In this document: positions 1 through 64,000 of the stretch, in pieces | How the letters are laid out: each line of letters opens with the position of its first letter | How positions within the stretch are numbered: the stretch's first letter is position 1 | Assembly: GCF_002843305.1 (NCBI RefSeq) | Contig: NZ_PGSG01000006.1 | Coordinates: 1-64,000, forward strand | DNA: 64,000 bases | Reading direction: 5' to 3' | From: Streptomyces barkulensis | GTDB taxonomy: Bacteria > Actinomycetota > Actinomycetes > Streptomycetales > Streptomycetaceae | Translations under genes and position numbers: made by a program | Notes under the pieces: model-generated | Databases searched by the model: none | Told to the model about the DNA's origin: nothing | What the model saw: only the letters and a program-made list of their open reading frames with translations

Positions 1-72
1 TGAGCTGTACTGATCTTCGTGGAGTCCCTCAAGCCTGGGTTACGCTTCCAGGCGTAAGGAGAACCACGAGCA

Positions 73-384
73 ATGCCAGCACCCCGTAAGTACCCCGATG
101 AGCTGCGTGAGCGGGCGGTGCGCGAGGTCCGCGCGACCGGCCGCCCTGTGGCCCACGTCGCCCGCGACCTCGGCATCCACAAGGAAGCCCTGCGGTCCTG
201 GGTCCGCCAGGCCGAGGCGGACGCCGGCGAGCGTGACGACCGGCTGACGACCGCCGAGCGCGACGAGTTGAAGGAACTCCGCAAGGAGAACGCCGAGTTG
301 AGGCGGGCCAACGAGATCCTGAAGGCCGCCTCGGTGTTTTTTGCCCAGGAGATCGACCGTCCCCGGACGAGGCCGAGCAGGTGA
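73..384 (+). CDS. IS3-family transposase OrfA (frameshift partner)
   Basis: This is the 103-aa first frame of the IS3 transposase. Residues about 5-50 form the helix-turn-helix that binds the inverted repeats, followed by a leucine-zipper-like coiled coil (about 60-85). It overlaps the second frame by 4 bp. A run of six T at 337-342, after GTG and read as Phe-Phe, lies just before the end. A -1 slip there continues without a stop into the 381-1265 frame, giving the usual OrfAB fusion made by programmed frameshifting. The start is the ATG at 73, preceded by AAGGAG. Confidence 0.93.
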   Translation: MPAPRKYPDELRERAVREVRATGRPVAHVARDLGIHKEALRSWVRQAEADAGERDDRLTTAERDELKELRKENAELRRANEILKAASVFFAQEIDRPRTRPSR

Positions 385-1265
385 TCGACCACCTGCGCGA
401 CAAGGGCCTCGGGGTCGATCCCGTCTGCCGGGTGCTGGATGTGTCGCCGTCGACGTACTTCGCGCGCAAGACGCGGCCGAAGTCGGCCCGACGCCTGCGC
501 GACGAAGAACTGATCCCGCTGGTCACAGCCGCGTGGGAGGACTCCGGGCGCACCTACGGCGCACGCCGCGTCACCCGCGCCCTGGTCCGCGCCGGACACA
601 CGGTGGCCCGCTGCACGGTCGAGCGGCTGATGGGCGAGCTCGGCATCGAGGGCGTCATCCGCGGGCAGCGCCGCCGCACCACGGTCCCCGAGCCGGCCGC
701 GCCGCGCCCGCCGGACCTGGTCAACCGCCGTTTCACCGCCGAGCGGCCCAACCAGCTGTGGCTGGCGGACCTGACCTACATCCGCACCTGGTCGGGGTGG
801 GTCTACGTCGCGTTCGTCCTGGACGCGTACTCACGCCGGATCGTGGGCTGGCAGGCCGCCACGCACCTGCGCACGGACCTGCCGCTGGACGCACTGGAGA
901 TGGCGCTGTGGCGGCAGAGGATCAAGAAGGACGCCGATCTCATCCATCACAGCGACCGCGGGTCGCAGTACGTATCCATTCGGTACACGGAACGTCTCGC
1001 CGAGGTCGGTGCCTCGGCGTCGGTCGGGTCCGTCGCGGACAGTTATGACAACGCGATGGCCGAGGCCCTCAACGGCACGTTCAAAGCCGAACTGATCGAA
1101 CATCAGGGGCCATGGCGGGACTTCGACCAGGTCGAGCGGGCCGTCTTCCAGTGGGTCGCGTGGTACAACGGTGAACGACTCCACTCCGCCCTGGGCTACG
1201 TGCCGCCCGACGAGTACGAGCAGACGTACTGGGCGTACCTGGAGGAAGTCCCGCAGACCGCTTGA
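381..1265 (+). CDS. IS3-family transposase OrfB (DDE integrase domain)
   Basis: This 294-aa frame is the catalytic half of the transposase. It has the HTH_21-type region first and then an RNase H-fold rve integrase core. The DDE triad is visible as Asp in LADLTYI, Asp in HHSDRGSQY, and Glu in the NAMAEALNGTFKAEL segment, the usual IS3 spacing. The GTG at 381 is only nominal: the -1 reading frame is open from the T-run of orfA (339 onward), so the natural product is probably an OrfAB fusion of about 400 aa. Both frames look intact, so the element may be active. Confidence 0.93.
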   Translation: MIDHLRDKGLGVDPVCRVLDVSPSTYFARKTRPKSARRLRDEELIPLVTAAWEDSGRTYGARRVTRALVRAGHTVARCTVERLMGELGIEGVIRGQRRRTTVPEPAAPRPPDLVNRRFTAERPNQLWLADLTYIRTWSGWVYVAFVLDAYSRRIVGWQAATHLRTDLPLDALEMALWRQRIKKDADLIHHSDRGSQYVSIRYTERLAEVGASASVGSVADSYDNAMAEALNGTFKAELIEHQGPWRDFDQVERAVFQWVAWYNGERLHSALGYVPPDEYEQTYWAYLEEVPQTA

Positions 1266-1304
1266 TCACACGATCGCGGACTCTACGAAACTCGGGGCAG
1301 CTCA

Positions 1305-1664
1305 CTGAGCTGGGGGATCGCGGACTGGATCGACGCCGCCGACTGCTCGGCGGGTGAACGGTACTGCGACACGGAACCGGGAAAGCGGGAGCACGACGGC
1401 AGGAACATGCTCCTGGTCTTCGGCGGGTTCCTGACCCTGTTCCCGGGCACCGTCCTGGTCGAACGCACGCAGGACTGGCGGCCCGCGCTCGGCCTGCCCG
1501 TGGGCGCGCTCGCCGGCAGCGCGATCGCCCTGTCCATCGACCGGGAGCCGGGCATCTGGATTCTGGTGTGCGTGCTTCTGGCCGTCTGCGCGGCCCTGCC
1601 GTTCGCACTTCGTACGCTGGTGGCCCCGCAGGCCGGGACCGGGCGTCCCTCCTCGCCCGGCTGA
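1305..1664 (+). pseudogene. 3' remnant of a membrane protein gene cut by the IS
   Basis: The frame is open from the first base after the IS end (1305) to the stop at 1664. It encodes about 119 residues but has no credible start next to the IS. A later ATG at 1407 has no good ribosome site. The remnant has two hydrophobic stretches (LLVFGGFLTLFPGTVL and an ILVCVLLAVCAALPFAL segment) separated by a charged loop, so the parent was a membrane protein. Its 5' part would lie left of the window. I do not recognise the family. An 85-aa product from 1407 cannot be excluded. Confidence 0.6.
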
Positions 1665-1776
1665 CCTCGCCGCAGGAGCCGCTGCGGGACACGGCGGCGT
1701 GGGAACGGAGTCCGGCACCGCGGGCGGAACCTTCACGGTGCGGGGTGTGTGCGTCGACGGCGGCGTGGCTCCGCGG

Positions 1777-2943
1777 TCACCGTCCGGTTTCCGCGGCGGT
1801 TCCCCTGTCCGACGCCCCGTGCAGCATCAGCACCACCCCTCCGATCAGTGACACCGCCGCGGTGAGGACGAGCAGCGCCCCCAGTCCCAGGCCGGGGATC
1901 ACCGCACCGGCGAGGGCCGGTGCCGCGACCGAGCTGACGGCCCCCACGACCAGGCAGCCGGTGAACGCCGCGCTCGCGCGGTCGGGCACCAGCTCGGCGG
2001 TCCAGACCGCCAGCACCGCCGACCCGGTCATGTACCCCGCGCCGAAGACGCACGCCGAGGCCGCCGTCGCGGCCGGGGAGTCGCCGGCCAGTCCGAGGAG
2101 CGCCAGCGCCACGGCCACCGTCACCAGACACAGCGCCGCGACCCTGGGGCTGCCCAGTCGCCGCGCGAAGGTCCCGGTCGCCACGCCCACCATGCCGGTG
2201 GTGCCGACGACCACGTAGAGCGCCGGGACGGCCGCCTCCGGGAAACCGCCGGAGAGGACGTCGGCGGCATAGGTGAAGTAGACGATGACGACCGCGAAGT
2301 AGACGGCGGAGTAGGCGGCCGGGATCTTCAGCGCCCTCGCGAGTGCGGGGAACCCCTGCCGTCCGTCCGGGCGTGGGACCGGCCCGGTCCGCGGCACCAG
2401 GCGCAGGTTCACCGCGGCGGCGGCCACGGCGGCGAGGGCGATGCCGCCCCAGACCAGGCGCCACGCCCCCAGCGCGGCGAGGGCGGCCAGACCGCCCAGC
2501 ACCACCAGTCCGCCGCTGGTGCCGGTCGTGATGATCGCCAGCGCTCTGGGCCGCTGCCGCGGGGACACCGTGCGCGTCACGATGTCGGAGTAGGGCGCCC
2601 AGACCCAGCCGCCCGCGCTGCCGGCCAGGACTGCGCCGACGGCGAGCAGCCAGGAGGACTGAGCGAAGGTCACGGTCACCGCGCCCGCCGCGCCGCAGGC
2701 CCCGCCCACGGTCGTCGGCGCACGTGAGCCGCGGCGGGCGGCGAGCGGCCCCGCGAGCACCAGGCCGGCCAGGTAGCCGGCGAACGTGGCGCTGGCGACG
2801 AGGCCGAGTACGAGTTCGGAGAGTTCCAGGTCCTGCCGGATGTCGGGCAGCGTCAGACCGTAGGCGTACCGGGCCATGCCGAAGGCGACCCCGACCACCG
2901 CCGCTCCGGCCAGGCCGATCCGGTTGCCCGTGGAGAGCGTCAA
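1777..2943 (-). CDS. MFS permease, YbfB/YjiJ-like
   Basis: This predicted 388-aa integral membrane transporter has about 12 hydrophobic helices. The N-terminal GVAFGMARYAYGLTLPDI pattern and the overall length fit the YbfB/YjiJ (MFS_4-like) branch of the major facilitator superfamily. Its substrate is unknown. I chose the TTG start at 2943 because AGGAGAAGGGGG lies just upstream. The longer open frame to 3141 adds a Pro/Arg-rich segment that is not membrane-like and overlaps the HD gene. It lies downstream of that gene on the same strand, about 160 bp away. Confidence 0.85.
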   Translation of the reverse strand: MTLSTGNRIGLAGAAVVGVAFGMARYAYGLTLPDIRQDLELSELVLGLVASATFAGYLAGLVLAGPLAARRGSRAPTTVGGACGAAGAVTVTFAQSSWLLAVGAVLAGSAGGWVWAPYSDIVTRTVSPRQRPRALAIITTGTSGGLVVLGGLAALAALGAWRLVWGGIALAAVAAAAVNLRLVPRTGPVPRPDGRQGFPALARALKIPAAYSAVYFAVVIVYFTYAADVLSGGFPEAAVPALYVVVGTTGMVGVATGTFARRLGSPRVAALCLVTVAVALALLGLAGDSPAATAASACVFGAGYMTGSAVLAVWTAELVPDRASAAFTGCLVVGAVSSVAAPALAGAVIPGLGLGALLVLTAAVSLIGGVVLMLHGASDRGTAAETGR

Positions 2944-3104
2944 GGCTGCCCCCTTCTCCTGTGGCCCTGCGGCGTGCACCGGAGCCGCTGCCCGACGCGG
3001 CGGAACTGATCGGAGGAGTTCCGTTCGTACCGTTCGCACCGGTTTGAGGTTACATCGGCGGCTCACCGGCGCTGAGGGCACAGGAACAGGCGGGCGGTCC
3101 GTGC

Positions 3105-3776
3105 TCAGCTCTCCGGCCGGTAGCCGTCGTAGTCGCTCCACCCGGCGGTCCGGTCCAGTTCCTCCCAGGTGGGCCAGGCCACGCCCGTCGCCTGTCGGAC
3201 GAGTTCGCCGGGCAGGCTGAACGGCGGGGCCTTGTGCGGTTTGGCGAGGGCCTGGCCGACGATCGCGTCGTGGAGGGCGGCCGCCGCGTGCAGACGGGGC
3301 AGTGCGGCGTGGACGCGTTCGGCGTGGCCGGGCGGGAGGGTGTGCGGGTCGTCGATGCCGAGGTCCAGCGCGGCCCCCGCCGTCACCAGGGCGATCTCCG
3401 GGCGCTTGCGCATCGCGAGGTCGTGGTGGAGGTGGAGGGCGATCGCGTCCCAGACGATCTCGACCCGGTCGGCCGGCATCCCGCGCTCGGTGAGGAAGCG
3501 GGCGGCCAGGTCGGCGCCGTCGAGGTCGAAGGTCTGGTCGCCGTCGCCTTCCGGGGTGAGCCCGGCGTCGTGCAGGACGCAGCCCAGGAACAGCAGTTCG
3601 TCGTCGTAGTCGCGGCCGGGCAGCAGGCCGCGCCGCTCGCCGAAGGCGCGCCCGTGGAGGTAGGTCCTCAGGCTGTGGTTGAAGATCGCCGGGTGCTCGG
3701 TCCGCTTCGCGTGGTGAAGGGCCTCCAGCGCAAGCTCGGTGCGCGGCAGGGGCAGTTCCTCGTAGGGGTCCGTCAT
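3105..3776 (-). CDS. HD-domain hydrolase
   Basis: This is a 223-aa soluble protein with an HD metal-dependent phosphohydrolase domain. A His in the IFNHSLRTYLHG segment, the LHDAG pair (the eponymous His-Asp) and a later HLHHDLA stretch supply the usual ligands. The arrangement resembles the cyanamide-hydratase-like HD branch, but the substrate cannot be read from sequence. The start ATG (3776) has GGAGGG just upstream. Two bases separate it from the TGA of a small upstream frame, which suggests translational coupling. Confidence 0.85.
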   Translation of the reverse strand: MTDPYEELPLPRTELALEALHHAKRTEHPAIFNHSLRTYLHGRAFGERRGLLPGRDYDDELLFLGCVLHDAGLTPEGDGDQTFDLDGADLAARFLTERGMPADRVEIVWDAIALHLHHDLAMRKRPEIALVTAGAALDLGIDDPHTLPPGHAERVHAALPRLHAAAALHDAIVGQALAKPHKAPPFSLPGELVRQATGVAWPTWEELDRTAGWSDYDGYRPES

Positions 3777-3777
3777 G

Positions 3778-3927
3778 TCATCCCTCCTGGATGCCGGATG
3801 TCGGGGGCGGGGCGGCGGCCGGAGCGGCGGCCTGCCGCGCGTGGTGCGGGAAGGGGGAGGCGGCGACGGTGATCGGCCCGATCACCACGATCCCCGCCGG
3901 GACGTGGACGGACAGCACCTTGGTCAC
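3778..3927 (-). CDS. Small hypothetical protein, 49 aa
   Basis: This short frame starts at GTG 3927 after GAGGGGAC and ends two bases before the HD-hydrolase ATG. The product has a hydrophobic middle (VPAGIVVIGPITVAAS) and an Ala/Pro-rich tail. It could be a small membrane peptide or only a translated leader that couples to the HD gene. No family is recognised. The promoter would lie in the padR intergenic region, with TATATC on the minus strand as a possible -10. Being divergent from padR, it may share that regulator. Confidence 0.4.
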   Translation of the reverse strand: MTKVLSVHVPAGIVVIGPITVAASPFPHHARQAAAPAAAPPPTSGIQEG

Positions 3928-3955
3928 CGCGGTCCCCTCACCCCGACAGCGGATA

Positions 3956-3970
3956 TATTGGCTGCCAATA
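3956..3970. promoter_or_regulatory. PadR operator 1 (palindrome)
   Basis: TATTGGCTGCCAATA is a perfect palindrome with 7-bp arms around one central base, in the divergent padR/HD-gene intergenic region. Its core GGCTGCC is shared with a second palindrome 39 bp downstream. Two like sites next to a PadR gene suggest autoregulation, and the minus-strand TATATC sits on this site. Binding by PadR is inferred. Confidence 0.6.
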
Positions 3971-3995
3971 CATAGCACGCCTATACCTATGTTGT

Positions 3996-4008
3996 GTAGG
4001 CTGCCTAC
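3996..4008. promoter_or_regulatory. PadR operator 2 (palindrome)
   Basis: GTAGGCTGCCTAC is a perfect palindrome (6-bp arms, one central base) ending two bases before the padR ATG. It shares the GGCTGCC core with operator 1. A TATACC -10-like hexamer lies at about 3982-3987, so the site would cover the transcription start. The padR mRNA has little room for a ribosome site and may be almost leaderless. Confidence 0.6.
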
Positions 4009-4010
4009 TC

Positions 4011-4352
4011 ATGAAGACCGACGCCGTACGCGGACATCTGGACGGACTGCTGCTGGCCGTGCTGGAGCCGGGACCGCTGCACGGGTACGCGATCATCACC
4101 GCCGTACAGCGGCGCAGCGCGGGCGCGCTCGAACTGCGCACCGGCACGGTCTACCCCGCACTCAACCGCCTGGAGCGCACCGGACTGCTGCGCAGCAGCT
4201 GGGACTCCACCGGCGAGCGGAAGCGGCGCCGCTACGAGCTCACCGACGCCGGGCGGCGCGCGCTGGCCGAGGAGCGGTCGGCCTGGCAGGCGTTCACGGC
4301 GGCGATCGGCTCCGTCCTGGACCCCGCCCCGCACCCCGGGCACGCCGGATGA
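4011..4352 (+). CDS. PadR-family transcriptional regulator
   Basis: This is a 113-aa winged-helix repressor. The segment from residue 10 to 80 carries the typical PadR pattern: LDGLLLAVLEPGPLHGYAI, then TGTVYPALNRLERTGLL and a KRRRYELTDAGRRAL wing. The length fits the short PadR subfamily without a large C-terminal dimer domain. It overlaps the next gene by ATGA, the arrangement commonly found with PadR-linked permease-prefix-domain membrane proteins. Two palindromes directly upstream suggest autoregulation. The ligand is unknown. Confidence 0.93.
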   Translation: MKTDAVRGHLDGLLLAVLEPGPLHGYAIITAVQRRSAGALELRTGTVYPALNRLERTGLLRSSWDSTGERKRRRYELTDAGRRALAEERSAWQAFTAAIGSVLDPAPHPGHAG

Positions 4353-5029
4353 GCGGCCCGGGACGGCGGACCGGCCCCACCGGGACGTACGCCGACGAGT
4401 ACGCCGACGAGTACGCCGAGGTCCTGGCGTCCGCCCTGTGCGGCCCGGCCCGCGCAAGGGCCCGGCTGGTGGCGGAGGTGCGCGACGGCCTCGCCGAGAC
4501 GGTGGCCGCGTACGCCGCCGAGGGGCTGCCCCGCGATCTCGCCGTCCGGCGGGCCGTGCGGGAGTTCGGCACCGTGGCGGAGGTGGCGCCGTCCTGCCAG
4601 CGGGAGCTGACCGTCGCCCAGGTCCGTCACACCGCCCGGACCGTCACCCTCGCCGCCCCGCTGCTGACCGTCTGCTGGTACCTGTTCCTGGCCACCGGGC
4701 ACGGCGGTCAACTACCCATGGCCACCCGCCTGCTGGCGTTCCCCCTGGCCGGGTTCGCGGCCGTCGCCGCGCTGCTCGCGGCGACCGCGCTGGCCGCCAC
4801 CGGCCCCCTCGTCCGGCGGCTGCCCACACCGCACCGGCTTCCCCGGGCGACCGCCTGGGCCGGCACGACGGCCGGCGTCTGCCTGGGCGTGTCCGCGCTC
4901 ACCCTCGCCGCGTCCTCCCCCCTGTCGGGAAACTGGCCGGTGGTCGCGCTCGCGGGCGCCCTCGCCGCCGTGCTCCACACCGTGGTGGCGTCCTCCGCCC
5001 GCGCCTGCCGCGACTGCGCCCGCGCATAG
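4349..5029 (+). CDS. Permease-prefix-domain membrane protein coupled to PadR
   Basis: This 226-aa protein overlaps padR by four bases (ATGA). The N-terminal 90 residues form a helical region with the LVAEVRDGLAETVAAYAAEGLPRDLAVRRAVREFG-like pattern of the permease prefix domain. Four hydrophobic helices follow. A short YADEYADEYAE repeat lies near the N-terminus. Proteins of this kind are usually co-transcribed with PadR regulators, but their role is not established. Longer upstream reading is a shadow of padR. Confidence 0.85.
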   Translation: MSGPGRRTGPTGTYADEYADEYAEVLASALCGPARARARLVAEVRDGLAETVAAYAAEGLPRDLAVRRAVREFGTVAEVAPSCQRELTVAQVRHTARTVTLAAPLLTVCWYLFLATGHGGQLPMATRLLAFPLAGFAAVAALLAATALAATGPLVRRLPTPHRLPRATAWAGTTAGVCLGVSALTLAASSPLSGNWPVVALAGALAAVLHTVVASSARACRDCARA

Positions 5030-5166
5030 CCGGCCCTCCGGCGGCGTCCGCAACTGCGTTCCCCCGATGCCCCTTTCGCATTGTTCGCCGCCAAAAGCGA
5101 GAAGTCGACACATCTCCTTCCCAGACTTGGAGGAGCGGGCCGCCCGGCCCGTGCGCACCACACCGA

Positions 5167-5191
5167 CCGCAAGTGACCGCAAGCGACCGCA
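5167..5191 (+). repeat. Short tandem repeat before the secreted-protein RBS
   Basis: GACCGCAAG occurs three times in tandem with a single varying base between copies, directly before the AAGGGGG ribosome site of the gene at 5202. It could be slippage-derived or a regulator-binding array. There is no further evidence. Confidence 0.5.
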
Positions 5192-5201
5192 AGGGGGAAA
5201 C

Positions 5202-5567
5202 ATGACCAGGACGACCGGGACGACCGGGACGACGAGGAGAGTCGCACGTACGGCCGCCGTGCTCGGCGGCGCGATCCTGCTGGCCCTGACCACCGCCACA
5301 TCCGCGTCGGCGACCGTGACGCGCTACCACGGCAGCGACGCCGCCCAGGCGACCGCCTACGCGATGCGCGCCTACGACGGCGAGCGCGACGGCAACGGCG
5401 TCTACGCCGACGCCTACCTGGCCAACGGCGCCCACGTCTCCCAGTGGGACGGCAACGGCGCGGACGGCAACTGGGGTCCGTGGGCGCGTTACAGCTCCCG
5501 CATCAAGCAGTTCCGGGTCTGCGAGGACCACAAGGGCTGCTCCAGCTGGTCCTACTGGCCGAGCTGA
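5202..5567 (+). CDS. Small secreted protein
   Basis: This 121-aa product starts at ATG 5202 behind AAGGGGG. It has an Arg-containing n-region, a hydrophobic stretch (AAVLGGAILLALTTATS) and an ASA-type cleavage site near residue 37. The mature part of about 85 aa is rich in Asp, Gly, Tyr and Trp and has two cysteines (VCEDHKGC) that could form a disulfide. It is likely exported by Sec. The family is unknown. Three near-copies of the nonamer GACCGCAAG run up to its ribosome site. Confidence 0.75.
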   Translation: MTRTTGTTGTTRRVARTAAVLGGAILLALTTATSASATVTRYHGSDAAQATAYAMRAYDGERDGNGVYADAYLANGAHVSQWDGNGADGNWGPWARYSSRIKQFRVCEDHKGCSSWSYWPS

Positions 5568-5594
5568 CCGGCACACCCCGGCACCCGTGCACCA

Positions 5595-5620
5595 CGGCCC
5601 GCCCCACCCGGGGCGGGCCG
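5595..5620. terminator. Convergent hairpin terminator
   Basis: An 11-bp perfect GC stem (CGGCCCGCCCC with its complement) closes on a 4-nt loop between the converging secreted-protein and deaminase genes. There is no T-run, as is common in actinomycetes. It probably acts in both directions. Confidence 0.65.
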
Positions 5621-5646
5621 CTCCCATACGCCTGGGACCATCCGCC

Positions 5647-6177
5647 TCAGCGGCGCCCCGCCGCACCGCCCACCGGGGCCTGCCGGGCGGCGTTCCGGGC
5701 CGTGAGGGGGAAGAGTTCCAGGCATTCGTCCCGGCGGACCCCCTCACGCACCTCCAGCCGCGGGTGCCCGGCCCGGACCACGTCGCGGGCCCGGAGGTCG
5801 ATCTGCCGCCAGGTGAACGTCTCGTCGGGGTGCTCGGAGGCCCAGCTCCGGGCGTCCTCCTGGGTGGCGCCGAAGGCGATGCCGCGCATCTTGGCCCAGA
5901 TCGCGGCGGCGGTGCACATCGGGCACGGCTCCAGCGTCGTCAGCAGGAAGGCGCCGGCGAGGTAGCGGGAGCCGACCCGTTCGGCAGCCCGGCGGATGGC
6001 CTGCACCTCCGGGTGCGCGGTCGGGTCGTGGCCCTGGACGAGTCCACTGCCCGACTCCCCGAGGACGGCGCCGTCCCGGATCACCACCGCCCCCAGCCCG
6101 TAGTTCCCGGAGAGCGCCGCCTCATGGGCCAGCCGCAGGCACCTCAGCATCCCCGCGTCGAGCTCCCGGTCCGTCAT
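5647..6177 (-). CDS. Guanine-deaminase-like nucleobase/nucleoside deaminase
   Basis: This 176-aa enzyme of the zinc-dependent CDA fold probably hydrolyses the exocyclic amine of a purine base or nucleoside. Zinc ligands are His55 in DPTAHPEVQAIR and Cys85/Cys88 in EPCPMC. Glu57 is the proton shuttle. Context around these motifs resembles bacterial guanine deaminase more than TadA, but the usual HAE is HPE here. The C-terminal part is longer than in TadA. The start ATG overlaps the stop of the radical SAM gene by ATGA, so the two are translationally coupled and probably work in one pathway. The real substrate is unknown. Confidence 0.82.
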   Translation of the reverse strand: MTDRELDAGMLRCLRLAHEAALSGNYGLGAVVIRDGAVLGESGSGLVQGHDPTAHPEVQAIRRAAERVGSRYLAGAFLLTTLEPCPMCTAAAIWAKMRGIAFGATQEDARSWASEHPDETFTWRQIDLRARDVVRAGHPRLEVREGVRRDECLELFPLTARNAARQAPVGGAAGRR

Positions 6178-6980
6178 CCCGCCTCCAGAGGGCGCGTGTT
6201 ACAGGTGGACATCAAGGATTCCTTTCCGCAGATACGCACATCGGCGTCCTCGGTGGCTCGCTCGATCCACAGCGACCCGTCGTTCTCCACGATCCAGTAA
6301 TCCCGGGATCTGATGTCGATGCAGCGAACATCCATACGCCCCTGGTACGTCTGCGCCAAATCCCGCACACGGCGGAGCACTTCGGACAGCTCCTCGGAAC
6401 GGAACGAGAACTCCTGCTTTCCGTTGGCGCGCCCCCGGGACACCACGGGTATGAAACTTATCTTTCGCGCACCTCGCCCACAAGCGAAACCTGCCATTTC
6501 CTCCATGAGGTTCAGGCCACCCGGAACAACCACTGAATTAATCGATAATCCGATTTCTCTGCGCACCACCTCGGCGAGGTTTCTATCGATATCGTCGAAA
6601 GATTTACGGCGCAGCACCCGGTCGTTTTCTGCGGACGGCCGGTGGATACTGAACTTGAATTCATCCGCGTACTCCGCGCAGGCATCCAGGGTGCGGGCGG
6701 GCACGGCGAAGCCGTTGGTGGTGACCACGGGCCTGAGACCGGCGCCGGCGACCGCGGCGATGATCTCGGGCAGGTCCTCCCGAACCGTCGGCTCACCTCC
6801 CGCTAGTTTCGCCGACCGGGCGCCACCGGACGCGAAAAAGCGGGAGATCTCACCGATCTCCCGCACGGACAGTTCACTTCTGCTGGTGGGCGGCGCCTGG
6901 CAGAAAGCGCAGGCGACATTGCATCTGCGCGTCACCCGTAAGCAGACCGATCTAGGCAGCTCCTGCGGTATCCCCTTCAC
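6174..6980 (-). CDS. Radical SAM enzyme
   Basis: This 268-aa protein carries the canonical radical SAM motif CNVACAFC (Cys20, Cys24, Cys27), which ligates the 4Fe-4S cluster that cleaves S-adenosylmethionine. A GGEPT motif follows near residue 60. The fold pattern is MoaA/SkfB-like, without a recognisable SPASM domain. Three further cysteines cluster near the C-terminus (VRCIDIR, RICGK, STCNT) and could hold an auxiliary cluster. The GTG start at 6980 has GGAG upstream and overlaps the preceding gene by about 29 bp. Parts of the gene (around 6530-6660) are noticeably AT-richer than the neighbourhood, suggesting transfer. The substrate is unknown. Confidence 0.85.
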   Translation of the reverse strand: MKGIPQELPRSVCLRVTRRCNVACAFCQAPPTSRSELSVREIGEISRFFASGGARSAKLAGGEPTVREDLPEIIAAVAGAGLRPVVTTNGFAVPARTLDACAEYADEFKFSIHRPSAENDRVLRRKSFDDIDRNLAEVVRREIGLSINSVVVPGGLNLMEEMAGFACGRGARKISFIPVVSRGRANGKQEFSFRSEELSEVLRRVRDLAQTYQGRMDVRCIDIRSRDYWIVENDGSLWIERATEDADVRICGKESLMSTCNTRPLEAG

Positions 6981-7776
6981 CGGCCATCTCCGATGCGGTA
7001 GAAAGCTCCAGCATGTTGAGAATGTGCGACATCTGTTCGGCGAACTGCTGTGTGTAGTCGAGGCTGGCCCGGACACGGTCGGCGACATCGGGGCCGGAGG
7101 GCACCTCGGTGCCGTAGAAGACGATGACGCCGTGCGGCGTCCGGCCGTGGACGTGGCTGTTGGTGGCCGCGTCGAGCCGGAGTACCGGACATGCCAGCAC
7201 CCACCTCTGCTGCGGCTCGATCATTCGACTCACGTCCGGGTCGTACAGGTTGCTGTGATCCACCGGAAGCTCCTGGTAAAGCGGAACGCGCTCCCGGTAC
7301 GCCTGGCCGCTCACGATATGAGGGGTGTCGACGTAGATGCGGGTGAACCCGTACTCACGTGGCATGCTGATGTTCAGCACCGCCAGATCGCGGTCCTGCC
7401 GGAGATAGCGGCGACCGTCCTCGTCCCGCTCGGCCACGAAGTAACGAGCGTTGCAGGTGACCTCCAGAGTTCTGGAGACGAGCTCGCACATGATCCGCAG
7501 GGTGCTTTCCAGGATTCTCCGCTGCCGCTGCCGCAGCAGCTCGTAGCGCTGCACGAAATCGTCCCGCTCCAGCATCCGCTGCCTCCGCACGAAGCCCTCA
7601 CCGACCGCCAGGGAGGCAATCCCGAGGAACAGCGGGAAATTGCCCCACCCCAACCCTATCGACGCGGTCAAGTAGCCGTCCTCCGAGAGCTGGTCGGTGA
7701 AGAGATTCACCCACAGGCCGATCAGCACACCCGAGACGACGGACGTTCCCAACCGCACGGCCGTCATCAGGCGCAT
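6952..7776 (-). CDS. Two-TM protein with GAF-like domain
   Basis: This 274-aa first gene of the radical SAM/deaminase operon has two hydrophobic segments near the N-terminus (about residues 8-25 and 38-60) and then a helical, Arg/Gln-rich linker suggestive of a coiled coil. The rest is a cytoplasmic domain of about 160 aa with alternating strands, including WVLACPVL and HGVIVFYG, which looks like a GAF-type sensor core. No kinase, cyclase or nuclease motif is seen. The start is ATG 7776 with GGAGG ten bases upstream. It may sense a signal at the membrane and control the two enzymes, but this is inferred only from linkage. Confidence 0.65.
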   Translation of the reverse strand: MRLMTAVRLGTSVVSGVLIGLWVNLFTDQLSEDGYLTASIGLGWGNFPLFLGIASLAVGEGFVRRQRMLERDDFVQRYELLRQRQRRILESTLRIMCELVSRTLEVTCNARYFVAERDEDGRRYLRQDRDLAVLNISMPREYGFTRIYVDTPHIVSGQAYRERVPLYQELPVDHSNLYDPDVSRMIEPQQRWVLACPVLRLDAATNSHVHGRTPHGVIVFYGTEVPSGPDVADRVRASLDYTQQFAEQMSHILNMLELSTASEMAGEGDTAGAA

Positions 7777-7952
7777 CGCTACCCCGCCTCCCCCCGGAAA
7801 CCGACAGCCAGTGCAGCACATCGAGGAGTCGCCCTACGAGAGCGCCGGACGGAATCCCGCCAACATCACCGGGCGCGGAATGTCGAATTCCGCCCCTTGG
7901 CCTCGCAGATTCTCCTTGCGGTCATCCCGGAGGAAGCCGCCGACAAGTCCGG

Positions 7953-8957
7953 TCACACCCCGGCCGGGCGGGTGGCGGGGCCGCGGAAGGTGGCCCGGTA
8001 GCCGGTGGGGGTGACGCCGAGGGCGCGCTGCATGTGCTGGCGCAGCGAGGCGGCCGTGCCGAAGCCGGTGCCGGCGGCGACCCGGTCGACGGACAGGTCG
8101 GTCTCCTCCAGCAGTTGCCGGGCCCGCTCGATGCGCTGCCGGTTCAGCCACTGGACGGCGGTGACGCCCGCCTCCTCCCTGAAGCGGCGGGTGAAGGTTC
8201 GCACGCTCATCGACTCGCGCGCCGCCAGTTCGGCCAGCGTGATGGGCCGGTCCAGGTGCTCCAGCGCCCAGGCGCGGGCCGCGCCGGTGGAGGAGTGGCG
8301 CGGCTCGGCGACGGGCCGGGGGATGTACTGGGCCTGCCCGCCGTCGCGGTGCGGCGGTACGACCGTGCTGCGGGCCGCCCGGTTGGCGACGGCCGCGCCG
8401 TGGTCGCGGCGGATCATGTGCAGGCACAGGTCGATCCCGGCGGCCTCGCCGGCGGAGGTGAGCACGTCGCCCTCGTCGGTGTAGAGGACGTTGGGGTCGA
8501 GCCGTACGGCCGGGTGGAGCCGCCGGAAGTGCTCGGCGGACTTCCAGTGGGTGGTGGCCCGGCGGCCGTCGAGGAGCCCGGCGGCGGCCAGGACGAAGGC
8601 GCCGGTGCAGACCGAGGCGATCCGGGTGCCCGGCCGGATGCGGGCGAGGGCGCCGGTGAGCGGGGCGGGCAGCCGCCCGCCGGGGTACGTCCCGTCCTCC
8701 TCGTGGCTGGCCGGGACGATCACCGTCCCGGCCTCGGCCAGCGCCCGCGGGCCGTGCCCGACCAGGACGGGGAAGTCGGCGTCGGTGCGGACCGTGCCGG
8801 GCTCGGTCGCGCAGGTCACGACCTCGTACAGCGGTGCGCCGGTGGCCGACTCGGCGGCGCGGAACAGTTGGTGGACCAGGCCCAGTTCCATCGGCAGCAC
8901 CCCGTGGCGGACCAGGACCGCCACCCGGTGCCGTTCCGGGTGCGTGAAGACCTCCAT
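7953..8957 (-). CDS. GlxA-type AraC regulator with DJ-1/PfpI domain
   Basis: This 334-aa transcription factor has a GATase1-like DJ-1/PfpI sensor domain in residues about 10-195 and an AraC double helix-turn-helix at the C-terminus (TLAELAARESMSVRTFTRRF... and VAAGTGFGTAASLRQH). The nucleophile-elbow region reads SVCTGAFVLAAAGLLDGRRATTHW, as in GlxA regulators. It is divergent from a half-size MFS gene, separated by about 70 bp, and probably controls it. The effector is not known. Confidence 0.9.
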   Translation of the reverse strand: MEVFTHPERHRVAVLVRHGVLPMELGLVHQLFRAAESATGAPLYEVVTCATEPGTVRTDADFPVLVGHGPRALAEAGTVIVPASHEEDGTYPGGRLPAPLTGALARIRPGTRIASVCTGAFVLAAAGLLDGRRATTHWKSAEHFRRLHPAVRLDPNVLYTDEGDVLTSAGEAAGIDLCLHMIRRDHGAAVANRAARSTVVPPHRDGGQAQYIPRPVAEPRHSSTGAARAWALEHLDRPITLAELAARESMSVRTFTRRFREEAGVTAVQWLNRQRIERARQLLEETDLSVDRVAAGTGFGTAASLRQHMQRALGVTPTGYRATFRGPATRPAGV

Positions 8958-9028
8958 GGCCAGATCCTTTCAGATGCCGGCCATCGGGCCACTCGTTCGG
9001 CCTGAACGGCTCGAACAGCATCGGGGGC

Positions 9029-9766
9029 ATGACGCACACGATCCGCACCACCGGCACCGAGGACGCCCGTACCGGCCGTACCGGCCAGGCCCCGCCCGCC
9101 GCCCATGGGCGGAAAGGCCGCGTGCACCGGGCCTGGTGGGTCGCCGCCGTGGCCGCGCCGGCCGTCATGGGCGCGGGCACCTTCGCCGTCTGCGGCGCGT
9201 CCACCAACGGGATCATGTGGAGCGGTTTCGTGCCCGCCGCCCACGACCACGGGATGCCGCCCACCGTCGCGGCCTCGCTGCTGGCGCTCATCGGGGTCTT
9301 CAACGTGGCGGGCACGGTCGTCTCCGGCTGGCTCACCGACCGCCACGACCCGCGCCTGCTGCTGGCGCTGTACTACGGGATGCGCGGGGTCTCACTGCTG
9401 CTCCTGCCCTCCCTCCTGGGGCCCGAGGCCCACTGGCCGCTGATCGTCTTCGTGGTCTTCTTCGGGCTGCTCGACGTGGCCACCGTCCCGCCGACGATCG
9501 CCCTGACGGCCGTCCGCGGGATCTACGGGGAGGGAGGCGGTGCGATCGTCTTCGGCTGGACGCTCGCCTTCCATCAACTCGGCGCCGGGGTGATGGCGTT
9601 CGCCGGCGGCGCCCTGCGCGACGCCCTGGGCTCCTACGACGCGGCCTGGATCGTCTCCGGCGCGCTGTGCGCGGTCGCCGCCGTGCTGGCCCCGGCGATC
9701 GGCGGGCCGGGGCGGGCTCCGCGTACGGGCCGGCGTACGGCCCGGCGCACGGGCCGGCGGCCGTGA
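9029..9766 (+). CDS. Half-size MFS transporter (C-terminal half only)
   Basis: This 245-aa protein has about six hydrophobic helices. The sequence corresponds to the second half of a major facilitator protein: the AGTVVSGWLTDRHDPRLLL loop fits the conserved inter-helix motif, and LYYGMRGVSLLLLP follows. No first half exists upstream, because only 70 bp separate it from the divergent regulator. It may be a decayed remnant of a 400-aa permease or a half transporter that dimerises. A Gly-rich CATCGGGGGC block precedes the ATG, but ribosome-site spacing is poor. The tail is a low-complexity TGRRTARRTGRR stretch. Confidence 0.6.
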   Translation: MTHTIRTTGTEDARTGRTGQAPPAAHGRKGRVHRAWWVAAVAAPAVMGAGTFAVCGASTNGIMWSGFVPAAHDHGMPPTVAASLLALIGVFNVAGTVVSGWLTDRHDPRLLLALYYGMRGVSLLLLPSLLGPEAHWPLIVFVVFFGLLDVATVPPTIALTAVRGIYGEGGGAIVFGWTLAFHQLGAGVMAFAGGALRDALGSYDAAWIVSGALCAVAAVLAPAIGGPGRAPRTGRRTARRTGRRP

Positions 9767-9858
9767 GCGCCGGGACGGGCCGTACCCGCCGACGGTGCCG
9801 GCGTACGGGCCGGCGACCGGGCACGGGGTGCCGTCGCCGAGCGGGAGCGGCGCACCGG

Positions 9859-10461
9859 TCAGGAGTTGTACAGCGACTGCACCCTGGTCACCCGGCCCTC
9901 TCCGTCGAAACTCAGGTCATAGCCGAGCGGGCGGGTCCGGGACGGCTGGGCCTTCAGCCGGCTGACGAACTCGGCCTGCGAGTACGACGAGGCCTTCTTG
10001 CCGTCGCCGAGCGGTGCCGACAGCAGCACCCGGGCGTCCTCGGCCATGGGCACCGTGGTGTAGGGGCCCTCGCCCGGAACGACCACCCATGCCTCGTGCG
10101 GCTGCGTCATGGCCTTCTTCCGGGCCGGCCGCACCGACAGGTAGGTCCGTCCGTCGTCGGTCCAGGCGTCCTCGATCTGCACGAACTGCTTGGTGCCCGC
10201 CCAGGGGGCCGCCTCGGTCGGCACCGGAGTGCCGTCCGGGGCCGACCCCGCGCCCGGCCCGGTGGTCGGCCCGGTGGTCGAGGCCTCCTCCCCGGCCGGG
10301 GAGGACGGGGCGGCCGGGGCGGACGAGGCGGAGGGCATCGCCGACGGCTCGGCTGCGGACTTCCGCCCGTCGTCCGCGCCGCCGCAGCCGGTCAGGGCCG
10401 CGACGCCGAGCGCGAGGGCGGCGAGGCAGTGCACGGAGGTCCGGCGGTGTGAGAAACGCAT
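9859..10461 (-). CDS. Secreted lipoprotein of the sigma-factor operon
   Basis: This 200-aa lipoprotein has a lipobox LTGC at about residues 22-25, followed by a Ser/Pro/Ala/Gly-rich linker of about 60 aa and a folded C-terminal domain. The last part (FDGEGRVTRVQSLYNS) resembles the end of the anti-sigma-like gene upstream (DYDSAGRVQSLREAF), so the two extracytoplasmic domains may be related. The start at ATG 10461 is preceded by GGGGGAATT. It is third in line after an ECF sigma factor and its membrane partner. Function unknown. Confidence 0.75.
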   Translation of the reverse strand: MRFSHRRTSVHCLAALALGVAALTGCGGADDGRKSAAEPSAMPSASSAPAAPSSPAGEEASTTGPTTGPGAGSAPDGTPVPTEAAPWAGTKQFVQIEDAWTDDGRTYLSVRPARKKAMTQPHEAWVVVPGEGPYTTVPMAEDARVLLSAPLGDGKKASSYSQAEFVSRLKAQPSRTRPLGYDLSFDGEGRVTRVQSLYNS

Positions 10462-10637
10462 GGTCAATTCCCCCTGGGGGCAGGTGTGGTCCGGATACAC
10501 GACCTCTACGCGCCACCCCACCCGGAGGGTTGCGTCCGGATCCGTCTTTTCACCGGCGGCCCCTTCCGGAACCCCACCGGGGGACCGGGCTCCCCCGTCC
10601 GGGGCGGGCGCTTCCGGCACCGGACGGCCTGCCGCGC

Positions 10638-11219
10638 TCACCCGGTGAGCCAGAACGCCTCCCGCAGCGACTGCACCCGGCCCGCGCTGTCGTAGTCGAT
10701 GACGAACACCCACCGGGGCCCGTCGGCCAGCGGTTCCACCAGCCTGCCCAGCTCCACGTCCGCGGGCTCACCACCGGTGAGCCGCCGTGCCTCCACCGGT
10801 GTTCTCCCCGGCAGGACCAGCGTGTGGACCACCCCGGTGGGCTCCACGGTCCCCCGGGTGGCCCGGAGCCGCTCGACGGTGACCCGCACCGTGCCGTCCC
10901 CCTCCGCCACCGCGCCGTACACGTAGCCCAGTTCGCCGGCGTACTCCTCGCCCGGCGCGGGCGTGGGCGGCACGAACGGCGAGGCGGTAGGCGTCGGGAG
11001 GCCGGCGGGCGCCGCCGGCTCCCGGGGGGCCGAGGCGAGCGACAGTCCTCCCAGGACCAGCGCCGCGCTCAGCAGCGCGCCGCCGGACACCGCGGCCGCC
11101 CGCCTGCGGCGCAGGCGCCGCTCACCGCGTGCCCGGATCCGCTCCGCGGCCAGCGGCGCCACGTACCGCCGGCCCGACTCGGCGAGGTCGGCGAGGTGGT
11201 CTTCCAACCGGTCAGCCAT
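10638..11219 (-). CDS. Putative anti-sigma-like membrane protein
   Basis: This 193-aa protein has an N-terminal cytoplasmic part of about 40 residues ending in a strongly basic ARGERRLRRRRAA, one transmembrane helix (about 43-63), a Pro/Ala/Thr-rich linker and an extracytoplasmic domain. Its ATG overlaps the 3' end of the ECF sigma gene by 8 bp, which fits an anti-sigma or regulator role. No zinc-binding HxxxCxxC motif is present, so it is not a ZAS-type anti-sigma factor. Confidence 0.7.
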   Translation of the reverse strand: MADRLEDHLADLAESGRRYVAPLAAERIRARGERRLRRRRAAAVSGGALLSAALVLGGLSLASAPREPAAPAGLPTPTASPFVPPTPAPGEEYAGELGYVYGAVAEGDGTVRVTVERLRATRGTVEPTGVVHTLVLPGRTPVEARRLTGGEPADVELGRLVEPLADGPRWVFVIDYDSAGRVQSLREAFWLTG

Positions 11220-11763
11220 GTCGCACCTCCGAAAACCCGGTCGTCCGCGGATCCAGCTCGGTGTCGGCCAGCAACCGCGCCAGCGCCGTCCGTCCCCGGC
11301 TCAGCCGCGCCTTGACCGTGCCCACGGGGCATTCGGTCTCGGCGGCCACCTGGTCGACCGTCAGGTCGCACAGATGGTGGAGCACCACCGCACGCCGCTG
11401 CGCCTCGGGTATCCGCCGCAACGCCTGGACCAGCAGCACGTGGTGCGGATCCGGCGGCGGCACCGCGGCGGGCGGGCCCTGCCGACGGGCGAAGGCCAGC
11501 GCGGTGCGCATCCGCCGCCACCGGCTGACCGCCAGCCGCCAGGCCACCTTGCGCACCCACGCCTCGGGGGCACTGTCCATATCCAGCTCACTCCAGCGTT
11601 CCCAGGCCCGCACGAAGGCTTCCTGGACCACGTCCTGCGCCTCGGCGAGGTCGCCCGTCATGGCGTACAACTGGCCGATGAGCCGGCTGACGCTCGAAGC
11701 GTAGAAGGCGTCGAACGCGCGCTCCCGCGCGTCCCGGCCCTGTGGTTCGTCCGCTGGTCGCAT
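11212..11763 (-). CDS. ECF RNA polymerase sigma factor, SigE-like family
   Basis: This 183-aa sigma-70-type factor has region 2 in about residues 20-85 (AFYASSVSRLIGQLYAMTGD, AQDVVQEAFVRAWERW) and region 4 in about 105-160 (ALRRIPEAQRRAVVLHHLCDLTVDQVAAE, VGTVKARLSRGR). The size is typical for ECF factors, which direct polymerase to stress or envelope promoters. The downstream overlapping gene encodes a one-TM protein that probably restrains it, and a lipoprotein follows. The target promoter is unknown. Confidence 0.92.
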   Translation of the reverse strand: MRPADEPQGRDARERAFDAFYASSVSRLIGQLYAMTGDLAEAQDVVQEAFVRAWERWSELDMDSAPEAWVRKVAWRLAVSRWRRMRTALAFARRQGPPAAVPPPDPHHVLLVQALRRIPEAQRRAVVLHHLCDLTVDQVAAETECPVGTVKARLSRGRTALARLLADTELDPRTTGFSEVRHG

Positions 11764-11922
11764 ACCCGCCCATCACGCTGGCCCGTGCCGCCCGGCTCCC
11801 TCACGACAGGACGCACCCTAGACGAGCGAGTCCGATGTCCCGGGCCGGTGGCCGGGCACGGGGGATTGGACCTGCTCGTCTAACCTCTACCGGTACCCCG
11901 GAGGACGACGGCGGGAGACGCG

Positions 11923-12597
11923 GTGCGGGACACGGACGGGCGGGGAGCCGGACGGGGAGCGAGGCGGTGGACGGCCGGGCGCGCCGCCCTGGTCCTGCTG
12001 GTCGTGGGGCTGGGCACGGTGGTGGCGGGCGCCGTCTGGCTCCGCGCCGGCTACATCGTCACCGTCCAGGCCGCCGACTCGATGTCGCCGACGTACCGGC
12101 AGGGCGAGCGGATAGCCGCCGAGCGGATCGACGGGGACGAGGTGCGCGCCGGGGATGTGGTCCTCTTCGCCGACCCGCGGTGGTTCCCGAACGGGGAACT
12201 CGCGATGAAGCGGGTCGTCGGCACCGGCGGCGACCGGGTGACGTGCTGCGCCGGGGACCGGGTGAGCGTCGACGGCGAGCCGCTGTCCGAGCCGTACGTC
12301 AAGGACGGCGACCCGGTCGGCGGGACGGGGCCGAGCTTCGACGTGACGGTGCCCGAGGGGCGGCTGTTCCTGCTCGGCGACCACCGCGCCAACTCGCACG
12401 ACTCCCGCTTCCGCCTCTCCGACGGGCGGTCGGGCACGGTCTCCGCCGATGCCGTGCGCGGCAGGCTGCTGGACGGCGGAAGCGCCGCCGAGCCGCTGCT
12501 CCCGCTCGCCACCGCGCTGCTCGGGGCGGTGCTCACGCTGGTCGGAGGGGTCCTCGGCGCCGTCGCGCTGATCCGCCGCCGGCGGACCGCGGGGTAG
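11923..12597 (+). CDS. Type I signal peptidase
   Basis: This 224-aa membrane serine protease is predicted to remove Sec or Tat signal peptides on the outer face of the membrane. One transmembrane helix lies at about residues 20-42, then the SMSPT box with the catalytic Ser (about 53) and a KRVVG box with the general-base Lys (about 96). The GDHRANSHDSR motif typical of the family follows. A second helix lies at the C-terminus (about 190-215). I took GTG 11923, which has GGGAG upstream. It stands alone, divergent from the sigma operon. Confidence 0.92.
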   Translation: MRDTDGRGAGRGARRWTAGRAALVLLVVGLGTVVAGAVWLRAGYIVTVQAADSMSPTYRQGERIAAERIDGDEVRAGDVVLFADPRWFPNGELAMKRVVGTGGDRVTCCAGDRVSVDGEPLSEPYVKDGDPVGGTGPSFDVTVPEGRLFLLGDHRANSHDSRFRLSDGRSGTVSADAVRGRLLDGGSAAEPLLPLATALLGAVLTLVGGVLGAVALIRRRRTAG

Positions 12598-12729
12598 GGC
12601 CGCCGCGTCTGTACGCGAGGCGAGGGGCGGACCCGGATTCCGGGCCGGCTGCGCCGAACGGGCCTCGCCTCCCGCCCCGGCGGGCGTGCCCGGCCGGCCC
12701 CGCGCGCGGGGCCGGTACACACTGCCCGC

Positions 12730-13467
12730 ATGCCCGACGACCAGCACGGGGACGGTGCGCCGCCCTCCCCTCCCGAGCCGCTGCTGCGCATGGTCGACAA
12801 CCTCGCGCGGTTCCACCGCGAGCACGAGGAGTTCTACGCGCAGGCGCCCCTGCGGCAGGCGGCCGGGCTCCAGGCGCACTCGCGGGTGCTGAAGGCGCTC
12901 GCCGACCGGTGGAGCACGGTCGGCGCCGGCGAGCCGGCGGAGGGCCTGGCGTTCACCGGCGCGGAGGACCTGAACGCCCCCGGGCTCGTCGCGGAGACGG
13001 GCGTCCTCTTCATGGAGGACGGGGAGGAGCCGACCGAGCTGAAGCGGCTCAGGCGCGACCTCGGCCTGCTCGCCGACGACAGCGAGCAGACCGGCGCCTG
13101 GCTGTCGGGCGCCATGGAGCGGTCGTGGGAGACGGCCGGGAGCCTGACCGCCCATCCGGCGCTCGCCGACCTGGCCGGGGAGCGGCACCGGATCATCGCC
13201 GACGACTGGCAGGCCGCCGGTCTGCTCTCCCTGATCGCGCGGCTGCTGCGCCGGGCCCTGGAGCTGCTGGCCCGCGTCGACTTCTCCCCGGCCGCCCTCC
13301 GCTCCGACCTGGCCGGCGGGCGTACGGCGCCCGCCTACCTCTACTCGGCCTCCGAACTGCTCGACCGCGCGGCGGATCTGCTGGCCGAGTCGGCGGCGCT
13401 CGTCCACGGCAACGAGCGCCGCTGGCGGACCTTCCGCGCCCGGGTCCGCGAACTCCTCCCCGAGTAG
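12730..13467 (+). CDS. Conserved hypothetical protein
   Basis: This 245-aa soluble protein is predicted to be almost entirely helical, rich in Leu, Ala and Glu. It has no signal peptide or membrane helix. I see no catalytic motif and do not recognise a family. The N-terminal region (LLRMVDNLARFHREHEEFYAQAPLRQA) and the C-terminal SASELLDRAADLLAESAALVHGNERRW helices could form a bundle. The ATG at 12730 lacks a clear ribosome site. It stands alone between the signal peptidase gene and a small secreted peptide gene. Confidence 0.7.
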   Translation: MPDDQHGDGAPPSPPEPLLRMVDNLARFHREHEEFYAQAPLRQAAGLQAHSRVLKALADRWSTVGAGEPAEGLAFTGAEDLNAPGLVAETGVLFMEDGEEPTELKRLRRDLGLLADDSEQTGAWLSGAMERSWETAGSLTAHPALADLAGERHRIIADDWQAAGLLSLIARLLRRALELLARVDFSPAALRSDLAGGRTAPAYLYSASELLDRAADLLAESAALVHGNERRWRTFRARVRELLPE

Positions 13468-13734
13468 GCCCGTGCCCGGGGCCGGGCCGGCGACGAGCGC
13501 AGACCCGGCCTGGTACCGGATCATCCCCACCCCCACTCGGTCTCCGGCAGGTGCGGGCCGGGGCGGCCGGGACGGGCGCGGGCGCTCCCCGGGGCGCACG
13601 ACGGGGCGCGCCGCGGGACGCCGTAGGACAGATCCACAATCCGTTCGTAACTTTTCCGCTCACCGGCAGATATGCACGGCGAACGGCGAACGGCGAACGG
13701 CCGTGAGCGGATGAGGGACGAGAGGAGAAGCACG

Positions 13735-13959
13735 GTGAGGCGGAGTCGGACGAGGCGCGGGCTCGGGGTGGCGGCGGGGGCGGCCGTGGTGGCGGTCGCG
13801 CTGCCGGGCAGTGCGGGGTCGGCGTGGGCCGACGAGACGCACCACGGATCGCACAACGGGCCGACCGTCGCGCTGATCTCCACCGGGCAGATCGACGACC
13901 CGATGGAGGACGTGCTGGAGCACGCCGCGCTCCTCCAGCGGGACCACCACACGGGCTGA
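13735..13959 (+). CDS. Small secreted peptide, 74 aa
   Basis: I chose GTG 13735 because GAGAGGAGAAG lies just upstream. The product has a basic n-region, a hydrophobic core (VAAGAAVVAVALPGSAG) and an AWA-type cleavage site. The mature part of about 43 aa contains ALISTGQIDDPMEDVLEHAALL, a pattern I associate with short secreted Streptomyces peptides of unknown role. A tandem GGCGAAC repeat lies just upstream at about 13678-13699. Confidence 0.65.
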   Translation: MRRSRTRRGLGVAAGAAVVAVALPGSAGSAWADETHHGSHNGPTVALISTGQIDDPMEDVLEHAALLQRDHHTG

Positions 13960-14184
13960 GCCCGATCGGACACCGGCTCCGGGGTGAGGGAGCCGGCCTC
14001 GCCCGGCGGGTTCGGACGGAGCCGGGCGGGGCCGTCGCACCGGAGGCGGCGGAGGCCGGGGCACGCACCGCCCCCGGCCTCCCGGCTGTCCGCGAGACCG
14101 GGTGGGACCGGTCCAGGGCAGCCGAGAGCCCGGCGGAGGGCGGCTGTGGGGGCCGCCTCCCGCCGGGCCGGTGCGGCTCGGGGG

Positions 14185-14233
14185 CGCCCGGCGCGGGAGC
14201 CCGGCGCGGGAGCCCGGCGCGAGAGCCCGGCGG
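14185..14233. repeat. Tandem GC-rich repeat
   Basis: About three and a half copies of a 13-bp unit containing GCCCGGCGCG lie in the 287-bp gap between the small secreted peptide gene and the GlsB/YeaQ gene, just beyond the latter's stop. No coding frame is convincing there. It may be a slippage product or a terminator-like cluster. Confidence 0.45.
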
Positions 14234-14246
14234 GCAGGAGGTCCGG

Positions 14247-14510
14247 TCAGGTGCGGACCTTGGCGCGTTCCACGGCGGCGACACCCGCCGCGGCCAGGCC
14301 GATCTGGATGAACAGCTCGATCCAGTCGACACCGCCGGTGTCCGCGACACCGATGCCGGCCGCGATGAACGTACCGATCAGGGCGGCGACGATACCGACC
14401 ACGATCGTCCACAGGACGCCGATGCGCTGGCGGCCCGGCAGGACCAGCCGCCCCAGCACACCGACGACGACGCCGATGACGATCGCGGTGATGATGCCGG
14501 TTATCTCCAT
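14247..14510 (-). CDS. GlsB/YeaQ/YmgE-family membrane protein
   Basis: This small 87-aa membrane protein has three hydrophobic segments and a Gly-rich pattern (GIITAIVIGVVVGVLGRLVLPG, then IGVLWTIVVGIVAALIGTFIA) characteristic of the transglycosylase-associated/GlsB family of stress-induced membrane proteins. The biochemical role of the family is not settled. ATG 14510 is preceded by AAAGGGTGAAG. It is monocistronic. Confidence 0.88.
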   Translation of the reverse strand: MEITGIITAIVIGVVVGVLGRLVLPGRQRIGVLWTIVVGIVAALIGTFIAAGIGVADTGGVDWIELFIQIGLAAAGVAAVERAKVRT

Positions 14511-14660
14511 GACTTCACCCTTTCGGGTTGGTTTCCTCACCTCCTCCTTCCCCGCCCCGGCCCGCACACACAAGGACATGTCAAGTTGTCAAGAATCGGC
14601 GGTCCGGCCCGCCCCCCGCACCGGGAGGCCGGACCGGACCGCCGCACTACCGGATCGCGT

Positions 14661-16748
14661 TCAGGCGCCGATGCCGCGGCCGTCCTCGCGCCAGACGGCG
14701 ACGACCGACGGCCGGACGACCTTCCCCGGCCCGTCGGGCCAGGCCGAGGCGGGCTGCTCGTAGCTGGCGCCGTCCACCTCGCCCGGGTGCTGCACCGCGA
14801 CCAGCACCCGGCGGTCCTGGATGATCGGGCCGCAGGTCTCGGCTCCGGTCGGCACGGTGAGGAACTGCCGTACCTCGCCGCGCCGTCCGCCCGCCGTGGC
14901 CACGCCGAACAGGCCGTCGTTGGAACCCAGCGCGTTGCCGTCCGTGGACAGCCACAGGTTGCCGTAGGAGTCGAAGGCGATGTTGTCCGGGCAGGAGATC
15001 GGGCTGACCTGGTCCTTGGGGAAGCCGGCGTAGTAGGTGGCGGGGTCCTCCGGGTCGCCGCAGACCAGGAACAGGCGCCAGGCGAAGCCGTCGGCCGCCG
15101 GGTCGTCCCAGTGCTCGGCCAGTTCCAGCACCTGGCCGTGCTTGTTGGCGTTGCGCGGGTTGGCCTCGTCGGCGGCCGGGTTGGAGTCCACGCCGCGCCG
15201 GGAGTTGTTGGTCAGCGCCACGTAGACGCGGCCGGTGCGCGGGCTGGGTTCGACGTCCTCGGGGCGGTCCATCTTGGTGGCGCCCACCTTGTCGGCGGCC
15301 AGCCGGGTGTGGACGTAGACCTCCTCGGCGCTCATGCCGGGGACGTGGGAGGTGGTGCCGGTGGCCAGCGGGATCCACACGCCGGAGCCGTCGAACTCGC
15401 CGTCGGAGGGCAGCTTTCCGCTGCCGTCGATCTCGGCGGCCGGGCTGTCGCCGGTCAGCTTGGCGACGTAGAGGGTGCCCTCGTCCAGCAGCGTGAGGTT
15501 GTGCTCGCGGGCGGCGCGGCTGCCGCCCTTCATCATCCGCTTGGAGGAGACGAACTTGTAGAAGTAGTCGAAGCGCTCGTCGTCGCCCATGTAGACGACC
15601 GGGCGGCCGTCGGCGGTCAGGCGGGGCTGGGCGGCCTCGTGCTTGAAGCGGCCGAGCGCGGTGCGCTTGCGCGGGACGGAGTCGGGGTCGTACGGGTCCA
15701 CCTCGACGACCCAGCCGAAGCGGTTGACCTCGTTGGGCTCCTTGGTGAGGTCGAAGCGGTCGTCGAACCGCTCCCACTTGCGCCCCGACGCGCCGCCGCT
15801 CATGCCGTACCGCCTGAGCCTGGCCTTCACCTCCGGGTCGGTGACGGAGGCGGCGCCTGCGAAGTACTGGTTGAAGTTCTCCTCGCCCGACAGCGCCGTG
15901 CCCCAGGGGGTGGTGCCGCCGGCGCAGTTGTTGAGGGTGCCCAGCACCTTGGTGCCGGTGGGGTCCGCGGAGGTCTTCAGCAGGTCGGACCCGGCGGCCG
16001 GGCCGGTGAGGCGGAACTCGCTGGTGGTGGTGAAGCGGCGGTTGAGGTGGTGGCGGGGGACGGCCGTGAGCTTCCCCGTGCGGCGGTCCTCCTCCACCAC
16101 GACGACGGACAGGCCGTGCGCGGCCCAGGCGATCTCCACCTGCTCGCGCGTGGGGTTGTCGCCGTCGTAGCCGGGGAACATCAGTTCCTCGTCGGTGTAC
16201 TCGTGGTTGGCGAAGAGCACCTGGCGCCCGCGCTCGCCCTTGAGCGGCAGCAGGGTGAGGAAGTCGTTGTTGTAGCCGAACTGGCCGGCCTGCGCCTTCG
16301 CGCTCTGCTTCTCCGGGTCGAAGGCGGGCGCGCCGCGCAGGATCGGGTCGCCCCAGCGGATGACGACGTTCTGCGCGTAGCCCTCGGGGACGGTCACCGC
16401 GTCGGCGGTGTTCGGCGCGACGGGCGCGAAGCGCAGGCCGCGCGCCGCACCGCGGATCTTGCCGCGCCCCTTCTCCCAGCCCTTGCCCGGTACGACGGGG
16501 GGCTTCGCGGAGGCCTCGGGCGCCTGGCCGATACCGACCGCCGCCCCGGCGGCGGCGGTGGCGCCGACGACGGCGCCGGCGCGCAGCACCGAGCGGCGGG
16601 AGAGGGCGGCGGCGATGACGTCGCCGGCGTACTCGTTGCCGCTGGTGTTGGGCACCTCGTGGAAGCAGGCGTCGCCGCAGCGGTAGCGGCAGGTCAGGGC
16701 GGCTCTCCCGCCGGGGTGCGAACCGATCAGCGGCAGCAGTTTGCGCAT
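14661..16748 (-). CDS. phoX: PhoX-family alkaline phosphatase
   Basis: This 695-aa protein of the PhoX (DUF839) family is a calcium/iron-dependent extracellular phosphatase that releases phosphate from organic esters. A Tat motif SRRSVLRAG lies near residue 50, followed by a hydrophobic Ala/Gly stretch, so it is exported folded. The long N-terminal lead (about 48 aa) before the twin arginines is usual for actinomycete PhoX. Acidic metal-ligand segments such as WVVEVDPYDPDS and AGGTTPWGTALSGEENFNQY are present. A PHO-box-like repeat lies about 70-90 bp upstream, indicating PhoP control under phosphate limitation. Confidence 0.92.
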   Translation of the reverse strand: MRKLLPLIGSHPGGRAALTCRYRCGDACFHEVPNTSGNEYAGDVIAAALSRRSVLRAGAVVGATAAAGAAVGIGQAPEASAKPPVVPGKGWEKGRGKIRGAARGLRFAPVAPNTADAVTVPEGYAQNVVIRWGDPILRGAPAFDPEKQSAKAQAGQFGYNNDFLTLLPLKGERGRQVLFANHEYTDEELMFPGYDGDNPTREQVEIAWAAHGLSVVVVEEDRRTGKLTAVPRHHLNRRFTTTSEFRLTGPAAGSDLLKTSADPTGTKVLGTLNNCAGGTTPWGTALSGEENFNQYFAGAASVTDPEVKARLRRYGMSGGASGRKWERFDDRFDLTKEPNEVNRFGWVVEVDPYDPDSVPRKRTALGRFKHEAAQPRLTADGRPVVYMGDDERFDYFYKFVSSKRMMKGGSRAAREHNLTLLDEGTLYVAKLTGDSPAAEIDGSGKLPSDGEFDGSGVWIPLATGTTSHVPGMSAEEVYVHTRLAADKVGATKMDRPEDVEPSPRTGRVYVALTNNSRRGVDSNPAADEANPRNANKHGQVLELAEHWDDPAADGFAWRLFLVCGDPEDPATYYAGFPKDQVSPISCPDNIAFDSYGNLWLSTDGNALGSNDGLFGVATAGGRRGEVRQFLTVPTGAETCGPIIQDRRVLVAVQHPGEVDGASYEQPASAWPDGPGKVVRPSVVAVWREDGRGIGA

Positions 16749-17053
16749 GGTCCCCTCCGGATGTTCCGTGTCTACGCGTGTCGGACGCTAGGCGCGCGGG
16801 CACGACGGGGGGCGACCGCGCGGTAAACGCAGGGTGAATGCGACCGGTGGAATCGGCAGGCCCGCCGGCGGCCGTCCGGCGGTCGCTCGACGGCCTGCCG
16901 GCGCGTCCGCCGTGGCCGGATCCGTACGGTCGCCGCACCGGCACACCCGGTGCCGGCAGCCCCCGCACCGCCCTTCCCCCGGCCCTCCCGGCGCCCCCGC
17001 GCGCGGCGATATCCGGACCGGCGGCACGGCCCCGGACCGTTAGGATTTCTCCC
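16749..17053. other. Divergent phoX/metG intergenic region
   Basis: This 305-bp stretch has no convincing gene. On the phoX side it holds the PHO-box-like repeat at 16819-16840. On the metG side a TAGGAT hexamer at 17041-17046 resembles a -10 and sits only 8 bp before the metG ATG, so a further upstream promoter or near-leaderless transcript is possible. The middle is very GC-rich without an obvious signal. Confidence 0.6.
16819..16840 (-). promoter_or_regulatory. PHO box upstream of phoX
   Basis: On the minus strand two 11-bp direct units, CATTCACCCTG and CGTTTACCGCG, follow each other and match the Streptomyces PhoP pattern of 11-bp GTTCACC-type repeats. They lie about 71-92 bp before the phoX ATG, a usual place for PhoP activation. 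PhoP binding is inferred from pattern and context. Confidence 0.65.
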
Positions 17054-18670
17054 ATGGCGGCCACTGGAAAAGAGCAGCAGGGGGCGAAGGCGTTCTACGT
17101 CACGACCCCCATCTACTACGTCAACGACGCTCCGCACCTGGGCCACGCCTACACGACCGTCGCAGGCGACGTGCTCACCCGCTGGCACCGCCAGCGCGGC
17201 GAGAAGGTGTGGTACCTCACCGGCACGGACGAGCACGGTCAGAAGATCATGCGCACCGCCGAGGCCAACGGGGTCACCCCGCAGGAGTGGTGCGACAAGC
17301 TCGTGGAGGAGGCGTGGAAGCCCCTCTGGGAGCACCTGGAGATCGCCAACGACGACTTCATCCGCACCACGCAGCAGCGGCACACCGCCCGCGTCCAGGA
17401 GTTCGTGCAGGACCTGTACGACAAGGGCGAGATCTACAAGGGCGAGTACGAGGGCCCGTACTGCGTGGGCTGCGAGGAGTACAAGTCCCCCGGCGACCTG
17501 CTGGACGGCGAGGGTGAGTGGGCGGGCGAGAAGCTCTGCCCGATCCACAAGAAGCCCGTGGAGATGCTCCAGGAGGAGAACTACTTCTTCAAGCTCTCCG
17601 AGTACGGGCCGAAGCTCCTGGAGCACTACGAGAGGCACCCGGAGTTCATCCAGCCCGAGTCGGCGCGCAACGAGGTCGTCAACATCGTCCGCCAGGGCCT
17701 GGAGGACCTGTCGATCTCCCGCTCCACCTTCGACTGGGGCGTGAAGATCCCCTGGGACGACAAGCACGTCATCTACGTGTGGATCGACGCCCTGATGAAC
17801 TACGCCACCGCCGTCGGCTACGGCTCCGACCAGAGGAAGTTCGAGGAGACCTTCCCCGCCGACGTCCACCTGGTGGGCAAGGACATCCTCCGCTTCCACG
17901 CGGTGATCTGGCCCGCGATGCTGATGGCGCAGGGCCTGCCGCTGCCGGGGAAGGTCGCCGCCAACGGCTGGCTGATGGTCGGCGGCGAGAAGATGAGCAA
18001 GTCCAACCTGACGGGCATCTCGCCGCAGCAGCTCACCGAACACTTCGGCGTGGACGCCTACCGCTGGTACTTCCTGCGCGCCATCGCCTTCGGCCAGGAC
18101 GGCTCCTTCTCCTGGGAGGACTTCACCCACCGCTACACCAGCGAGCTGGCCAACGACTACGGCAACCTCGCCTCGCGCGTGGCCGCCATGGTGAACAAGT
18201 ACTTCGACGGACTGCTGCCCGAGTCCAAGGCCGACGGCGAGGCCGAGCAGGCGATCCGCGACGGCATGGCCAAGGCCGTGGCCGAGGCCGACCGCCGCAT
18301 CGGCGAGGAGCTGGACTTCGCGGGCGGCATCGCGGCGGTCTTCGACTTCGTCAAGCAGGTCAACGGCTACCTCACCGAGCAGGAGCCGTGGAAGGTCGCC
18401 AAGGACACCTCGCCCAAGGCCCAGGAGCGGCTGGCGACGATCCTCTACACCGCCGCCGAGTCGCTGCGCGCCTGCGCCGTCCTGCTCAACCCGGTGATGC
18501 CGCGCACCTCCGGCCTGCTGTGGGACTCCCTCGGCGCGCAGGCCCCGCTGGGCGCCCTGGCCGACCAGCGCGTCCAGGACGCCGGCGCCTGGGGCCTGCT
18601 CCCGGCCGGCACCCGGGTCACCAAGGGCCCGGCGCTCTTCCCGCGCCTGGAGGAGCCCAAGGGCGCGTAA
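17054..18670 (+). CDS. metG: Methionyl-tRNA synthetase
   Basis: This 538-aa class I aminoacyl-tRNA synthetase charges tRNA-Met. Its Rossmann core has the HIGH-type PHLGH box near residue 28 and the KMSKS loop in GGEKMSKSNLTG. A knuckle segment with CVGCEEY and a downstream Cys lies in the connective-peptide region. The C-terminal helical anticodon-binding domain follows. There is no C-terminal EMAP-like extension, as is usual for short actinomycete MetG. The first in-frame ATG that leaves the catalytic start (AFYVTTPIYYVNDAPHLGH) near the N-terminus is at 17054. Confidence 0.96.
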   Translation: MAATGKEQQGAKAFYVTTPIYYVNDAPHLGHAYTTVAGDVLTRWHRQRGEKVWYLTGTDEHGQKIMRTAEANGVTPQEWCDKLVEEAWKPLWEHLEIANDDFIRTTQQRHTARVQEFVQDLYDKGEIYKGEYEGPYCVGCEEYKSPGDLLDGEGEWAGEKLCPIHKKPVEMLQEENYFFKLSEYGPKLLEHYERHPEFIQPESARNEVVNIVRQGLEDLSISRSTFDWGVKIPWDDKHVIYVWIDALMNYATAVGYGSDQRKFEETFPADVHLVGKDILRFHAVIWPAMLMAQGLPLPGKVAANGWLMVGGEKMSKSNLTGISPQQLTEHFGVDAYRWYFLRAIAFGQDGSFSWEDFTHRYTSELANDYGNLASRVAAMVNKYFDGLLPESKADGEAEQAIRDGMAKAVAEADRRIGEELDFAGGIAAVFDFVKQVNGYLTEQEPWKVAKDTSPKAQERLATILYTAAESLRACAVLLNPVMPRTSGLLWDSLGAQAPLGALADQRVQDAGAWGLLPAGTRVTKGPALFPRLEEPKGA

Positions 18671-18696
18671 GGCCGCTCCCGGACGCCTCGCTCACC

Positions 18697-18736
18697 GGCC
18701 CCCGGCCGCCCCGCTCCTGCGGGGCGGCCGGGGGCC
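18697..18736. terminator. Bidirectional terminator between metG and methyltransferase gene
   Basis: A perfect 17-bp GC stem closes on a 6-nt loop (CTCCTG) in the convergent gap. It probably ends both metG and the graspetide operon. Confidence 0.75.
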
Positions 18737-18772
18737 GCGGCGTGTCCGGCCCTCCGCCGGGGCGCCGGGCGC

Positions 18773-19966
18773 TCACAGCTCCCAGGTGTGGGTGCGGCCG
18801 GCGGGGGAGGTGTAGGACATGGTCTGGCCCCGGGGTGTGACGCGGACGGTGAACCACTCGCGGCGGGGCCGGTTCAGCTCCCGCCAGCGCCGGTGGGCGC
18901 GCTCGACCACCGCCCACAGGTCCCGGGGTCCGGCGGCGGCGACCGCCGCGCCGGCGCGCCCGTCCCCGTGGTCGCTCACCCGTGCGCGGGAGCCGTCGGC
19001 GGGGTCGTACAGGACGGTGGTGTGGGTGCCGTCGGCGGCGCGGTGGTGTTCGCGTTCGATGCCGGGCCCCAGGTGGAGCTGGGCGAAGAAGGAGAACGTC
19101 CAGTCGTCCAGCACGCTGCCGGACAGCGGCGTCTCCCGGCTGCGCCCGCCTTCCGCCCAGGACGGAGGCGGTGCCGGGCGGGGGCCGGACAGCAGCGGCA
19201 TGAAGGCCGCCGGGGTGTGCAGGAGGTGTCCGGCGGCCGTGCCGTCCGCGAGCTTGGTCAGCCGGGCCAGTGCCCCTCCGGCCAGCGTCCCCTTGAGCGG
19301 GACCACCATGATCCCGCCCGTCGCGCACTGGTCGGTCCAGGCGGCGGGCACGCGCCGTACCGAGCAGGTGGCGATGATCCGGTCGAACGGCGCGTGCCCC
19401 GGGGCGCCCGCCGCGCCGTCGGCCGTCTCCACCACCGGCGACATCCCCAGGCCGCCCAGCCGCTCCCGCGCCGCGGCGGTGAGGCGTTCGGAGACGTCCA
19501 CGGTCACCACGTTCTCCGTACCGGCCAGCCGGCACAGCAGCGCCGCGTTGTAGCCGGTCCCCGTGCCGACCTCCAGCACCCGCGCGCCCGGCTCGACGTC
19601 GAGCGCGTCGAGCATGTCGGCCATCAGGCTCGGCGCGGTCGAGGAGGAGGTGGGCACACCGGTGACGGCCCGCTCCCCCGCGTCCTCCGCGTGGAGCCCG
19701 TCCACCTCGGTGATCAGGGAGTCGTCCGCGTACACCCGCGCCGCCCACCCACCGGCGTCCCCGCCCCCGCGGCGGCAGGGCAGGAAGCGGTCGCCGTCCC
19801 GGCGGTAGAAGACCGGGACGAACCGGTGGCGCGGCACGTTCAGGAAGACCTCGGCCAGCCGCGAGGAGAGCACCACACCGCCCTCGTCCATCCGCCGCAC
19901 CATGTCGACCCGCGCCTCGACGAGCTCCCCGCGTTCCCCGTGCTCGCCGCCCCCGTGCGCTCTCAC
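18773..19966 (-). CDS. PIMT-like methyltransferase of an ATP-grasp peptide system
   Basis: This 397-aa SAM-dependent protein is homologous to protein L-isoaspartate O-methyltransferase. It has the SAM-binding GxGxG loop in LEVGTGTGYNAALL and the PIMT-type SSTAPSLMADML segment before it. A C-terminal extension of about 150 aa is beyond normal PIMT length. The GTG start overlaps the ATP-grasp stop as GTGA. Gene order precursor, ATP-grasp, methyltransferase matches the ATP-grasp peptide maturase systems. In studied members of that class the methyltransferase turns a core Asp into an aspartimide. That reaction here is inferred. Confidence 0.87.
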   Translation of the reverse strand: MRAHGGGEHGERGELVEARVDMVRRMDEGGVVLSSRLAEVFLNVPRHRFVPVFYRRDGDRFLPCRRGGGDAGGWAARVYADDSLITEVDGLHAEDAGERAVTGVPTSSSTAPSLMADMLDALDVEPGARVLEVGTGTGYNAALLCRLAGTENVVTVDVSERLTAAARERLGGLGMSPVVETADGAAGAPGHAPFDRIIATCSVRRVPAAWTDQCATGGIMVVPLKGTLAGGALARLTKLADGTAAGHLLHTPAAFMPLLSGPRPAPPPSWAEGGRSRETPLSGSVLDDWTFSFFAQLHLGPGIEREHHRAADGTHTTVLYDPADGSRARVSDHGDGRAGAAVAAAGPRDLWAVVERAHRRWRELNRPRREWFTVRVTPRGQTMSYTSPAGRTHTWEL

Positions 19967-21003
19967 GTCTCTTTCCCTTCCAGCCAGTCGGCGACGGCGG
20001 CCGTGATCGGCAGCCCGGTCGCCTGCTCCACGAAACCGAACTGCCCGCTCGGATTGATCTCCAGGAAGCACCATCGCCCCTCGGGGGTGACGACGAAGTC
20101 GAACGCGCCGTAGGGCAGGCCGAGGGTGTCCATCATCCGGCGCACTCCGGCCGCGACGGCGGGCGGCGGCTCGCACAACCGGTATCTGTGGCTGTCGTAG
20201 TCGCTGCGCCAGTCCACGTGTCCGGCCGGCGAGTCCGCGTGGATCTCGGCGGCGAACAGCCGCCCGCCGACGGCCGTCAGCCGCACCTCGTACGCCTTGG
20301 GCACCCATTCCTGGAACAGGTGCGCCGTGGTGGCGACGTCCGGGTGGCCGAGTTCCGCGGGGCCGACGATGCTGGTGTAGACGGCCGCCGACCTCCCGCC
20401 GACGGCGCCGCGCACGGGGGTGAAGGGCTTGAACACCACCCGGCCGCTGGCCTCCTCACCGAACTCCCTGGCCACGCCGGGGTCGTTGGTGATCAGCGTG
20501 CGCGGCACGGACAGCCCGGACTCGGCCGCGACGCGCAGTTGCAGCGGCTTGTACTCGGCGTCGGCCGCCCGGCCCGGGGGCGGCAGCCACCGCACCGGCA
20601 GCGCCGCCAGCAGCCCGCCGAAGCCCCGCCGGGCCTCCCGTTCGGCCACCCTGCGGGCGTCCGGCGACATCCCGTCGGGGAAGCGGGGGCGGGCGGGCCT
20701 GCGGTAGTAGACGCTGCGCACGTCCCGCAGGTCCAGCGTCCGGCGCCCGGTGCGCAGGGTGCCGCTCCACGCCTTCCCGGCCGCATGCCCGCCCTCTCCG
20801 GCCCGACCGGCCTCCTCGGTCCTCCCGCCGAGGCGCGCGGCCAGCGACAGCCTCAGCGGGAAGTCCGCGACATCGGTGCGGAAGACGGGCACGGCCCGCC
20901 GGTTCAGCTCCTCGACCACCAGGTCCGCGGTGGGGTCGAAGCGGCCCGTCAGCACCAGGACCGTCCCGGAGGCGGTCGTCCCGAGCCGTCCGTCGTCGGT
21001 CAC
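19963..21003 (-). CDS. ATP-grasp ribosomal peptide maturase (graspetide ligase)
   Basis: This 346-aa ATP-grasp enzyme is predicted to form omega-ester or omega-amide macrocycles between Thr/Ser/Lys and Asp/Glu side chains of a precursor peptide. Visible features are the YYRRPARPRFP motif near residue 100, which is characteristic of MvdD/TgmB-like ligases, a VVFKPFTPV ATP-grasp strand, and the metal-binding FLEINPSGQF near the C-terminus. It starts at GTG 21003 seven bases after the precursor stop and overlaps the methyltransferase by GTGA. These three genes form one operon. Confidence 0.9.
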   Translation of the reverse strand: MTDDGRLGTTASGTVLVLTGRFDPTADLVVEELNRRAVPVFRTDVADFPLRLSLAARLGGRTEEAGRAGEGGHAAGKAWSGTLRTGRRTLDLRDVRSVYYRRPARPRFPDGMSPDARRVAEREARRGFGGLLAALPVRWLPPPGRAADAEYKPLQLRVAAESGLSVPRTLITNDPGVAREFGEEASGRVVFKPFTPVRGAVGGRSAAVYTSIVGPAELGHPDVATTAHLFQEWVPKAYEVRLTAVGGRLFAAEIHADSPAGHVDWRSDYDSHRYRLCEPPPAVAAGVRRMMDTLGLPYGAFDFVVTPEGRWCFLEINPSGQFGFVEQATGLPITAAVADWLEGKET

Positions 21004-21009
21004 CGGCCG

Positions 21010-21351
21010 TCAGTCGTCGCTCGGGCCGGGGTCGTCCGGCGCGTCCATCTCGCCGGTGGGCTCGGTGGGACCGAAGGTCTTTGGCGGGTTCCTGGTCATG
21101 AACACCCCCGGCGGAAGGCCCTGGTAGACGCCGGTCTGCGTCTCCTCGTCGTAGGCGATGTCCCGTGGCAGCACACCTCCCGAACCGGTGGTGGCGGTCA
21201 GGAACCGGAAGGCCAGCGGCGCCGGGCCCCGCAGAGCGGTCAGGTCCGGCAGGTCCGGGGCCGTCCCCCGGTCCAGCGGAAACCTGTCCTCGGGCCTGTC
21301 CAGGACCAGGCCCGTCCCGGTGCGCTCACCGGGCATAAATGTCATGGTCAT
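21010..21351 (-). CDS. Graspetide precursor peptide (ATP-grasp target)
   Basis: This 113-aa precursor starts at ATG 21351 behind AAGGGGGAG. It has a leader with a LAFRFLTA segment and a YDEETQTGVYQG stretch that fit the putative ATP-grasp-modified RiPP family, in which a Y..D..Q pattern precedes the core. The C-terminal region is a plausible core: KTFGPTEPTGE with three Thr donors, followed by an acidic MDAPDDPGPSDD tail that supplies carboxylates. The next genes encode the ligase and methyltransferase. Which residues are joined and which Asp becomes aspartimide cannot be read from sequence. Confidence 0.82.
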   Translation of the reverse strand: MTMTFMPGERTGTGLVLDRPEDRFPLDRGTAPDLPDLTALRGPAPLAFRFLTATTGSGGVLPRDIAYDEETQTGVYQGLPPGVFMTRNPPKTFGPTEPTGEMDAPDDPGPSDD

Positions 21352-21624
21352 GACTCCCCCTTCGCTTCGGAGGGACGGAAACCCCCCTTTGGGTTTTCTC
21401 CGCCCGACGGCGGCCGTAAGCCGGTTTTCCGGCCATAGCCCGGCCCGTACAGGCCAACGAACCGGCAGGCGTCCGGTTTCGCGCACCGTTCCCGCCGGAT
21501 CCCGTGGAGGGCCGGACTGCGGCTGACCGTGCGGGACCTTTCGCCCCCTTCCCCCGGCCGCACGGCGTGGGATACCCCTGGGGCGGGCGTCCGGTGGGCG
21601 GGCGCGCCGGGGAGAGGAGCGGAC

Positions 21625-22548
21625 ATGGCCGGGGAGCGGTTAGCGGACGGCTGGCGGGTGGACGAGCGGTGCACGAACTGCGATGTGGCGAGGCAGCTCG
21701 CGCCCGGTCTGATCGGCGAGGAGGGCGGCCGCTCGGTCGTGCTGCGCGAGCCGTGCGACCGGGCCGAGGCGGAGCGGCTCCACGCCGCCGCGCACGCCTG
21801 CCACACCCGGTCCGTCCATCCTCCGGGCGGGCGGCTGGAGGAGGTGCCCGACCCGTTCCCGATGCCGCTGGACGCCGGGGACGGCACGGACGGCCCGGAC
21901 GACCCGGGCGGCGCCGTGTACCTGTGCGGGCACAACTCCCGGCAGACGGCCGGCGCCAACTCCTATCTGCTGCGCCGCCCCGACGGCACCGTGATGATGG
22001 TGGACACCCCGCGCTGGAGCCCGTCGCTGGCCAGGCGCTACGAGAAGCTGGGCCCCGTCACCGACGTGCTGCTCACCCACCGCGACCACGCCGCGCACGG
22101 CCGCCAGTACGCCGACGGCTTCGGCGCGCGGCTGTGGATCCACGAGGGCGACCTCGACTCCGCCCCCGACGCCGACCGCGTACTGCGCGGCACCGACCCG
22201 GTGGAGATCGCCGACGGCGTGGTCGCCCACCCCCTGCCCGGGCACACCGAGGGCAGCGTGCTCTATCTGGCGGACGACCGGTACTGCTTCACCGGCGACA
22301 GCTTCCACTGGTCGCGCACCACGGGCGACATCGAGGTGTTCGACACCGTCACCTGGTACTCCGTCGAGGAGCTGGCCGCCTCCCTGGAGCGGGTGGCGGG
22401 ACGGATCAGCTTCGAGTGGCTGCTGCCCGGCCATGGCGACCGGCGGCACCTGCCCGCCGGTGAGATGGCGGAGCGGCTGCGGCGACTCGCCGTCCGCACG
22501 GGGGAGTTGAGGCAGCGGTCGGTCGACTTCAGGGCGATCCGCTGGTGA
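21625..22548 (+). CDS. MBL-fold metallo-hydrolase with N-terminal Cys-rich segment
   Basis: This 307-aa protein of the metallo-beta-lactamase fold has its zinc motif in LTHRDHAAHG, a third ligand in LPGHTEGSVLY, an Asp in CFTGDSFHW and a His in LLPGHGD. The first 55 residues contain CTNCDVARQLAP and two later Cys (REPCDRAE, HACHTR), resembling the single-cluster ferredoxin-like extension often fused to these hydrolases. The start ATG 21625 follows GGAGAGGAG. It is divergent from the graspetide operon and need not be related to it. Substrate unknown. Confidence 0.82.
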   Translation: MAGERLADGWRVDERCTNCDVARQLAPGLIGEEGGRSVVLREPCDRAEAERLHAAAHACHTRSVHPPGGRLEEVPDPFPMPLDAGDGTDGPDDPGGAVYLCGHNSRQTAGANSYLLRRPDGTVMMVDTPRWSPSLARRYEKLGPVTDVLLTHRDHAAHGRQYADGFGARLWIHEGDLDSAPDADRVLRGTDPVEIADGVVAHPLPGHTEGSVLYLADDRYCFTGDSFHWSRTTGDIEVFDTVTWYSVEELAASLERVAGRISFEWLLPGHGDRRHLPAGEMAERLRRLAVRTGELRQRSVDFRAIRW

Positions 22549-22553
22549 CGGTC

Positions 22554-22611
22554 CCCCGGCGGGCGTACAGCACGGGCGGCCCCGGCGGCCGGTGACGCAC
22601 GCCCGCCGGGG
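22554..22611. terminator. Convergent hairpin, long loop
   Basis: Thirteen-base perfect arms (CCCCGGCGGGCGT and its complement) enclose 32 nt that can fold further. It lies between the converging MBL and TetR genes and probably terminates the MBL transcript. Confidence 0.5.
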
Positions 22612-22623
22612 CACGCACGGCGC

Positions 22624-24145
<1,522 letters not shown>

Positions 24146-24179
24146 CCGCCCGGCGAACGGTTCGGGTGCGGGGTCCAGG

Positions 24180-24209
24180 GGCCGGGCTCGCCGCGAGGCG
24201 GGCCCGGCC
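24180..24209. terminator. Hairpin terminator after the hydrolase
   Basis: A 13-bp stem with one G-T type mismatch closes on GCGA, 35 bp after the hydrolase stop and before the converging gene. There is no T-run. Confidence 0.5.
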
Positions 24210-24245
24210 TCCGGGCGTCGGGGCCTCCGGCACCCGGGTGGGGCA

Positions 24246-24716
24246 TCAGCGCAGGGCGCGGGCGGAGAGCCGGTAGCGCAGGCCGTCCCCGTCCGGCGCG
24301 GTGAGGACGTGGAGGCCGCCGTCCTCCAGGACCCGCAGGGCCTCGCGGTCCGCGACCCCGTCCAGCGGCCGGCGCCGCAGGACGGCGGCGGGGTCCGGCC
24401 CGCCCGGGTCGTACGGCCGGCCGGGCTCGCATGGGCGGACCGTGCCGGGCGCGGCCCAGGGCACGTCCGGAGGCGGGTCGATACGGTCGGCCAGGCGCGG
24501 GGCCTGGGCCCGTATCCAGCGCAGGGCCTGGCGGGGGCTACGGGCCCGGTGGCAGTCGAGCAGCCACTCGCGGTGGGTGTCCGCGTCCAGGACGGTGACC
24601 TCGCACCACACACCGCCGACGCCACCGGAGTTGCGGGCTGCGGCCACGGCGAATCCGGTCAGCGCCGCGCTGACGGTCATGATCAGCGCGCCCAGGCACA
24701 GGGCGGTGAAGTCCAT
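24246..24716 (-). CDS. Hypothetical membrane-anchored protein of the WhiJ-like locus
   Basis: This 156-aa protein has one N-terminal hydrophobic segment (LCLGALIMTVSAALTGFAVAAA) and then a hydrophilic domain with a strand-rich start (VWCEVTVLDADTHREWLLDCH). It starts at ATG 24716, six bases after the stop of the HATPase gene, so the two are co-transcribed. I do not recognise the family. The neighbours (HATPase, XRE, DUF397) suggest a role in the same regulatory unit. Confidence 0.65.
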   Translation of the reverse strand: MDFTALCLGALIMTVSAALTGFAVAAARNSGGVGGVWCEVTVLDADTHREWLLDCHRARSPRQALRWIRAQAPRLADRIDPPPDVPWAAPGTVRPCEPGRPYDPGGPDPAAVLRRRPLDGVADREALRVLEDGGLHVLTAPDGDGLRYRLSARALR

Positions 24717-24721
24717 CGCGC

Positions 24722-25153
24722 TCACGTCCCCTCGCGCGAGGCGCGCAGCTCGAACCAGACCCGTTTCCCGGCCGGTTCCGCCCCGCCGGTCCAGCTCACA
24801 CCCCAGGCGTGGCTGAGTGTCTCCACCAGGAACAGCCCGCGCCCGCCGGTCTCGTCCCCGGCCGCCTGACGCGGGCGGGGCACGCCGCTCTGGTCGCCGT
24901 CCCACACGGAGACGACCGCGCCCAGCCGCGTGACGGCGGCCCCGACCCACAGGTGCGGTACGCGGGTGTGCACGACGACGTTCGTCACCACGTCGCTGAC
25001 CAGCGTGCGGGCGGTGTCCAGCAGCCCGTGGTGTCCGGCGGCGCACAGCCACGCCGCGACCGCGTCGCGGGCGACTCTCGGGGTGGTGGGCAGGGCGGGC
25101 GCGGTCAGCCGGTAGACGGCGGTGGCGGGTCTGCCGGGTGCGGTCACGGTCAT
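24722..25153 (-). CDS. HATPase_c anti-sigma-type regulator
   Basis: This 143-aa GHKL ATPase-fold protein is like the single-domain RsbW/SpoIIAB-type kinases abundant in Streptomyces. It has an N-box (LVSDVVTNVVVHT), a G1-type VSVWDGDQSGVPRP segment and a G2 box (GGRGLFLVETLSHAWGV). I chose ATG 25153 behind GGGAGAAG. A start at 25294 would add 47 residues of low-complexity sequence. It is divergent from an XRE regulator and belongs to a WhiJ-type three-part locus, where such proteins are thought to modulate the regulator or a sigma factor. Confidence 0.82.
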   Translation of the reverse strand: MTVTAPGRPATAVYRLTAPALPTTPRVARDAVAAWLCAAGHHGLLDTARTLVSDVVTNVVVHTRVPHLWVGAAVTRLGAVVSVWDGDQSGVPRPRQAAGDETGGRGLFLVETLSHAWGVSWTGGAEPAGKRVWFELRASREGT

Positions 25154-25350
25154 CTGCGTCTTCTCCCAACGCGGTTCGTCTGCGGTTCGCTGCGGAGCAC
25201 GCGCGCCCACCACCGTGGCTCGGCCGCCCTCCCCCGCCCGCGCCGGTACGCGGACAGGGGAGGCCAACTGCACTGCGGGTTCACTGGTGTTCACGCTGCG
25301 CTACCGAGGACCATAGGGCACTCGGGATAAACATGACTACCGATTCACGA

Positions 25351-25366
25351 GGATCCATGTGGATCC
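25351..25366. promoter_or_regulatory. Palindrome in the XRE/HATPase intergenic region
   Basis: GGATCCATGTGGATCC has perfect 7-bp arms and two central bases, 40 bp before the XRE start in a 252-bp divergent gap. It is a candidate operator for the XRE protein. The assignment is positional only. Confidence 0.4.
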
Positions 25367-25405
25367 CCTTGGACCACTTCACTCGTAAGAGGGCAGACTG
25401 TCGCC

Positions 25406-26260
25406 ATGCCACCGAGGACAGTGACGACCGCCCGGCAACGGCGACTTGGCACCGAGCTGCGCAAGATGAGGGAGGCGGCCGGGTACAACGCCCGCGAGGC
25501 CGCCGCGATCCTCGGCATCGACCACACGAAGATCAGCCAGGTCGAGACCGCCCGCTTCGGCGTCAGCGCGGACCGGGTGCGGTTCCTGGCCAGCGCCTAC
25601 GGCTGCGAAGACCAGGCATACGTTGAGTCGCTCGTCTCGATGGCCAAGGACCGCACCAAAGGCTGGTGGGAGAAGTACCGGGGCACCTTGTCGCCAGGAT
25701 TCCTGGACGTTGCGGAACTGGAGCACCATTCCGCATACCTGCACACGTACCAGATCGCGCACGTGCCAGGAATCGCCCAGACGGAGGAGTACGCGCAGGC
25801 GGTATTCGACTTCGGATCCCCATACAGGCTTTCGAAGGAACAGAAGGAAGCACGGGTCGAGCATCGAATCCAACGCGCAAATATCTTGGACCGAGAAGAA
25901 CCTTTCGAATACAAAGCCTTGGTGCACGAAGCCGCCCTGCACATGCGTTTCGGCGGCAGAGAGGTGACTCGTTCACAGCTTGACCACCTGGTGGACATGT
26001 CCGAGCACCCCAGGTTCTCGGTGCGCGTGATTCCGTTCGAAGCAGATGGCTTCGCCGGATCGGGGCAAGCCGTGCTGTACGCGGGCGGCCCGGTCGAGCA
26101 ACTCGACACCGTCCACTTGGACTCAACGCTCGGCCCGGTTTTCCTTGATGCGGACACCCATCTAAAGGCTTACCGAAGCATGTTCTCCAGGATGGAGAAA
26201 AGAGCCTTGAGCGCCAGGAAGTCACGAGACTTCATCAGAGAAGTCATCCAGCAGCTTTGA
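25406..26260 (+). CDS. WhiJ-like XRE regulator with DUF5753 domain
   Basis: This 284-aa protein has an N-terminal Cro/C1 helix-turn-helix (residues about 10-65: LGTELRKMREAAGYNAREAAAIL... DHTKISQVETA) followed by the DUF5753 domain (WWEKYRGTLSPGFLDVAELE, then ...LVHEAALHMRFG, and FSVRVIPFEADGF). It is the regulator part of a WhiJ/AbaA-type locus, next to a DUF397 gene and an HATPase gene. Such loci affect development and antibiotic production in Streptomyces. Codon use in the second half is less GC-rich than in neighbouring genes, which is common for these paralogue families. Confidence 0.92.
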   Translation: MPPRTVTTARQRRLGTELRKMREAAGYNAREAAAILGIDHTKISQVETARFGVSADRVRFLASAYGCEDQAYVESLVSMAKDRTKGWWEKYRGTLSPGFLDVAELEHHSAYLHTYQIAHVPGIAQTEEYAQAVFDFGSPYRLSKEQKEARVEHRIQRANILDREEPFEYKALVHEAALHMRFGGREVTRSQLDHLVDMSEHPRFSVRVIPFEADGFAGSGQAVLYAGGPVEQLDTVHLDSTLGPVFLDADTHLKAYRSMFSRMEKRALSARKSRDFIREVIQQL

Positions 26261-26271
26261 GAGGCGGAGGA

Positions 26272-26472
26272 ATGCTTGAGCAGGCGTGGCAGAAGTCTTC
26301 TTTCTGCGGCGGAGAAGGCGGGAACAACTGCGTGGAGCTTCGCTCCGACGCCGGAGCGGTCCGGCTCCGCGAGAGTGAGCGGCCCGGACAGACCATCGCC
26401 GCCACGCCCGCCGCGCTGCGGGCGCTGATACTCAGCGCCAAGGCGGGCGACCTAGACCACCTCACACACTGA
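26272..26472 (+). CDS. DUF397 protein
   Basis: This 66-aa DUF397 protein has the family pattern W.KSSFC..GNNCVEL near the N-terminus and a LRESERPGQTI middle. It follows the XRE gene by 11 bp. I took ATG 26272, with GGAGG immediately upstream; TTG 26257 would add five residues. DUF397 proteins are the small partners of WhiJ-like XRE regulators and probably bind or inhibit them. Confidence 0.88.
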   Translation: MLEQAWQKSSFCGGEGGNNCVELRSDAGAVRLRESERPGQTIAATPAALRALILSAKAGDLDHLTH

Positions 26473-26495
26473 CTCCCCGGGAGGGCGAGCCGGAC

Positions 26496-26696
26496 ATGTC
26501 CGCACCCATCGAGTGGCACAAGGCGACCTTCTCCGAAGGCGAAGGCCCCAACTGCATCGAGATCGCCCGGGACGGCGATCGCGTCCTCATGCGCGAGAGC
26601 AGCAAGCCCGACGAGATCGTCGTCACCACGCCCGCCAAGCTCGACGCCTTCCTCAAGGGCATCAAGGCCGGCGAGTTCGACCACTTCGTCGACTGA
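26496..26696 (+). CDS. Second DUF397 protein
   Basis: This second 66-aa DUF397 protein starts at ATG 26496 after GGAGGGCGAG. It reads W.KATFSEGEGPNCIEIARDGDRVLMRES and ends in AGEFDHFVD. It lies 23 bp after the first, so both are probably translated from the XRE transcript. Its last 142 bp (26549-26690) recur without any difference at 29658-29799. Confidence 0.87.
   Translation: MSAPIEWHKATFSEGEGPNCIEIARDGDRVLMRESSKPDEIVVTTPAKLDAFLKGIKAGEFDHFVD
26549..26690 (+). repeat. 142-bp perfect direct repeat, left copy
   Basis: This segment of the DUF397 gene is identical to 29658-29799, in the same orientation, 3109 bp apart. The copies diverge abruptly at both ends. They bracket the deleted IS3 element and the nuclease unit. 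Confidence 0.95.
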
Positions 26697-26749
26697 GCCC
26701 CGAACCGGGCTGACGCGGGACCCGCCCGCGTCAGCCCCGCCCACACCCC

Positions 26750-26884
26750 TCACGGACAAGCGGCGGGCGGGACCTCACTGTGGCAAGACCCAGCGGGGAC
26801 CATCCGGATCCCGAGCCAGACATACTGGGACTCGGCGGTCACGGTGATGCCGGCGGCTTGCCGCTGGCTGCCCACCTCTGTCAC
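26750..26884 (-). pseudogene. Possible gene fragment next to the deleted IS
   Basis: A 44-codon minus-strand frame beginning at GTG 26884 reads like ordinary protein (ITVTAESQYVWLGIRM) and has a usable stop. It lies only 17 bp from the IS end at 26902 and may be the tail of a gene broken by that insertion, or a chance frame. I do not recognise it. Confidence 0.25.
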
Positions 26885-26901
26885 CCGACACCCCCTGTGA
26901 C

Positions 26902-27648
26902 TGAACCGTTCCGGGTTCGGTAGAGACCTCAGATGTTGGTTGTGAGCTGGGGTTTCGTGGTTGTCAGGTAGTGGTTGGCTTCGTATTCAGCGGGCGGGAT
27001 GTGCCCTATCTCACCGTGGAGCCGGGTGTGGTTGTACCAGTCGGTCCATTCGGCGGTGGCCAGCTCGACCTGGGCGAGGGATCGCCAGGGCCGCTGCGGC
27101 TTGATCACCTCGGTCTTGAAGAGGCCGATCGTGGACTCCATCAGCGCGTTGTCGTACGCGTCGCCGACCGATCCGATCGAGGCGGCGATGCCGGCCTTCT
27201 CCAAGTGTTCGGCCAGCGCGAAGGACGTATATTGCGATCCCGCGTCCGAGTGATGCACCAACTCGCCAGATCGGGGCGGGTGTTGGTCGCGGTCGCGTTG
27301 CCACAGCCCCATGTCCAGGGCGTCCAGGACGAGCCGGGTCTGCTTCGTGGTCGAGGCGGACCAGCCGACGATCCGGCGGGAGAAGGTGTCCACGACGAAG
27401 GCGACGTAGACGACGCCGGAGAACGTGGCGACATGGGTGAAGTCGACGACCCAGCAGCGTCTCGGTCGTGCCGATGCCGAGCTTCGCGGCGACCGCTTTC
27501 ATCGCGGCCCACTCGGTGTTGTAGTCGGGCCGCACCTCGGCGACCATCCGCACCGCACGACGGCGCAGCTCAAGCGGGTAGGGGGAAGGACGTGCCATGA
27601 CTCGGTCCTCTCAAACGATCGAGTCCCTACCGAACCCGGAACGGTTCA
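26902..27648 (-). mobile_element. Internally deleted IS3-family element
   Basis: The ends are inverted repeats of about 26 bp, differing at one position, beginning TGAACCGTTCCGGGTTCGGT. The 747-bp interior, read on the minus strand, begins as an IS3 orfA and continues as the C-terminal half of orfB, so about half of a normal element is missing. It cannot supply its own transposase but still has both ends. No clear target duplication is seen. The right end abuts the inverted-repeat unit that carries the nuclease gene. Confidence 0.88.
26929..27600 (-). pseudogene. Deleted IS3 transposase (orfA start fused to orfB end)
   Basis: From ATG 27598 the frame encodes the first 45 or so residues of an OrfA (ARPSPYPLELRRRAVRMVAE). 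At about 27459 the sequence jumps, in another frame, into the OrfB core (VVDFTHVATFSGVVYVAFVVD), which runs to the stop at 26929. The DDE residues (Asp in VVDFTH, Asp in HHSDAGSQY, Glu in NALMESTIGLFKTEV) survive, but the DNA-binding region and linker are lost. No full-length transposase is possible. Confidence 0.87.
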
Positions 27649-27674
27649 AACCTCGATCTTTCGTGAGGGTCCGC
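27649..27674 (+). repeat. Left terminal repeat of the nuclease unit
   Basis: This 26-bp copy differs at one base from 29430-29455 (direct) and from the complement of 29467-29492. It begins at the base after the deleted IS3 right end. Confidence 0.8.
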
Positions 27675-27811
27675 TATCTCGACACCCACTGGTTCATGAA
27701 CTACCGGGAAAGCGACTGAACCCGCCGCCCCCTCTCTGTCATCGTCGTGTGAGACGTCCCGGAACGTCCCACCCCAAGGCCCTTGTCAGCCCTACAGTTT
27801 AGTCTTCGATC

Positions 27812-29431
27812 ATGCGACCACCTCTCGAGAACATTCTCCGCAATGCCCTCGTGCAGAACCTGGAGCTGATCGAGCCAGGGCTCCGGCCGGTTCAGTTCGA
27901 GGAGTACCCGCTACCCAACGCACATGGCACCAGGGGCAGCATCGACATCTTGGCCCGTGATCGCCATCAGATGTGGGTGGTCATCGAGCTCAAGCGGTCC
28001 CGGTCCAGCGCGCGGCAAGCCCTGCACGAGGTCAACAAGTACACCGAACTTCTCTGCCGGGAGAAGAACCTTGCGCCTGATCGCATCCGTGCGGTGATCG
28101 TCGCCATGCCGGATGACTGGGAGGAGCTCCTGATCGCCGTCAGTCATGCCGCGCGCGACTGGAGTCATGATCTTCGCGGGTACCGACTGCTCTTGGACAG
28201 CGAAGGCACCCCCATCGGGACCGAGCGGGTGGAGCTCCTGCCCAGGGCGTTCGAACCCCGCATCACCCCCATCCACAACCTGTTCTTCTTCGCCACGGAA
28301 GAACAGCGTGAGCAGGGCTGGAGGATCATAAGTAAGGTCGCGGACGAGTTGGGAGCACTCGACCTGCTGGCAGCGGATTTGGACAGGGTAGCGGAGAAGC
28401 ACTACATCCCCGCTCCCTTCGGCCTGTACCTGGCGGTGGGCCGGGTGGACGAGGAGCTCGCCGCTGCGGATCTCCTGGGTGGTTACGACGGGCCGGAGCC
28501 GTTTGCCGACGAGCACCAGGCGGAGTACCTGGCCCTTTGTGAAATCTGTAACCGTCTTGCGCGCAGCAAGCTGCGTGGAATGAACATGAAGTCCGCACGG
28601 CCAGGGCTGTTGAAGAATCTCCGCGACGACCCCAACTGGGCTATCCAAGGCTTCCGAGGCACCGGTGCCTACGACGAAACAGCCGCCTTCGAACAGCAGG
28701 ACCTGTTTCGCTTCCTTACCGGGGACGAACGAGGAGACAGTCAGATCCTCTACACGGGTACCGCCAGCCCGCAGGTAGCCAACCGCTGGAAGGCTTTCCG
28801 GCAGGAGACTCGGCAGAGCCTGGCCGGCAACCACGAGTGGGAGTCACTCGTGGACGGCTGGCTCGACGAAGTGGGCCCGAAGGTCGGTGAGGGAGACGTC
28901 GGATTGCACGTCTACAACCCCTGTGACCTCCTACAAGCAATAATCCATGGGTGGCCGGACCGCATGGAGAATCTCCTGCCCATGGTCATGGGCGAAGCCG
29001 TACCCCGCCAAGGGCTACGGCACTCGGTACGTGGCGCCCTGTGCTGGAACGGCCGGGGCATGTCGTTGCCCGATGCGGTACGGCTCGTGTACCGAGACCC
29101 GCTGTTCCTGGTGAGCAATATGTACGCGGGAACAGTATGGGAACACGACCGAGAGCTCTTGGATCTCCTGGGGCTGCACTACGTGCTCCTGGAGAAGATC
29201 GGACCCGTTGAGTCCGAGGCGACGGTGGCCGACGAGCACCGCATCTGGATACATCAAGATCAAGGAGCTCGCGTCTACTCCTCGGACACGGACCCTCGCG
29301 GGTACGCGCAGGCGTACGCAAGCATTGCGGCTGATGGGGAGATCGTCTCGATCGGACAGTACCTCAACAGGCATTCCCACGAGGTGGAGCTGATCGTCCG
29401 GGAGCACCGCTCCTTCGTTCATGGCGTCTAA
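27812..29431 (+). CDS. PD-(D/E)XK nuclease-domain protein, NucS/DUF91-like N-terminus
   Basis: This 539-aa soluble protein has a restriction-endonuclease-like fold at residues about 25-120. Asp45 lies in RGSIDILARD, Glu59 and Lys61 in WVVIELKR, and Gln69 in ARQALHEVNKYTELL, giving D-X13-E-X-K plus a downstream Gln as in NucS/DUF91-type nucleases. The remaining 400 residues are not recognised; they contain no ATPase or helicase motif and look like a mixed alpha/beta target-recognition or sensing domain. It is the only gene between two terminal inverted repeats, and less GC-biased codons than flanking genes suggest transfer. It may be a solo defence nuclease. The start ATG 27812 has no strong ribosome site. 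Confidence 0.72.
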   Translation: MRPPLENILRNALVQNLELIEPGLRPVQFEEYPLPNAHGTRGSIDILARDRHQMWVVIELKRSRSSARQALHEVNKYTELLCREKNLAPDRIRAVIVAMPDDWEELLIAVSHAARDWSHDLRGYRLLLDSEGTPIGTERVELLPRAFEPRITPIHNLFFFATEEQREQGWRIISKVADELGALDLLAADLDRVAEKHYIPAPFGLYLAVGRVDEELAAADLLGGYDGPEPFADEHQAEYLALCEICNRLARSKLRGMNMKSARPGLLKNLRDDPNWAIQGFRGTGAYDETAAFEQQDLFRFLTGDERGDSQILYTGTASPQVANRWKAFRQETRQSLAGNHEWESLVDGWLDEVGPKVGEGDVGLHVYNPCDLLQAIIHGWPDRMENLLPMVMGEAVPRQGLRHSVRGALCWNGRGMSLPDAVRLVYRDPLFLVSNMYAGTVWEHDRELLDLLGLHYVLLEKIGPVESEATVADEHRIWIHQDQGARVYSSDTDPRGYAQAYASIAADGEIVSIGQYLNRHSHEVELIVREHRSFVHGV

Positions 29432-29493
29432 CCTCGATATTTCGTGAGGGTCCGCCGACGGAGTCGGCGGACCCTCACGAAATATCGAGGTTA
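29429..29493. repeat. Perfect palindrome with 31-bp arms
   Basis: The 31-bp arms are exact complements around a 3-nt loop (GGA). The left arm begins in the nuclease stop codon. Each arm contains the 26-bp terminal repeat of the unit. It will form a very stable hairpin in RNA or single-stranded DNA and may act as terminator, as abutted transposon ends, or both. Confidence 0.9.
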
Positions 29494-29580
29494 AGAGACC
29501 GTTGTACTCCAACATTGCGTCGTGGGCCTGTGACGCAACGCCCGCGATCCCCGATGGCCCCTCGCACTCCTTGGTCTCGG

Positions 29581-29805
29581 ATGATCACAAACCGGACGCA
29601 ACACGACTACGCCGAGGCCCTGATCGAGTGGTACGCCGCATCCTGCGGCGGCGGCAACAACTGCATCGAGATCGCCCGGGACGGCGATCGCGTCCTCATG
29701 CGCGAGAGCAGCAAGCCCGACGAGATCGTCGTCACCACGCCCGCCAAGCTCGACGCCTTCCTCAAGGGCATCAAGGCCGGCGAGTTCGACCACTTCGTCA
29801 ACTGA
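29581..29805 (+). CDS. Chimeric DUF397 copy
   Basis: The last 48 codons are a duplicate of the DUF397 gene at 26496 with one change near the end (Asp to Asn). The first 26 codons (from ATG 29581, MITNRTQHDYAEALIEWYAA) are unrelated to that copy, although EWYAASCGGGNNCIEIA still resembles a DUF397 N-terminal motif. The 142-bp exact identity points to recent duplication or gene conversion between two DUF397 genes. Whether the chimera is expressed is uncertain, since the ribosome site is weak and no XRE gene precedes it directly. Confidence 0.5.
   Translation: MITNRTQHDYAEALIEWYAASCGGGNNCIEIARDGDRVLMRESSKPDEIVVTTPAKLDAFLKGIKAGEFDHFVN
29658..29799 (+). repeat. 142-bp perfect direct repeat, right copy
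   Basis: Identical to 26549-26690. After the shared segment the copies differ by one base and then share ACTGA, the stop. Confidence 0.95.
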
Positions 29806-29877
29806 TCGCCGCGCGGGGCTCCGGGAGGAGCCCCGCCGCTTCCCCGTCCCGCCCCGGCGGACCGGCCCACCGGGCCG

Positions 29878-30528
29878 TCAGCGCGCCGGGCCCTCCACCA
29901 CGGGCTTCAGCACCTGCGACGCCTCCCGGTCCGATATCTGCGCGTACACCTTGTCCGGTGTTCCCGAACCGCCCTGCCGGTAGCCGATCTTCGACGGGCA
30001 CTGCGGTTGCGGGGTCCTCGTGATGGTGTCCACGACACGTCCGGTGCGCAGCTCGTAGACGGTGTAGGTGAACGTCTGGGAGTACATCGGGTAGCTCTCC
30101 CGCGGATCCAGCCGGCCGGACTCCGCGTACTCGCAGTCGCGCTCCCGCTCCTCGCCCCGTTCCCCCTTGCCGCAGGCCAGCAGTTCGATCTCCGAGACCG
30201 GGGTGGTCTTCGACAGGTCCGGCAACCCGTCGAAACTCACGTGCTCCTGCAGCACCGTGCCGGTCATCACGTCCTTGTCGGTCCGGTATCCGGAGCGGAA
30301 GACGGCCGTGCGATGTGGTCCGTCACCCGAGTACCTCGCCGCCCCGGGGTGCCCGTCCCCGATCTCCGAGCACAGTTCGGAGAGCTGGACCACGGTCCTG
30401 ATCCTCTCGGTCCCCGGCTCCGGGGAGGAGGCGTCGGTCTTCCCTCCGGAGTCCCCCGAGCAGGCGGCCAGTGCGGCCAGCAGCCCGCAGGCGGCGAGTG
30501 GAGCGGTTACGCGTCGTGCCATCGGCAT
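29878..30528 (-). CDS. Secreted lipoprotein
   Basis: This 216-aa lipoprotein starts at ATG 30528, four bases after GGAGG. The signal peptide ends in a lipobox LAAC near residue 20, followed by SGDSGGKTDASS. Six or more Cys in the mature domain (ELCSEIG, LLACGKG, DCEYAES, PQCPSK) suggest disulfides. It sits outside the membrane. I do not recognise a family; its role is unknown. Confidence 0.75.
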   Translation of the reverse strand: MPMARRVTAPLAACGLLAALAACSGDSGGKTDASSPEPGTERIRTVVQLSELCSEIGDGHPGAARYSGDGPHRTAVFRSGYRTDKDVMTGTVLQEHVSFDGLPDLSKTTPVSEIELLACGKGERGEERERDCEYAESGRLDPRESYPMYSQTFTYTVYELRTGRVVDTITRTPQPQCPSKIGYRQGGSGTPDKVYAQISDREASQVLKPVVEGPAR

Positions 30529-30688
30529 GAGACCTCCCAGTCCCCGTCGCGCCCACGGCACGCGCCCGTGAGCCCCCGTCAGGGGGGCCGCCCTGCCGTG
30601 GGCGGATTCCGCGGCCAACCTGTCCGCACGCGAGCGTAGCGAACGCCCCACAGGCAGATGAGTGATCCCAAATCCCTTATCAGGGAAG

Positions 30689-31069
30689 TCAGTTGTCGAA
30701 GCGGCTGCGGGCCGCCTCGATGTGGTCGAGGTAGCGGTGGGTCCAGTCGCACATCACGTCCACCGCCTCGCGCAGGGCCCGGCCCGGCTCGGTGAGGGTG
30801 TACTCGACGCGCGGCGGCACGGTGGGGTGCACCGTCCGCTCGACCATGCCGTTGCGCTCCAGCATGCGCAGGTTCTGGGTGAGCATCTTGTGACTGACGC
30901 CCTCGACCTCGTCCCGCAGCTCGCTGAACCGCAGGGTGCGCTCCCCGAGGGCCTCGATGATCAGCAGGGCCCACTTGTTGGCGATGTCAGAGAAGATCTC
31001 CCGCGCCAGGGTGTCCGCGCGCCGCAGGTCCGCTTCCTCGGGGGAGTCCCCGAACTGCTTGGTCACCAT
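30689..31069 (-). CDS. HxlR-family transcriptional regulator
   Basis: This 126-aa winged-helix regulator has the HxlR pattern: IANKWALLIIEALGERTLRFSELRDEV, then VSHKMLTQNLRMLERNGMVER and VEYTLTEPGRALREAV. It has no N-terminal Cys of the redox-sensing HypR type in the usual place. It is divergent from a RidA-family gene, 122 bp apart, and probably controls it. Confidence 0.9.
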   Translation of the reverse strand: MVTKQFGDSPEEADLRRADTLAREIFSDIANKWALLIIEALGERTLRFSELRDEVEGVSHKMLTQNLRMLERNGMVERTVHPTVPPRVEYTLTEPGRALREAVDVMCDWTHRYLDHIEAARSRFDN

Positions 31070-31190
31070 GAGGTTCCCCAGTCACTTATAAGTGCGTTCT
31101 TCCAGGTCAGCGCAGACTCTCCTACGGTTTCCGGGTAACCGCAAGTGACCACGGGTGCCCATGGGCGCCCGGACGAGGAGACGGACCGAC

Positions 31191-31598
31191 ATGGCCATCA
31201 CTCTGGTGAACCCCGACGGACTGCCCGCCATCGACGTCTACCGGCAGGTGTCGGTCGCGTCTGGCTCGAAGCTGGTCTTCGTCGCCGGGCAGGTCGCCTG
31301 GGACGCCGAGGGGAACACGGTCGGCGCGGGCGACCTGGCCGCCCAGGTCGAGCAGTGCTACCTCAATGTCGCCACCGCCCTGGCCGGGGTCGGCGGGACC
31401 TTCGACGACGTGGCGAAGCTGAACGTCCACGTCGTCGACTGGACCCCCGACAGGATGCCCCAGCTCCTGGAGGGGATCTCCCGGGCCGCCGCGAAGCTGG
31501 GGACCACCCCGGTCCCGCCGGCCACGCTGCTGGGCGTGGCGGCGCTGGACGTACCCGAGCACCTGGTCGAGGTCGAGGCCACCGCCGTCCTGGACTGA
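31191..31598 (+). CDS. RidA/YjgF-family protein
   Basis: This 135-aa RidA-fold protein is of the kind that hydrolyses reactive enamines or imines. The core has VFVAGQVAWDAEGNTVG, a middle QCYLNVATALAGVGG and the C-terminal VPEHLVEVEATAVL. A catalytic Arg of true RidA (in the RxxR region near residue 105) is not obvious, as the segment reads PVPPATLLGVAAL, so it may belong to a non-deaminating Rid subgroup. Start ATG 31191. Divergent from HxlR. Confidence 0.85.
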   Translation: MAITLVNPDGLPAIDVYRQVSVASGSKLVFVAGQVAWDAEGNTVGAGDLAAQVEQCYLNVATALAGVGGTFDDVAKLNVHVVDWTPDRMPQLLEGISRAAAKLGTTPVPPATLLGVAALDVPEHLVEVEATAVLD

Positions 31599-31704
31599 GC
31601 GCCCGCCCCGTCGCCTGCCGGACGGCCGTGTCAGACCCGGCTGGTACTCCTGGAAGCGCACGGTCGGACGCGGCATCATCGGCACCAGCGGGGGACTCAG
31701 GACA

Positions 31705-32169
31705 GTGATCACCGAATCCGGCGGCGACCTGCTGCACGACGACGCTCAGGCCCTGGTCAACCCGGTCAACACGGTCGGAGTCATGGGCAAGGGTCTGGCC
31801 CTTCAGTTCAAGCGCGCCTTCCCCGAGGTGTTCGACGCCTATGCGAAGGCGTGCGCGGTGGGGGAGGTGAAGCCGGGCCGGGTGTTCCCGGTCTCTCTGG
31901 GCGAGGGCCGGTGGGTGGTCAACTTCCCCACCAAGCGGCACTGGCGGGGGAAGTCGCGGCTTCAGGACATCGAGACCGGCCTCGACGACCTCGTGCGCCT
32001 GGCCGGGGAACTGGAGTTGACGAGCATCGCCGTTCCCCCGCTGGGCTGCGGCCACGGAGGGCTCCCCTGGCCGCAGGTGCGTTCGTTGATCACCGAGAAG
32101 CTGGGCGGCCTCCCCGTAGAGGTGAGGCTGTACGTCCCGCGGAGCACCGCAGAGGGCACGACCGCGTGA
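31705..32169 (+). CDS. Orphan macro-domain protein, DarG-like
   Basis: This 154-aa protein is a single macro domain that binds ADP-ribose and may remove it from DNA or protein. NPVNTVGVMGKGLALQFKRAFPE matches the loop of the DarG/TARG1 branch, in which a Lys in the GKG loop forms the reaction intermediate. The second loop reads IAVPPLGCGHGGLPW. In DarTG systems a DarT toxin gene stands directly upstream, but here the neighbour is a RidA-family gene and no ADP-ribosyltransferase is in view. It starts at GTG 31705, and a strong hairpin follows the stop. Confidence 0.85.
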   Translation: MITESGGDLLHDDAQALVNPVNTVGVMGKGLALQFKRAFPEVFDAYAKACAVGEVKPGRVFPVSLGEGRWVVNFPTKRHWRGKSRLQDIETGLDDLVRLAGELELTSIAVPPLGCGHGGLPWPQVRSLITEKLGGLPVEVRLYVPRSTAEGTTA

Positions 32170-32171
32170 AA

Positions 32172-32189
32172 GCCCCCGCGAGCGGGGGC
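32172..32189 (+). terminator. Hairpin terminator after the macro-domain gene
   Basis: GCCCCCGC-GA-GCGGGGGC forms an 8-bp perfect stem 2 bp after the stop. Confidence 0.65.
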
Positions 32190-32271
32190 CGTTCGGCGAC
32201 CTCGGCGACCCGCTGAGAGGCGCCGTTCACAGCCGCCGGGCAGGCGGGACGGGCGGGGGGCCGGCGGCGTC

Positions 32272-32739
32272 TCAGTGCTGGATCAGGCCGCCGACCGGGA
32301 CGGGGGCGACGTGGCCGGTCGGCGGAAGGTCCCGGGCCAGGGCGAGGCCGACGTCGACCAGCGAGGACCGGTGCAGGCCGGTGACCTCGGGGACCGGGGT
32401 CCAGACCGACTCGACGATGGCGCCGTCCGGTTCGGGCCGGAGCCGGCCGCCGGTGATGCGGACCCGGTAGAAGACGCCGACGTTCTGGTGCACGACCCCC
32501 TTACGCGCGGCGGTCGCGGGAATCACCCGCGAGTCCACGCCCAGCAGGCGGTCCACCACCGCCGAGCAGCCGGTCTCCTCCGCGACCTCCCGGATCACCG
32601 CGTCGAACGGGTCCTCCGCATGCTCGACCCCGCCGCCCGGGAGGGTCCAGTTGCTCCCGCCGTCCGGCAGTAGGTGACGGGCGAGCAGCACCCGCCCGTC
32701 CTCGATGCACACGGCGTACGCCGCCAGCCGGAAACTCAT
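32272..32739 (-). CDS. NUDIX hydrolase
   Basis: This 155-aa NUDIX protein has a complete Nudix box, GGGVEHAEDPFDAVIREV followed by AEETG, which binds the divalent metal and cleaves a nucleoside-diphosphate-linked substrate. Start ATG 32739 follows GGGAGTGGGG. The family is too broad to name a substrate. It stands between the converging macro-domain gene and a TetR gene on the same strand. Confidence 0.9.
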   Translation of the reverse strand: MSFRLAAYAVCIEDGRVLLARHLLPDGGSNWTLPGGGVEHAEDPFDAVIREVAEETGCSAVVDRLLGVDSRVIPATAARKGVVHQNVGVFYRVRITGGRLRPEPDGAIVESVWTPVPEVTGLHRSSLVDVGLALARDLPPTGHVAPVPVGGLIQH

Positions 32740-32888
32740 CCCCACTCCCCCCGCCGGACCTTGTCCGGCTTCCATGGTTCGCACGTCACCACACGGAACG
32801 GAACCAGACGAGCGCGAGTGCCGCCAGACCGCACCGTGCCGCACCGGGGACGGGTCACGCGGCGGGCGGCCTCCGCGGCAGCCGGTTC

Positions 32889-33461
32889 CTAGACCTCGTA
32901 CGAGCGCACGAGGCGGGCCAGTTGCCGCCCCACCGTCAGCAGCGGCTCCTCGCTGCGGGTGACCTGGGCGGTTACCTCGGCGCCTTCCAGGGCGCCGATG
33001 ACGGTGGTCGCCAGCTCCCGGGCGTCCTGGGAGGAGAAGCCGCAGCGCAGCAGCTTGTCGGAGACCAACCGCTCCCAGCCGCGCAGAGCTTCGGCGCACA
33101 CCTGCTGGATCTCCGAGTCGGTTCCGAGTGTCTCCAGGGCGGCGGCCGTGACGGGGCAGCCGTCGATCCAGCCCGACTCGCGCAGATCGCCGGCCAGTCG
33201 CCGGGCGCAGGACGTCACCGCCTGCGCCGGGTCGTCCTCGCCGTCCAGTGCCTGCCGCAGGAGCGCCGCGAACTCCTCGCCGCTGTGCCTGATCGCGGCC
33301 ACGGCGACGGCCTCCTTGCCGCCCGGGAAGAAGTGGTAGACGGAGCCGAGGGTGGCCTGCGCCTCCCGGGCGATCTGCTTGATCCCCGTGCCGACGTAGC
33401 CCTGGCGCTGCAGGAGGCGCGCTGCCGCGACGACGATCCGGTCCCGTGTGCTGGTCTGCAT
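32889..33461 (-). CDS. TetR-family regulator of the imine-reductase-like gene
   Basis: This 190-aa TetR protein has an N-terminal HTH (TRDRIVVAAARLLQRQGYVGTGIKQIAREA, TLGSVYHFFPGGKEAV) and a C-terminal domain of the LmrA/YxaF type (TAAALETL, WERLVSDKLLRCGFSSQDA). It is divergent from an imine-reductase-like gene, and repeated TAGAGCGTTCGTT boxes lie in the 109-bp gap. It is likely an autoregulated repressor. Confidence 0.9.
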   Translation of the reverse strand: MQTSTRDRIVVAAARLLQRQGYVGTGIKQIAREAQATLGSVYHFFPGGKEAVAVAAIRHSGEEFAALLRQALDGEDDPAQAVTSCARRLAGDLRESGWIDGCPVTAAALETLGTDSEIQQVCAEALRGWERLVSDKLLRCGFSSQDARELATTVIGALEGAEVTAQVTRSEEPLLTVGRQLARLVRSYEV

Positions 33462-33486
33462 GCGGCCACCGTATCGGCCGACTGAG

Positions 33487-33499
33487 TAGAGCGTTCGTT
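33487..33499. promoter_or_regulatory. TetR box 1
   Basis: TAGAGCGTTCGTT, 26 bp before the TetR start on the complementary strand. It is repeated exactly at 33534. Confidence 0.6.
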
Positions 33500-33533
33500 C
33501 CACAGTCGTGGTACCTTGCCGCCACGCTCTGAA

Positions 33534-33546
33534 TAGAGCGTTCGTT
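33534..33546. promoter_or_regulatory. TetR box 2
   Basis: Exact second copy of TAGAGCGTTCGTT in the same orientation, 47 bp from the first and 25 bp before the IRED-like start. The AACG/CGTT core is partly palindromic. TetR binding is inferred. Confidence 0.6.
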
Positions 33547-33570
33547 TTAGCGAGGGATGGAGATCTCTTC

Positions 33571-34455
33571 ATGAGCAGCACCGAGCAGCAGTCGGTCACC
33601 GTCATCGGGCTCGGCCCCATGGGGCAGGCCATGGCCGCGGCCTTCCTGGACCGCGGGTACGCGGTCACCCTGTGGAACCGCACCGCGTCCCGCGCGGACG
33701 CCTTAACGGCCCGTGGCGCGGTCCTGGCGCCGAGCGTCGAGGACGCCCTGGCCGCGAACGAGGTGGTGATCCTCAGCCTCACGGACTACGCCGCGGTGTA
33801 CGACGTGCTGGAGCCCGCCGCGACGGCGCTGTCCGGCCGGGTCCTGGTCAACCTCAGCTCCGACACCCCCGAGCGGGCCCGGGCCGCCGCCCGCTGGGCG
33901 GCCGGACGAGGCGCCGTGCAGCTCACCGGAGGGGTCACGGTGCCGCCCTCCGGCATCGGGCAGCCCTCCTCGTCGACCTTCTACAGCGGTCCCCGGGAGG
34001 TGTTCGACAAGCACCGGCCGGTGCTCGAAGTCGTGACCGGCCGGACCGAGTACCGGGGTGAGGACCCGGGGTTCGCCGCGCTCTTCTACCAGATCGGCAT
34101 GGTCATGTTCTGGACCTCCATGCTGAGCTACTGGCAGGCGATCGCCCTCGCCCACGCGAACGGCCTGACAGCGGCCGACATCCTGCCGCACGCCACCGAC
34201 ACCGCGAACTCGCTTCCCGCCTTCTTCGCCTTCTACGCCGAACGCATCGACGCCGGCCGACACCTCGGCGACGTGGACCGCCTGGCCATGGGGACGGCCA
34301 GCGCCGAGCACGTCCTGCACACCAACGCCGACGCGGGTGTCGACACCACCCTCCCGGCCGCGGTCGTCGAACTCTTCCGGCGCGGCATGGACGCCGGCCA
34401 CGCCGGGGACAGCTTCTCCGCCCTGGTGGAGTCGATGAAGAAGGCCGAGGCGTAA
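33571..34455 (+). CDS. Imine-reductase-like NADP-dependent oxidoreductase
   Basis: This 294-aa protein of the beta-hydroxyacid dehydrogenase/imine reductase superfamily has a Rossmann GLGPMGQAMAAAFLDRG loop and a WNRT phosphate-binding segment that favours NADPH. The central VNLSSDTPERARAAARWAAGRGA pattern and YSGPREVFDKHRPVLE match actinomycete imine reductases. The C-terminal helical domain would form the dimer active site. TetR control suggests induction by a small molecule. Natural substrates of such enzymes are mostly unknown. Confidence 0.87.
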   Translation: MSSTEQQSVTVIGLGPMGQAMAAAFLDRGYAVTLWNRTASRADALTARGAVLAPSVEDALAANEVVILSLTDYAAVYDVLEPAATALSGRVLVNLSSDTPERARAAARWAAGRGAVQLTGGVTVPPSGIGQPSSSTFYSGPREVFDKHRPVLEVVTGRTEYRGEDPGFAALFYQIGMVMFWTSMLSYWQAIALAHANGLTAADILPHATDTANSLPAFFAFYAERIDAGRHLGDVDRLAMGTASAEHVLHTNADAGVDTTLPAAVVELFRRGMDAGHAGDSFSALVESMKKAEA

Positions 34456-34682
34456 GCGCTCTTCTCCGCCCCCTCCGCACGGCACCACCACGGCCCTTCT
34501 CCGGCCCTCCCCCGACCCGCTCGACCTCTTCCGCACCCGGTGCGCCGACACCTTGCGGCTCCACAGCCTCTTGAGGCTTTCCGAACCTCGATCGAGTGGT
34601 GGACGGGCACCCTGCCCGAAAAGTCTCACAGGGAAGTTCAATGAAACAATTCAATGCAGGCATCACGACAAGGAGGTCCGAC

Positions 34683-34880
34683 GTGAAGTTCCGCCTTGAG
34701 GTCGACATGGACGACGCGGCGTCCGCCGAGGAGTCCGCCCGCGAGCTGGGCCGGATCCTGCGGTACTGGGGAGGGAACCTGCATCACTACGCCCTGCGGC
34801 CCGGCGACGGCTCGGCCGTCCACGACTCCGGCTACCGCGAGGTCGGCCGATGGAGCATCATCTCCACCGACGGGTCCTGA
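34683..34880 (+). CDS. Small hypothetical protein, 65 aa
   Basis: I chose GTG 34683 because a full AAGGAGG stands at the right distance. A longer frame from ATG 34641 would include the ribosome site. The product has an alpha/beta pattern (KFRLEVDMDDA, then an SAEESARELGRILRYWGG helix) and no membrane segment. I do not recognise the family. The next gene starts 42 bp downstream and could be co-transcribed. Confidence 0.65.
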   Translation: MKFRLEVDMDDAASAEESARELGRILRYWGGNLHHYALRPGDGSAVHDSGYREVGRWSIISTDGS

Positions 34881-34922
34881 ACCACGCCCGCTCCCCGCCC
34901 CGGCCACGTCGAAGAGGAGCCT

Positions 34923-35632
34923 GTGCCGAAGAACTCCGAGGCAGTGCCCGCCGCCGCGCCGAGGCGGCGGCGCCCGCCCGCCCGCCCGCCCGCAAGCGGG
35001 CCGGAATCGGACTCCTGCTGGCGAGTGCCACGGCCCTGTACCCCGCCGTCAGCGGAGACTGGCACCGGACGGCCGCCCGGTTCGAGCACACCAGCGGCCG
35101 GGGGCCGCTGCACTCGCACACCGCGCAGGGCGCCACCTCCGTCCACTCTCCCGGGCACACACCGTGGAACGCGACCTTCGGCAGCTACGTGCTGTGCTCG
35201 GCGGGCGGTGCGGACGTCGAGATCGAGGACATCCGGTACAGCGCGCCGGTCGGGCCGCAGGACGTGACGTTCGCGCTGCGCACCGTCTCCGCGAAGGACC
35301 GGGCCTCCTCCCCGGCCGTCACCCCGGTCGGCGCGGCGCTGGGAAGGCCTCCGAACCTGCACAGCGGCCCCCTCCCCGGCCGCCTCGCCGACGCAGGCGC
35401 GGGCAGTCGCGTCACCCAGAGCTGCGCCGACGAGGACGAGGAGGGAGCGGGGTTCACCGAGCTGCTGTTCGTCCTCCGGGTCGGCGAGTCGGGCGGATGG
35501 ATCGACCGGGCCTGGATCGACTACCGCGTCCACGGCCGTCCGTACACGCTGAGGCTCGACTGGCAGATGATCGCCTGCGGAGACGACGTTCCTCCCGTGA
35601 ACGGGGACGAGACCTGCGCCGGGGCGGCATAG
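34923..35632 (+). pseudogene. Secreted protein gene frameshifted at a CCCG repeat
   Basis: GTG 34923 has GAGGAG upstream and opens a frame that reads [22 protein letters not shown]. At 34971-34992 lies a run of five CCCG units. Downstream, the protein-like frame is a different one: it gives a signal or anchor (KRAGIGLLLASATALYP) and an extracytoplasmic domain to the stop at 35632. One more CCCG unit, or two fewer, would join them into one protein of about 236 aa. This could be a mutation, a sequencing slip, or repeat-length switching. Alone, the downstream frame has no good start. Confidence 0.6.
34971..34992 (+). repeat. Tetranucleotide repeat (CCCG)5 in a coding region
   Basis: Five tandem CCCG units lie 16 codons into the gene that starts at 34923. 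The unit length is not a multiple of three, so changes in copy number alter the frame. Confidence 0.85.
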
Positions 35633-36070
35633 CCGTCCCCGCACGGGCCGCCCTGTGCGCGCCCCGCCTCTTCGCACCCCTCGTCCTCCCGGCCGCATCC
35701 GGCCCCGGCGCGGCCGCCGTACGCCGGGGGCCGGGCCCGTCGTACCGACAGGGGCGGGCAATTCGTTCGACGCCCGGCGGGACCGTGCGGCAGGCTCCCG
35801 TCTTGACAGCCGGGGCTGTTCGGGGTGTGAGGGGTGCCTGAGCGGGGTGTGCCGACGACCGGGGCAAGGCTCCCACGCCCTCTGCTGCCACGCCGCGCCG
35901 ACGGGCCACGGCGGGCGTACTCTGACAGCACAAGGCAGCGCGCCGTACCGGTCGCGGACGCGCGCCCCGGCCCTCTCCCGGGTCCGGAGCCGTCCACGGC
36001 GGACACCGCTTCGGGCTCCGTACGCCCCGGCCGTCCCGGCGCATCGCACAGTTCCGTCACTGGGGGCGCC
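35633..36070. other. Non-coding gap before the DUF4352-like lipoprotein gene
   Basis: No convincing gene is seen in 438 bp. A TTGACA hexamer at 35803-35808 overlaps the palindrome ACAGCCGGGGCTGT (35806-35819), but the hexamer 17 bp downstream (TGTGAG) is a poor -10. The gap may include an unrecognised regulatory region for the lipoprotein gene. Confidence 0.4.
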
Positions 36071-36628
36071 ATGCGTACCCGACTCGCCGCGGCGACCGCT
36101 GCGGCACTGCTGCTGACCGCCTGTGGAGGCGGTGGGACCGAGGCCCCCTCCACGAACGAGACCGTCACCGCAGAGCAGGAGACGCCGACACCGGAGGGAG
36201 GCGGGGACGGAAGCACGGAGGGGAGTGGGGACACCCCGCAGGACGAGGCCGTAGGGCTCTCCGAAACCGTCGAGTACGACAGCGGTGTGGAAGTGCGTCT
36301 GACGAACTTCGTCCGGAGCGTGTCGAGCGATGTCGCCTCGCCGTCGGACACCCCGTACCTCAGGTTCACCGTGGTCGTCGTCAACAGCGGCTCGGAGACG
36401 ATGGATCTGAGCGAGATGCTCATCGGCTGCATGTACGGGGAGACCGGCCGTGAGGGCGAGCAGATCTTCGACGAGGGTCTCGACTTCCCGACGACCCACC
36501 TGCGGCCCGGACGGTCGGCCAATGTGACGGCCGGCTGTGAGCTGCCGGAGGAGGAGACGTACGCGCAGATCGAGGTGGCGCCCGACTTCGAGTCGGACAC
36601 GGCGATCTTCGCCGGACACGTCGAGTAG
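36071..36628 (+). CDS. Secreted lipoprotein, DUF4352-like
   Basis: This 185-aa lipoprotein has a lipobox LTAC near residue 18, then an acidic Thr/Pro/Gly/Glu linker (GGGGTEAPSTNETVT) and an immunoglobulin-like domain with YLRFTVVVVNSGSETMDLS, in the style of DUF4352 proteins. It has two Cys in the domain (IGCMYG, AGCELP). Start ATG 36071 follows GGGGGCGCC. Role unknown; such proteins are often envelope-associated. Confidence 0.75.
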   Translation: MRTRLAAATAAALLLTACGGGGTEAPSTNETVTAEQETPTPEGGGDGSTEGSGDTPQDEAVGLSETVEYDSGVEVRLTNFVRSVSSDVASPSDTPYLRFTVVVVNSGSETMDLSEMLIGCMYGETGREGEQIFDEGLDFPTTHLRPGRSANVTAGCELPEEETYAQIEVAPDFESDTAIFAGHVE

Positions 36629-36660
36629 TCCGGCCCAAAGGCCGGACGCGGCACGGGGAA

Positions 36661-36675
36661 ACGGAACCGTTTCGA
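36661..36675. promoter_or_regulatory. TetR operator 1 (imperfect) of the MMPL unit
   Basis: ACGGAACCGTTTCGA is a near-palindrome and a two-base variant of the perfect operator at 36718. It lies just upstream of the tetR -35. Confidence 0.55.
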
Positions 36676-36680
36676 TACTT

Positions 36681-36709
36681 TTGCGTTTCGCCCGACCGGC
36701 TCATACACT
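36681..36709 (+). promoter_or_regulatory. Promoter of the tetR-MMPL unit
   Basis: TTGCGT (36681-36686) and TACACT (36704-36709) are 17 bp apart. The predicted start (about 36716) falls at the edge of the perfect palindrome 36718-36732, so the regulator should repress its own operon. Confidence 0.6.
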
Positions 36710-36717
36710 CCTGGTGT

Positions 36718-36732
36718 ACGAAACCGTTTCGT
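36718..36732. promoter_or_regulatory. TetR operator 2 (perfect palindrome)
   Basis: ACGAAACCGTTTCGT has perfect 7-bp arms around one base, just after the predicted transcription start and 18 bp before the tetR ATG. Confidence 0.7.
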
Positions 36733-36750
36733 TTGCGTTGGAGAGCCAGG

Positions 36751-37350
36751 ATGACCGACCAGCCGGCCACAGTGACCGGCCGACGCACCCGGCTGACCCC
36801 CGAGCGGGAGCTGGAGCTGTTCACGGCCGTGGTCGACCTGGTGCGCGAGCACGGCTACGAGGCGCTGACGATGGACGCGGTCGCGACGCGCACCAAGTCC
36901 AGCAAGGCCACCCTCTACCGGCAGTGGGAGAGCAAGCCCAAGCTGGTCGCCACCGCCCTGCGCCATCTGGGCAAGAGTCACCCGGAGGACATCGACACCG
37001 GCTCCCTGGCCGGCGACCTCCGGCAGATGGTGAGCGACTTCATCTCCCACGCCAGCGAGGACACCGCCCTGCTGAACGGCCTGGCGCACGCCGTCTCCAA
37101 GGACCCCGAGCTGTGGCAGGCGCTGTACGAGCTGCACATCCGGCCCGGTCTGGACGCGCTCGACTCCGTGGTGCGCAGGGCCGCCGAGCGCGGGGAGCTG
37201 GATCCGGACAACCCGGCGATCGAGTTCGTCCCGCACCTGGTCATCGGGGCGCTGAGCACCCGCAAGCTGATCGAGAACCGGGACTCGGACGCCGACTACA
37301 TGGAGCGCTATCTGCGGGCGGTGGTCTTCCCGGCGCTCGGCATCTCCTGA
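36751..37350 (+). CDS. TetR-family repressor of the MMPL exporter
   Basis: This 199-aa TetR protein has an N-terminal HTH (RELELFTAVVDLVREHGYEALTMDAVATRTKSSKATLYRQW) and a C-terminal TetR_C domain (LRQMVSDFISHASEDTALLNGL). Start ATG 36751 follows GGAGAGCCAGG. Operators upstream indicate autoregulation, and the exporter gene follows 79 bp downstream in the same direction. The inducer is probably a substrate of the pump. Confidence 0.92.
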   Translation: MTDQPATVTGRRTRLTPERELELFTAVVDLVREHGYEALTMDAVATRTKSSKATLYRQWESKPKLVATALRHLGKSHPEDIDTGSLAGDLRQMVSDFISHASEDTALLNGLAHAVSKDPELWQALYELHIRPGLDALDSVVRRAAERGELDPDNPAIEFVPHLVIGALSTRKLIENRDSDADYMERYLRAVVFPALGIS

Positions 37351-37429
37351 CCGGCCCCGTCCCACGGGCACTTCCGAGACCCACCAACCCCTTCCGACCA
37401 CTTCCTCCGACTCAGGAGTCCTCACTCTC

Positions 37430-39685
37430 ATGGCCACGTTCCTGTACCGGCTCGGCCGCTTCGCCTTCCGGCGGCGCGGGCTGGTCGCCCTGTTGTGGGT
37501 GGTGGTGCTGGCGGTCGCGGGCGGCTTCGCCGCCTCCGCGTCCTCGGCGGCCTCCAGCAACATCACCATTCCCGGCACCGAGGCGCAGAAGGCGTTCGAG
37601 TTGCTGGAGGATCGTTTCCCCGGCAGCAGTCCCGACGGCGCCACCGCGCGGGTCGTCTTCAAGGCGCCCGACGGCGAGAAGATCACCGACCCGGAGAACT
37701 CGGCCGCCGTCGGCGAGGTCGTCGCCGAGCTGGCGAAGGGCGACCAGGTCCAGCAGGCCGTCGACCCCTTCCAGGCCCAGGCCGTGAGCCCGGACCAGAC
37801 CGTCGCCTACTCCCAGGTCACCTACGAGGTCTCCGGCTTCGAGCTGACCGAGGAGTCGCGCGGCGAACTCAAGGCCGCCGCCGAGGACGGCCGGGAGGCC
37901 GGTCTGACGGTGGAGACCGGCGGTGACGCGATGGCGGCAATCCCGCAGACCGGCGCCGCCGAGGTGATCGGTGTGGCCATCGCCGCGATCGTGCTGCTGA
38001 TCACCTTCGGCTCCCTGGTCGCCGCCGGGCTGCCGCTGCTCACCGCCCTGGTCGGCGTCGGCGTCACCGTCGCGGTCATCACCGCCGTGACCGTGCCGTT
38101 CGACCTCAACACCACCACCCCGATCCTGGCGACGATGATCGGCCTGGCCGTCGGCATCGACTACGCGCTGTTCATCGTCTCCCGCTACCGCGCCGAACTC
38201 GCCGAGGGCCGCGAGCCCCTGGAGGCGGTCGGCCGCGCCACGGGAACGGCCGGCTCGGCGGTGGTCTTCGCCGGTCTGACCGTCGTCATCGCCCTGGTCG
38301 GCCTGTCGGTGGTCAACATCCCGATCCTGACCAAGATGGGTCTGGCCGCCGGTGGCTCGGTCGTCCTGGCCGTGCTGGTCGCCCTGACGCTGATCCCCGC
38401 CCTGCTCGGCTTCGCCGGGAACAAGGTCCTGCCGCGCAAGCAGCGCGCGAAGGCCGCCTCGGAGAACGCCTCGGAGAACGGCTCGGAGAACGGCGGGACC
38501 GCCCCGGCGGCCGTCGGGGTCAAGGACGGCGCGGGCACCCGCTGGGCCCGCTTCGTGCTGCGCCGCCCGGTCGCGGTCCTGCTGGTCAGCGTCGTCGGAC
38601 TCGGCCTGCTGGCCGTCCCCGCCAAGGACCTCCAGCTCAACCTGCCCGACGACGGCTCCCAGCCCACCAGCACCACCCAGCGCCGCGCCTACGACCTGAT
38701 CGCCGAGGGCTTCGGCCCCGGCACCAACGGCCCGCTGATCGTGACCGTGGACGCCGAGGACAGCGACGACCCCAAGGCCGCCGCCGGCGCCACCGCCGAG
38801 AAGCTCCAGGGCATGGACGGAGTCGCCGCCGCGATGCCGCCCACGTTCAACAAGGCCGGCGACACCGCGATGATCACGGTCATCCCGAAGTCCGCGCCCA
38901 GCAGCGCCGCGACCGAGGACCTGGTCCACGACATCCGCGCCGAGGCCGGCGGCATCGCCGAGACCACCGGCGCCGACGTCCTGGTCACCGGGCAGACCGC
39001 CATGGCCATCGACGTCTCGCAGAAGATGGACGACGCCCTGGCGCCCTACCTGATCCTCGTGGTCGGCCTGGCGTTCCTGCTGCTGATCGTGGTGTTCCGC
39101 TCGATCCTGGTCCCGCTCAAGGCGGCGCTCGGCTTCCTGCTCTCGGTGGTCGCCGCGCTCGGCTCGGTCGTGGCGGTCTTCCAGTGGGGCTGGCTGGCCG
39201 ACGTCTTCGGCGTGGAGCAGACCGGCCCGGTCATGAGCCTGATGCCGATCCTCATGGTCGGCCTGGTCTTCGGCCTGGCCATGGACTACGAGGTCTTCCT
39301 CGTGACCCGGATGCGCGAGGCCCACGTCCACGGCGAGACCCCGCACGAGTCGGTCGTCACCGGCTTCAAGCTGGGGGCGCGCGTGGTGACCGCGGCCGCG
39401 CTGATCATGATCAGCGTCTTCGCCGGGTTCATCGGCTCCTCCGAGTCGATGATCAAGATGATCGGCTTCGGTCTGGCCGTCGCCGTCCTCTTCGACGCCT
39501 TCGTGATCCGCATGGCCGTCGTCCCGGCCGTCCTGGCCCTGCTGGGCAAGTCCGCCTGGTGGCTGCCGCGCTGGCTGGACAAGGTCGTGCCCAACGTCGA
39601 CGTCGAGGGCGAGAAGCTCCAGCGCGAGCTGAACGGCCCCGCCGAGAAGGCCGGCGAGCGCGAGCCGGTCGCCGCGCGCGACTGA
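37430..39685 (+). CDS. MMPL-family RND exporter
   Basis: This 751-aa membrane transporter is a proton-driven exporter of the MMPL branch of RND pumps, predicted to move lipids or hydrophobic drugs. It has two repeats, each with one helix, an extracytoplasmic domain and a block of five helices. The first block includes MIGLAVGIDYALFIVSRYR and the second MVGLVFGLAMDYEVFLVTRMRE, where the Asp in GIDYA and MDYE is the proton-relay residue. A SENASENGSENGG repeat lies in the middle loop. Regulation is by the upstream TetR. Confidence 0.94.
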   Translation: MATFLYRLGRFAFRRRGLVALLWVVVLAVAGGFAASASSAASSNITIPGTEAQKAFELLEDRFPGSSPDGATARVVFKAPDGEKITDPENSAAVGEVVAELAKGDQVQQAVDPFQAQAVSPDQTVAYSQVTYEVSGFELTEESRGELKAAAEDGREAGLTVETGGDAMAAIPQTGAAEVIGVAIAAIVLLITFGSLVAAGLPLLTALVGVGVTVAVITAVTVPFDLNTTTPILATMIGLAVGIDYALFIVSRYRAELAEGREPLEAVGRATGTAGSAVVFAGLTVVIALVGLSVVNIPILTKMGLAAGGSVVLAVLVALTLIPALLGFAGNKVLPRKQRAKAASENASENGSENGGTAPAAVGVKDGAGTRWARFVLRRPVAVLLVSVVGLGLLAVPAKDLQLNLPDDGSQPTSTTQRRAYDLIAEGFGPGTNGPLIVTVDAEDSDDPKAAAGATAEKLQGMDGVAAAMPPTFNKAGDTAMITVIPKSAPSSAATEDLVHDIRAEAGGIAETTGADVLVTGQTAMAIDVSQKMDDALAPYLILVVGLAFLLLIVVFRSILVPLKAALGFLLSVVAALGSVVAVFQWGWLADVFGVEQTGPVMSLMPILMVGLVFGLAMDYEVFLVTRMREAHVHGETPHESVVTGFKLGARVVTAAALIMISVFAGFIGSSESMIKMIGFGLAVAVLFDAFVIRMAVVPAVLALLGKSAWWLPRWLDKVVPNVDVEGEKLQRELNGPAEKAGEREPVAARD

Positions 39686-39777
39686 GCGGTGCCCGGGCCC
39701 GGGGCCGCCGACGCGCGAGCGGAAAGCGCGGCGGCCCCGGCCGCACCGGCCCGTGGGGACGGGGAACGGTGCGGCAT

Positions 39778-39830
39778 CCGGGGCCCGGCAGCGGTCCTCC
39801 CGTGAGGGGGGCGCCGCTGCCGGGCCCCGG
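39778..39830. terminator. Strong hairpin terminator
   Basis: Perfect 17-bp arms enclose a 19-nt loop, about 95 bp after the MMPL stop and before converging genes. Confidence 0.7.
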
Positions 39831-39904
39831 TCGCGTACGGGGGTGGGGCCGCCCGCCGGGCGGCCCCACGCCCCGTCTCCCCGTGCGCGACGGCGTCCCC
39901 CGCG

Positions 39905-40063
39905 CTACCGCTGCGCGCTGCGCTTGACCAGATAGGCGGCGGTCAGGCAGGCGGCCGCGATGGCGAGGAACACCAGGGCGACGGTCAGTCCGCCGGGGAG
40001 GCTCGCCCCCTCGGCGAGGAACGCGGGCTCGCCGCCCTGCGCGGCGTCTGTGTACCAACTCAC
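39905..40063 (-). CDS. Small one-TM protein
   Basis: This 52-aa product starts at GTG 40063 behind GGAAGGGAG. It has a short polar N-terminus and one transmembrane helix (LTVALVFLAIAAACLTAAYLV), ending KRSAQR, so the C-terminus is probably cytoplasmic. No family is recognised. It lies 76 bp after another small membrane protein gene on the same strand. Confidence 0.6.
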   Translation of the reverse strand: MSWYTDAAQGGEPAFLAEGASLPGGLTVALVFLAIAAACLTAAYLVKRSAQR

Positions 40064-40139
40064 TTCGGTCTCCCTTCCGGAGGAATCCACACCGAAGGCT
40101 GCGGTGGCCGCCGGGCGCGTACGTGCCCGGGAGGAGGAG

Positions 40140-40382
40140 TCAGAACGGCAGCCGGCCGCGGGCGCGGCGGCCCGCGGAACCGCTGCGGCCCACCGCACGG
40201 GAACTCTTGTGGAACGGCTTGCTCAGCCAGCGCCCCACGGGGCCGGGGGCCTTGCCTCCCGCCCGGGCGCCCAGCCCCAGGGAGCGCTGTGTGCCGCGCT
40301 CGGGATGGCGGGACAGGCGCGGTACCACGAAGGCCAAAACGGCCAGGACCACGCACCCGGCTATCACACCGGCGACCATCAT
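40140..40382 (-). CDS. Small membrane protein, 80 aa
   Basis: I chose ATG 40382 with GAGGAG five bases upstream. The N-terminus is one hydrophobic helix (VAGVIAGCVVLAVLAFVVP) and the rest is basic and cytoplasmic (LSRHPERGTQRSLGLG, then RAVGRSGSAGRRARGRL). I associate this pattern with small conserved actinomycete membrane proteins of unknown role. It is divergent from the phospholipase D-like gene. Confidence 0.65.
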   Translation of the reverse strand: MMVAGVIAGCVVLAVLAFVVPRLSRHPERGTQRSLGLGARAGGKAPGPVGRWLSKPFHKSSRAVGRSGSAGRRARGRLPF

Positions 40383-40569
40383 GGTCACTCCTCACGTCGG
40401 TTCTCGTCCGGTCGTACCGCTCCGTGTCGTCTCGACCACCGAAGCCGTGTGTTCGGTCCGTCTGCCCCGGCTCGTGCCGGGCATCCCTGAGAACCGGATC
40501 GGTGGGCATAAGCGGACCGAGGGGATTTTCGATTCAGACGGAAGTCCGGCAGGCCGGGAGGAAGAGGCC

Positions 40570-41748
40570 ATGGGCGTCGTGAACGACGAGACGGACAGGC
40601 GCAAGCGGCGGCTGCGACGGCGGCTGGAGCGGCTGATCGGGATCGCCGCGACCGAGGGGAACGAGCTGACCGCGCTGCGCAACGGGGACGAGATCTTCCC
40701 CGCGATGCTGGAGAGCATCCGGGCCGCCGAGCACACCGTCGACATGATGACGTTCGTGTACTGGCGCGGCGAGATCGCCCGCGAGTTCGCCCAGGTCATG
40801 GCCGACCGCGCCCGCGCCGGGGTGCGGGTGCGGCTGCTGCTGGACGGCTTCGGCAGCCGGCTGATCGAGGACGACCTGCTGGAGATGATGGACGAGGCCG
40901 GGGTGCAGGTGGCCTGGTTCCGCAAGCCGCTGTGGCTCTCCCCGCTGAAGCAGAACCACCGCTGCCACCGCAAGGTGCTGGTGGTGGACGAGCGGACGGC
41001 CTTCACCGGCGGGGTGGGGATCGCCGAGGAGTGGTGCGGCGACGCCCGGAACGAGAACGAGTGGCGCGACACCCATGTGCGGGTGCGCGGCCCGGCCGTG
41101 GACGGCATCGCCGCCGCGTTCGCGCAGAACTGGGCGGAGTGTGCGGAAGTGCTGTTCGACGAGCGGGACCGCTTCGTCGAACACGAGCCGCAGGGCGAAT
41201 CCGTGGTGCAGGTGGTGCGCGGTTCGGCCAGTTTCGGCTGGCAGGACATGCAGACGCTGCTGCGGGTGGTGCTGGAGACGGCGCAGGAGCGCGTGCGGCT
41301 GGCCACGGCGTACTTCGCGCCCGACCCGTACTTCGTCGAGATGCTGTGCGCCACCGCGCGCCGCGGGGTGGAGGTGGAGCTGCTGCTGCCCGGCCCGCAC
41401 ACCGACCAGCGGGCGTCCCAGCTGTCCGGGCAGGGCCACTACGAGGAGCTGCTGGCGTGCGGGGTGCGGATCTGGCACTTCCAGCCGACGATGATGCACG
41501 CCAAGATCGTCACGGTGGACAAGGTCGCCTCGCTGGTGGGATCCACCAACCTCAACCGGCGCTCGATGGACCACGACGAGGAGGTCATGCTCGTCGTCCT
41601 GGACGAGGACTTCACCGCGGGGCTGGACCGGGACTACGAAGCGGACCTGCGCCGGAGCGTGCGGATCGTGGGCGCCCGCTGGCGCGGGCGGCCGGTGGTG
41701 CAGCGGGTGCGGGAGGCTGCCGTGGCGCCGATCCGCCGGTTCCTGTGA
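40570..41748 (+). CDS. Phospholipase D/cardiolipin synthase-like protein
   Basis: This 392-aa protein of the PLD superfamily has two HKD-type motifs, HRKVLVVDERTAFTGG near residue 137 and HAKIVTVDKVASLVGSTNLN near 310. The two His would form the phosphatidyl-enzyme and act as acid. Order and spacing fit cardiolipin synthase, but the usual N-terminal membrane helices are missing, so it may be a soluble or peripheral ClsB-like enzyme. Start ATG 40570 behind GGGAGGAAGAG. Confidence 0.87.
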   Translation: MGVVNDETDRRKRRLRRRLERLIGIAATEGNELTALRNGDEIFPAMLESIRAAEHTVDMMTFVYWRGEIAREFAQVMADRARAGVRVRLLLDGFGSRLIEDDLLEMMDEAGVQVAWFRKPLWLSPLKQNHRCHRKVLVVDERTAFTGGVGIAEEWCGDARNENEWRDTHVRVRGPAVDGIAAAFAQNWAECAEVLFDERDRFVEHEPQGESVVQVVRGSASFGWQDMQTLLRVVLETAQERVRLATAYFAPDPYFVEMLCATARRGVEVELLLPGPHTDQRASQLSGQGHYEELLACGVRIWHFQPTMMHAKIVTVDKVASLVGSTNLNRRSMDHDEEVMLVVLDEDFTAGLDRDYEADLRRSVRIVGARWRGRPVVQRVREAAVAPIRRFL

Positions 41749-41786
41749 GACGCCGCCTCCGGTCGGGTACCGCCTCCGGCGGGACG

Positions 41787-41825
41787 CCGACGGGCCGGGA
41801 CCGCGGTGCGGTCCCGGCCCGTCGG
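41787..41825. terminator. Bidirectional terminator between the PLD-like gene and aspS
   Basis: A perfect 18-bp GC stem closes on a 3-nt loop in the convergent gap. Confidence 0.75.
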
Positions 41826-41844
41826 CGTGTGGCCCGTGTGCCCG

Positions 41845-43620
41845 TCAGTCGGCCTTCTTGACCTGCGGCGGCTTGCGCACCGACAGGTGAAGCTCCTTCA
41901 GCCGGGCCTCGTCGACCTCGCTCGGGGCGCCCATCAGCAGGTCCTGGGCGTTGCCGTTGAGGGGGAAGGCGATGGTCTCGCGGATGTTGGGCTCGTCCGC
42001 CAGCAGCATCACGATGCGGTCGATGCCCGGGGCGATGCCGCCGTGCGGCGGGGCGCCGAAGTGGAAGGCGCGCAGCATGCCGCCGAACTCGCGCTCGACC
42101 TCCTCGTGGCTGTAGCCGGCGATCTCGAAGGCCCTGTACATGATCTCCGGCTCGTGGTTCCGGATCGCGCCGGAGGACAGCTCGACGCCGTTGCAGACGA
42201 TGTCGTACTGCCACGCCAGGATGTCCAGCGGGTCCTTGGTCTCCAGCGCCTCCAGGCCGCCCTGCGGCATGGAGAACGGGTTGTGGGAGAACTCGATCTG
42301 CCCGGTGTCCTCGTTCCTCTCGAACATCGGGAAGTCGACGATCCAGCAGAAGCGGAAGACGTTCTCCTCGAAGTGGCCGGTGCGGCGCCCGGCCTCGACG
42401 CGGACCGCGCCCATGATCTTCGAGACCTCGTCGAACTCGCCCGCGCCGAAGAAGACGGCCGTGCCCGGCCCGGCGTCCAGGCGGGACAGCAGGGCGGAGA
42501 CGTTCTCCTCGGTCAGGAACTTGGCGATCGGGCCGGTCAGCTTCCCGTCCTCGCCCACGCGCACCCAGGCCAGGCCCTTGGCGCCCTGTTCGACGGCGAA
42601 CTCGCCCATCTGGTCGAAGAACTTGCGCGGCTGGCCGGCGGTGCCGGGCACGGCCAGGGCGCGCACGTGCCTGCCCGCGAACGCCTTGAACTCCGAGCCG
42701 GCGAAGACGTCGGAGACGTCGGTCAGCTCCAGTCCCACGCGCAGGTCCGGCTTGTCGCTGCCGTACTTGAGCATCGCCTCGCGGAAGGGGATGCGCGGGA
42801 AGGGCGAGGTGACGTGGCGCCCGTTGCCGAACTTCTCGAAGAGGTCGGTCATGACCTTCTCGATGACGCCGAAGACGTCCTCCTGCTCGACGAAGCTCAT
42901 CTCCATGTCGAGCTGGTAGAACTCGCCCGGCGAGCGGTCGGCGCGGGCGTCCTCGTCGCGGAAGCAGGGCGCGATCTGGAAGTAGCGGTCGAAGCCCGCG
43001 ATCATCAGCAGCTGCTTGAACTGCTGCGGGGCCTGCGGCAGCGCGTAGAACCTGCCCGCGTGCAGCCGGGAGGGCACCAGGAAGTCGCGCGCGCCCTCGG
43101 GGGAGGTGGCCGACAGGATCGGGGTGGCCAGCTCGTTGAAGCCGAGTGCCGTCATCTCCTGCCGGATGGTGGAGATGACCGCCGAGCGCAGCATGATGTT
43201 GCGGTGCATGCGCTCCTTGCGCAGGTCGAGGAAGCGGTACTCCAGGCGCCGCTCCTCGTTGACGCCGTCCTCGGTGTTGATGGTGAACGGCAGCGGGTCG
43301 GCGGCGCCCAGCACCTCGACCCCGGCGACCTCGACCTCGATCTCGCCGGTGGGCAGCTCGGGGTTGACGTTCTCCTCGCCGCGGGCGACGACCCGGCCGT
43401 CGACGCGGACGACGGACTCCTTGGAGATCGAGCTCAGCGCCTCGTAGGGGGCGGTGTCGGGGCGGACGACGAGCTGGACGATCCCGTGGTGGTCGCGGAG
43501 ATCGATGAAGAGGATGCCGCCCAGGTTCCGCCGATTGTGCAGCCAGCCGGAGAGGCGGACATCCGTGTCGATGTCCGCGGCACGGAGCTCGCCGCAGGTG
43601 TGGGACCGGTACCGATGCAT
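41845..43620 (-). CDS. aspS: Aspartyl-tRNA synthetase
   Basis: This class II aminoacyl-tRNA synthetase of 591 aa has an N-terminal OB-fold anticodon-binding domain (residues about 1-105), the catalytic core with motif 2 ([26 protein letters not shown]) and motif 3 ([11 protein letters not shown]), and the bacterial GAD insertion between. Actinomycetes use it as a non-discriminating enzyme when they have GatCAB, so it may also charge tRNA-Asn. I prefer the second of two adjacent ATGs (43620), giving [12 protein letters not shown]. No ribosome site is seen. Confidence 0.96.
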
Positions 43621-43760
43621 CATTCGTCCAAGTCGTCAGGTTGTCGGTTGGTGTCGGGCCGCCGGCCGCTCGTCGGCGAGGGGGCGCACACGCCCCACAG
43701 ACTACCGTCCGGGCCGTCTTCCGCCGGGTGCCCCCGGGAACGACCACATATGGTGGAAAA

Positions 43761-46025
43761 GTGCACACCGAGGACATTCTCGCGGCCACCGGGGTCGGCC
43801 TGTGGCGCTGGGACAACACGGCCGGCGTCATCACGCTGGACGCCACCGCCGCCCGGCTGCTGGGCCTGCCGCCCGAGGAGACCGTCCTGACCGAGGGCGC
43901 CCTGCGCTCCCGCTTCCACGCGCTCGACTACGCGGAACTGGCCAACGTCGCCGCCCTCGCCATCGCCGAGGGCACGATCGCGGAGGCGCTGCAGCGGGTG
44001 GTGGCGCCGGACGGCACCGTCCTGCGGATCGTGCGCAACCGGCTGGCCCTGGCCGGGCAGACCCTGATGGGGCCGGAGCCGGGCCAGTCCTTCGTGCTGT
44101 ACGGCCTGCTGACCGAGGCCCCCTGGCCGAACCGCCCCGCCGAGGCCGACGGGGCGGTCTCGGAGATGCCCCAGGAGACGTATCCGGTGGAGATCACCGC
44201 CGAGCGGCCCCCGGGCGCGTCCGTCCCCACGGTGCAGTCACCGGTCGCCCAGGCCCCGGCCGTCGCCGAGTGGCGGCACTCGCGCGAGGCGTTCCTGCTG
44301 GACGTGGGAAAGGCGCTGGCCGAGGCGCAGACCACACAGGAGGTGCTGCGGGTGGCGGGCCAGATGTCGCTGCCCGGCCTCATCCCCTCCTCCCTGGTCA
44401 TCTACGGCGTCAGGGGAGACCGGCTGACACCGATCGGCTACTACGGACCGGACGCGGACCGGCGGCCGGCCTTCGGCGAGACGACGCTGGAGAGCGACTA
44501 CCCCGGCAGCGCGGCCGTCCGCACCGGCCGGGCCGTCTACCTGGCCTCCCCCGAGGAGTACCGGCGCCGCTTCCCCGCCGTCTGGCCCCTGGTCTCGGGC
44601 TACGGGCGCCGGGCCTGGGCCTATCTGCCGCTGATCGTGGGCGGCCGGACGATCGGCGCCTGGCTGCTCGCCTTCGACGCCCCCGCCGCCTTCACCCCCG
44701 ACGAGCGCCAACTGCTGGTGGCGGTGGCGCGGATGCTGGCACAGGCCCTGTCGCGGGTGTACATCCAGGAGTCCAAGCGGGAGCTGGCCGACAGCCTCCA
44801 GCGCACCATGCGGCCCGCCCAGCGCACCGCCGTCCCGGGCATGACGGTGGTCAGCCGGTACCTGCCGGTCGGCGGCGGCCTCCAGGTCGGGGGTGACTGG
44901 TACGACGTGATCCCGCTGCCGTCCGGCCGCACCGCTCTGGTGATCGGCGACGTGCAGGGGCACGACGTACGCGCCGCGGGGGTCATGACGCAGCTGCGGA
45001 TCGCGCTGCGCGCCTACGCCGCGGAGGGGCACCGGCCCGACGCGGTGCTCGCCCGCGCCAACCGCTTCCTGGCCGGGATGGAGACCGGCGACCTGCCCGA
45101 GCCCGGCAGCGCCGCCTGGCGGGCGGACGCGGGCCCGGCCGACGACCACCGCTTCGCCACCTGCCTGTACGTGGAGGCCGACCCGGACGGCGCGCTCGAC
45201 ATCGCCCGCGCCGGCCACCCGGAACCGGTGGTCCGCCTGGCCGACGGCGCGGTGCTGACCTGCTCGGTGGCGCCCGGACCGCCGCTGGGGATCGTCGGGG
45301 ACGCCGACTACCCCGTCACCCGTGTGGTGCTGGGCCGGGGCGAGACGCTGCTGATGTGCACCGACGGTCTCGTCGAGGCCGGCGGCCTGGACTACGACGC
45401 CGGGTGGGCGCGGCTGCGCAAGGTCCTGGGGGAGCAGGGGGGATCGCCGGAGAACCTCGCCGACACGCTGATCCACGCGATGCACGGCGCCCCGACCCGC
45501 CATGTGACCGGCACCGGGCACGGCATGGAACCGCGCACGGGCGGGCGCGAGGACGACATCGCGCTGATGCTGCTGAGCCGCGAGGGCGGCGCGCCCGAGG
45601 TGCGCCCGCGCCCCCTGGTGCGCCGTCTGGTGATGTCGGTGGCCCAGTCCGAGCAGGCCCGGATCGCCGACGCCCGCCACCAGCTGCGCGAGCTGCTGTT
45701 CGACTGGGCGGTGGAGGACCAGGTGGAGGGCGCCGTCCTGCTGCTGTCGGAGCTGCTGACCAACGCCCTGGTCCACACCGAGTGGGACGCCACGCTCGCC
45801 GCCGAGCTGGAGGGCGAGCCGGGCTCGCGGCGGCTGCACGTGGAGGTCGCGGACTCCAGCGAAGAACTGCCCCACCGGCGCCACCCCGGCGAGCTGGCCT
45901 CCCGCGGACGCGGTCTGCTGCTGCTGGAGATGCTGGCGCACGCGTGGGGGGTGGAGCCCAGGGGCGCGGGCAAGAGCATCTGGTTCGAGCTCCACGAGGC
46001 CGAGGAGGGGCCGGACTGGGGCTGA
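43761..46025 (+). CDS. SpoIIE-type PP2C phosphatase with PAS, GAF and HATPase domains
   Basis: This 754-aa multi-domain regulator has a PAS-like region (about residues 1-110), a GAF-like sensor (about 180-330), a PP2C/SpoIIE phosphatase domain (about 345-600, with VGGDWYDVIPL, GDVQGHDVRAAG and GREDDIALMLL metal-binding Asp residues), and a C-terminal HATPase_c domain (LLSELLTNALVHT N-box, RGRGLLLLEMLAHAWGV). Such fusions can both phosphorylate and dephosphorylate anti-anti-sigma proteins. Start GTG 43761, with GTGGAAAA upstream. It is divergent from aspS. Confidence 0.92.
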   Translation: MHTEDILAATGVGLWRWDNTAGVITLDATAARLLGLPPEETVLTEGALRSRFHALDYAELANVAALAIAEGTIAEALQRVVAPDGTVLRIVRNRLALAGQTLMGPEPGQSFVLYGLLTEAPWPNRPAEADGAVSEMPQETYPVEITAERPPGASVPTVQSPVAQAPAVAEWRHSREAFLLDVGKALAEAQTTQEVLRVAGQMSLPGLIPSSLVIYGVRGDRLTPIGYYGPDADRRPAFGETTLESDYPGSAAVRTGRAVYLASPEEYRRRFPAVWPLVSGYGRRAWAYLPLIVGGRTIGAWLLAFDAPAAFTPDERQLLVAVARMLAQALSRVYIQESKRELADSLQRTMRPAQRTAVPGMTVVSRYLPVGGGLQVGGDWYDVIPLPSGRTALVIGDVQGHDVRAAGVMTQLRIALRAYAAEGHRPDAVLARANRFLAGMETGDLPEPGSAAWRADAGPADDHRFATCLYVEADPDGALDIARAGHPEPVVRLADGAVLTCSVAPGPPLGIVGDADYPVTRVVLGRGETLLMCTDGLVEAGGLDYDAGWARLRKVLGEQGGSPENLADTLIHAMHGAPTRHVTGTGHGMEPRTGGREDDIALMLLSREGGAPEVRPRPLVRRLVMSVAQSEQARIADARHQLRELLFDWAVEDQVEGAVLLLSELLTNALVHTEWDATLAAELEGEPGSRRLHVEVADSSEELPHRRHPGELASRGRGLLLLEMLAHAWGVEPRGAGKSIWFELHEAEEGPDWG

Positions 46026-46029
46026 ACCG

Positions 46030-46068
46030 CGGGCCCCGCGTCAGGCCCCGCGTCAGGCCCCGCGTCAG
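46030..46068. repeat. Tandem 13-bp repeat
   Basis: Three near-identical copies of a unit containing CCCCGCGTCAGG follow the SpoIIE gene stop. A shorter repeat of ACCAGGGCCGC follows. It lies between converging genes and has no other signal. Confidence 0.6.
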
Positions 46069-46106
46069 GCCTCGCCAGACCGCACCAGGGCCGCACCAGG
46101 GCCGCG

Positions 46107-47060
46107 TCAGTGGGCTCCGGCCGGGACCGAGCCCAGCCGTCCCGCCTTGAAGTCCTCGAACGCCTGGACCAGTTCGGCGTGGCTGTTCATCACGAACGGG
46201 CCGTAGTGGGCCATCGGCTCGCGGATCGGCAGACCGCCGAGCAGGACCACCTCGAAGTTCTCGCTGCGGGAGTCCTGCTCCTCGGCGGCGCGGACGGTGA
46301 GCGCGCCGCCGTCGCCGAAGACGACCGTTCGGCCCGTGCCGAAGGGCCTCCTCTCCGCGCCCGCGAAACCGTGGCCGGCCAGGCCGTACGCGAGGGCGTT
46401 GAAGTCCGGCCGCCAGGGGAGCGTGACCTCGGCGCCGGGGCTCACCGAGGCGTGGACCATCGTGATCGGCGTGTGCGTGACGCCCGGGCCCTCGTGGCCG
46501 TCCAGCTCCCCCGCGATGACGCGCAGGAGCGCGCCGCCGTCGCCCGAGGTCAGCAGCCGGACGCTGCCGCCGCGGATGTCCTGGTAGCGGGGGTCGGTCA
46601 TCTTGTCCCTGGCCGGCAGGTTGACCCACAGCTGCAGGCCGTGGAAGAGGCCGCCGGAGACGACCAGCTCCTCGGGCGGGGTCTCGATGTGCAGCAGGCC
46701 GGAGCCCGCGGTCATCCACTGGGTGTCGCCGTCGGAGATGGTGCCCCCGCCGCCGTGGGAGTCCCGGTGGACGAAGGTGCCGTCGATGATGTAGGTGACG
46801 GTCTCGAAGCCCCGGTGCGGGTGCCAGGGGGTCCCCTTGGGCTCGCCGGCCTCGTAGTCCACCTCACCCATCTGGTCCATCATGATGAACGGGTCCAGGT
46901 ACCTGTGGTCGATCCCGGCGAACGCGCGGCGCACCGGGAAGCCCTCGCCCTCGAAGCCGGAGGGAGCCGTGGCCGTGTGCAGGACGCGGCGCGGGCGGGC
47001 GTCGGCCGGGGCGGTGACGCGGGGGAGTACGAGCGGGTTCTCGGCGGTGATCGCCGGCAT
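46107..47060 (-). CDS. Pirin-family protein
   Basis: This 317-aa bicupin has the metal-binding pirin motif in the first cupin (GTPWHPHRGFETVTYIIDG with two His, HIETPPEE with His and Glu). The second cupin is in the C-terminal half. Bacterial pirins bind Fe(II) and some have quercetin 2,3-dioxygenase activity. ATG 47060 lies behind GAGGAGGTCCAG. The neighbouring SseB-like gene is on the same strand upstream. Confidence 0.92.
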   Translation of the reverse strand: MPAITAENPLVLPRVTAPADARPRRVLHTATAPSGFEGEGFPVRRAFAGIDHRYLDPFIMMDQMGEVDYEAGEPKGTPWHPHRGFETVTYIIDGTFVHRDSHGGGGTISDGDTQWMTAGSGLLHIETPPEELVVSGGLFHGLQLWVNLPARDKMTDPRYQDIRGGSVRLLTSGDGGALLRVIAGELDGHEGPGVTHTPITMVHASVSPGAEVTLPWRPDFNALAYGLAGHGFAGAERRPFGTGRTVVFGDGGALTVRAAEEQDSRSENFEVVLLGGLPIREPMAHYGPFVMNSHAELVQAFEDFKAGRLGSVPAGAH

Positions 47061-47221
47061 CTGGACCTCCTCGGGAAGCCTGGAGGCACCAGGGTATTTC
47101 AACGTTCAACGGAAAGCCAGGAGCGCACGGCGCGGGCGGCGTGCACGGTGCCGGCAGTGCACACGGTGCGGGTGGTGCGACCCTCCGCTCCCCGAGCGCC
47201 CCGGGCGGGACCGGCAGCGGG

Positions 47222-47785
47222 TCAGCCGTACATCCGGCGCATCGCGAAGTCGACCATCTCCTCGACCGCCTTGGCGTCGAAGACGATCCGGTGCTCGCCC
47301 TCCATGTCCAGCACGAAGCCGTAGCCCGACGGCAGCAGGTCGAGCACCTCCGCACCGGTGATCACGAAGTACTTCGACTCCTTGCCCGCGTACGCGCGCA
47401 GCTCCTTGAGCGTGGTGAACATCGGGATCACCGGCTGCTGGGTGTTGTGCAGCGCCAGGAAGCCGGGGGTGTCGCCGCGCGGGCAGTACACCTTCGACGT
47501 GGCGAAGATGGCCTGGAAGTCCTCGGGGGACATCACCCCGGTGGTGAAGGCCCGTACGGCCTCGGCCAGCGACGGCGGCGAGGGCTCCGGGTAGAGCGGC
47601 TGCTGCTGCCCGTAGCCGGGCGGCGGCGGCTGCTGTCCGTAGTGCTGGCCGCCGTGGCCGGCGTGCTGTCCGGCGTGTGCGCCGTGCCCGGGGTGGCCGG
47701 TGTGCCCCGGGTGGCCGGTGTGGCCGCCGTGACCGGCGTGCTGCCCCGCGTGCCCCGCGTTTCCGGTCTGGTCGTAGCCGTACAT
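47222..47785 (-). CDS. SseB-like protein with His/Gly-rich N-terminus
   Basis: This 187-aa protein has two parts. Residues about 8-60 are a low-complexity series of AGH, GGHTGHPGH and GQH repeats with more than a dozen His, and then a Pro/Gln-rich hinge. Residues about 70-187 form an SseB-type domain (VMSPEDFQAIFATSKVYCPRGD, VIPMFTTLKELRAYAG, LPSGYGFVLDMEGEHRIVF). The His-rich arm could bind Zn or Ni. Start ATG 47785. Function unknown. Confidence 0.8.
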   Translation of the reverse strand: MYGYDQTGNAGHAGQHAGHGGHTGHPGHTGHPGHGAHAGQHAGHGGQHYGQQPPPPGYGQQQPLYPEPSPPSLAEAVRAFTTGVMSPEDFQAIFATSKVYCPRGDTPGFLALHNTQQPVIPMFTTLKELRAYAGKESKYFVITGAEVLDLLPSGYGFVLDMEGEHRIVFDAKAVEEMVDFAMRRMYG

Positions 47786-47983
47786 GGGCGTAAGCGTATC
47801 GACTTCGGGCCCCCTCCCGCCCCGCCGCGGGAGCGGTCCGCCGTCAAGGCGCCCCCCGGGGAGTTCTGTCACAGTCGCGCGGATCGGGTTGCTTCTTATT
47901 ACCGGCGGGTAGCATGATGAGAGCTACTTTCTGGTACGCGTAGGGAGGAGTCTCCTCCCCCTATCCACTACGGAGCCGTCGCC

Positions 47984-49810
47984 ATGGGGCACTACAAGTC
48001 GAATCTCCGCGACATCGAGTTCAACCTCTTCGAGGTACTCGGCCGCGACACGGTGTACGGCACCGGCCCGTTCGCGGAGATGGACGTCGAGACCGCCAAG
48101 AGCGTGCTGGCCGAGGTCGCCCGCCTGTCGGAGAACGAACTGGCCGCCTCCTACGAGGACGCCGACCGCAACCCGCCGGTGTTCGACCCCGAGACCAACA
48201 CCGCTCCGGTCCCGGAGTCCTTCAAGAAGAGCTACCAGGCGTACATGGACGCCGAGTGGTGGCGGCTGGGCATCCCGGAGGAGATCGGCGGCACCACCGT
48301 CCCGCGGTCCCTGCTGTGGGCCTTCGCCGAGACCATCCTCGGCTCCAACCCGGCCGTGTGGATGTACGCGTCCGGCCCCGCCTTCGCCGGCGTCCTCCAC
48401 GAGGAGGGCACCGAGGAGCAGAAGAAGATAGCCAAGCTCATGGCGGACCGGCAGTGGGGCTCCACCATGGTCCTCACCGAGCCCGACGCGGGCTCCGACG
48501 TGGGCGCCGGCCGCACCAAGGCGATCAAGCAGGACGACGGCTCCTGGCACATCGAGGGCGTCAAGCGCTTCATCACCTCCGGTGAGCACGACATGTCCGA
48601 GAACATCGTGCACTTCGTCCTCGCGCGCCCCGAGGGCCACGGCCCGGGCACCAAGGGCCTGTCCCTGTTCATCGTCCCCAAGTACGACTTCGACTGGGAA
48701 ACCGGTGAGCTCGGCGGGCGCAACGGCGTCTACGCCACCAACGTCGAGCACAAGATGGGCCTGAAGGCCTCCAACACCTGCGAGATGACCTTCGGCGCCA
48801 ACGCCCCCGCCAAGGGCTGGCTGATGGGCGAGAAGCACGACGGCATCCGCCAGATGTTCAAGATCATCGAGTTCGCGCGGATGATGGTCGGCACGAAGGC
48901 CATCGCCACCCTGTCCACCGGCTACCTCAACGCGCTGGAGTACGCCAAGGAGCGCGTCCAGGGCGCCGACCTGGCCCAGTTCACGGACAAGACCGCCCCG
49001 CGCGTCACCATCACCCACCACCCCGACGTGCGCCGCTCGCTGATGACGCAGAAGGCGTACGCCGAGGGCATGCGCTCGCTGGTGCTCTACACCGCCACCG
49101 TCCAGGACGAGGTCCTGGCCAAGGAGGCCGCCGGCGAGGACGCCTCCGCCGCCAAGCGCCTGAACGACCTGCTGCTGCCGATCGTCAAGGGCTACGGCTC
49201 GGAGAAGTCCTACGAGCAGCTCGCCCAGTCGCTGCAGACCTTCGGCGGCTCCGGCTACCTGCAGGAGTACCCGGTCGAGCAGTACATCCGGGACGCCAAG
49301 ATCGACACCCTCTACGAGGGCACCACCGCGATCCAGGGCCAGGACTACTTCTTCCGCAAGATCGTCCGCGACCAGGGCCAGGCGATGACCGCCCTGTCCG
49401 AGGAGATCAAGAAGTTCCTGGCCGAGGCCGCCGGCGGCGAGGACCTGGCCGGCGCCCGCGAGCAGCTCGCCAAGGCCGCGGGCGACCTGGAGGCCATCGT
49501 CGGCACCATGCTGACCGACCTGGCCGCCACCGAGAAGGACGTCAAGTCCATCTACAAGGTCGGCCTGAACACCACCCGCCTGCTGATGGCCTCCGGCGAC
49601 GTCGTCATCGCCTACCTGCTCCTCAGGGGCGCCGCCGTGGCAGCCGACAAGCTGCCGGGCGCCGCCGCCAAGGACAGGGCGTTCTACGAGGGCAAGATCG
49701 CCGCCGCGAAGTTCTTCGCCGCGAACATCCTGCCGGGCGTCGGCGTCGAGCGGCAGATCGCCGAGGCCACCGACCTGTCGGTGATGGAGCTGGACGAGGC
49801 CGCCTTCTGA
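47984..49810 (+). CDS. Acyl-CoA dehydrogenase
   Basis: This 608-aa flavoprotein is predicted to oxidise an acyl-CoA to the 2-enoyl-CoA. It has the N-terminal helical domain, the middle beta domain ([18 protein letters not shown], a signature), and the C-terminal helical domain with the [30 protein letters not shown] signature. The catalytic base Glu is in LYEGT. The C-terminal 140 residues are the additional acyl-CoA dehydrogenase C-terminal domain of the larger FadE5-like class. ATG 47984, with GGAG upstream. A possible promoter is TTGCTT at 47889 and TAGCAT at 47910. Confidence 0.93.
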
Positions 49811-49956
49811 GCCTCCTCCTCCCGGGCCGCCCTACGAGCAGGCTTCCGGGCCGGTTCCGGCCGGAGCTCTGAGCGGAGCCCGGCCGGGACGGCCGGGCTC
49901 CGGCTCCGCGGGACACCCGCGTCCGCCCGTCCTCGGGGGCGGGCGGACGCCGGGCC

Positions 49957-50001
49957 GGCGGGGGCCCCGTTCCCAGGTCAGGGGGGAACGGGGCCCCCGC
50001 C
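49957..50001. terminator. Strong hairpin terminator
   Basis: Perfect 18-bp arms enclose a 9-nt loop after the acyl-CoA dehydrogenase gene and only 17 bp before the aminopeptidase start. It ends the first gene and may also reduce read-through. Confidence 0.75.
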
Positions 50002-50018
50002 GTTCGTATGCTGGGCAC

Positions 50019-51308
50019 ATGAGCACTTCCAGCCGCTTCGACCGTGGCCACACCGACGATCTGGCCTCCTTCCTCACCGCCTCGCCCACCCCGTACCACG
50101 CGGTCGCGACCACCGCCGAGCGGCTGGAGAGGGCGGGCTTCCGGCGGCTGGAGGAGACCGACGCCTGGGACGGCGACGGCGGCGGCCGGTACGTGCTGCG
50201 CGGCGGCGCGATCATCGCCTGGTACGTGCCCGAGGGCGCCACGCCCGCCACCCCCTTCCGGATCGTCGGCGCCCACACCGACTCCCCCAACCTGCGCGTC
50301 AAGCCCGTGCCGGACACCGGCGCGGCCGGCTGGCGGCAGATCGCCGTCGAGATCTACGGCGGCACCCTGCTCAACACCTGGCTCGACCGCGACCTGGGCC
50401 TGGCCGGACGGCTGGCCCTGCGCGACGGCTCCACCCGCCTGGTGAACGCGGACCGGCCGCTGCTGCGCGTCCCCCAGCTCGCCATCCACCTCGACCGGGA
50501 GGCCAACAGCGGCCTGAAACTGGACCGCCAGCGCCACATGACGCCGATCTGGGGCCTGGGCGAGCCCCGTGAGGGCGATCTGGTGGACTTCCTCGCCGCC
50601 GAGGCCGGCCTGGACGCCGCCGACATCGCCGGCTGGGACCTGATGGTCCACAGCGTCGAGCCGCCCGCCTACCTCGGCCGCGACCGCGAACTGCTCGCCG
50701 GGCCCCGTATGGACAACCTGCTCTCCGTCCACGCCGGCACCGCCGCCCTGATCGCGGCCGCCGAGGCCGGTGACCTGCCGTACGTCCCGGTGCTGGCCGC
50801 CTTCGACCACGAGGAGAACGGCAGCCAGTCCGACACCGGCGCGGACGGCCCGCTGCTGGGCAACGTGCTGGAGCGCTCCGTACTCGCCCGGGGCGGCGGC
50901 CCCGAGGACCGCGCGCGGGCGTACGCGGGCACCGTCTGCCTGTCCTCGGACACCGGCCACGCCGTGCACCCCAACTACCCCGAGCGCCACGAGCCGGGCC
51001 ACCACCCGATGCCGAACGGCGGCCCGATCCTCAAGGTCAACGTCAACCAGCGCTACGCCACCGACGGCACCGGCCGCGCCGTCTTCGCCGCCGCCTGCGA
51101 GCGGGCCGGGGTGCCGTGGCAGTCGTTCGTCTCCAACAACGCCGTCCCCTGCGGCACGACGATCGGCCCCATCACCGCCGCACGGCACGGCATCGCCACC
51201 GTGGACATCGGTGTGGCGATCCTGTCGATGCACTCCGCCCGCGAACTGTGCGGCGCGGACGACCCGTTCCTGCTGGCGAACGCCCTGACGGCCTTTCTGG
51301 AGGCCTGA
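50019..51308 (+). CDS. M18-family aminopeptidase
   Basis: This 429-aa zinc aminopeptidase is of the aspartyl-aminopeptidase (M18) family. Di-zinc ligands lie in GAHTDSPNLRVKP (His), AFDHEENGSQSDTGADGP (Glu/Asp with the catalytic Glu pair) and a C-terminal IGVAILSMHSARELCG (His). The family forms cytosolic tetrahedral dodecamers and removes N-terminal residues, preferring Asp or Glu in many members. ATG 50019 has no clear ribosome site, and the hairpin 17 bp upstream makes a near-leaderless start possible. Confidence 0.93.
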   Translation: MSTSSRFDRGHTDDLASFLTASPTPYHAVATTAERLERAGFRRLEETDAWDGDGGGRYVLRGGAIIAWYVPEGATPATPFRIVGAHTDSPNLRVKPVPDTGAAGWRQIAVEIYGGTLLNTWLDRDLGLAGRLALRDGSTRLVNADRPLLRVPQLAIHLDREANSGLKLDRQRHMTPIWGLGEPREGDLVDFLAAEAGLDAADIAGWDLMVHSVEPPAYLGRDRELLAGPRMDNLLSVHAGTAALIAAAEAGDLPYVPVLAAFDHEENGSQSDTGADGPLLGNVLERSVLARGGGPEDRARAYAGTVCLSSDTGHAVHPNYPERHEPGHHPMPNGGPILKVNVNQRYATDGTGRAVFAAACERAGVPWQSFVSNNAVPCGTTIGPITAARHGIATVDIGVAILSMHSARELCGADDPFLLANALTAFLEA

Positions 51309-51474
51309 CGGAGCGGCCCGGCCCGGGGATCCGCGGCGTTCGGCGACAGAACGTCGGGGGCGCCCGGACGGGCCGGATCGCAGGGGTCCGTGCGGCGCCC
51401 GGAATGCAAGTCCCGCCCAGGGGTACCCGGTTGGTTGAACGAGCCCTCAACCAGCCGGACGGAGGCGGTTCTTC

Positions 51475-51705
51475 ATGGGCATGGCACTGACCATCGTACT
51501 GATCGCGGTGGGCGCGATCCTGACCTTCGGGGTGAACTGGGATATCTCCGGGGTCAACCTCGATGTGATCGGCCTGATCCTCATGGCGGTCGGCTTCATC
51601 GGGCTGGCGTCCTACGTGGCCATCTTCAAGCGCCGCCGCGTGCAGCCGCCGAGCCCGGCGGCCCCGGTCGTCGAGGAGAACCACCGCCACCAGTGGCGCG
51701 CCTGA
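51475..51705 (+). CDS. DUF6458-type small membrane protein
   Basis: This 76-aa membrane protein has two hydrophobic helices (LTIVLIAVGAILTFGV and IGLILMAVGFIGLASYVAIF) separated by NWDISGVNLD. The tail is basic and polar. The pattern fits DUF6458 proteins, which are widespread in actinomycetes and have no assigned role. ATG 51475 with GGAGGCGG upstream. Confidence 0.82.
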   Translation: MGMALTIVLIAVGAILTFGVNWDISGVNLDVIGLILMAVGFIGLASYVAIFKRRRVQPPSPAAPVVEENHRHQWRA

Positions 51706-51743
51706 CCGGCCGCGGTGCCCGGCCGGCCGTACGGCTGGAACCC

Positions 51744-51776
51744 GGGCCCCGGGACCGCGTGACGGTCCCGGGGCCC
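51744..51776 (+). terminator. Hairpin terminator after the DUF6458 gene
   Basis: Perfect 14-bp arms (GGGCCCCGGGACCG and complement) with a 5-nt loop lie 39 bp after the stop. Confidence 0.7.
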
Positions 51777-51862
51777 ATCCGGGGCGGTTCCTCGCCACCG
51801 CACGGTGCCCGAGGCCCGTTAGCGTCTCTCTCCCGCCCCGTCCGCGCGGGAACAATGCGGCC

Positions 51863-52243
51863 ATGGGCAACGGACTTCTCATCGACAAGACAGTCATCAT
51901 CACCGGAGCGAGCAGCGGAATCGGTGCCGCGGCCGCGAACGTCTTCAGCCGGGAGGGCGCGGCCGTGGTCCTGGTCGCGCGCCGGGAGAGACGGTTGGCG
52001 GCCACCGTGGCCGAACTCCGGGACCAGGGAGCCGAGGCTTCCTACGTGGTGGGCGACATGACGCTCGCCGCGGACGCGGCACGGGCGGTGGACTTCGCCG
52101 TGACCGAGTACGGACGGCTGGACGCGGCCTTCAACAACGCCGGGATCGGTGGCGACCGCACCCCGTTACACCTGATACGGCCTCGGGGAACAATGGAACA
52201 GCCGTTGGCGCTAAGGAACGATCTTGTGCGCCTAGCACAGTGA
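51863..52243 (+). pseudogene. SDR oxidoreductase truncated by the mercury transposon
   Basis: The first 105 or so codons are a typical short-chain dehydrogenase: ITGASSGIGAAAANVFSREGAAVVLVARRE cofactor loop and LDAAFNNAGIGG. The sequence stops being SDR-like at about 52180, and the frame runs on 20 codons into the transposon end before a stop at 52243. The catalytic Ser-Tyr-Lys is missing, so the product would be inactive. The rest of the gene should lie beyond the right transposon end, outside the window. Confidence 0.85.
52185..52215 (+). repeat. Candidate left inverted repeat of the transposon
   Basis: A 31-bp segment with GGGG at the outer end and TAAG at the inner end. The family pattern and the interrupted SDR support it. 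Its partner has not been seen. Confidence 0.5.
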
Positions 52244-52311
52244 TCCACTCTGCGGCTGGGGTTCGGTGAAAGATCGTATGAGCGGTGTGGCGTGGGGCTA
52301 CCGTCCGCCGC

Positions 52312-55300
52312 GTGCCGGTGGAATTTCTGACTGATGAGCAGGCCGCAGCGTACGGACGGTTCGTGGAGGAGCCGACCCGTCCGGAGCTGGAGCGGTTCTT
52401 CTACCTCGACGACGTGGACCGGGAGCTGATCGGGAAACGGCGGGGTGACCACAACCGTCTGGGGTTCGCACTCCAGATGTGCACGGTCCGCTACCTGGGG
52501 CTGTTCCTGGAGGACCCGCTGGATGTGCCGTGGCCGGTGGTGGAGTACCTGGCCGAGCACCTGGGCGTGGAGGACGCCTCGTGCGTGAAGCGGTACACCG
52601 AGCGGTTGAAGACGGCGTACGAGCACGCGTGGGAGATCCGGGACGCCTACGGCTACCACCAGTTCGAGGATCGCGAGTGGGGGCGGAAGTTCCGTACGTT
52701 TCTGCACGGGCGGGCGTGGACGGCCGCCGAGGGGCCGGTGGCGCTGTTCAACCAGGCGGTGGGCTGGCTGCGGCGCAACCGTGTGCTGCTGCCCGGGGTG
52801 AGCGTGCTGGCCCGGCAGGTGGCCGAGGTGCGGGGCACGGCCGAGCAGCGGCTGTACGCCACGGTGGCGGGGGCCGCGCGCCGCGCGGACGGCGCACTGC
52901 CGGCGGACCTGGTGGCGCTGCTGGATGTTCCGGAGGGCCGTCGGGTGTCGGAGCTGGAGCGGCTGCGCCGGCCGCCGACGCGGACGACAGGCACGAGCAT
53001 GGCGAAGGCGCTGGAGCGGGTCGATGAGATCGCCGCGTTCCGTCTGGGCCGGGTGCGGATCGACAAGGTCCCGCCGAACCGGCTGGCGTCCCTGGCCCGT
53101 ACGGGGCTGGGGTCGAAGGCGCCGAACCTGGAGCGCACCCCGGAGCCGAAGCGCACCGCGCTGCTGACCTCGGTGGTCCGTCACCTGGAAGCATCCGCAA
53201 TCGATGACGCGCTGGATCTGTTCGCGCTGCTGATGCAGGTGAAGCTCATCAGCGCCGCGCGGCGGGCGACAGACCGGGAGTGGGTGGCGGGCCGGGCCCG
53301 GGTGGTGAAGGCGTTCCGCATGGTCGACGGGGTGTTCCGGCTGTGGAGCGAGCAACTGGATCTGATCGCCGAGAGCGCCACGGACTTCGATCCGGGCGCG
53401 ATGTGGCGGGCACTGGAGACGGAGATCGGCCCCCGCGCGGAGATCGAGGCCGCGTCCAAGCTGGCGGCGGAGATGATCGGGCCGGGAGACGACGAGGCCG
53501 AGGCGGAGATGCGGCGCCTGCTGGCCACCCGCTACAACACCGTCCGCCCGTTCCTGTCGCTGCTCGGGGAGTCGCCCGCGCTGGGCGCAGCCTCCGCCGG
53601 CAAGCGCATCCTGGAGGCGGTACGGCGGCTGCCCGCGCTCGCACGGCGGAAGGTCAAGGTCAAGCCGCTGCTGCCGCGTGAGATCGACGCCAAGCTGGTG
53701 CCACCGGCGTGGCGGTCGGCGGTGTACTCCAACCCGGAGCTGCCCGAGGGTGCGGTGGACCGCGACGCGTACGTGGTGTGCGTGCTGGAGCAGCTGTACA
53801 GGGCGCTGAACTCCCGGAATGTGTTCGCCTCGCCGTCGAACCGGTGGGCCGACCCGCGGGCGCGGCTGCTGGCCGGCAAGCAGTGGGAGGCCGTCGCCGA
53901 CGACGTCCTGCACGGCCTGAGCCTGGACGAGCCGGTCGAGGAACACCTCGCCGGGCGGGTGCGGGCGCTGGACGCGGCCTGGCAGCTGATGGCCGAGCGG
54001 CTGGAGGAGGCCGGGCAGGACGCGAAGCTGAGCTTCGAGGTGCAGCCAGGCGGCCGGCTGAAGCTGAACGTGGACCGGCTCGGCGCGGTCGGCGAGCCGA
54101 AGTCCTTGCGGTGGCTGCGCAAGACCACCGCGGCGATGCTCCCGAAGATCGACCTGCCGGACCTGCTGTTCGAGGTCGACTCCTGGACTGGGTTCCTGGA
54201 CGCGTTCGTGCACCTCGGGGACGGCCGCACCCGCATGGAGAACCTGAAGACCTCCCTGGTGGCGCTGCTGGTCGCCGAGGCGTGCAACATCGGCCTGACC
54301 CCCGTCATCGACCCCGAGGACGAAGCACTGACCCGGGGTCGGCTGGTGCACGTCGACCAGTACTACCTGCGCGCCGACACCATCGCCGCGGCGAACGCGC
54401 GCCTGATCGAGGCCCAGGCGCGGGTGCCGATCGTCTCCCACTGGGGTGAGGGCCTGCTGGCCTCGGTGGACGGGCTGCGGTTCGTAGTGCCCAAGCGGAC
54501 CATCAACGCCGGTCCCTCGCCGAAGTACTACCACTTCAAACGCGGGATCACGTGGCTGAACGCGGTCAATGACCAGGTCGCCGGGATCGGGCAGATGGTC
54601 GTGCCGGGCACCCCGCGCGACTCCCTGCACATCCTGGACACCCTGCTGAACCTGGACGCCGGGGTGAAGCCGGAGATGGTCGCCACCGACAACGCCTCGT
54701 ACTCCGACATGGTGTTCGGCCTGTTCTCGATGCTCGGCTACAACTTCTCGCCCCGGTTCCGGGACCTGGCCGACCAGCGGTTCTGGCGGGCGGAGATGCC
54801 CGGTGTCGAAACCGGCGGCTACGGCCCGCTGGAGCCGCTGGCCCGCAACAAGGCCAACCTGGGCAAGGTGGTCACGCACTGGCCGGACATGCTGCGGGTG
54901 GCCGGCTCCCTGGTGACCGGGCAGGTCCGCGCGTACGACCTGCTGCGGATGTTCGGCCGCGAGGGCCGCCCGACCCCGATGGGGCAGGCGTTCGCCGAGT
55001 ACGGGCGGATCGCCAAGACGCTGCACCTGCTGCGCGTGGTCGACCCGGTGGACGACACCTACCGCAGGCAGATGAACCGGCAGCTGACCGTGCAGGAGTC
55101 CCGCCACAAGCTGGCCCGGGACATCTGCCACGGCAAGCGCGGGCAGATCATGCAGGCGTACCGGGAGGGCCAGGAAGACCAGCTCGGTGCGCTCGGCCTG
55201 GTCCTGAACGCCGCGGTGCTGTGGACGACCCGCTACCTGGACGCCGCCGTAGAGGAGCTGCGGGCGCTGCCCGCCGAGGAGCGGGAGTACGACGTCCTGG

Positions 55301-55452
55301 ACGAGGATGTCGCCCGCCTGTCCCCGCTGCGTCACGCGAACCTCAACTGCCTGGGCCGCTACAGCTTCCGCGCCTCCACCCCCGTGGGCGGGGGCCTGCG
55401 GCCGCTGCGTGACCCGGACGCGGCCGGGGTGGACGAGGACGGGGAACAGTGA
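52312..55452 (+). CDS. tnpA: Tn3-family transposase TnpA
   Basis: This very large 1046-aa DDE transposase is of the Tn3 family. The N-terminal DNA-binding part begins PVEFLTDEQAAAYGRF. The catalytic core carries Asp in LLASVDGLRFVV, Asp in EMVATDNASYSDM and the usual Tn3 SPRFRDLADQRFW and NRQLTVQESRHKLARD segments, so it looks complete. I chose GTG 52312; an earlier start at 52285 adds nine residues. It reads inward from the nearby transposon end, whereas in most Tn3 elements tnpA ends next to its repeat. Confidence 0.95.
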   Translation: MPVEFLTDEQAAAYGRFVEEPTRPELERFFYLDDVDRELIGKRRGDHNRLGFALQMCTVRYLGLFLEDPLDVPWPVVEYLAEHLGVEDASCVKRYTERLKTAYEHAWEIRDAYGYHQFEDREWGRKFRTFLHGRAWTAAEGPVALFNQAVGWLRRNRVLLPGVSVLARQVAEVRGTAEQRLYATVAGAARRADGALPADLVALLDVPEGRRVSELERLRRPPTRTTGTSMAKALERVDEIAAFRLGRVRIDKVPPNRLASLARTGLGSKAPNLERTPEPKRTALLTSVVRHLEASAIDDALDLFALLMQVKLISAARRATDREWVAGRARVVKAFRMVDGVFRLWSEQLDLIAESATDFDPGAMWRALETEIGPRAEIEAASKLAAEMIGPGDDEAEAEMRRLLATRYNTVRPFLSLLGESPALGAASAGKRILEAVRRLPALARRKVKVKPLLPREIDAKLVPPAWRSAVYSNPELPEGAVDRDAYVVCVLEQLYRALNSRNVFASPSNRWADPRARLLAGKQWEAVADDVLHGLSLDEPVEEHLAGRVRALDAAWQLMAERLEEAGQDAKLSFEVQPGGRLKLNVDRLGAVGEPKSLRWLRKTTAAMLPKIDLPDLLFEVDSWTGFLDAFVHLGDGRTRMENLKTSLVALLVAEACNIGLTPVIDPEDEALTRGRLVHVDQYYLRADTIAAANARLIEAQARVPIVSHWGEGLLASVDGLRFVVPKRTINAGPSPKYYHFKRGITWLNAVNDQVAGIGQMVVPGTPRDSLHILDTLLNLDAGVKPEMVATDNASYSDMVFGLFSMLGYNFSPRFRDLADQRFWRAEMPGVETGGYGPLEPLARNKANLGKVVTHWPDMLRVAGSLVTGQVRAYDLLRMFGREGRPTPMGQAFAEYGRIAKTLHLLRVVDPVDDTYRRQMNRQLTVQESRHKLARDICHGKRGQIMQAYREGQEDQLGALGLVLNAAVLWTTRYLDAAVEELRALPAEEREYDVLDEDVARLSPLRHANLNCLGRYSFRASTPVGGGLRPLRDPDAAGVDEDGEQ

Positions 55453-55479
55453 GCCTGCCGGCCGGGCCGCCGGTGGCTG

Positions 55480-55995
55480 TCAGTGCACGGGGCGGCGGCC
55501 GAGGATGGTCCAGGCGGTTTCGGTGACGGCGGCGACGGCGATGCCGAAGGCGAGGTGGGCGGCGAAGCCGCGCAGGTGGGTTACGGCCGGGTAGTCCCGG
55601 TTGGGGGCGGAGAAGCCGGCCAGTGGGGTGATGCCCTCGTCCACGATCAGCGACATCGCGGCTCCGGAGGCGAGTCCGGCCGCGACCGGTGTGAGGCCGG
55701 TGGTGCGGCGCAGCAGCGCGTACACCGGAGCCCAGCTGATGGCGAGCCCGTAATGGAACGCCGTCCCGGCCCGCTCCCGCGCCTTGTCGTCGAGGTGGAT
55801 GCCGAGCAGGCCGAGGGTCTTGTCGGCGGCGATCTGAGAGGGGGAGCCGGGCCGGGCGGCGTCCTCACGCCGGCGGGTCTCGTCGGATTCGAGCTGGTAG
55901 AGCTTCATGCTCACCGGCTCCATCACCTTCGTCGCCGCGTACCCGGCGACCGGGGCGATGACGGCGTCGGTGAGCAGATCAGCAGTGGTCTTCAT
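55480..55995 (-). CDS. DUF1440/YagU-like membrane protein
   Basis: This 171-aa protein has about four hydrophobic segments and the pattern DAVIAPVAGYAATKVMEPVSMKLY followed by FHYGLAISWAPVYALLRR, similar to YagU-type inner-membrane proteins. It starts at ATG 55995 behind AGGAAGGAGAG and ends 27 bp from the convergent tnpA stop. It is first in line downstream of merB on the same strand, so it may be transcribed with the mer operon. Its role in mercury resistance, if any, is unknown. Confidence 0.65.
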   Translation of the reverse strand: MKTTADLLTDAVIAPVAGYAATKVMEPVSMKLYQLESDETRRREDAARPGSPSQIAADKTLGLLGIHLDDKARERAGTAFHYGLAISWAPVYALLRRTTGLTPVAAGLASGAAMSLIVDEGITPLAGFSAPNRDYPAVTHLRGFAAHLAFGIAVAAVTETAWTILGRRPVH

Positions 55996-56059
55996 GGTGC
56001 TCTCCTTCCTGTCGGCCCCCTTCGGGGTGGCCGCGGGCCGCGACCACCCCTGGGGGTGC

Positions 56060-56701
56060 TCAGCAGCAGCCGGACGGGGAGGTGCCGGTGAGGATCTGGT
56101 GGATGAGCGGCTGTTCGATGGCGTAGGCGTCGGCGACGGGCAGCACTCGGGAGCCGGGGTGGCCGGCCAGCCAGTCCTCGGCGGCCGCGGCGCTGGTGAA
56201 GAAGTGGATCTCGTTGCAGAAGCTGGTGCGGATGGAGGCCGGAGTCTCGCAGGCGACGAGGGAGACGACCGCACCGGCTGGCTCCACGCTGGTGGGCCCG
56301 TCCGGGGGCACGGTCAGCCGCACCGGCTCCCCGGTGGCGCGGCAGGGGGAGGTCACCTGGGCGGTGTGGCCCAGGACGGCGGGGAAGACCAGGGTGTCGA
56401 GCGCGCACCAGGTGTACAGGGTGCGGCCGTCGGTCTCGTAGCGGTGCGGGGTGGGGTTGAGCGTCAGGCCGTAGCCGGTGACGCGGCCCTGAGTGTCGTA
56501 CTCGGTGTCGGGCATGGCCGCGAGCGCCTGGCGGATCTCCTCACGGGTGCGGCCGGTTTCGGCGGCGAGCTGGTCGACGGTGACCGGCTCACCGGCCGCC
56601 AGCAGCGTCAGCAGGGGCCGCAGCAGAGCCAGTTCCAGGCCGGGAGCGCTGGTGAGCGAGTCGGTGAAGCGGGTGGGGAAGTCCTGGGTGTCGGTGTCCA
56701 C
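56060..56701 (-). CDS. merB: Organomercurial lyase MerB
   Basis: This 213-aa enzyme breaks the carbon-mercury bond of compounds such as methyl- or phenylmercury, giving a hydrocarbon and Hg(II). The three catalytic residues are all present at the standard spacing: Cys99 and Asp102 in TWCALDTLVF and Cys162 in RTSFCNEIHFF (E. coli numbering 96/99/159). A winged-helix-like N-terminal region precedes. The C-terminus ends SGCC, an extra Cys pair. It starts at GTG 56701 with AAGGAAGGA upstream and follows the broken merR-type gene on the merA transcript. Confidence 0.95.
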   Translation of the reverse strand: MDTDTQDFPTRFTDSLTSAPGLELALLRPLLTLLAAGEPVTVDQLAAETGRTREEIRQALAAMPDTEYDTQGRVTGYGLTLNPTPHRYETDGRTLYTWCALDTLVFPAVLGHTAQVTSPCRATGEPVRLTVPPDGPTSVEPAGAVVSLVACETPASIRTSFCNEIHFFTSAAAAEDWLAGHPGSRVLPVADAYAIEQPLIHQILTGTSPSGCC

Positions 56702-56771
56702 GACCGCGTTCCTTCCTTGGGTGGATGGGTCCGATGCGTGCCGACCGTAGGGTCTGCCCCCGGGGTGAGGG

Positions 56772-57195
56772 TCAAGTGCGCTGCGGGTCGCCGGCCCAGC
56801 ACAGGTCGCCCTCCGCCAGGTCCGCCCGGTGTTCGGCCTGGAACTTCTCGATCCGGTCCAGGATCTGCTGCTGGGCGGCGATACGCTGGCGCAGCCGTTC
56901 GCGGGAGCGGTGCAGCAGCTCGGCCAGGTGCGAACCCACCGGCCCGGGGGGGGCCGTCGAGATACGCCGTGGTCGGTTCCCGGATCTCGGCGACGGTCAG
57001 GCCCAGGCCACGCAGCTCGCCGATGAACCGCACGCACCACAGCGCGTCGGCGGTGTAGAGCCGGTAGTTGGCCGGGCTGCGGCCCAGGGTGTAGATCAGC
57101 CCGAGGTCGGTGTACTCGCGCAGCGTCTTGACCGGCACCCCCGTCCGGCGGGACAGCTCGCCGACCGTCATCGGCCGCGTCCGGCTCCCACTCAT
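56772..57195 (-). pseudogene. MerR-family regulator broken at a C8 tract
   Basis: ATG 57195 (after GGAAGGATCGATC) opens a MerR-type HTH (MTVGELSRRTGVPVKTLREYTDLGL, NYRLYTADALWCVRFIGELRGLGLTVAEI). At 56946-56953 lies a run of eight C on this strand. Removing one C restores a reading frame, PVGSHLAELLHRSRERLRQRI and so on, to the stop at 56772, giving a normal protein of about 140 aa with a C-terminal Cys in LCWAGD. As written, the frame leaves this sequence and misses the dimer helix. It may be a real frameshift or a homopolymer error. Confidence 0.75.
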
Positions 57196-57216
57196 GATCG
57201 ATCCTTCCCGGCGGTT

Positions 57217-58653
57217 TCAGCTGGCGCAGCAGGACAGCTTGGTGACGTCGCGGGTGTAGGTCTGGGCGGCGAGCTTCAGGCCCTCGGCCATGGTCAGGTA
57301 GGGGCACCACAGGTCGGCCATCTGCTGCACCGTCATCTGGTTGGCCAGCGCGTAGACGGCGGTGGCGACGACGTCACCGGCGCCGTCGGCCAAGACGTGC
57401 GCGCCCAGCAGGCGGCCGGTGGAGGCGTCGGCGACGAGTTTGATCAGGCCGCGGGTGTCGCGGTTGACCAGCGCGCGCGGCACGTACTCGAGCGGCAGGA
57501 CGCGGCAGTCGCAGGTGTAGCCCTGGGCGACGGCCTCGGCGTCGGTCAGGCCGGCGGAGGCGATGGCCGGGCTGGTGAAGGTGACCCTGGGCAGGTGGCG
57601 GTAGTCCACCGTGCGCCCGGCACCGTCGAACGCGTTGTCGGCGATCAGCGCGCCGTGGGCGGAGGCGACGTAGACGAACTGGGGGTGCCCGGTGACATCC
57701 CCGGCCGCCCAGATCCGCGGATTGGCCGTACGCAGATGCCCGTCGACGACGACTTCGCCCCGCTCGCCGGTCCCCACTCCAACCGCGTCCAGGCCGAGTC
57801 CGTCGGTGACCGGACGGCGGCCGGTGGCCACCAGCAGCTCGTCGGCGCGCAGCTGAACCTCGCGGCCGTCGCCGGTGCGGGCGGTCGCCACGACCTCGCC
57901 CGAGTCACGGCGCACCGCGGTCAGGCGGGTGTGGGTGTGGACGGTGATGCCCTCGTCCGCGAAGACGTCCTGCAGGGCGGCGGAGATCTCGGGTTCCTCA
58001 CCGGAGGTCAGACGACTGCGGGCCACCACGGTGACCTTGGCGCCCAGGCGGGCGAACAGCTGAGCCTGCTCCAGCCCGACATACCCGGCACCCAGGACCA
58101 ACAGGCTCTTAGGCAGTACGTCCAGGTCCATGGCGGTGGTGGAGGTCAGGTAACCGGCCTCCTCCAGGCCGTCCACGGGCGGCGCCCACGGAGCGGATCC
58201 GGTCGCGATCAAGTAGTGCGCGGCCTCGATCCGGCGGCTGCCGCCGCCGACAAGCGCCACGTCCAGGGCGGGGCTGTCCGGGCTGCCGGTGAAGCGAGCG
58301 GTGCCCTCAAGGATGTCCCAGCCGTACTCGGCGGCCAGGTCCGTGTACTTCTCCGCCCGCATCTCCTGGACCAGCTTGTCCTTGCCGTCGATCAGCGCGT
58401 CGAAGTCAACCGGCCCTGCCTCGGTCCGGATGCCGGGGAAACGCTGCCCCTCCAGCGCGCTGCGGCGGGCCTCGGCGGCGGCCAGCAGCGCTTTGGACGG
58501 CACACAGCCGGTGTTCACGCACGTCCCGCCGGTCGTGCCGCGCTCGACCATCACCACCGAGCGGCCCTTGCGACGGGCGGCGATCGCGGCGGCGAACGCC
58601 CCGCCGCCGGAGCCGATGACCGCCAGGTCGTAGCCGTTGTGCGCTGCGTTCAC
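57217..58653 (-). CDS. merA: Mercuric reductase MerA
   Basis: This 478-aa FAD-dependent disulfide oxidoreductase reduces Hg(II) to volatile Hg(0) with NADPH. It has the FAD loop GSGGGAFAAAIAAR, the redox-active pair in GGTCVNTGCVPSK (Cys45, Cys50), an NADPH loop GAGYVGLEQAQ, and the C-terminal vicinal cysteines in LSCCAS that define MerA. There is no N-terminal NmerA domain, as in many actinomycete MerA. The GTG start at 58653 has GAGGAGG upstream. It is divergent from the ArsR-type repressor. Confidence 0.96.
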   Translation of the reverse strand: MNAAHNGYDLAVIGSGGGAFAAAIAARRKGRSVVMVERGTTGGTCVNTGCVPSKALLAAAEARRSALEGQRFPGIRTEAGPVDFDALIDGKDKLVQEMRAEKYTDLAAEYGWDILEGTARFTGSPDSPALDVALVGGGSRRIEAAHYLIATGSAPWAPPVDGLEEAGYLTSTTAMDLDVLPKSLLVLGAGYVGLEQAQLFARLGAKVTVVARSRLTSGEEPEISAALQDVFADEGITVHTHTRLTAVRRDSGEVVATARTGDGREVQLRADELLVATGRRPVTDGLGLDAVGVGTGERGEVVVDGHLRTANPRIWAAGDVTGHPQFVYVASAHGALIADNAFDGAGRTVDYRHLPRVTFTSPAIASAGLTDAEAVAQGYTCDCRVLPLEYVPRALVNRDTRGLIKLVADASTGRLLGAHVLADGAGDVVATAVYALANQMTVQQMADLWCPYLTMAEGLKLAAQTYTRDVTKLSCCAS

Positions 58654-58700
58654 CGCAGCACCTCCTCGCGTCCCGGGTCCCGTGTGACCGGGACCGCTTC

Positions 58701-58718
58701 TATGCGCCTTGCCGAATA
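58701..58718. promoter_or_regulatory. Mercury repressor operator 1
   Basis: TATGCGCCTTGCCGAATA is an imperfect dyad (TATGCG/CGAATA). The same arms recur 35 bp away. It overlaps the TTGCCG -35 (58709-58714) of the ArsR gene. Confidence 0.65.
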
Positions 58719-58739
58719 GCTCACCACGACCATACTATG
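58709..58739 (+). promoter_or_regulatory. Promoter of the ArsR-type repressor operon
   Basis: TTGCCG (58709-58714) and TACTAT (58733-58738) are spaced by 18 bp. Both hexamers lie on the two operators, so Hg-free repressor would block it. Confidence 0.5.
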
Positions 58740-58753
58740 CGGCCAGGCGAATA
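58736..58753. promoter_or_regulatory. Mercury repressor operator 2
   Basis: TATGCGGCCAGGCGAATA, same arms as operator 1, overlapping the -10 of the repressor gene and facing merA. Confidence 0.65.
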
Positions 58754-58774
58754 ATTCCAGTTGTGGAGGCCCGC

Positions 58775-59158
58775 ATGTCCGACCGCGTCACTGCCCCCGC
58801 CCCTTCCACTCAGGAGGGCCCGCAGGAGATGCCGTGTACCCATCTGGACACGGTGGCGAAGTTCTTCCGCGCCCTGTCGGACCCCACCCGGCTGAAGCTG
58901 CTGGAGTACATCCTTCGCGGCGAGCGGACCTCCGCCGACTGCGTCGCCTACGCCGGCATCTCCCAGCCCCGCGTCTCGGTGCACCTGTCCTGCCTCACCG
59001 ACTGCGGCTACGTCACCGCTCGCCGCGACGGCAAGAAGCTGCGCTACTCCGTCGGCGACCCGCGCGTGGCCGACCTGATCATCCTGGCCCGCTCGCTGGC
59101 CGCGGACAACGCCGCCGCCCTGTCCTGCTGCACCCGCATCCCCGACAGCCAGGACTGA
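58775..59158 (+). CDS. merR: ArsR-family mercury-responsive repressor (Streptomyces MerR)
   Basis: This 127-aa winged-helix protein of the ArsR/SmtB family has FFRALSDPTRLKLLEYIL, an HTH with ISQPRVSVHLSCLTDCGYV and the KLRYSVGD wing. In Streptomyces the mer repressor is an ArsR-type protein, unlike Gram-negative MerR. Candidate Hg ligands are Cys in MPCTH, SADCVAY, LSCLTDC and a C-terminal CC pair. ATG 58775 behind GTGGAGG is preferred. It is divergent from merA, with two matching operators between. Confidence 0.88.
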   Translation: MSDRVTAPAPSTQEGPQEMPCTHLDTVAKFFRALSDPTRLKLLEYILRGERTSADCVAYAGISQPRVSVHLSCLTDCGYVTARRDGKKLRYSVGDPRVADLIILARSLAADNAAALSCCTRIPDSQD

Positions 59159-59180
59159 CCCAGCAAGGAGCACCACCGCC

Positions 59181-59507
59181 ATGCCCGCCACCCACCGGCC
59201 CCCACGCCGGAACAACTCCGAGCCCTCCGGCGCCGGCCTGGCCGGCGCCGGGATCGGCGCCGCCCTGCTGATGATCGCCTGCTGCGCCGGGCCCGCCCTC
59301 ATCGCCGCCGGCGCCCTCGGCGCGGTCGGCGGCATCCTCGGCAACCCCTGGGTGATCGCCGCCGCGGTCCTCGCCCTGGCCGCCGCCGTGACCGCCGTCA
59401 TCCGCCACCGCGCACGGCGCAGTGCCTGCTGCCCGCCCACCACGCGCTCCGCCGACCGGGACCGCTCGCCCACCCCGGCTGACCAGAAAGGCCCCCGCTC
59501 CCGATGA
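59181..59507 (+). CDS. MerF/MerT-like mercury transporter
   Basis: This 108-aa membrane protein has two hydrophobic helices. The first contains the vicinal pair MIACCAGPALIAAG, as in MerT and MerF, where the cysteines pass Hg(II) across the membrane. A second pair, SACCPP, follows the second helix on the cytoplasmic side, as in MerF. It is the second gene of the operon, 22 bp after the repressor, and overlaps the next by ATGA. The family is assigned from topology and Cys positions. Confidence 0.78.
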   Translation: MPATHRPPRRNNSEPSGAGLAGAGIGAALLMIACCAGPALIAAGALGAVGGILGNPWVIAAAVLALAAAVTAVIRHRARRSACCPPTTRSADRDRSPTPADQKGPRSR

Positions 59508-60049
59508 CCATGTTCCCGCCCCGCCGCCGCACCCTCCTCGCCCTGGCCACCACTGCCGCCCTCGCGGCCGGCGCCACCGCCTGCGGCACCGGGACCACCC
59601 CGGCCAAGACCACCGCCGCAGGCGGCACCGCCAAGGGGTCGGTGTCCAAGGACGGCACCGAGGTGACCACGATCAGCGACGAGAAGATCCAGGTGCCGGG
59701 CGAGAAGCCGACCGCGGTGTTCTTCTTCTCCGTCGGCTGCGGCGAATGCTCCGAAGGAGCCAAGTCCCTGGCCAAGGCCGGCAAGGAGCTGAACGGCAAG
59801 GCGAACGTCCTCGCGGTGGACATGGACCCGGGCGAATCACCCCAGCTCATCCGGCAGTTCCTCGACTACATCAAGGCACCCCAACTGCCCGCGGTCATCG
59901 ACAAGAACGCCACGCTCTCCCAGCGGTACCAGGTCGCCGCGCTGTCCACGCTGATCGTCGTCGACCCGGCCGGCAAGGTCACCTACCGGGCCACCGACCC
60001 CGGCCCCGAGGCGATCCAGGCCGCCCTGGAGAAGGCGGGCGCCAAGTGA
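59504..60049 (+). CDS. Thioredoxin-like lipoprotein of the mer operon
   Basis: This 181-aa exported lipoprotein has a lipobox ATAC near residue 24-27 and then a TlpA/ResA-type thioredoxin fold. Its redox motif is CGEC (Cys79, Cys82) in FFFSVGCGECSEGAKSL, and VVDPAGKVTYRATD follows. It overlaps MerF-like by ATGA and the CcdA gene by GTGA. It may bind or hand Hg(II) to the membrane transporter, as periplasmic MerP does, or keep thiols reduced. The role is inferred from operon position. Confidence 0.82.
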   Translation: MTMFPPRRRTLLALATTAALAAGATACGTGTTPAKTTAAGGTAKGSVSKDGTEVTTISDEKIQVPGEKPTAVFFFSVGCGECSEGAKSLAKAGKELNGKANVLAVDMDPGESPQLIRQFLDYIKAPQLPAVIDKNATLSQRYQVAALSTLIVVDPAGKVTYRATDPGPEAIQAALEKAGAK

Positions 60050-61038
60050 ACGGCCTGCTCACCCTCGCGTTCGCCGCCGGGATGATCGCACCGGTCAACC
60101 CCTGCGGGTTCGCCCTGCTGCCCGCCTGGATCACCTCTGCCCTCGGCGACACCGACACCTCACCGCTGCCCGTGCGCCTCGGCCGCGCGCTGCGCTCCGG
60201 TGTCGCGCTGACCCTCGGCTTCGCCGGAACGCTCGCCGCCGCCGGGCTCGTCGTCAGCGCCGGAGCCCGCGCCCTCATCTCCGCCGCCCCCTGGCTCGGG
60301 CTGGCCACCGGCGTCATCCTGCTGCTGCTCGGCCTGGCCGGGCTGACCGGCCGGACCCTGACCCTCCGGCTGCCCGCCTCCGGTGGCCGGGCGGCCGAAG
60401 GCCCGCCCACCGCCCGCCGCATGGCCGTCTTCGGAATCGGCTACGCCGCCGCGTCCCTGTCCTGCACCTTCGGCGTGCTCCTCGCCGTCATCGCCCAGGC
60501 CCAGGCCACCGCCAGCTACGCCGGTCTCCTGCTGCTCTTCGCCGTGTACGCCGCCGGATCCGCCACCGTCCTGCTGCTCATCTCCCTGACCACCGCGGCC
60601 GCGGGGTCCGCCCTCACCCGGAAGGTCACCGCGCTGGCCCGCTACGGCCCTCGCGTCACCGCCGCCGTCCTGGTCCTGACCGGCGCGTATCTGACCTGGT
60701 ACTGGTGGACCCCCGCCACCGCCGGCAGCACCTCCATGAGCACCACCTCGGGCGCTCTGGCCGGTTTCTCCGCCACCGCCTCCGTCTTCATCCAGGCCCA
60801 CACCACCATCCTGGCCACCCTGGCCGCCCTCGCGGTGCTGGCCGTGATCACCGCCTACTGGCGCCACCACCGGCGCGTCCCCGCACCCCGACAACCCGCC
60901 TCCGGCTGCTGCACGGCGAACGACGACACCGCCCCCGCCGCTGCGCCCGCCGGCCGCCCGGGCGAAGAACCCTGCTGCACCCTCCCGGCTGCGGCCCGGC
61001 AAACAGCAGGCCAGGCTGAACACCGGACCCGGCACTGA
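60046..61038 (+). CDS. CcdA/DsbD-type transmembrane thiol-electron transporter
   Basis: This 330-aa membrane protein of the CcdA/DsbD-beta family passes electrons from cytosolic thioredoxin to extracytoplasmic thiols. The two conserved membrane Cys lie in NPCGFALLPAW and LSCTFGVLL, as in CcdA. There are about six to eight helices. A 75-aa tail beyond the usual length holds two Cys pairs (SGCCTAND and EEPCCTLP) that could bind Hg(II). The GTG start overlaps the lipoprotein stop, so the lipoprotein is its likely partner. Confidence 0.85.
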   Translation: MNGLLTLAFAAGMIAPVNPCGFALLPAWITSALGDTDTSPLPVRLGRALRSGVALTLGFAGTLAAAGLVVSAGARALISAAPWLGLATGVILLLLGLAGLTGRTLTLRLPASGGRAAEGPPTARRMAVFGIGYAAASLSCTFGVLLAVIAQAQATASYAGLLLLFAVYAAGSATVLLLISLTTAAAGSALTRKVTALARYGPRVTAAVLVLTGAYLTWYWWTPATAGSTSMSTTSGALAGFSATASVFIQAHTTILATLAALAVLAVITAYWRHHRRVPAPRQPASGCCTANDDTAPAAAPAGRPGEEPCCTLPAAARQTAGQAEHRTRH

Positions 61039-61116
61039 CCCACCCGCCGGCGGGAAGCCGCCACCGTACGGACCACAGCCCAGACCCGGGCCGGGCGCCC
61101 GGATCGGAGGAGGATC

Positions 61117-62478
61117 ATGAGCGAGCACTTCGACGCCATTGTGATCGGCATGGGGCCGGGCGGGGAGGTAGCCGCCTCACGGCTACTGGCCGCAGACCGG
61201 CGCGTCGCCGTCATCGAACAGGAACTGATCGGCGGAGAGTGCGCCTACTGGGCCTGCATCCCCTCCAAGACCCTGCTCCGCCCCACCGAGGCACGCGCGG
61301 AAGCCACCCACACCGCCGGTCTCGAGCGGCCCGCCCTCAACTGGCCGCAGGTACGCGACTACCGCGACTACATGATCCGCCACCTGGACGATTCCGCCCA
61401 GGCCGACGGCTACCGCAAGCAGGGCGCCACGGTCATCAAGGGCACCGCCCGCCTGACCGGCCCCGGCCACGTCGACGTCGACGGCCGGCAGCTCACTGCC
61501 GAACACATCATCCTTGCCACCGGCTCCGAAGCCACCCGGCCCCCCATCGAGGGCCTGGAGACGGTACCGGTGTGGACCAACCGGGAGGCCACCACCCTTA
61601 CCGACATACCCCAGCGCGCCCTGATCATCGGCGGCAGCGCGGTGGCCGCCGAACTCGGCCAGTTCCTCGCCCGCATGGGTACCCAGGTCACCGTCGTCCA
61701 GCGCGGCCCGCTGCTGCTGGGCCGCGAAGAGCCCCGCCTGGGCGAGATCGCCGCCGAGCACCTGGCTGCGGACGGCATCGACATCCGCCTGAACACCCAG
61801 GCCCGCGCCGCCCGCCGCGACGGCACGGACACGGTCGTCGAACTCGACGACAACACCACCGTGCGCACCGACGTCATCGTCCTCGGCGCCGGCCGCACCC
61901 CCCGAACCCGCGGACTCGGCCTGGAAAATGCCGGTGTTCAGACCGGCTCCCGCGGTGAACTCGCCGTCGATGCACACGGCCGCCTGACCGATGGACTGTG
62001 GGCGCTCGGCGACGTCACCGGCGTAGCGATGTTCACCCACGTCGCCAAGTACCAGGCCCGCATCGTCACCGACGCCATCCTCGGCACCCCTCGCCCCGCC
62101 GACTACACCGCAGTCCCCCGCGTCATCTTCACCGAACCCGAGATCGCCGCCGTCGGCCTCACCACCGAACAGGCCCGCCACCAAGAAATCGACACCGCCA
62201 CCACCGAACTCGCCCTCGCCGACGCCATCGCCCGCCCCTGGACCTACCAGAAAGACCCCTCCGGCACCCTCGGGCTGATCGCCGACCGCAACCGCCGCAC
62301 CCTCATCGGCGCCTGGGCCATCGCACCCCAGGCCGGCGAATGGATCCACACCGCAGCCCTGGCCATCCGCCACCGCCTGCCCCTGGAGGCCCTCACCGAG
62401 TCCATCGCGCAGTTCCCCACCTACAACGAGGCGTACGCCCAAGCCGCCGAACGCCTCACCCGTGACCTCGCCCGATAG
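61117..62478 (+). CDS. Second FAD-dependent disulfide oxidoreductase
   Basis: This 453-aa protein belongs to the dihydrolipoamide dehydrogenase/MerA superfamily. It has an N-terminal FAD loop (GMGPGGEVAASRL), a redox-active pair in GGECAYWACIPSK (Cys42, Cys47), a GGSAVAAELGQ NAD(P) loop and a C-terminal dimer domain. It lacks the MerA C-terminal Cys pair. With CcdA and the thioredoxin-like lipoprotein it could supply electrons for extracytoplasmic thiols or reduce a mercury-thiol adduct. ATG 61117 follows GGAGGAGG, 78 bp after the CcdA gene. Confidence 0.85.
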   Translation: MSEHFDAIVIGMGPGGEVAASRLLAADRRVAVIEQELIGGECAYWACIPSKTLLRPTEARAEATHTAGLERPALNWPQVRDYRDYMIRHLDDSAQADGYRKQGATVIKGTARLTGPGHVDVDGRQLTAEHIILATGSEATRPPIEGLETVPVWTNREATTLTDIPQRALIIGGSAVAAELGQFLARMGTQVTVVQRGPLLLGREEPRLGEIAAEHLAADGIDIRLNTQARAARRDGTDTVVELDDNTTVRTDVIVLGAGRTPRTRGLGLENAGVQTGSRGELAVDAHGRLTDGLWALGDVTGVAMFTHVAKYQARIVTDAILGTPRPADYTAVPRVIFTEPEIAAVGLTTEQARHQEIDTATTELALADAIARPWTYQKDPSGTLGLIADRNRRTLIGAWAIAPQAGEWIHTAALAIRHRLPLEALTESIAQFPTYNEAYAQAAERLTRDLAR

Positions 62479-62518
62479 CGAGACGGCCCGCGCTCGGCTT
62501 GGGCAGCCGGCGCAGGAT

Positions 62519-62660
62519 CACCCTGGGGGTCTCTCATAAATGAACAGTTGCGAGAGTTCTGCGAGAGGCCCGAAGTGGATCACGTTTCCGCAGGTCGCCG
62601 TTCGCAGAAGTCCTCTCAGAACCCGCACGTTGTGCGAGACAGTTCTGACAGACTTCCGGG
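62519..62660. promoter_or_regulatory. Candidate resolution (res) site
   Basis: The gap before the resolvase gene is AT-richer than its surroundings. It holds three related motifs: GCGAGAGTTCTGCGAGAGG at about 62550, an inverted relative near 62604-62634 (TTCGCAGAAG, CTCAGAACCCGCAC), and TGCGAGACAGTTCTGACAG near 62633-62652. Clusters of such subsites upstream of tnpR are typical of res. Confidence 0.5.
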
Positions 62661-63755
62661 GTGGATCTGACGCCCGATCAAGCCGCAAACGCGGTAGAAC
62701 GAAACGACTGTCCGAAGTGTGAAGCCCCGGCGGGCAGCGCCTGCCGCACCCGCGGCGGGAAGACCGCGACGAAGTACCACACCGCCCGCTTCATCCTCGT
62801 GCCCGCGCTCCGCGAGGAACTCGACGTCCTCGTGCCCGAGGACCGCGGCCCGGGACGGCCGTGGAAGCCCGGTCCGCCCGCCGAGGCTCTGCCGGCCGCC
62901 GCGGCGGCCAAGCCGATCCGGATCGGGTACGCGCGCTGCTCGACCGCGCAGCAGGAGTTGCAGAGCCAGCTGGATGCGCTCGAACCGGTCTGCAAGCGGA
63001 TCTTCTCCGAGAAGATCAGCACGCGCGTGAAGACGCGGCCAAAGCTGGAGGCGGCGCTGAAGCTGGCGTACGACATCAAGGAGGCCGCCCCCGACCAGGA
63101 GGTCATCCTCACCGTCCACGAGCTCAAGCGCCTGGCCCGCAACGCCGCCGAGCTGATGACCCTGTCCAACCAGCTCCAGAAGGCCGGCGTCCAGCTCGAA
63201 CTCCTCACCGGCCCCCTCACCGGCATCTACGACCCCAACGGCATGGGCGCGATGTTCTTCGCCGTGCTCGCCGTCGCCGCCCAGCTCGACCGCAACTACA
63301 TCCGGGAGAAGACCCTGGAGGGCCAGGTCGCCGCCGCGACCAAGGGCAACCACGGCGGACGGCCGAAGGTCATCGACGACGACATGCTGCTGTTCGCCCG
63401 CGCGCTCAAGGACAGGGGCGTACCCGTCCCCGAGATCGCCAAGAAGCTGACCATCAAGACCGGGAAGAACGCCGGACAGCACCCCTCCGTCGCCTCCGTC
63501 TACCGCGCGCTCGCCGACGCCGAGGAGACCGGCGCCCCGGCCGGGCCGGAGATCATCGCCCCGCGCCGCCCGATGCGGGTGGACCTCACCGGCCCCGGCA
63601 GCGGCACCGACCCCGAGCTGATGGAACGGCTCACCCGGCAGGTCCTCGAAGGCGACGGCGTGCTGGACACGCTCGTTGAACAGAGCGAGGAACAGACGGA
63701 CGACGTCGTGGCGGCGCTGCTGGCGCAGGCCCGACGCGAAGGGGAGGACGCGTGA
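62661..63755 (+). CDS. tnpR: Serine resolvase with Cys-rich N-terminal extension
   Basis: This 364-aa protein has a resolvase core at about residues 90-235: IRIGYARCSTAQQELQSQLDAL with the nucleophile Ser, an EVILTVHELKRLARNAAELM segment, then NHGGRPKVI and an HTH. The first 75 residues are not part of ordinary Tn3 resolvases. They contain CPKCEAPAGSACRTRGGKTATKYHTARF, a Cys/His cluster that may bind zinc. The C-terminal 120 residues are acidic. It starts at GTG 62661 and overlaps the next small gene by GTGA. It is likely the transposon's TnpR. Confidence 0.9.
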   Translation: MDLTPDQAANAVERNDCPKCEAPAGSACRTRGGKTATKYHTARFILVPALREELDVLVPEDRGPGRPWKPGPPAEALPAAAAAKPIRIGYARCSTAQQELQSQLDALEPVCKRIFSEKISTRVKTRPKLEAALKLAYDIKEAAPDQEVILTVHELKRLARNAAELMTLSNQLQKAGVQLELLTGPLTGIYDPNGMGAMFFAVLAVAAQLDRNYIREKTLEGQVAAATKGNHGGRPKVIDDDMLLFARALKDRGVPVPEIAKKLTIKTGKNAGQHPSVASVYRALADAEETGAPAGPEIIAPRRPMRVDLTGPGSGTDPELMERLTRQVLEGDGVLDTLVEQSEEQTDDVVAALLAQARREGEDA

Positions 63756-63904
63756 TCCGCACGCCGCACCGTACGAAGGGGCCCGGTGTGCTCGGAGCCG
63801 AAGGCCCGGGCCGCATCGGGCCGTTCGGCCGCTGGCCCGACGACCGCGAGGACGAGGACCAGGGCGAGCCCGACGAGGAACGTCCGGCCGGAAACCGGCG
63901 GTAG
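63752..63904 (+). CDS. Small protein overlapping the resolvase gene
   Basis: This 50-aa frame starts at a GTG that overlaps the resolvase stop (GTGA). The product is Gly/Pro-rich at first and ends in an acidic DDREDEDQGEPDEERP segment. No family is recognised. Tight coupling to tnpR supports translation. Confidence 0.45.
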   Translation: MIRTPHRTKGPGVLGAEGPGRIGPFGRWPDDREDEDQGEPDEERPAGNRR

Positions 63905-63990
63905 GCCGCCCGGCGACCGGGACAAGATCCATCTCAGTGTCGGCGGCCGTACGCCGCCGGCCACACCACCACCAGGGGGGAACGAAGACC

Positions 63991-64000
63991 ATGGGCAAGA
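63991..64000 (+). CDS. Start of a gene cut by the window edge
   Basis: ATG 63991 follows GGGGGGAACGAAGACC, a good ribosome site. Only the first three codons (MGK) are in view. It probably continues the transposon accessory region. Confidence 0.4.

What the first reader, a model, noticed from the sequence alone, without database searches (positions are those of the whole stretch)
27649..29492. Transposase-less inverted-repeat unit that carries only a PD-(D/E)XK nuclease
The 26-bp ends at 27649 and 29467 are inverted repeats with one difference, and the only ORF between them encodes a 539-aa protein with a D45-X13-E59-X-K61 nuclease core. A nuclease without a methylase or helicase, packaged between repeats beside other mobile DNA, suggests either a mobile solo defence gene or a selfish nuclease unit.
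Basis: partly seen in the sequence, partly recalled or inferred. Interest (0 to 1): 0.75.

Follow-up and report, generated by a model that had tools for sequence, protein, structure and literature searches.

The report
Solo nuclease gene amid transposon scars
The inverted repeats around this Streptomyces-type gene are leftover ends of an ordinary transposon that happen to flank it, while the gene itself is a horizontally spread, probably anti-phage DNA-cutting enzyme that turns up elsewhere without those repeats and often near known defence genes.

Summary
The repeats and the nuclease are real; the "unit" is not supported. The 26-bp ends are IS1380-family transposon ends: the same genome holds IS1380 copies with a 475-aa transposase whose right end matches. 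The left end (27651-27674) is a 24-nt scar running into the tail of a SUKH-like gene. The right "end" is half of a 59-bp IS1380-derived palindrome (29432-29490), a kind also found without a nuclease in another genome of the genus. No target duplication flanks the unit. None of 18 other loci with the nuclease, a relative or a fragment has the repeat. Close full-length copies (88-94% identical) share with the window only 28-44 nt upstream plus the gene, ending at the stop codon. One collinear relative lacks the whole segment 26742-30687. The nuclease (539 aa; NucS-like PD-(D/E)XK domain at residues 6-98, then about 440 residues unexplained) is patchy, under purifying selection, and has defence-type genes within 5 kb in 6 of 10 other neighbourhoods (neighbours picked by eye, no control set): type I restriction, GmrSD-like, DrmD-like, Septu-like, pPIWI-RE, PDC-M09. 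Best reading: a horizontally moving solo nuclease, probably anti-phage, in a transposon graveyard; function untested. New member of a known kind.

The parts
26742..30687. Accessory segment absent from the collinear relative G214, holding the IS scars, the nuclease, a third DUF397 gene and an ORF that looks like a lipoprotein (label from recall; no Pfam match)
   Evidence: G214 matches the window up to 26741 (apart from an extra DUF397 copy) and again from 30688, with 26 bases between the matched stretches
26902..27648 (-). IS3-family remnant, 747 bp, with its own 26-bp inverted ends and a cut-down 154-aa transposase C-terminus
   Evidence: I2; rve_3 5.1e-16; transpos_IS3 4.2e-42, 144.7 bits, below the cut-off of 160
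27651..27674 (+).
   Evidence: the sequence beyond it is not IS1380
27671..27719 (+). 3' tail of a SUKH-like gene, to its stop codon, fused to the inner side of the IS1380 scar (the first four bases are common to both)
   Evidence: 27665-27719 matches three Streptomyces plasmids at 94.5, 89.1 and 86.5%; two of them compared in frame; plasmid protein has a weak SUKH_6 match, 27.4 bits against a cut-off of 27
27768..27811 (+). Upstream stretch conserved with the nuclease in other genomes (probable promoter, inferred)
   Evidence: shared DNA starts at 27768-27784 in the seven copies with their 5' end; -40..-1, window copy z 1.4 to 5.1 against shuffles
27812..29431 (+). Solo nuclease gene, 539 aa: NucS-like PD-(D/E)XK domain at residues 6-98, then about 440 residues without a recognised domain
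   Evidence: Pfam NucS_C 2.4e-10; catalytic residues invariant; dN/dS 0.10-0.14 against six close copies
29432..29490 (.).
   Evidence: a second such palindrome without a nuclease in G020
29491..29622 (+). Decayed 3' end of a transposase gene (ISAs1-like; label from recall), beginning TTAA
   Evidence: 93.9% over 132 nt to G005; a weaker match there (75.8% over 99 nt) overlaps the 3' end of a 406-aa ORF that looks like a transposase
29623..29805 (+). Third DUF397 gene copy; 29647-29820 is 94% identical to 26538-26711
   Evidence: D1; DUF397 1.9e-9

Best explanation
The locus is a patchwork. A horizontally spread single-gene nuclease has come to lie in an IS-riddled accessory segment between a DUF397 gene and an HxlR-like regulator gene (label from recall). 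The inverted ends around it are two separate remains of an IS1380-family transposon still resident in the genome: a 24-nt truncated end on the left, and on the right a 59-bp palindromic derivative sitting on the junction between the nuclease stop codon and a different IS remnant. They may record rearrangements between IS1380 copies that helped shape the segment, but they do not define a travelling unit. The protein most likely acts as a solo anti-phage (or anti-foreign-DNA) enzyme: the C-terminal ~440 residues sense or hold the target, and the N-terminal NucS-like PD-(D/E)XK domain cuts DNA. Shown: the scars, the absence of the repeats at the other loci examined, absence of the segment from one collinear relative, the conserved catalytic core, purifying selection, defence-type neighbours in several other genomes. 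Inferred: nuclease activity, the defence role, what the C-terminal part does, the order of events.
For: Repeats are IS1380 ends: 22-nt core at C41, C66, C67 and C108 of the same genome, each beside an identical 475-aa transposase that matches NCBIfam transpos_IS1380 at 2.8e-103, 345.8 bits against a cut-off of 180. Left scar runs into a SUKH-like gene tail. Palindrome without a nuclease in G020. Repeat absent at 18 of 18 other loci, at 28 of 28 in a second, overlapping set, and, as a 28-nt pattern at up to 2 mismatches, from the whole genomes of the five other nuclease- or fragment-bearing members (G113, G124, G146, G185, G269 all 0). Shared DNA ends at the stop codon. G214 lacks the segment. 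NucS_C in 10 of 10 members; E6, R10, E31, D45, E59, K61, K76, Y77 invariant in 9 of 9; dN/dS 0.10-0.14. Defence-type neighbours (PADLOC, within 5 kb) in 6 of 10 neighbourhoods: type I restriction genes, PDC-S68 (L021, L025); HEC-05/GmrSD-like (L022); DrmD-like helicase 1.6e-163 (L023); PDC-M09A/B and a type I methylase (Nocardia L029-L031); pPIWI-RE pair (L082); Septu-like PtuA/PDC-M01A with PDC-M01B (L125). Mobility genes: relaxase and integrase in G269, integrase in G375.
Against: No activity or phage data exist here. The AlphaFold2 model is poor (mean pLDDT 41), so the C-terminal part is uninterpreted. In 4 of 10 neighbourhoods no clear defence neighbour was seen, neighbours were chosen by eye and not all scanned, and no matched control set was run, so the neighbourhood evidence is suggestive only. 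PADLOC gave no full-length match for the family. Only one collinear relative (G214) shows the segment missing; the other three loci fetched match only the right side or other genes, so gain against loss is inferred. IS1380-type ends on both sides leave open some part of IS1380 in bringing the gene here.
Confidence: 0.65

Rival explanations
1. Mobile insertion cassette: the unit 27651-29490 is a non-autonomous IS1380 derivative that carries the nuclease and is moved in trans by the resident IS1380 transposase, formed recently and only in this lineage.
For: Both outer ends are of the IS1380 right-end type and face correctly; an uninterrupted 475-aa transposase is encoded in the same genome; cassettes moved in trans are known (PMC3913671, passages read).
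Against: No target duplication: CAAA to the left, TTAA to the right; G005 has the TTAAG of the right-hand flank without any IS1380 end. The ends differ at one position, and the left one continues into a SUKH-like gene tail, not IS1380 subterminal sequence. The ends are absent at 18 of 18 other loci.
Confidence: 0.1
2. Selfish or homing nuclease: the gene spreads by cutting empty sites, which would explain why the block shared with the window is just the gene, ending at the stop codon.
For: Shared block is the gene plus 28-44 nt, with unrelated DNA on both sides in most pairs; some copies are broken (frameshift in L026; 5' part missing in L027 and L028).
Against: No shared target sequence was seen by eye in the flanks laid side by side; the sites differ, and several lie near defence or mobility genes.
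Confidence: 0.08
3. A second DNA-repair enzyme: a NucS-like mismatch or damage endonuclease acting for the host, not a defence protein.
For: The nuclease domain is NucS-like; NucS has been studied as the mismatch-repair endonuclease of Streptomyces (PMC11109965, passages read); one copy lies near genes that look like sbcC and sbcD (label from recall, L028).
Against: The genome has a separate NucS_C gene at C51 that scores 141 bits; the gene is patchy (full length in 4 of 295 genomes of the genus, and 4 of 101 of the family, own genome included in both); scores are far below the NucS equivalog cut-offs (47.1 against 216 bits).
Confidence: 0.12

Closest known systems
NucS/EndoMS endonuclease (PF01939)
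   Same: PD-(D/E)XK core of the NucS_C kind with conserved D, E and K; the only PDB matches below E 0.01 are EndoMS 5gke (1.6e-7) and NucS 2vld (4.5e-6), over the nuclease domain
   Different: The nuclease domain is N-terminal (residues 6-98) with about 440 unexplained residues after it; far below the NCBIfam cut-offs; an accessory gene beside a separate NucS gene
'Endonuclease NucS (domain-containing) protein' of plasmid annotation (Rhizobium, Acetobacter, Pseudoalteromonas)
   Same: Same length class (H2, H6 and H7: about 520-555 aa) and the same N-terminal domain; the Acetobacter copy is next to toxin-antitoxin genes on a mobilizable plasmid, the Pseudoalteromonas copy next to transposases
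   Different: Only 20-23% identical to the window protein over the alignment
PDC-S11 candidate single-gene defence proteins (PADLOC)
   Same: Matches in 9 of 9 family members, best 2e-8
   Different: The window protein itself matches at 0.0017 at best, over residues 10-66; no full-length match seen
Mobile insertion cassettes (MIC231 and mic elements)
   Same: Inverted repeats around a passenger gene without transposase; a matching transposase elsewhere in the genome
   Different: No target duplication, one end a truncated scar, the other part of a separate palindrome, and the ends do not accompany the gene at the other loci examined
Shedu (SduA)
   Same: Single-protein PD-(D/E)XK defence nuclease as a way of working (recalled)
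   Different: SduA_C matched 3 of 10 members, best 0.016; not a member on this evidence

Membership tests
Mobile insertion cassette (mic) | Two inverted repeats bracket a passenger gene with no transposase between them | tested here: met
Mobile insertion cassette (mic) | Target site duplication at the two outer borders (usual, per PMC3913671) | tested here: not met
   CAAA against TTAA at the borders
Mobile insertion cassette (mic) | Ends match an IS whose transposase could act in trans | tested here: met
   Resident IS1380-family element, 475-aa transposase; action in trans not tested
Mobile insertion cassette (mic) | The cassette is found as one piece at other sites | tested here: not met
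   Ends absent at 18 of 18 other loci and 28 of 28 in an overlapping set
IS1380 family (the source of the ends) | IS1380-type transposase next to the same terminal repeat | tested here: met
   345.8 bits against a cut-off of 180; terminal repeat at the four copies
NucS/EndoMS | NucS C-terminal PD-(D/E)XK domain | tested here: met
   PF01939 2.4e-10, 40.9 bits against a cut-off of 24
NucS/EndoMS | Whole-protein NucS equivalog score | tested here: not met
   47.1 against 216 and 24.1 against 252 bits
NucS/EndoMS | N-terminal DNA-binding domain before the nuclease domain | tested here: not met
   The nuclease domain starts at residue 6; the normal order is described in PMC11109965 (passage read)
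Known PADLOC defence family | Full-length match to a PADLOC model | tested here: not met
   Best two matches cover 63 of 308 and 54 of 347 profile positions
Shedu (SduA) | SduA C-terminal nuclease domain | tested here: inconclusive
   3 of 10 members, best E 0.016
Anti-phage defence gene | Protects against phage | not testable with these tools
   Only neighbourhood evidence: 6 of 10 neighbourhoods, no control set

The most novel reading that the evidence does not exclude
An undescribed single-protein defence family: an N-terminal NucS-like nuclease fused to a large new sensor domain, spread from actinobacteria to proteobacteria, which jumps between defence loci as a bare one-gene cassette whose 3' border lies exactly at the stop codon, by a transfer mechanism not yet known.
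Probability: 0.3. Interest if true: 0.55.

Novelty: new member of a known kind. Interest (0 to 1): 0.33.

Why it matters
It removes a false lead (a transposase-less nuclease transposon) and shows how IS scars can mimic a mobile unit. It leaves a better-defined target: a conserved, horizontally moving NucS-like nuclease with a large unexplained C-terminal part, near restriction, DrmD-like, Septu-like, pPIWI-RE and candidate defence genes in other genomes, which could be tested directly for phage protection.

Tried and rejected
Rejected: the 27649-29492 repeat pair as borders of a travelling unit. Rejected: the palindrome as only a terminator; its sequence is that of two IS1380 ends, though it may also end transcription (not tested). 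Rejected: membership in NucS or a PADLOC family on the tests made; Shedu stays inconclusive and unlikely.

Led nowhere: structure prediction of the full protein (mean pLDDT 41), so no fold search was run; viral contigs (66 stretches matched, none a relative) and phages (none); solved structures for the C-terminal part (below E 0.01 only the nuclease domain matched). Literature: (listings; some showed 12 of 250 and 6 of 1,588 papers) named no paper on this family; passages read in PMC11109965, PMC12715929 (irrelevant) and PMC3913671; listings only. The right-flank search in 61 genomes gave 129 nt at 94% in G005 and otherwise short or DUF397 matches; the G214 site came, and of the four loci then fetched only G214 is collinear on both sides.

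Limits of the counts: neighbour proteins were picked by eye from a home-made gene caller. To Pfam went 10 and 10 (of which one is the SUKH-like plasmid gene and one a neighbour of the Nonomuraea hit H1); to PADLOC 10 each. No matched control neighbourhoods were scanned. The 10 neighbourhoods, grouped by shared flanks, are: G124 with L022 and L027; L021 with L025; L023 with L026 and G269; L024; L028; the four Nocardia loci; G185:C15 with G334; G185:C8; G375; G362. Six have a defence-type neighbour; L024, L028, G185:C15/G334 and G375 have none counted. At L028 the gene that looks like sbcC matches mad3 and LmuB profiles (2.5e-20, 2.6e-16); I did not count it, as it looks like a housekeeping gene. 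G334 has a NACHT protein by Pfam (5.2e-11) but no PADLOC match. H1 (one neighbour scanned, no match) and H2-H9 are left out. My first count, before and before merging groups, was 5 of 12. The shuffles keep base composition only.

Full report
Observation. The window is contig C5:1-64000 of an unnamed 6.53-Mb genome in 116 contigs. I take its genus to be Streptomyces by inference, since named close copies of the gene are mostly Streptomyces. The inverted repeat is as described, 27649-27674 against 29467-29492 with one difference. The right arm is half of a perfect palindrome, 29429-29493, which folds strongly as single-stranded DNA (z -15.1 against shuffles) and starts at the stop codon of the nuclease gene. 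The 539-aa ORF and its D45, E59 and K61 are real.

What the repeats are. The 22-nt core occurs at zero mismatches at four other places in this genome, C41, C66, C67 and C108, and at C52 with two mismatches (the pattern read backwards gives 0). At the four it is the end of an IS with an identical 475-aa transposase, an IS1380-family transposase by NCBIfam (2.8e-103). The IS has an imperfect left end (CCTCGCGCTTTCATGAAG...) and a right end that continues into a hairpin. All four lie at contig ends, so the true copy number is uncertain. A 28-nt end pattern with up to 2 mismatches is found in 42 of 295 genomes of the genus, own included.

Left end. Positions 27651-27674 equal the IS1380 right end over 24 nt, then depart from it. 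The stretch 27665-27719 matches three Streptomyces plasmids at 94.5, 89.1 and 86.5%; in the two I compared it is the end of an open frame, closing with the same stop codon. The plasmid protein has a weak SUKH_6 match (5.3e-6, 27.4 bits against a cut-off of 27). So this is a truncated IS end fused to a foreign gene tail, not the intact border of a unit. Two bases to its left ends an IS3-family remnant with its own inverted ends (26902-27648).

Right end. Positions 29432-29490 are a palindrome of two IS1380-type right ends. A second one of this kind, without a nuclease, is at G020 C85:770-828; these are the only 2 of 291 genomes with a match at up to 3 mismatches. On the left it abuts CTAA, the end of the nuclease gene (CTAA also in G124, L022 and L027). 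On the right it abuts TTAAG, which G005 has without any IS1380 end; that right-hand stretch, 29491-29622, is a decayed end of another transposase gene. In the fetched loci the four bases outside such ends are TTAA, CTAG, TTAG, CTGA, TTGG or CTAA in 26 of 33 matches, repeats of the same place included. The palindrome therefore lies on a junction between two different DNAs, and the unit has no target duplication.

Do the ends travel with the gene? Nine close copies or fragments were found: L015 (G124) and L021-L028, in Streptomyces, Lentzea and Actinokineospora. In none of the 18 loci other than our own from these two calls (the nine, plus more distant relatives and fragments) is the core present at up to 4 mismatches; nor in 28 loci of a second, overlapping scan. 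The DNA shared with the window starts at 27768-27784 in the seven copies that keep their 5' end, and stops at 29430 or 29431, at the stop codon, in all nine. Of 36 pairs among nine copies, the 60 nt after the stop are clearly alike in two, G124-L027 and L021-L025, which share flanks; three more pairs reach z 2.1 to 2.6. The 40 nt before the start are alike in most of 15 pairs (z 1.4 to 7.2); further up, -120 to -61, one pair is clearly alike and two reach z 2.1 to 2.5. Some pairs other than the window share more (G124 with L023 to about -118; L023 with L026 beyond the stop). At the synonymous divergence seen (0.27-0.58 for the window copy) shared flanks should in most cases still be recognisable, so the gene seems to have moved with little besides itself.

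Empty site. The nearest relative found, G214, matches the window on both sides at 88.8-94.3% identity, with one DUF397 gene followed directly by the HxlR-like gene; 26742-30687 of the window is missing there. Whether it was gained here or lost there is inferred: the IS remnants and the scattered distribution of the nuclease favour gain.

The nuclease. Pfam sees NucS_C at residues 6-98 (2.4e-10) and nothing after it in the window protein; NucS_C is found in 10 of 10 members, with weaker matches to other nuclease families in some (PDDEXK_1 in one at 8.5e-4, SduA_C in three at 0.016 or worse). E6, R10, E31, D45, E59, K61, K76, Y77 and R93 are invariant in 9 members from actinobacteria and proteobacteria. 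dN/dS is 0.10-0.14 for the window copy against six close copies, and 0.006-0.06 in residues 1-120; over all 21 pairs it is 0.10-0.19 except for one nearly identical pair at 0.48. So it is, or was until recently, a working protein. The genome also has a NucS_C gene at C51 (141 bits, 225-aa frame), taken to be the ordinary NucS. The family is patchy: 6 of 295 genomes of the genus, own included, of which 4 are full length and 2 fragments; 10 of 101 genomes of the family at 1e-8, of which 4 are full length and 6 match only positions 5-90, probably the ordinary NucS. Plasmids: 9 records, one at 99% coverage and 36.7% identity, and that record is an 11.85-Mb entry filed as a plasmid. Phages: none. 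Some copies are broken: a frameshift in L026, 5' part missing in L027 and L028.

Neighbourhoods. Grouped by shared flanks there are 10 neighbourhoods outside the window. In 6 a neighbour within 5 kb matches a PADLOC defence model: type I restriction genes and, at L025, PDC-S68 (L021, L025); a GmrSD_N/Schlafen protein matching HEC-05 at 1.8e-16 (L022); a DrmD-like helicase, 1.6e-163 (L023); PDC-M09A and B and a type I methylase (Nocardia L029-L031); pPIWI-RE genes beside a 27%-identical relative (G185:C8, L082); Septu-like PtuA/PDC-M01A with PDC-M01B (G362, L125). The other 4 gave none that I count (see Tried and rejected). The L023 group also holds, in G269, a relaxase and an integrase, and G375 an integrase. 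G185:C15 and G334 share chromosomal genes near the nuclease (79.6-82.0% over 0.6-1.7 kb), so one site has been used in two genera. Neighbours were chosen by eye and no control set was run, so this is suggestive, not a test. Recounting moved the figure from 5 of 12 to 6 of 10; I left the odds as they were, because the missing control weighs more.

How it most likely works. Inferred: the long C-terminal part recognises foreign or altered DNA, or a phage-made signal, and the N-terminal domain cuts DNA, as single-protein nuclease defences do. The structure prediction was too poor to say more.

Comparison. It works most like a solo PD-(D/E)XK defence nuclease (Shedu in manner, not in membership). 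It is not a NucS: it is far below the equivalog cut-offs and has the nuclease domain at the other end. The unit does not pass as a mobile insertion cassette: PMC3913671 (passages read) describes inverted repeats with no transposase gene nearby and usually a target duplication; the first is met between the repeats, the second is not, and the ends do not travel. On novelty, the listings named no paper on this family; PADLOC 2.0.0 gives only partial matches to the window protein, and plasmid annotation already names such proteins 'endonuclease NucS' or 'endonuclease NucS domain-containing protein'. I file it as a new member of a known kind.

Noticed in passing
26257-26472, 26496-26696 and 29623-29805: Three DUF397 genes where the relative G214 has one; two of them are 94% identical over 174 nt and flank the nuclease and IS scars as direct repeats, which could have served for integration by homologous recombination.
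   Followed up: partly
L078 770-828 (G020): A second 59-bp IS1380-derived palindrome, unrelated to any nuclease, flanked by CTGA and CTTA; probably a tiny non-autonomous derivative or a product of aberrant transposition.
   Followed up: partly
L082 7143-8669 (G185:C8); same gene at L020 1345-2874: A distant relative of the nuclease (27% identical) lies convergent to and directly beside a pPIWI-RE gene pair; it might be the nuclease of that island.
   Followed up: partly
L027 5958-6001: In Streptomyces sp. NRRL S-37 the nuclease gene is cut off at an end matching the IS3-family ends that also abut the window's IS1380 scar (27621-27651).
   Followed up: no
27720-27766: A short stretch just upstream of the nuclease recurs at 86-91% on three Streptomyces plasmids (H13-H15), one within 2 kb of an IS3 transposase; possibly another IS end.
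   Followed up: no
L079 9697-10912 against L023 4598-5814: A 46%-identical nuclease in G269 and the 93%-identical one in S. roseolilacinus share a 94%-identical flank over 1.2 kb covering part of a relaxase gene, as if alternative nuclease genes occupy the same mobile element slot.
   Followed up: partly
window 399-415 (contig C5 start): A 17-nt match recurs at the same offset in contigs C2, C3 and C4, and at 876-892 in C6-C9, so the window probably begins in a repeat at which the assembly breaks.
   Followed up: no
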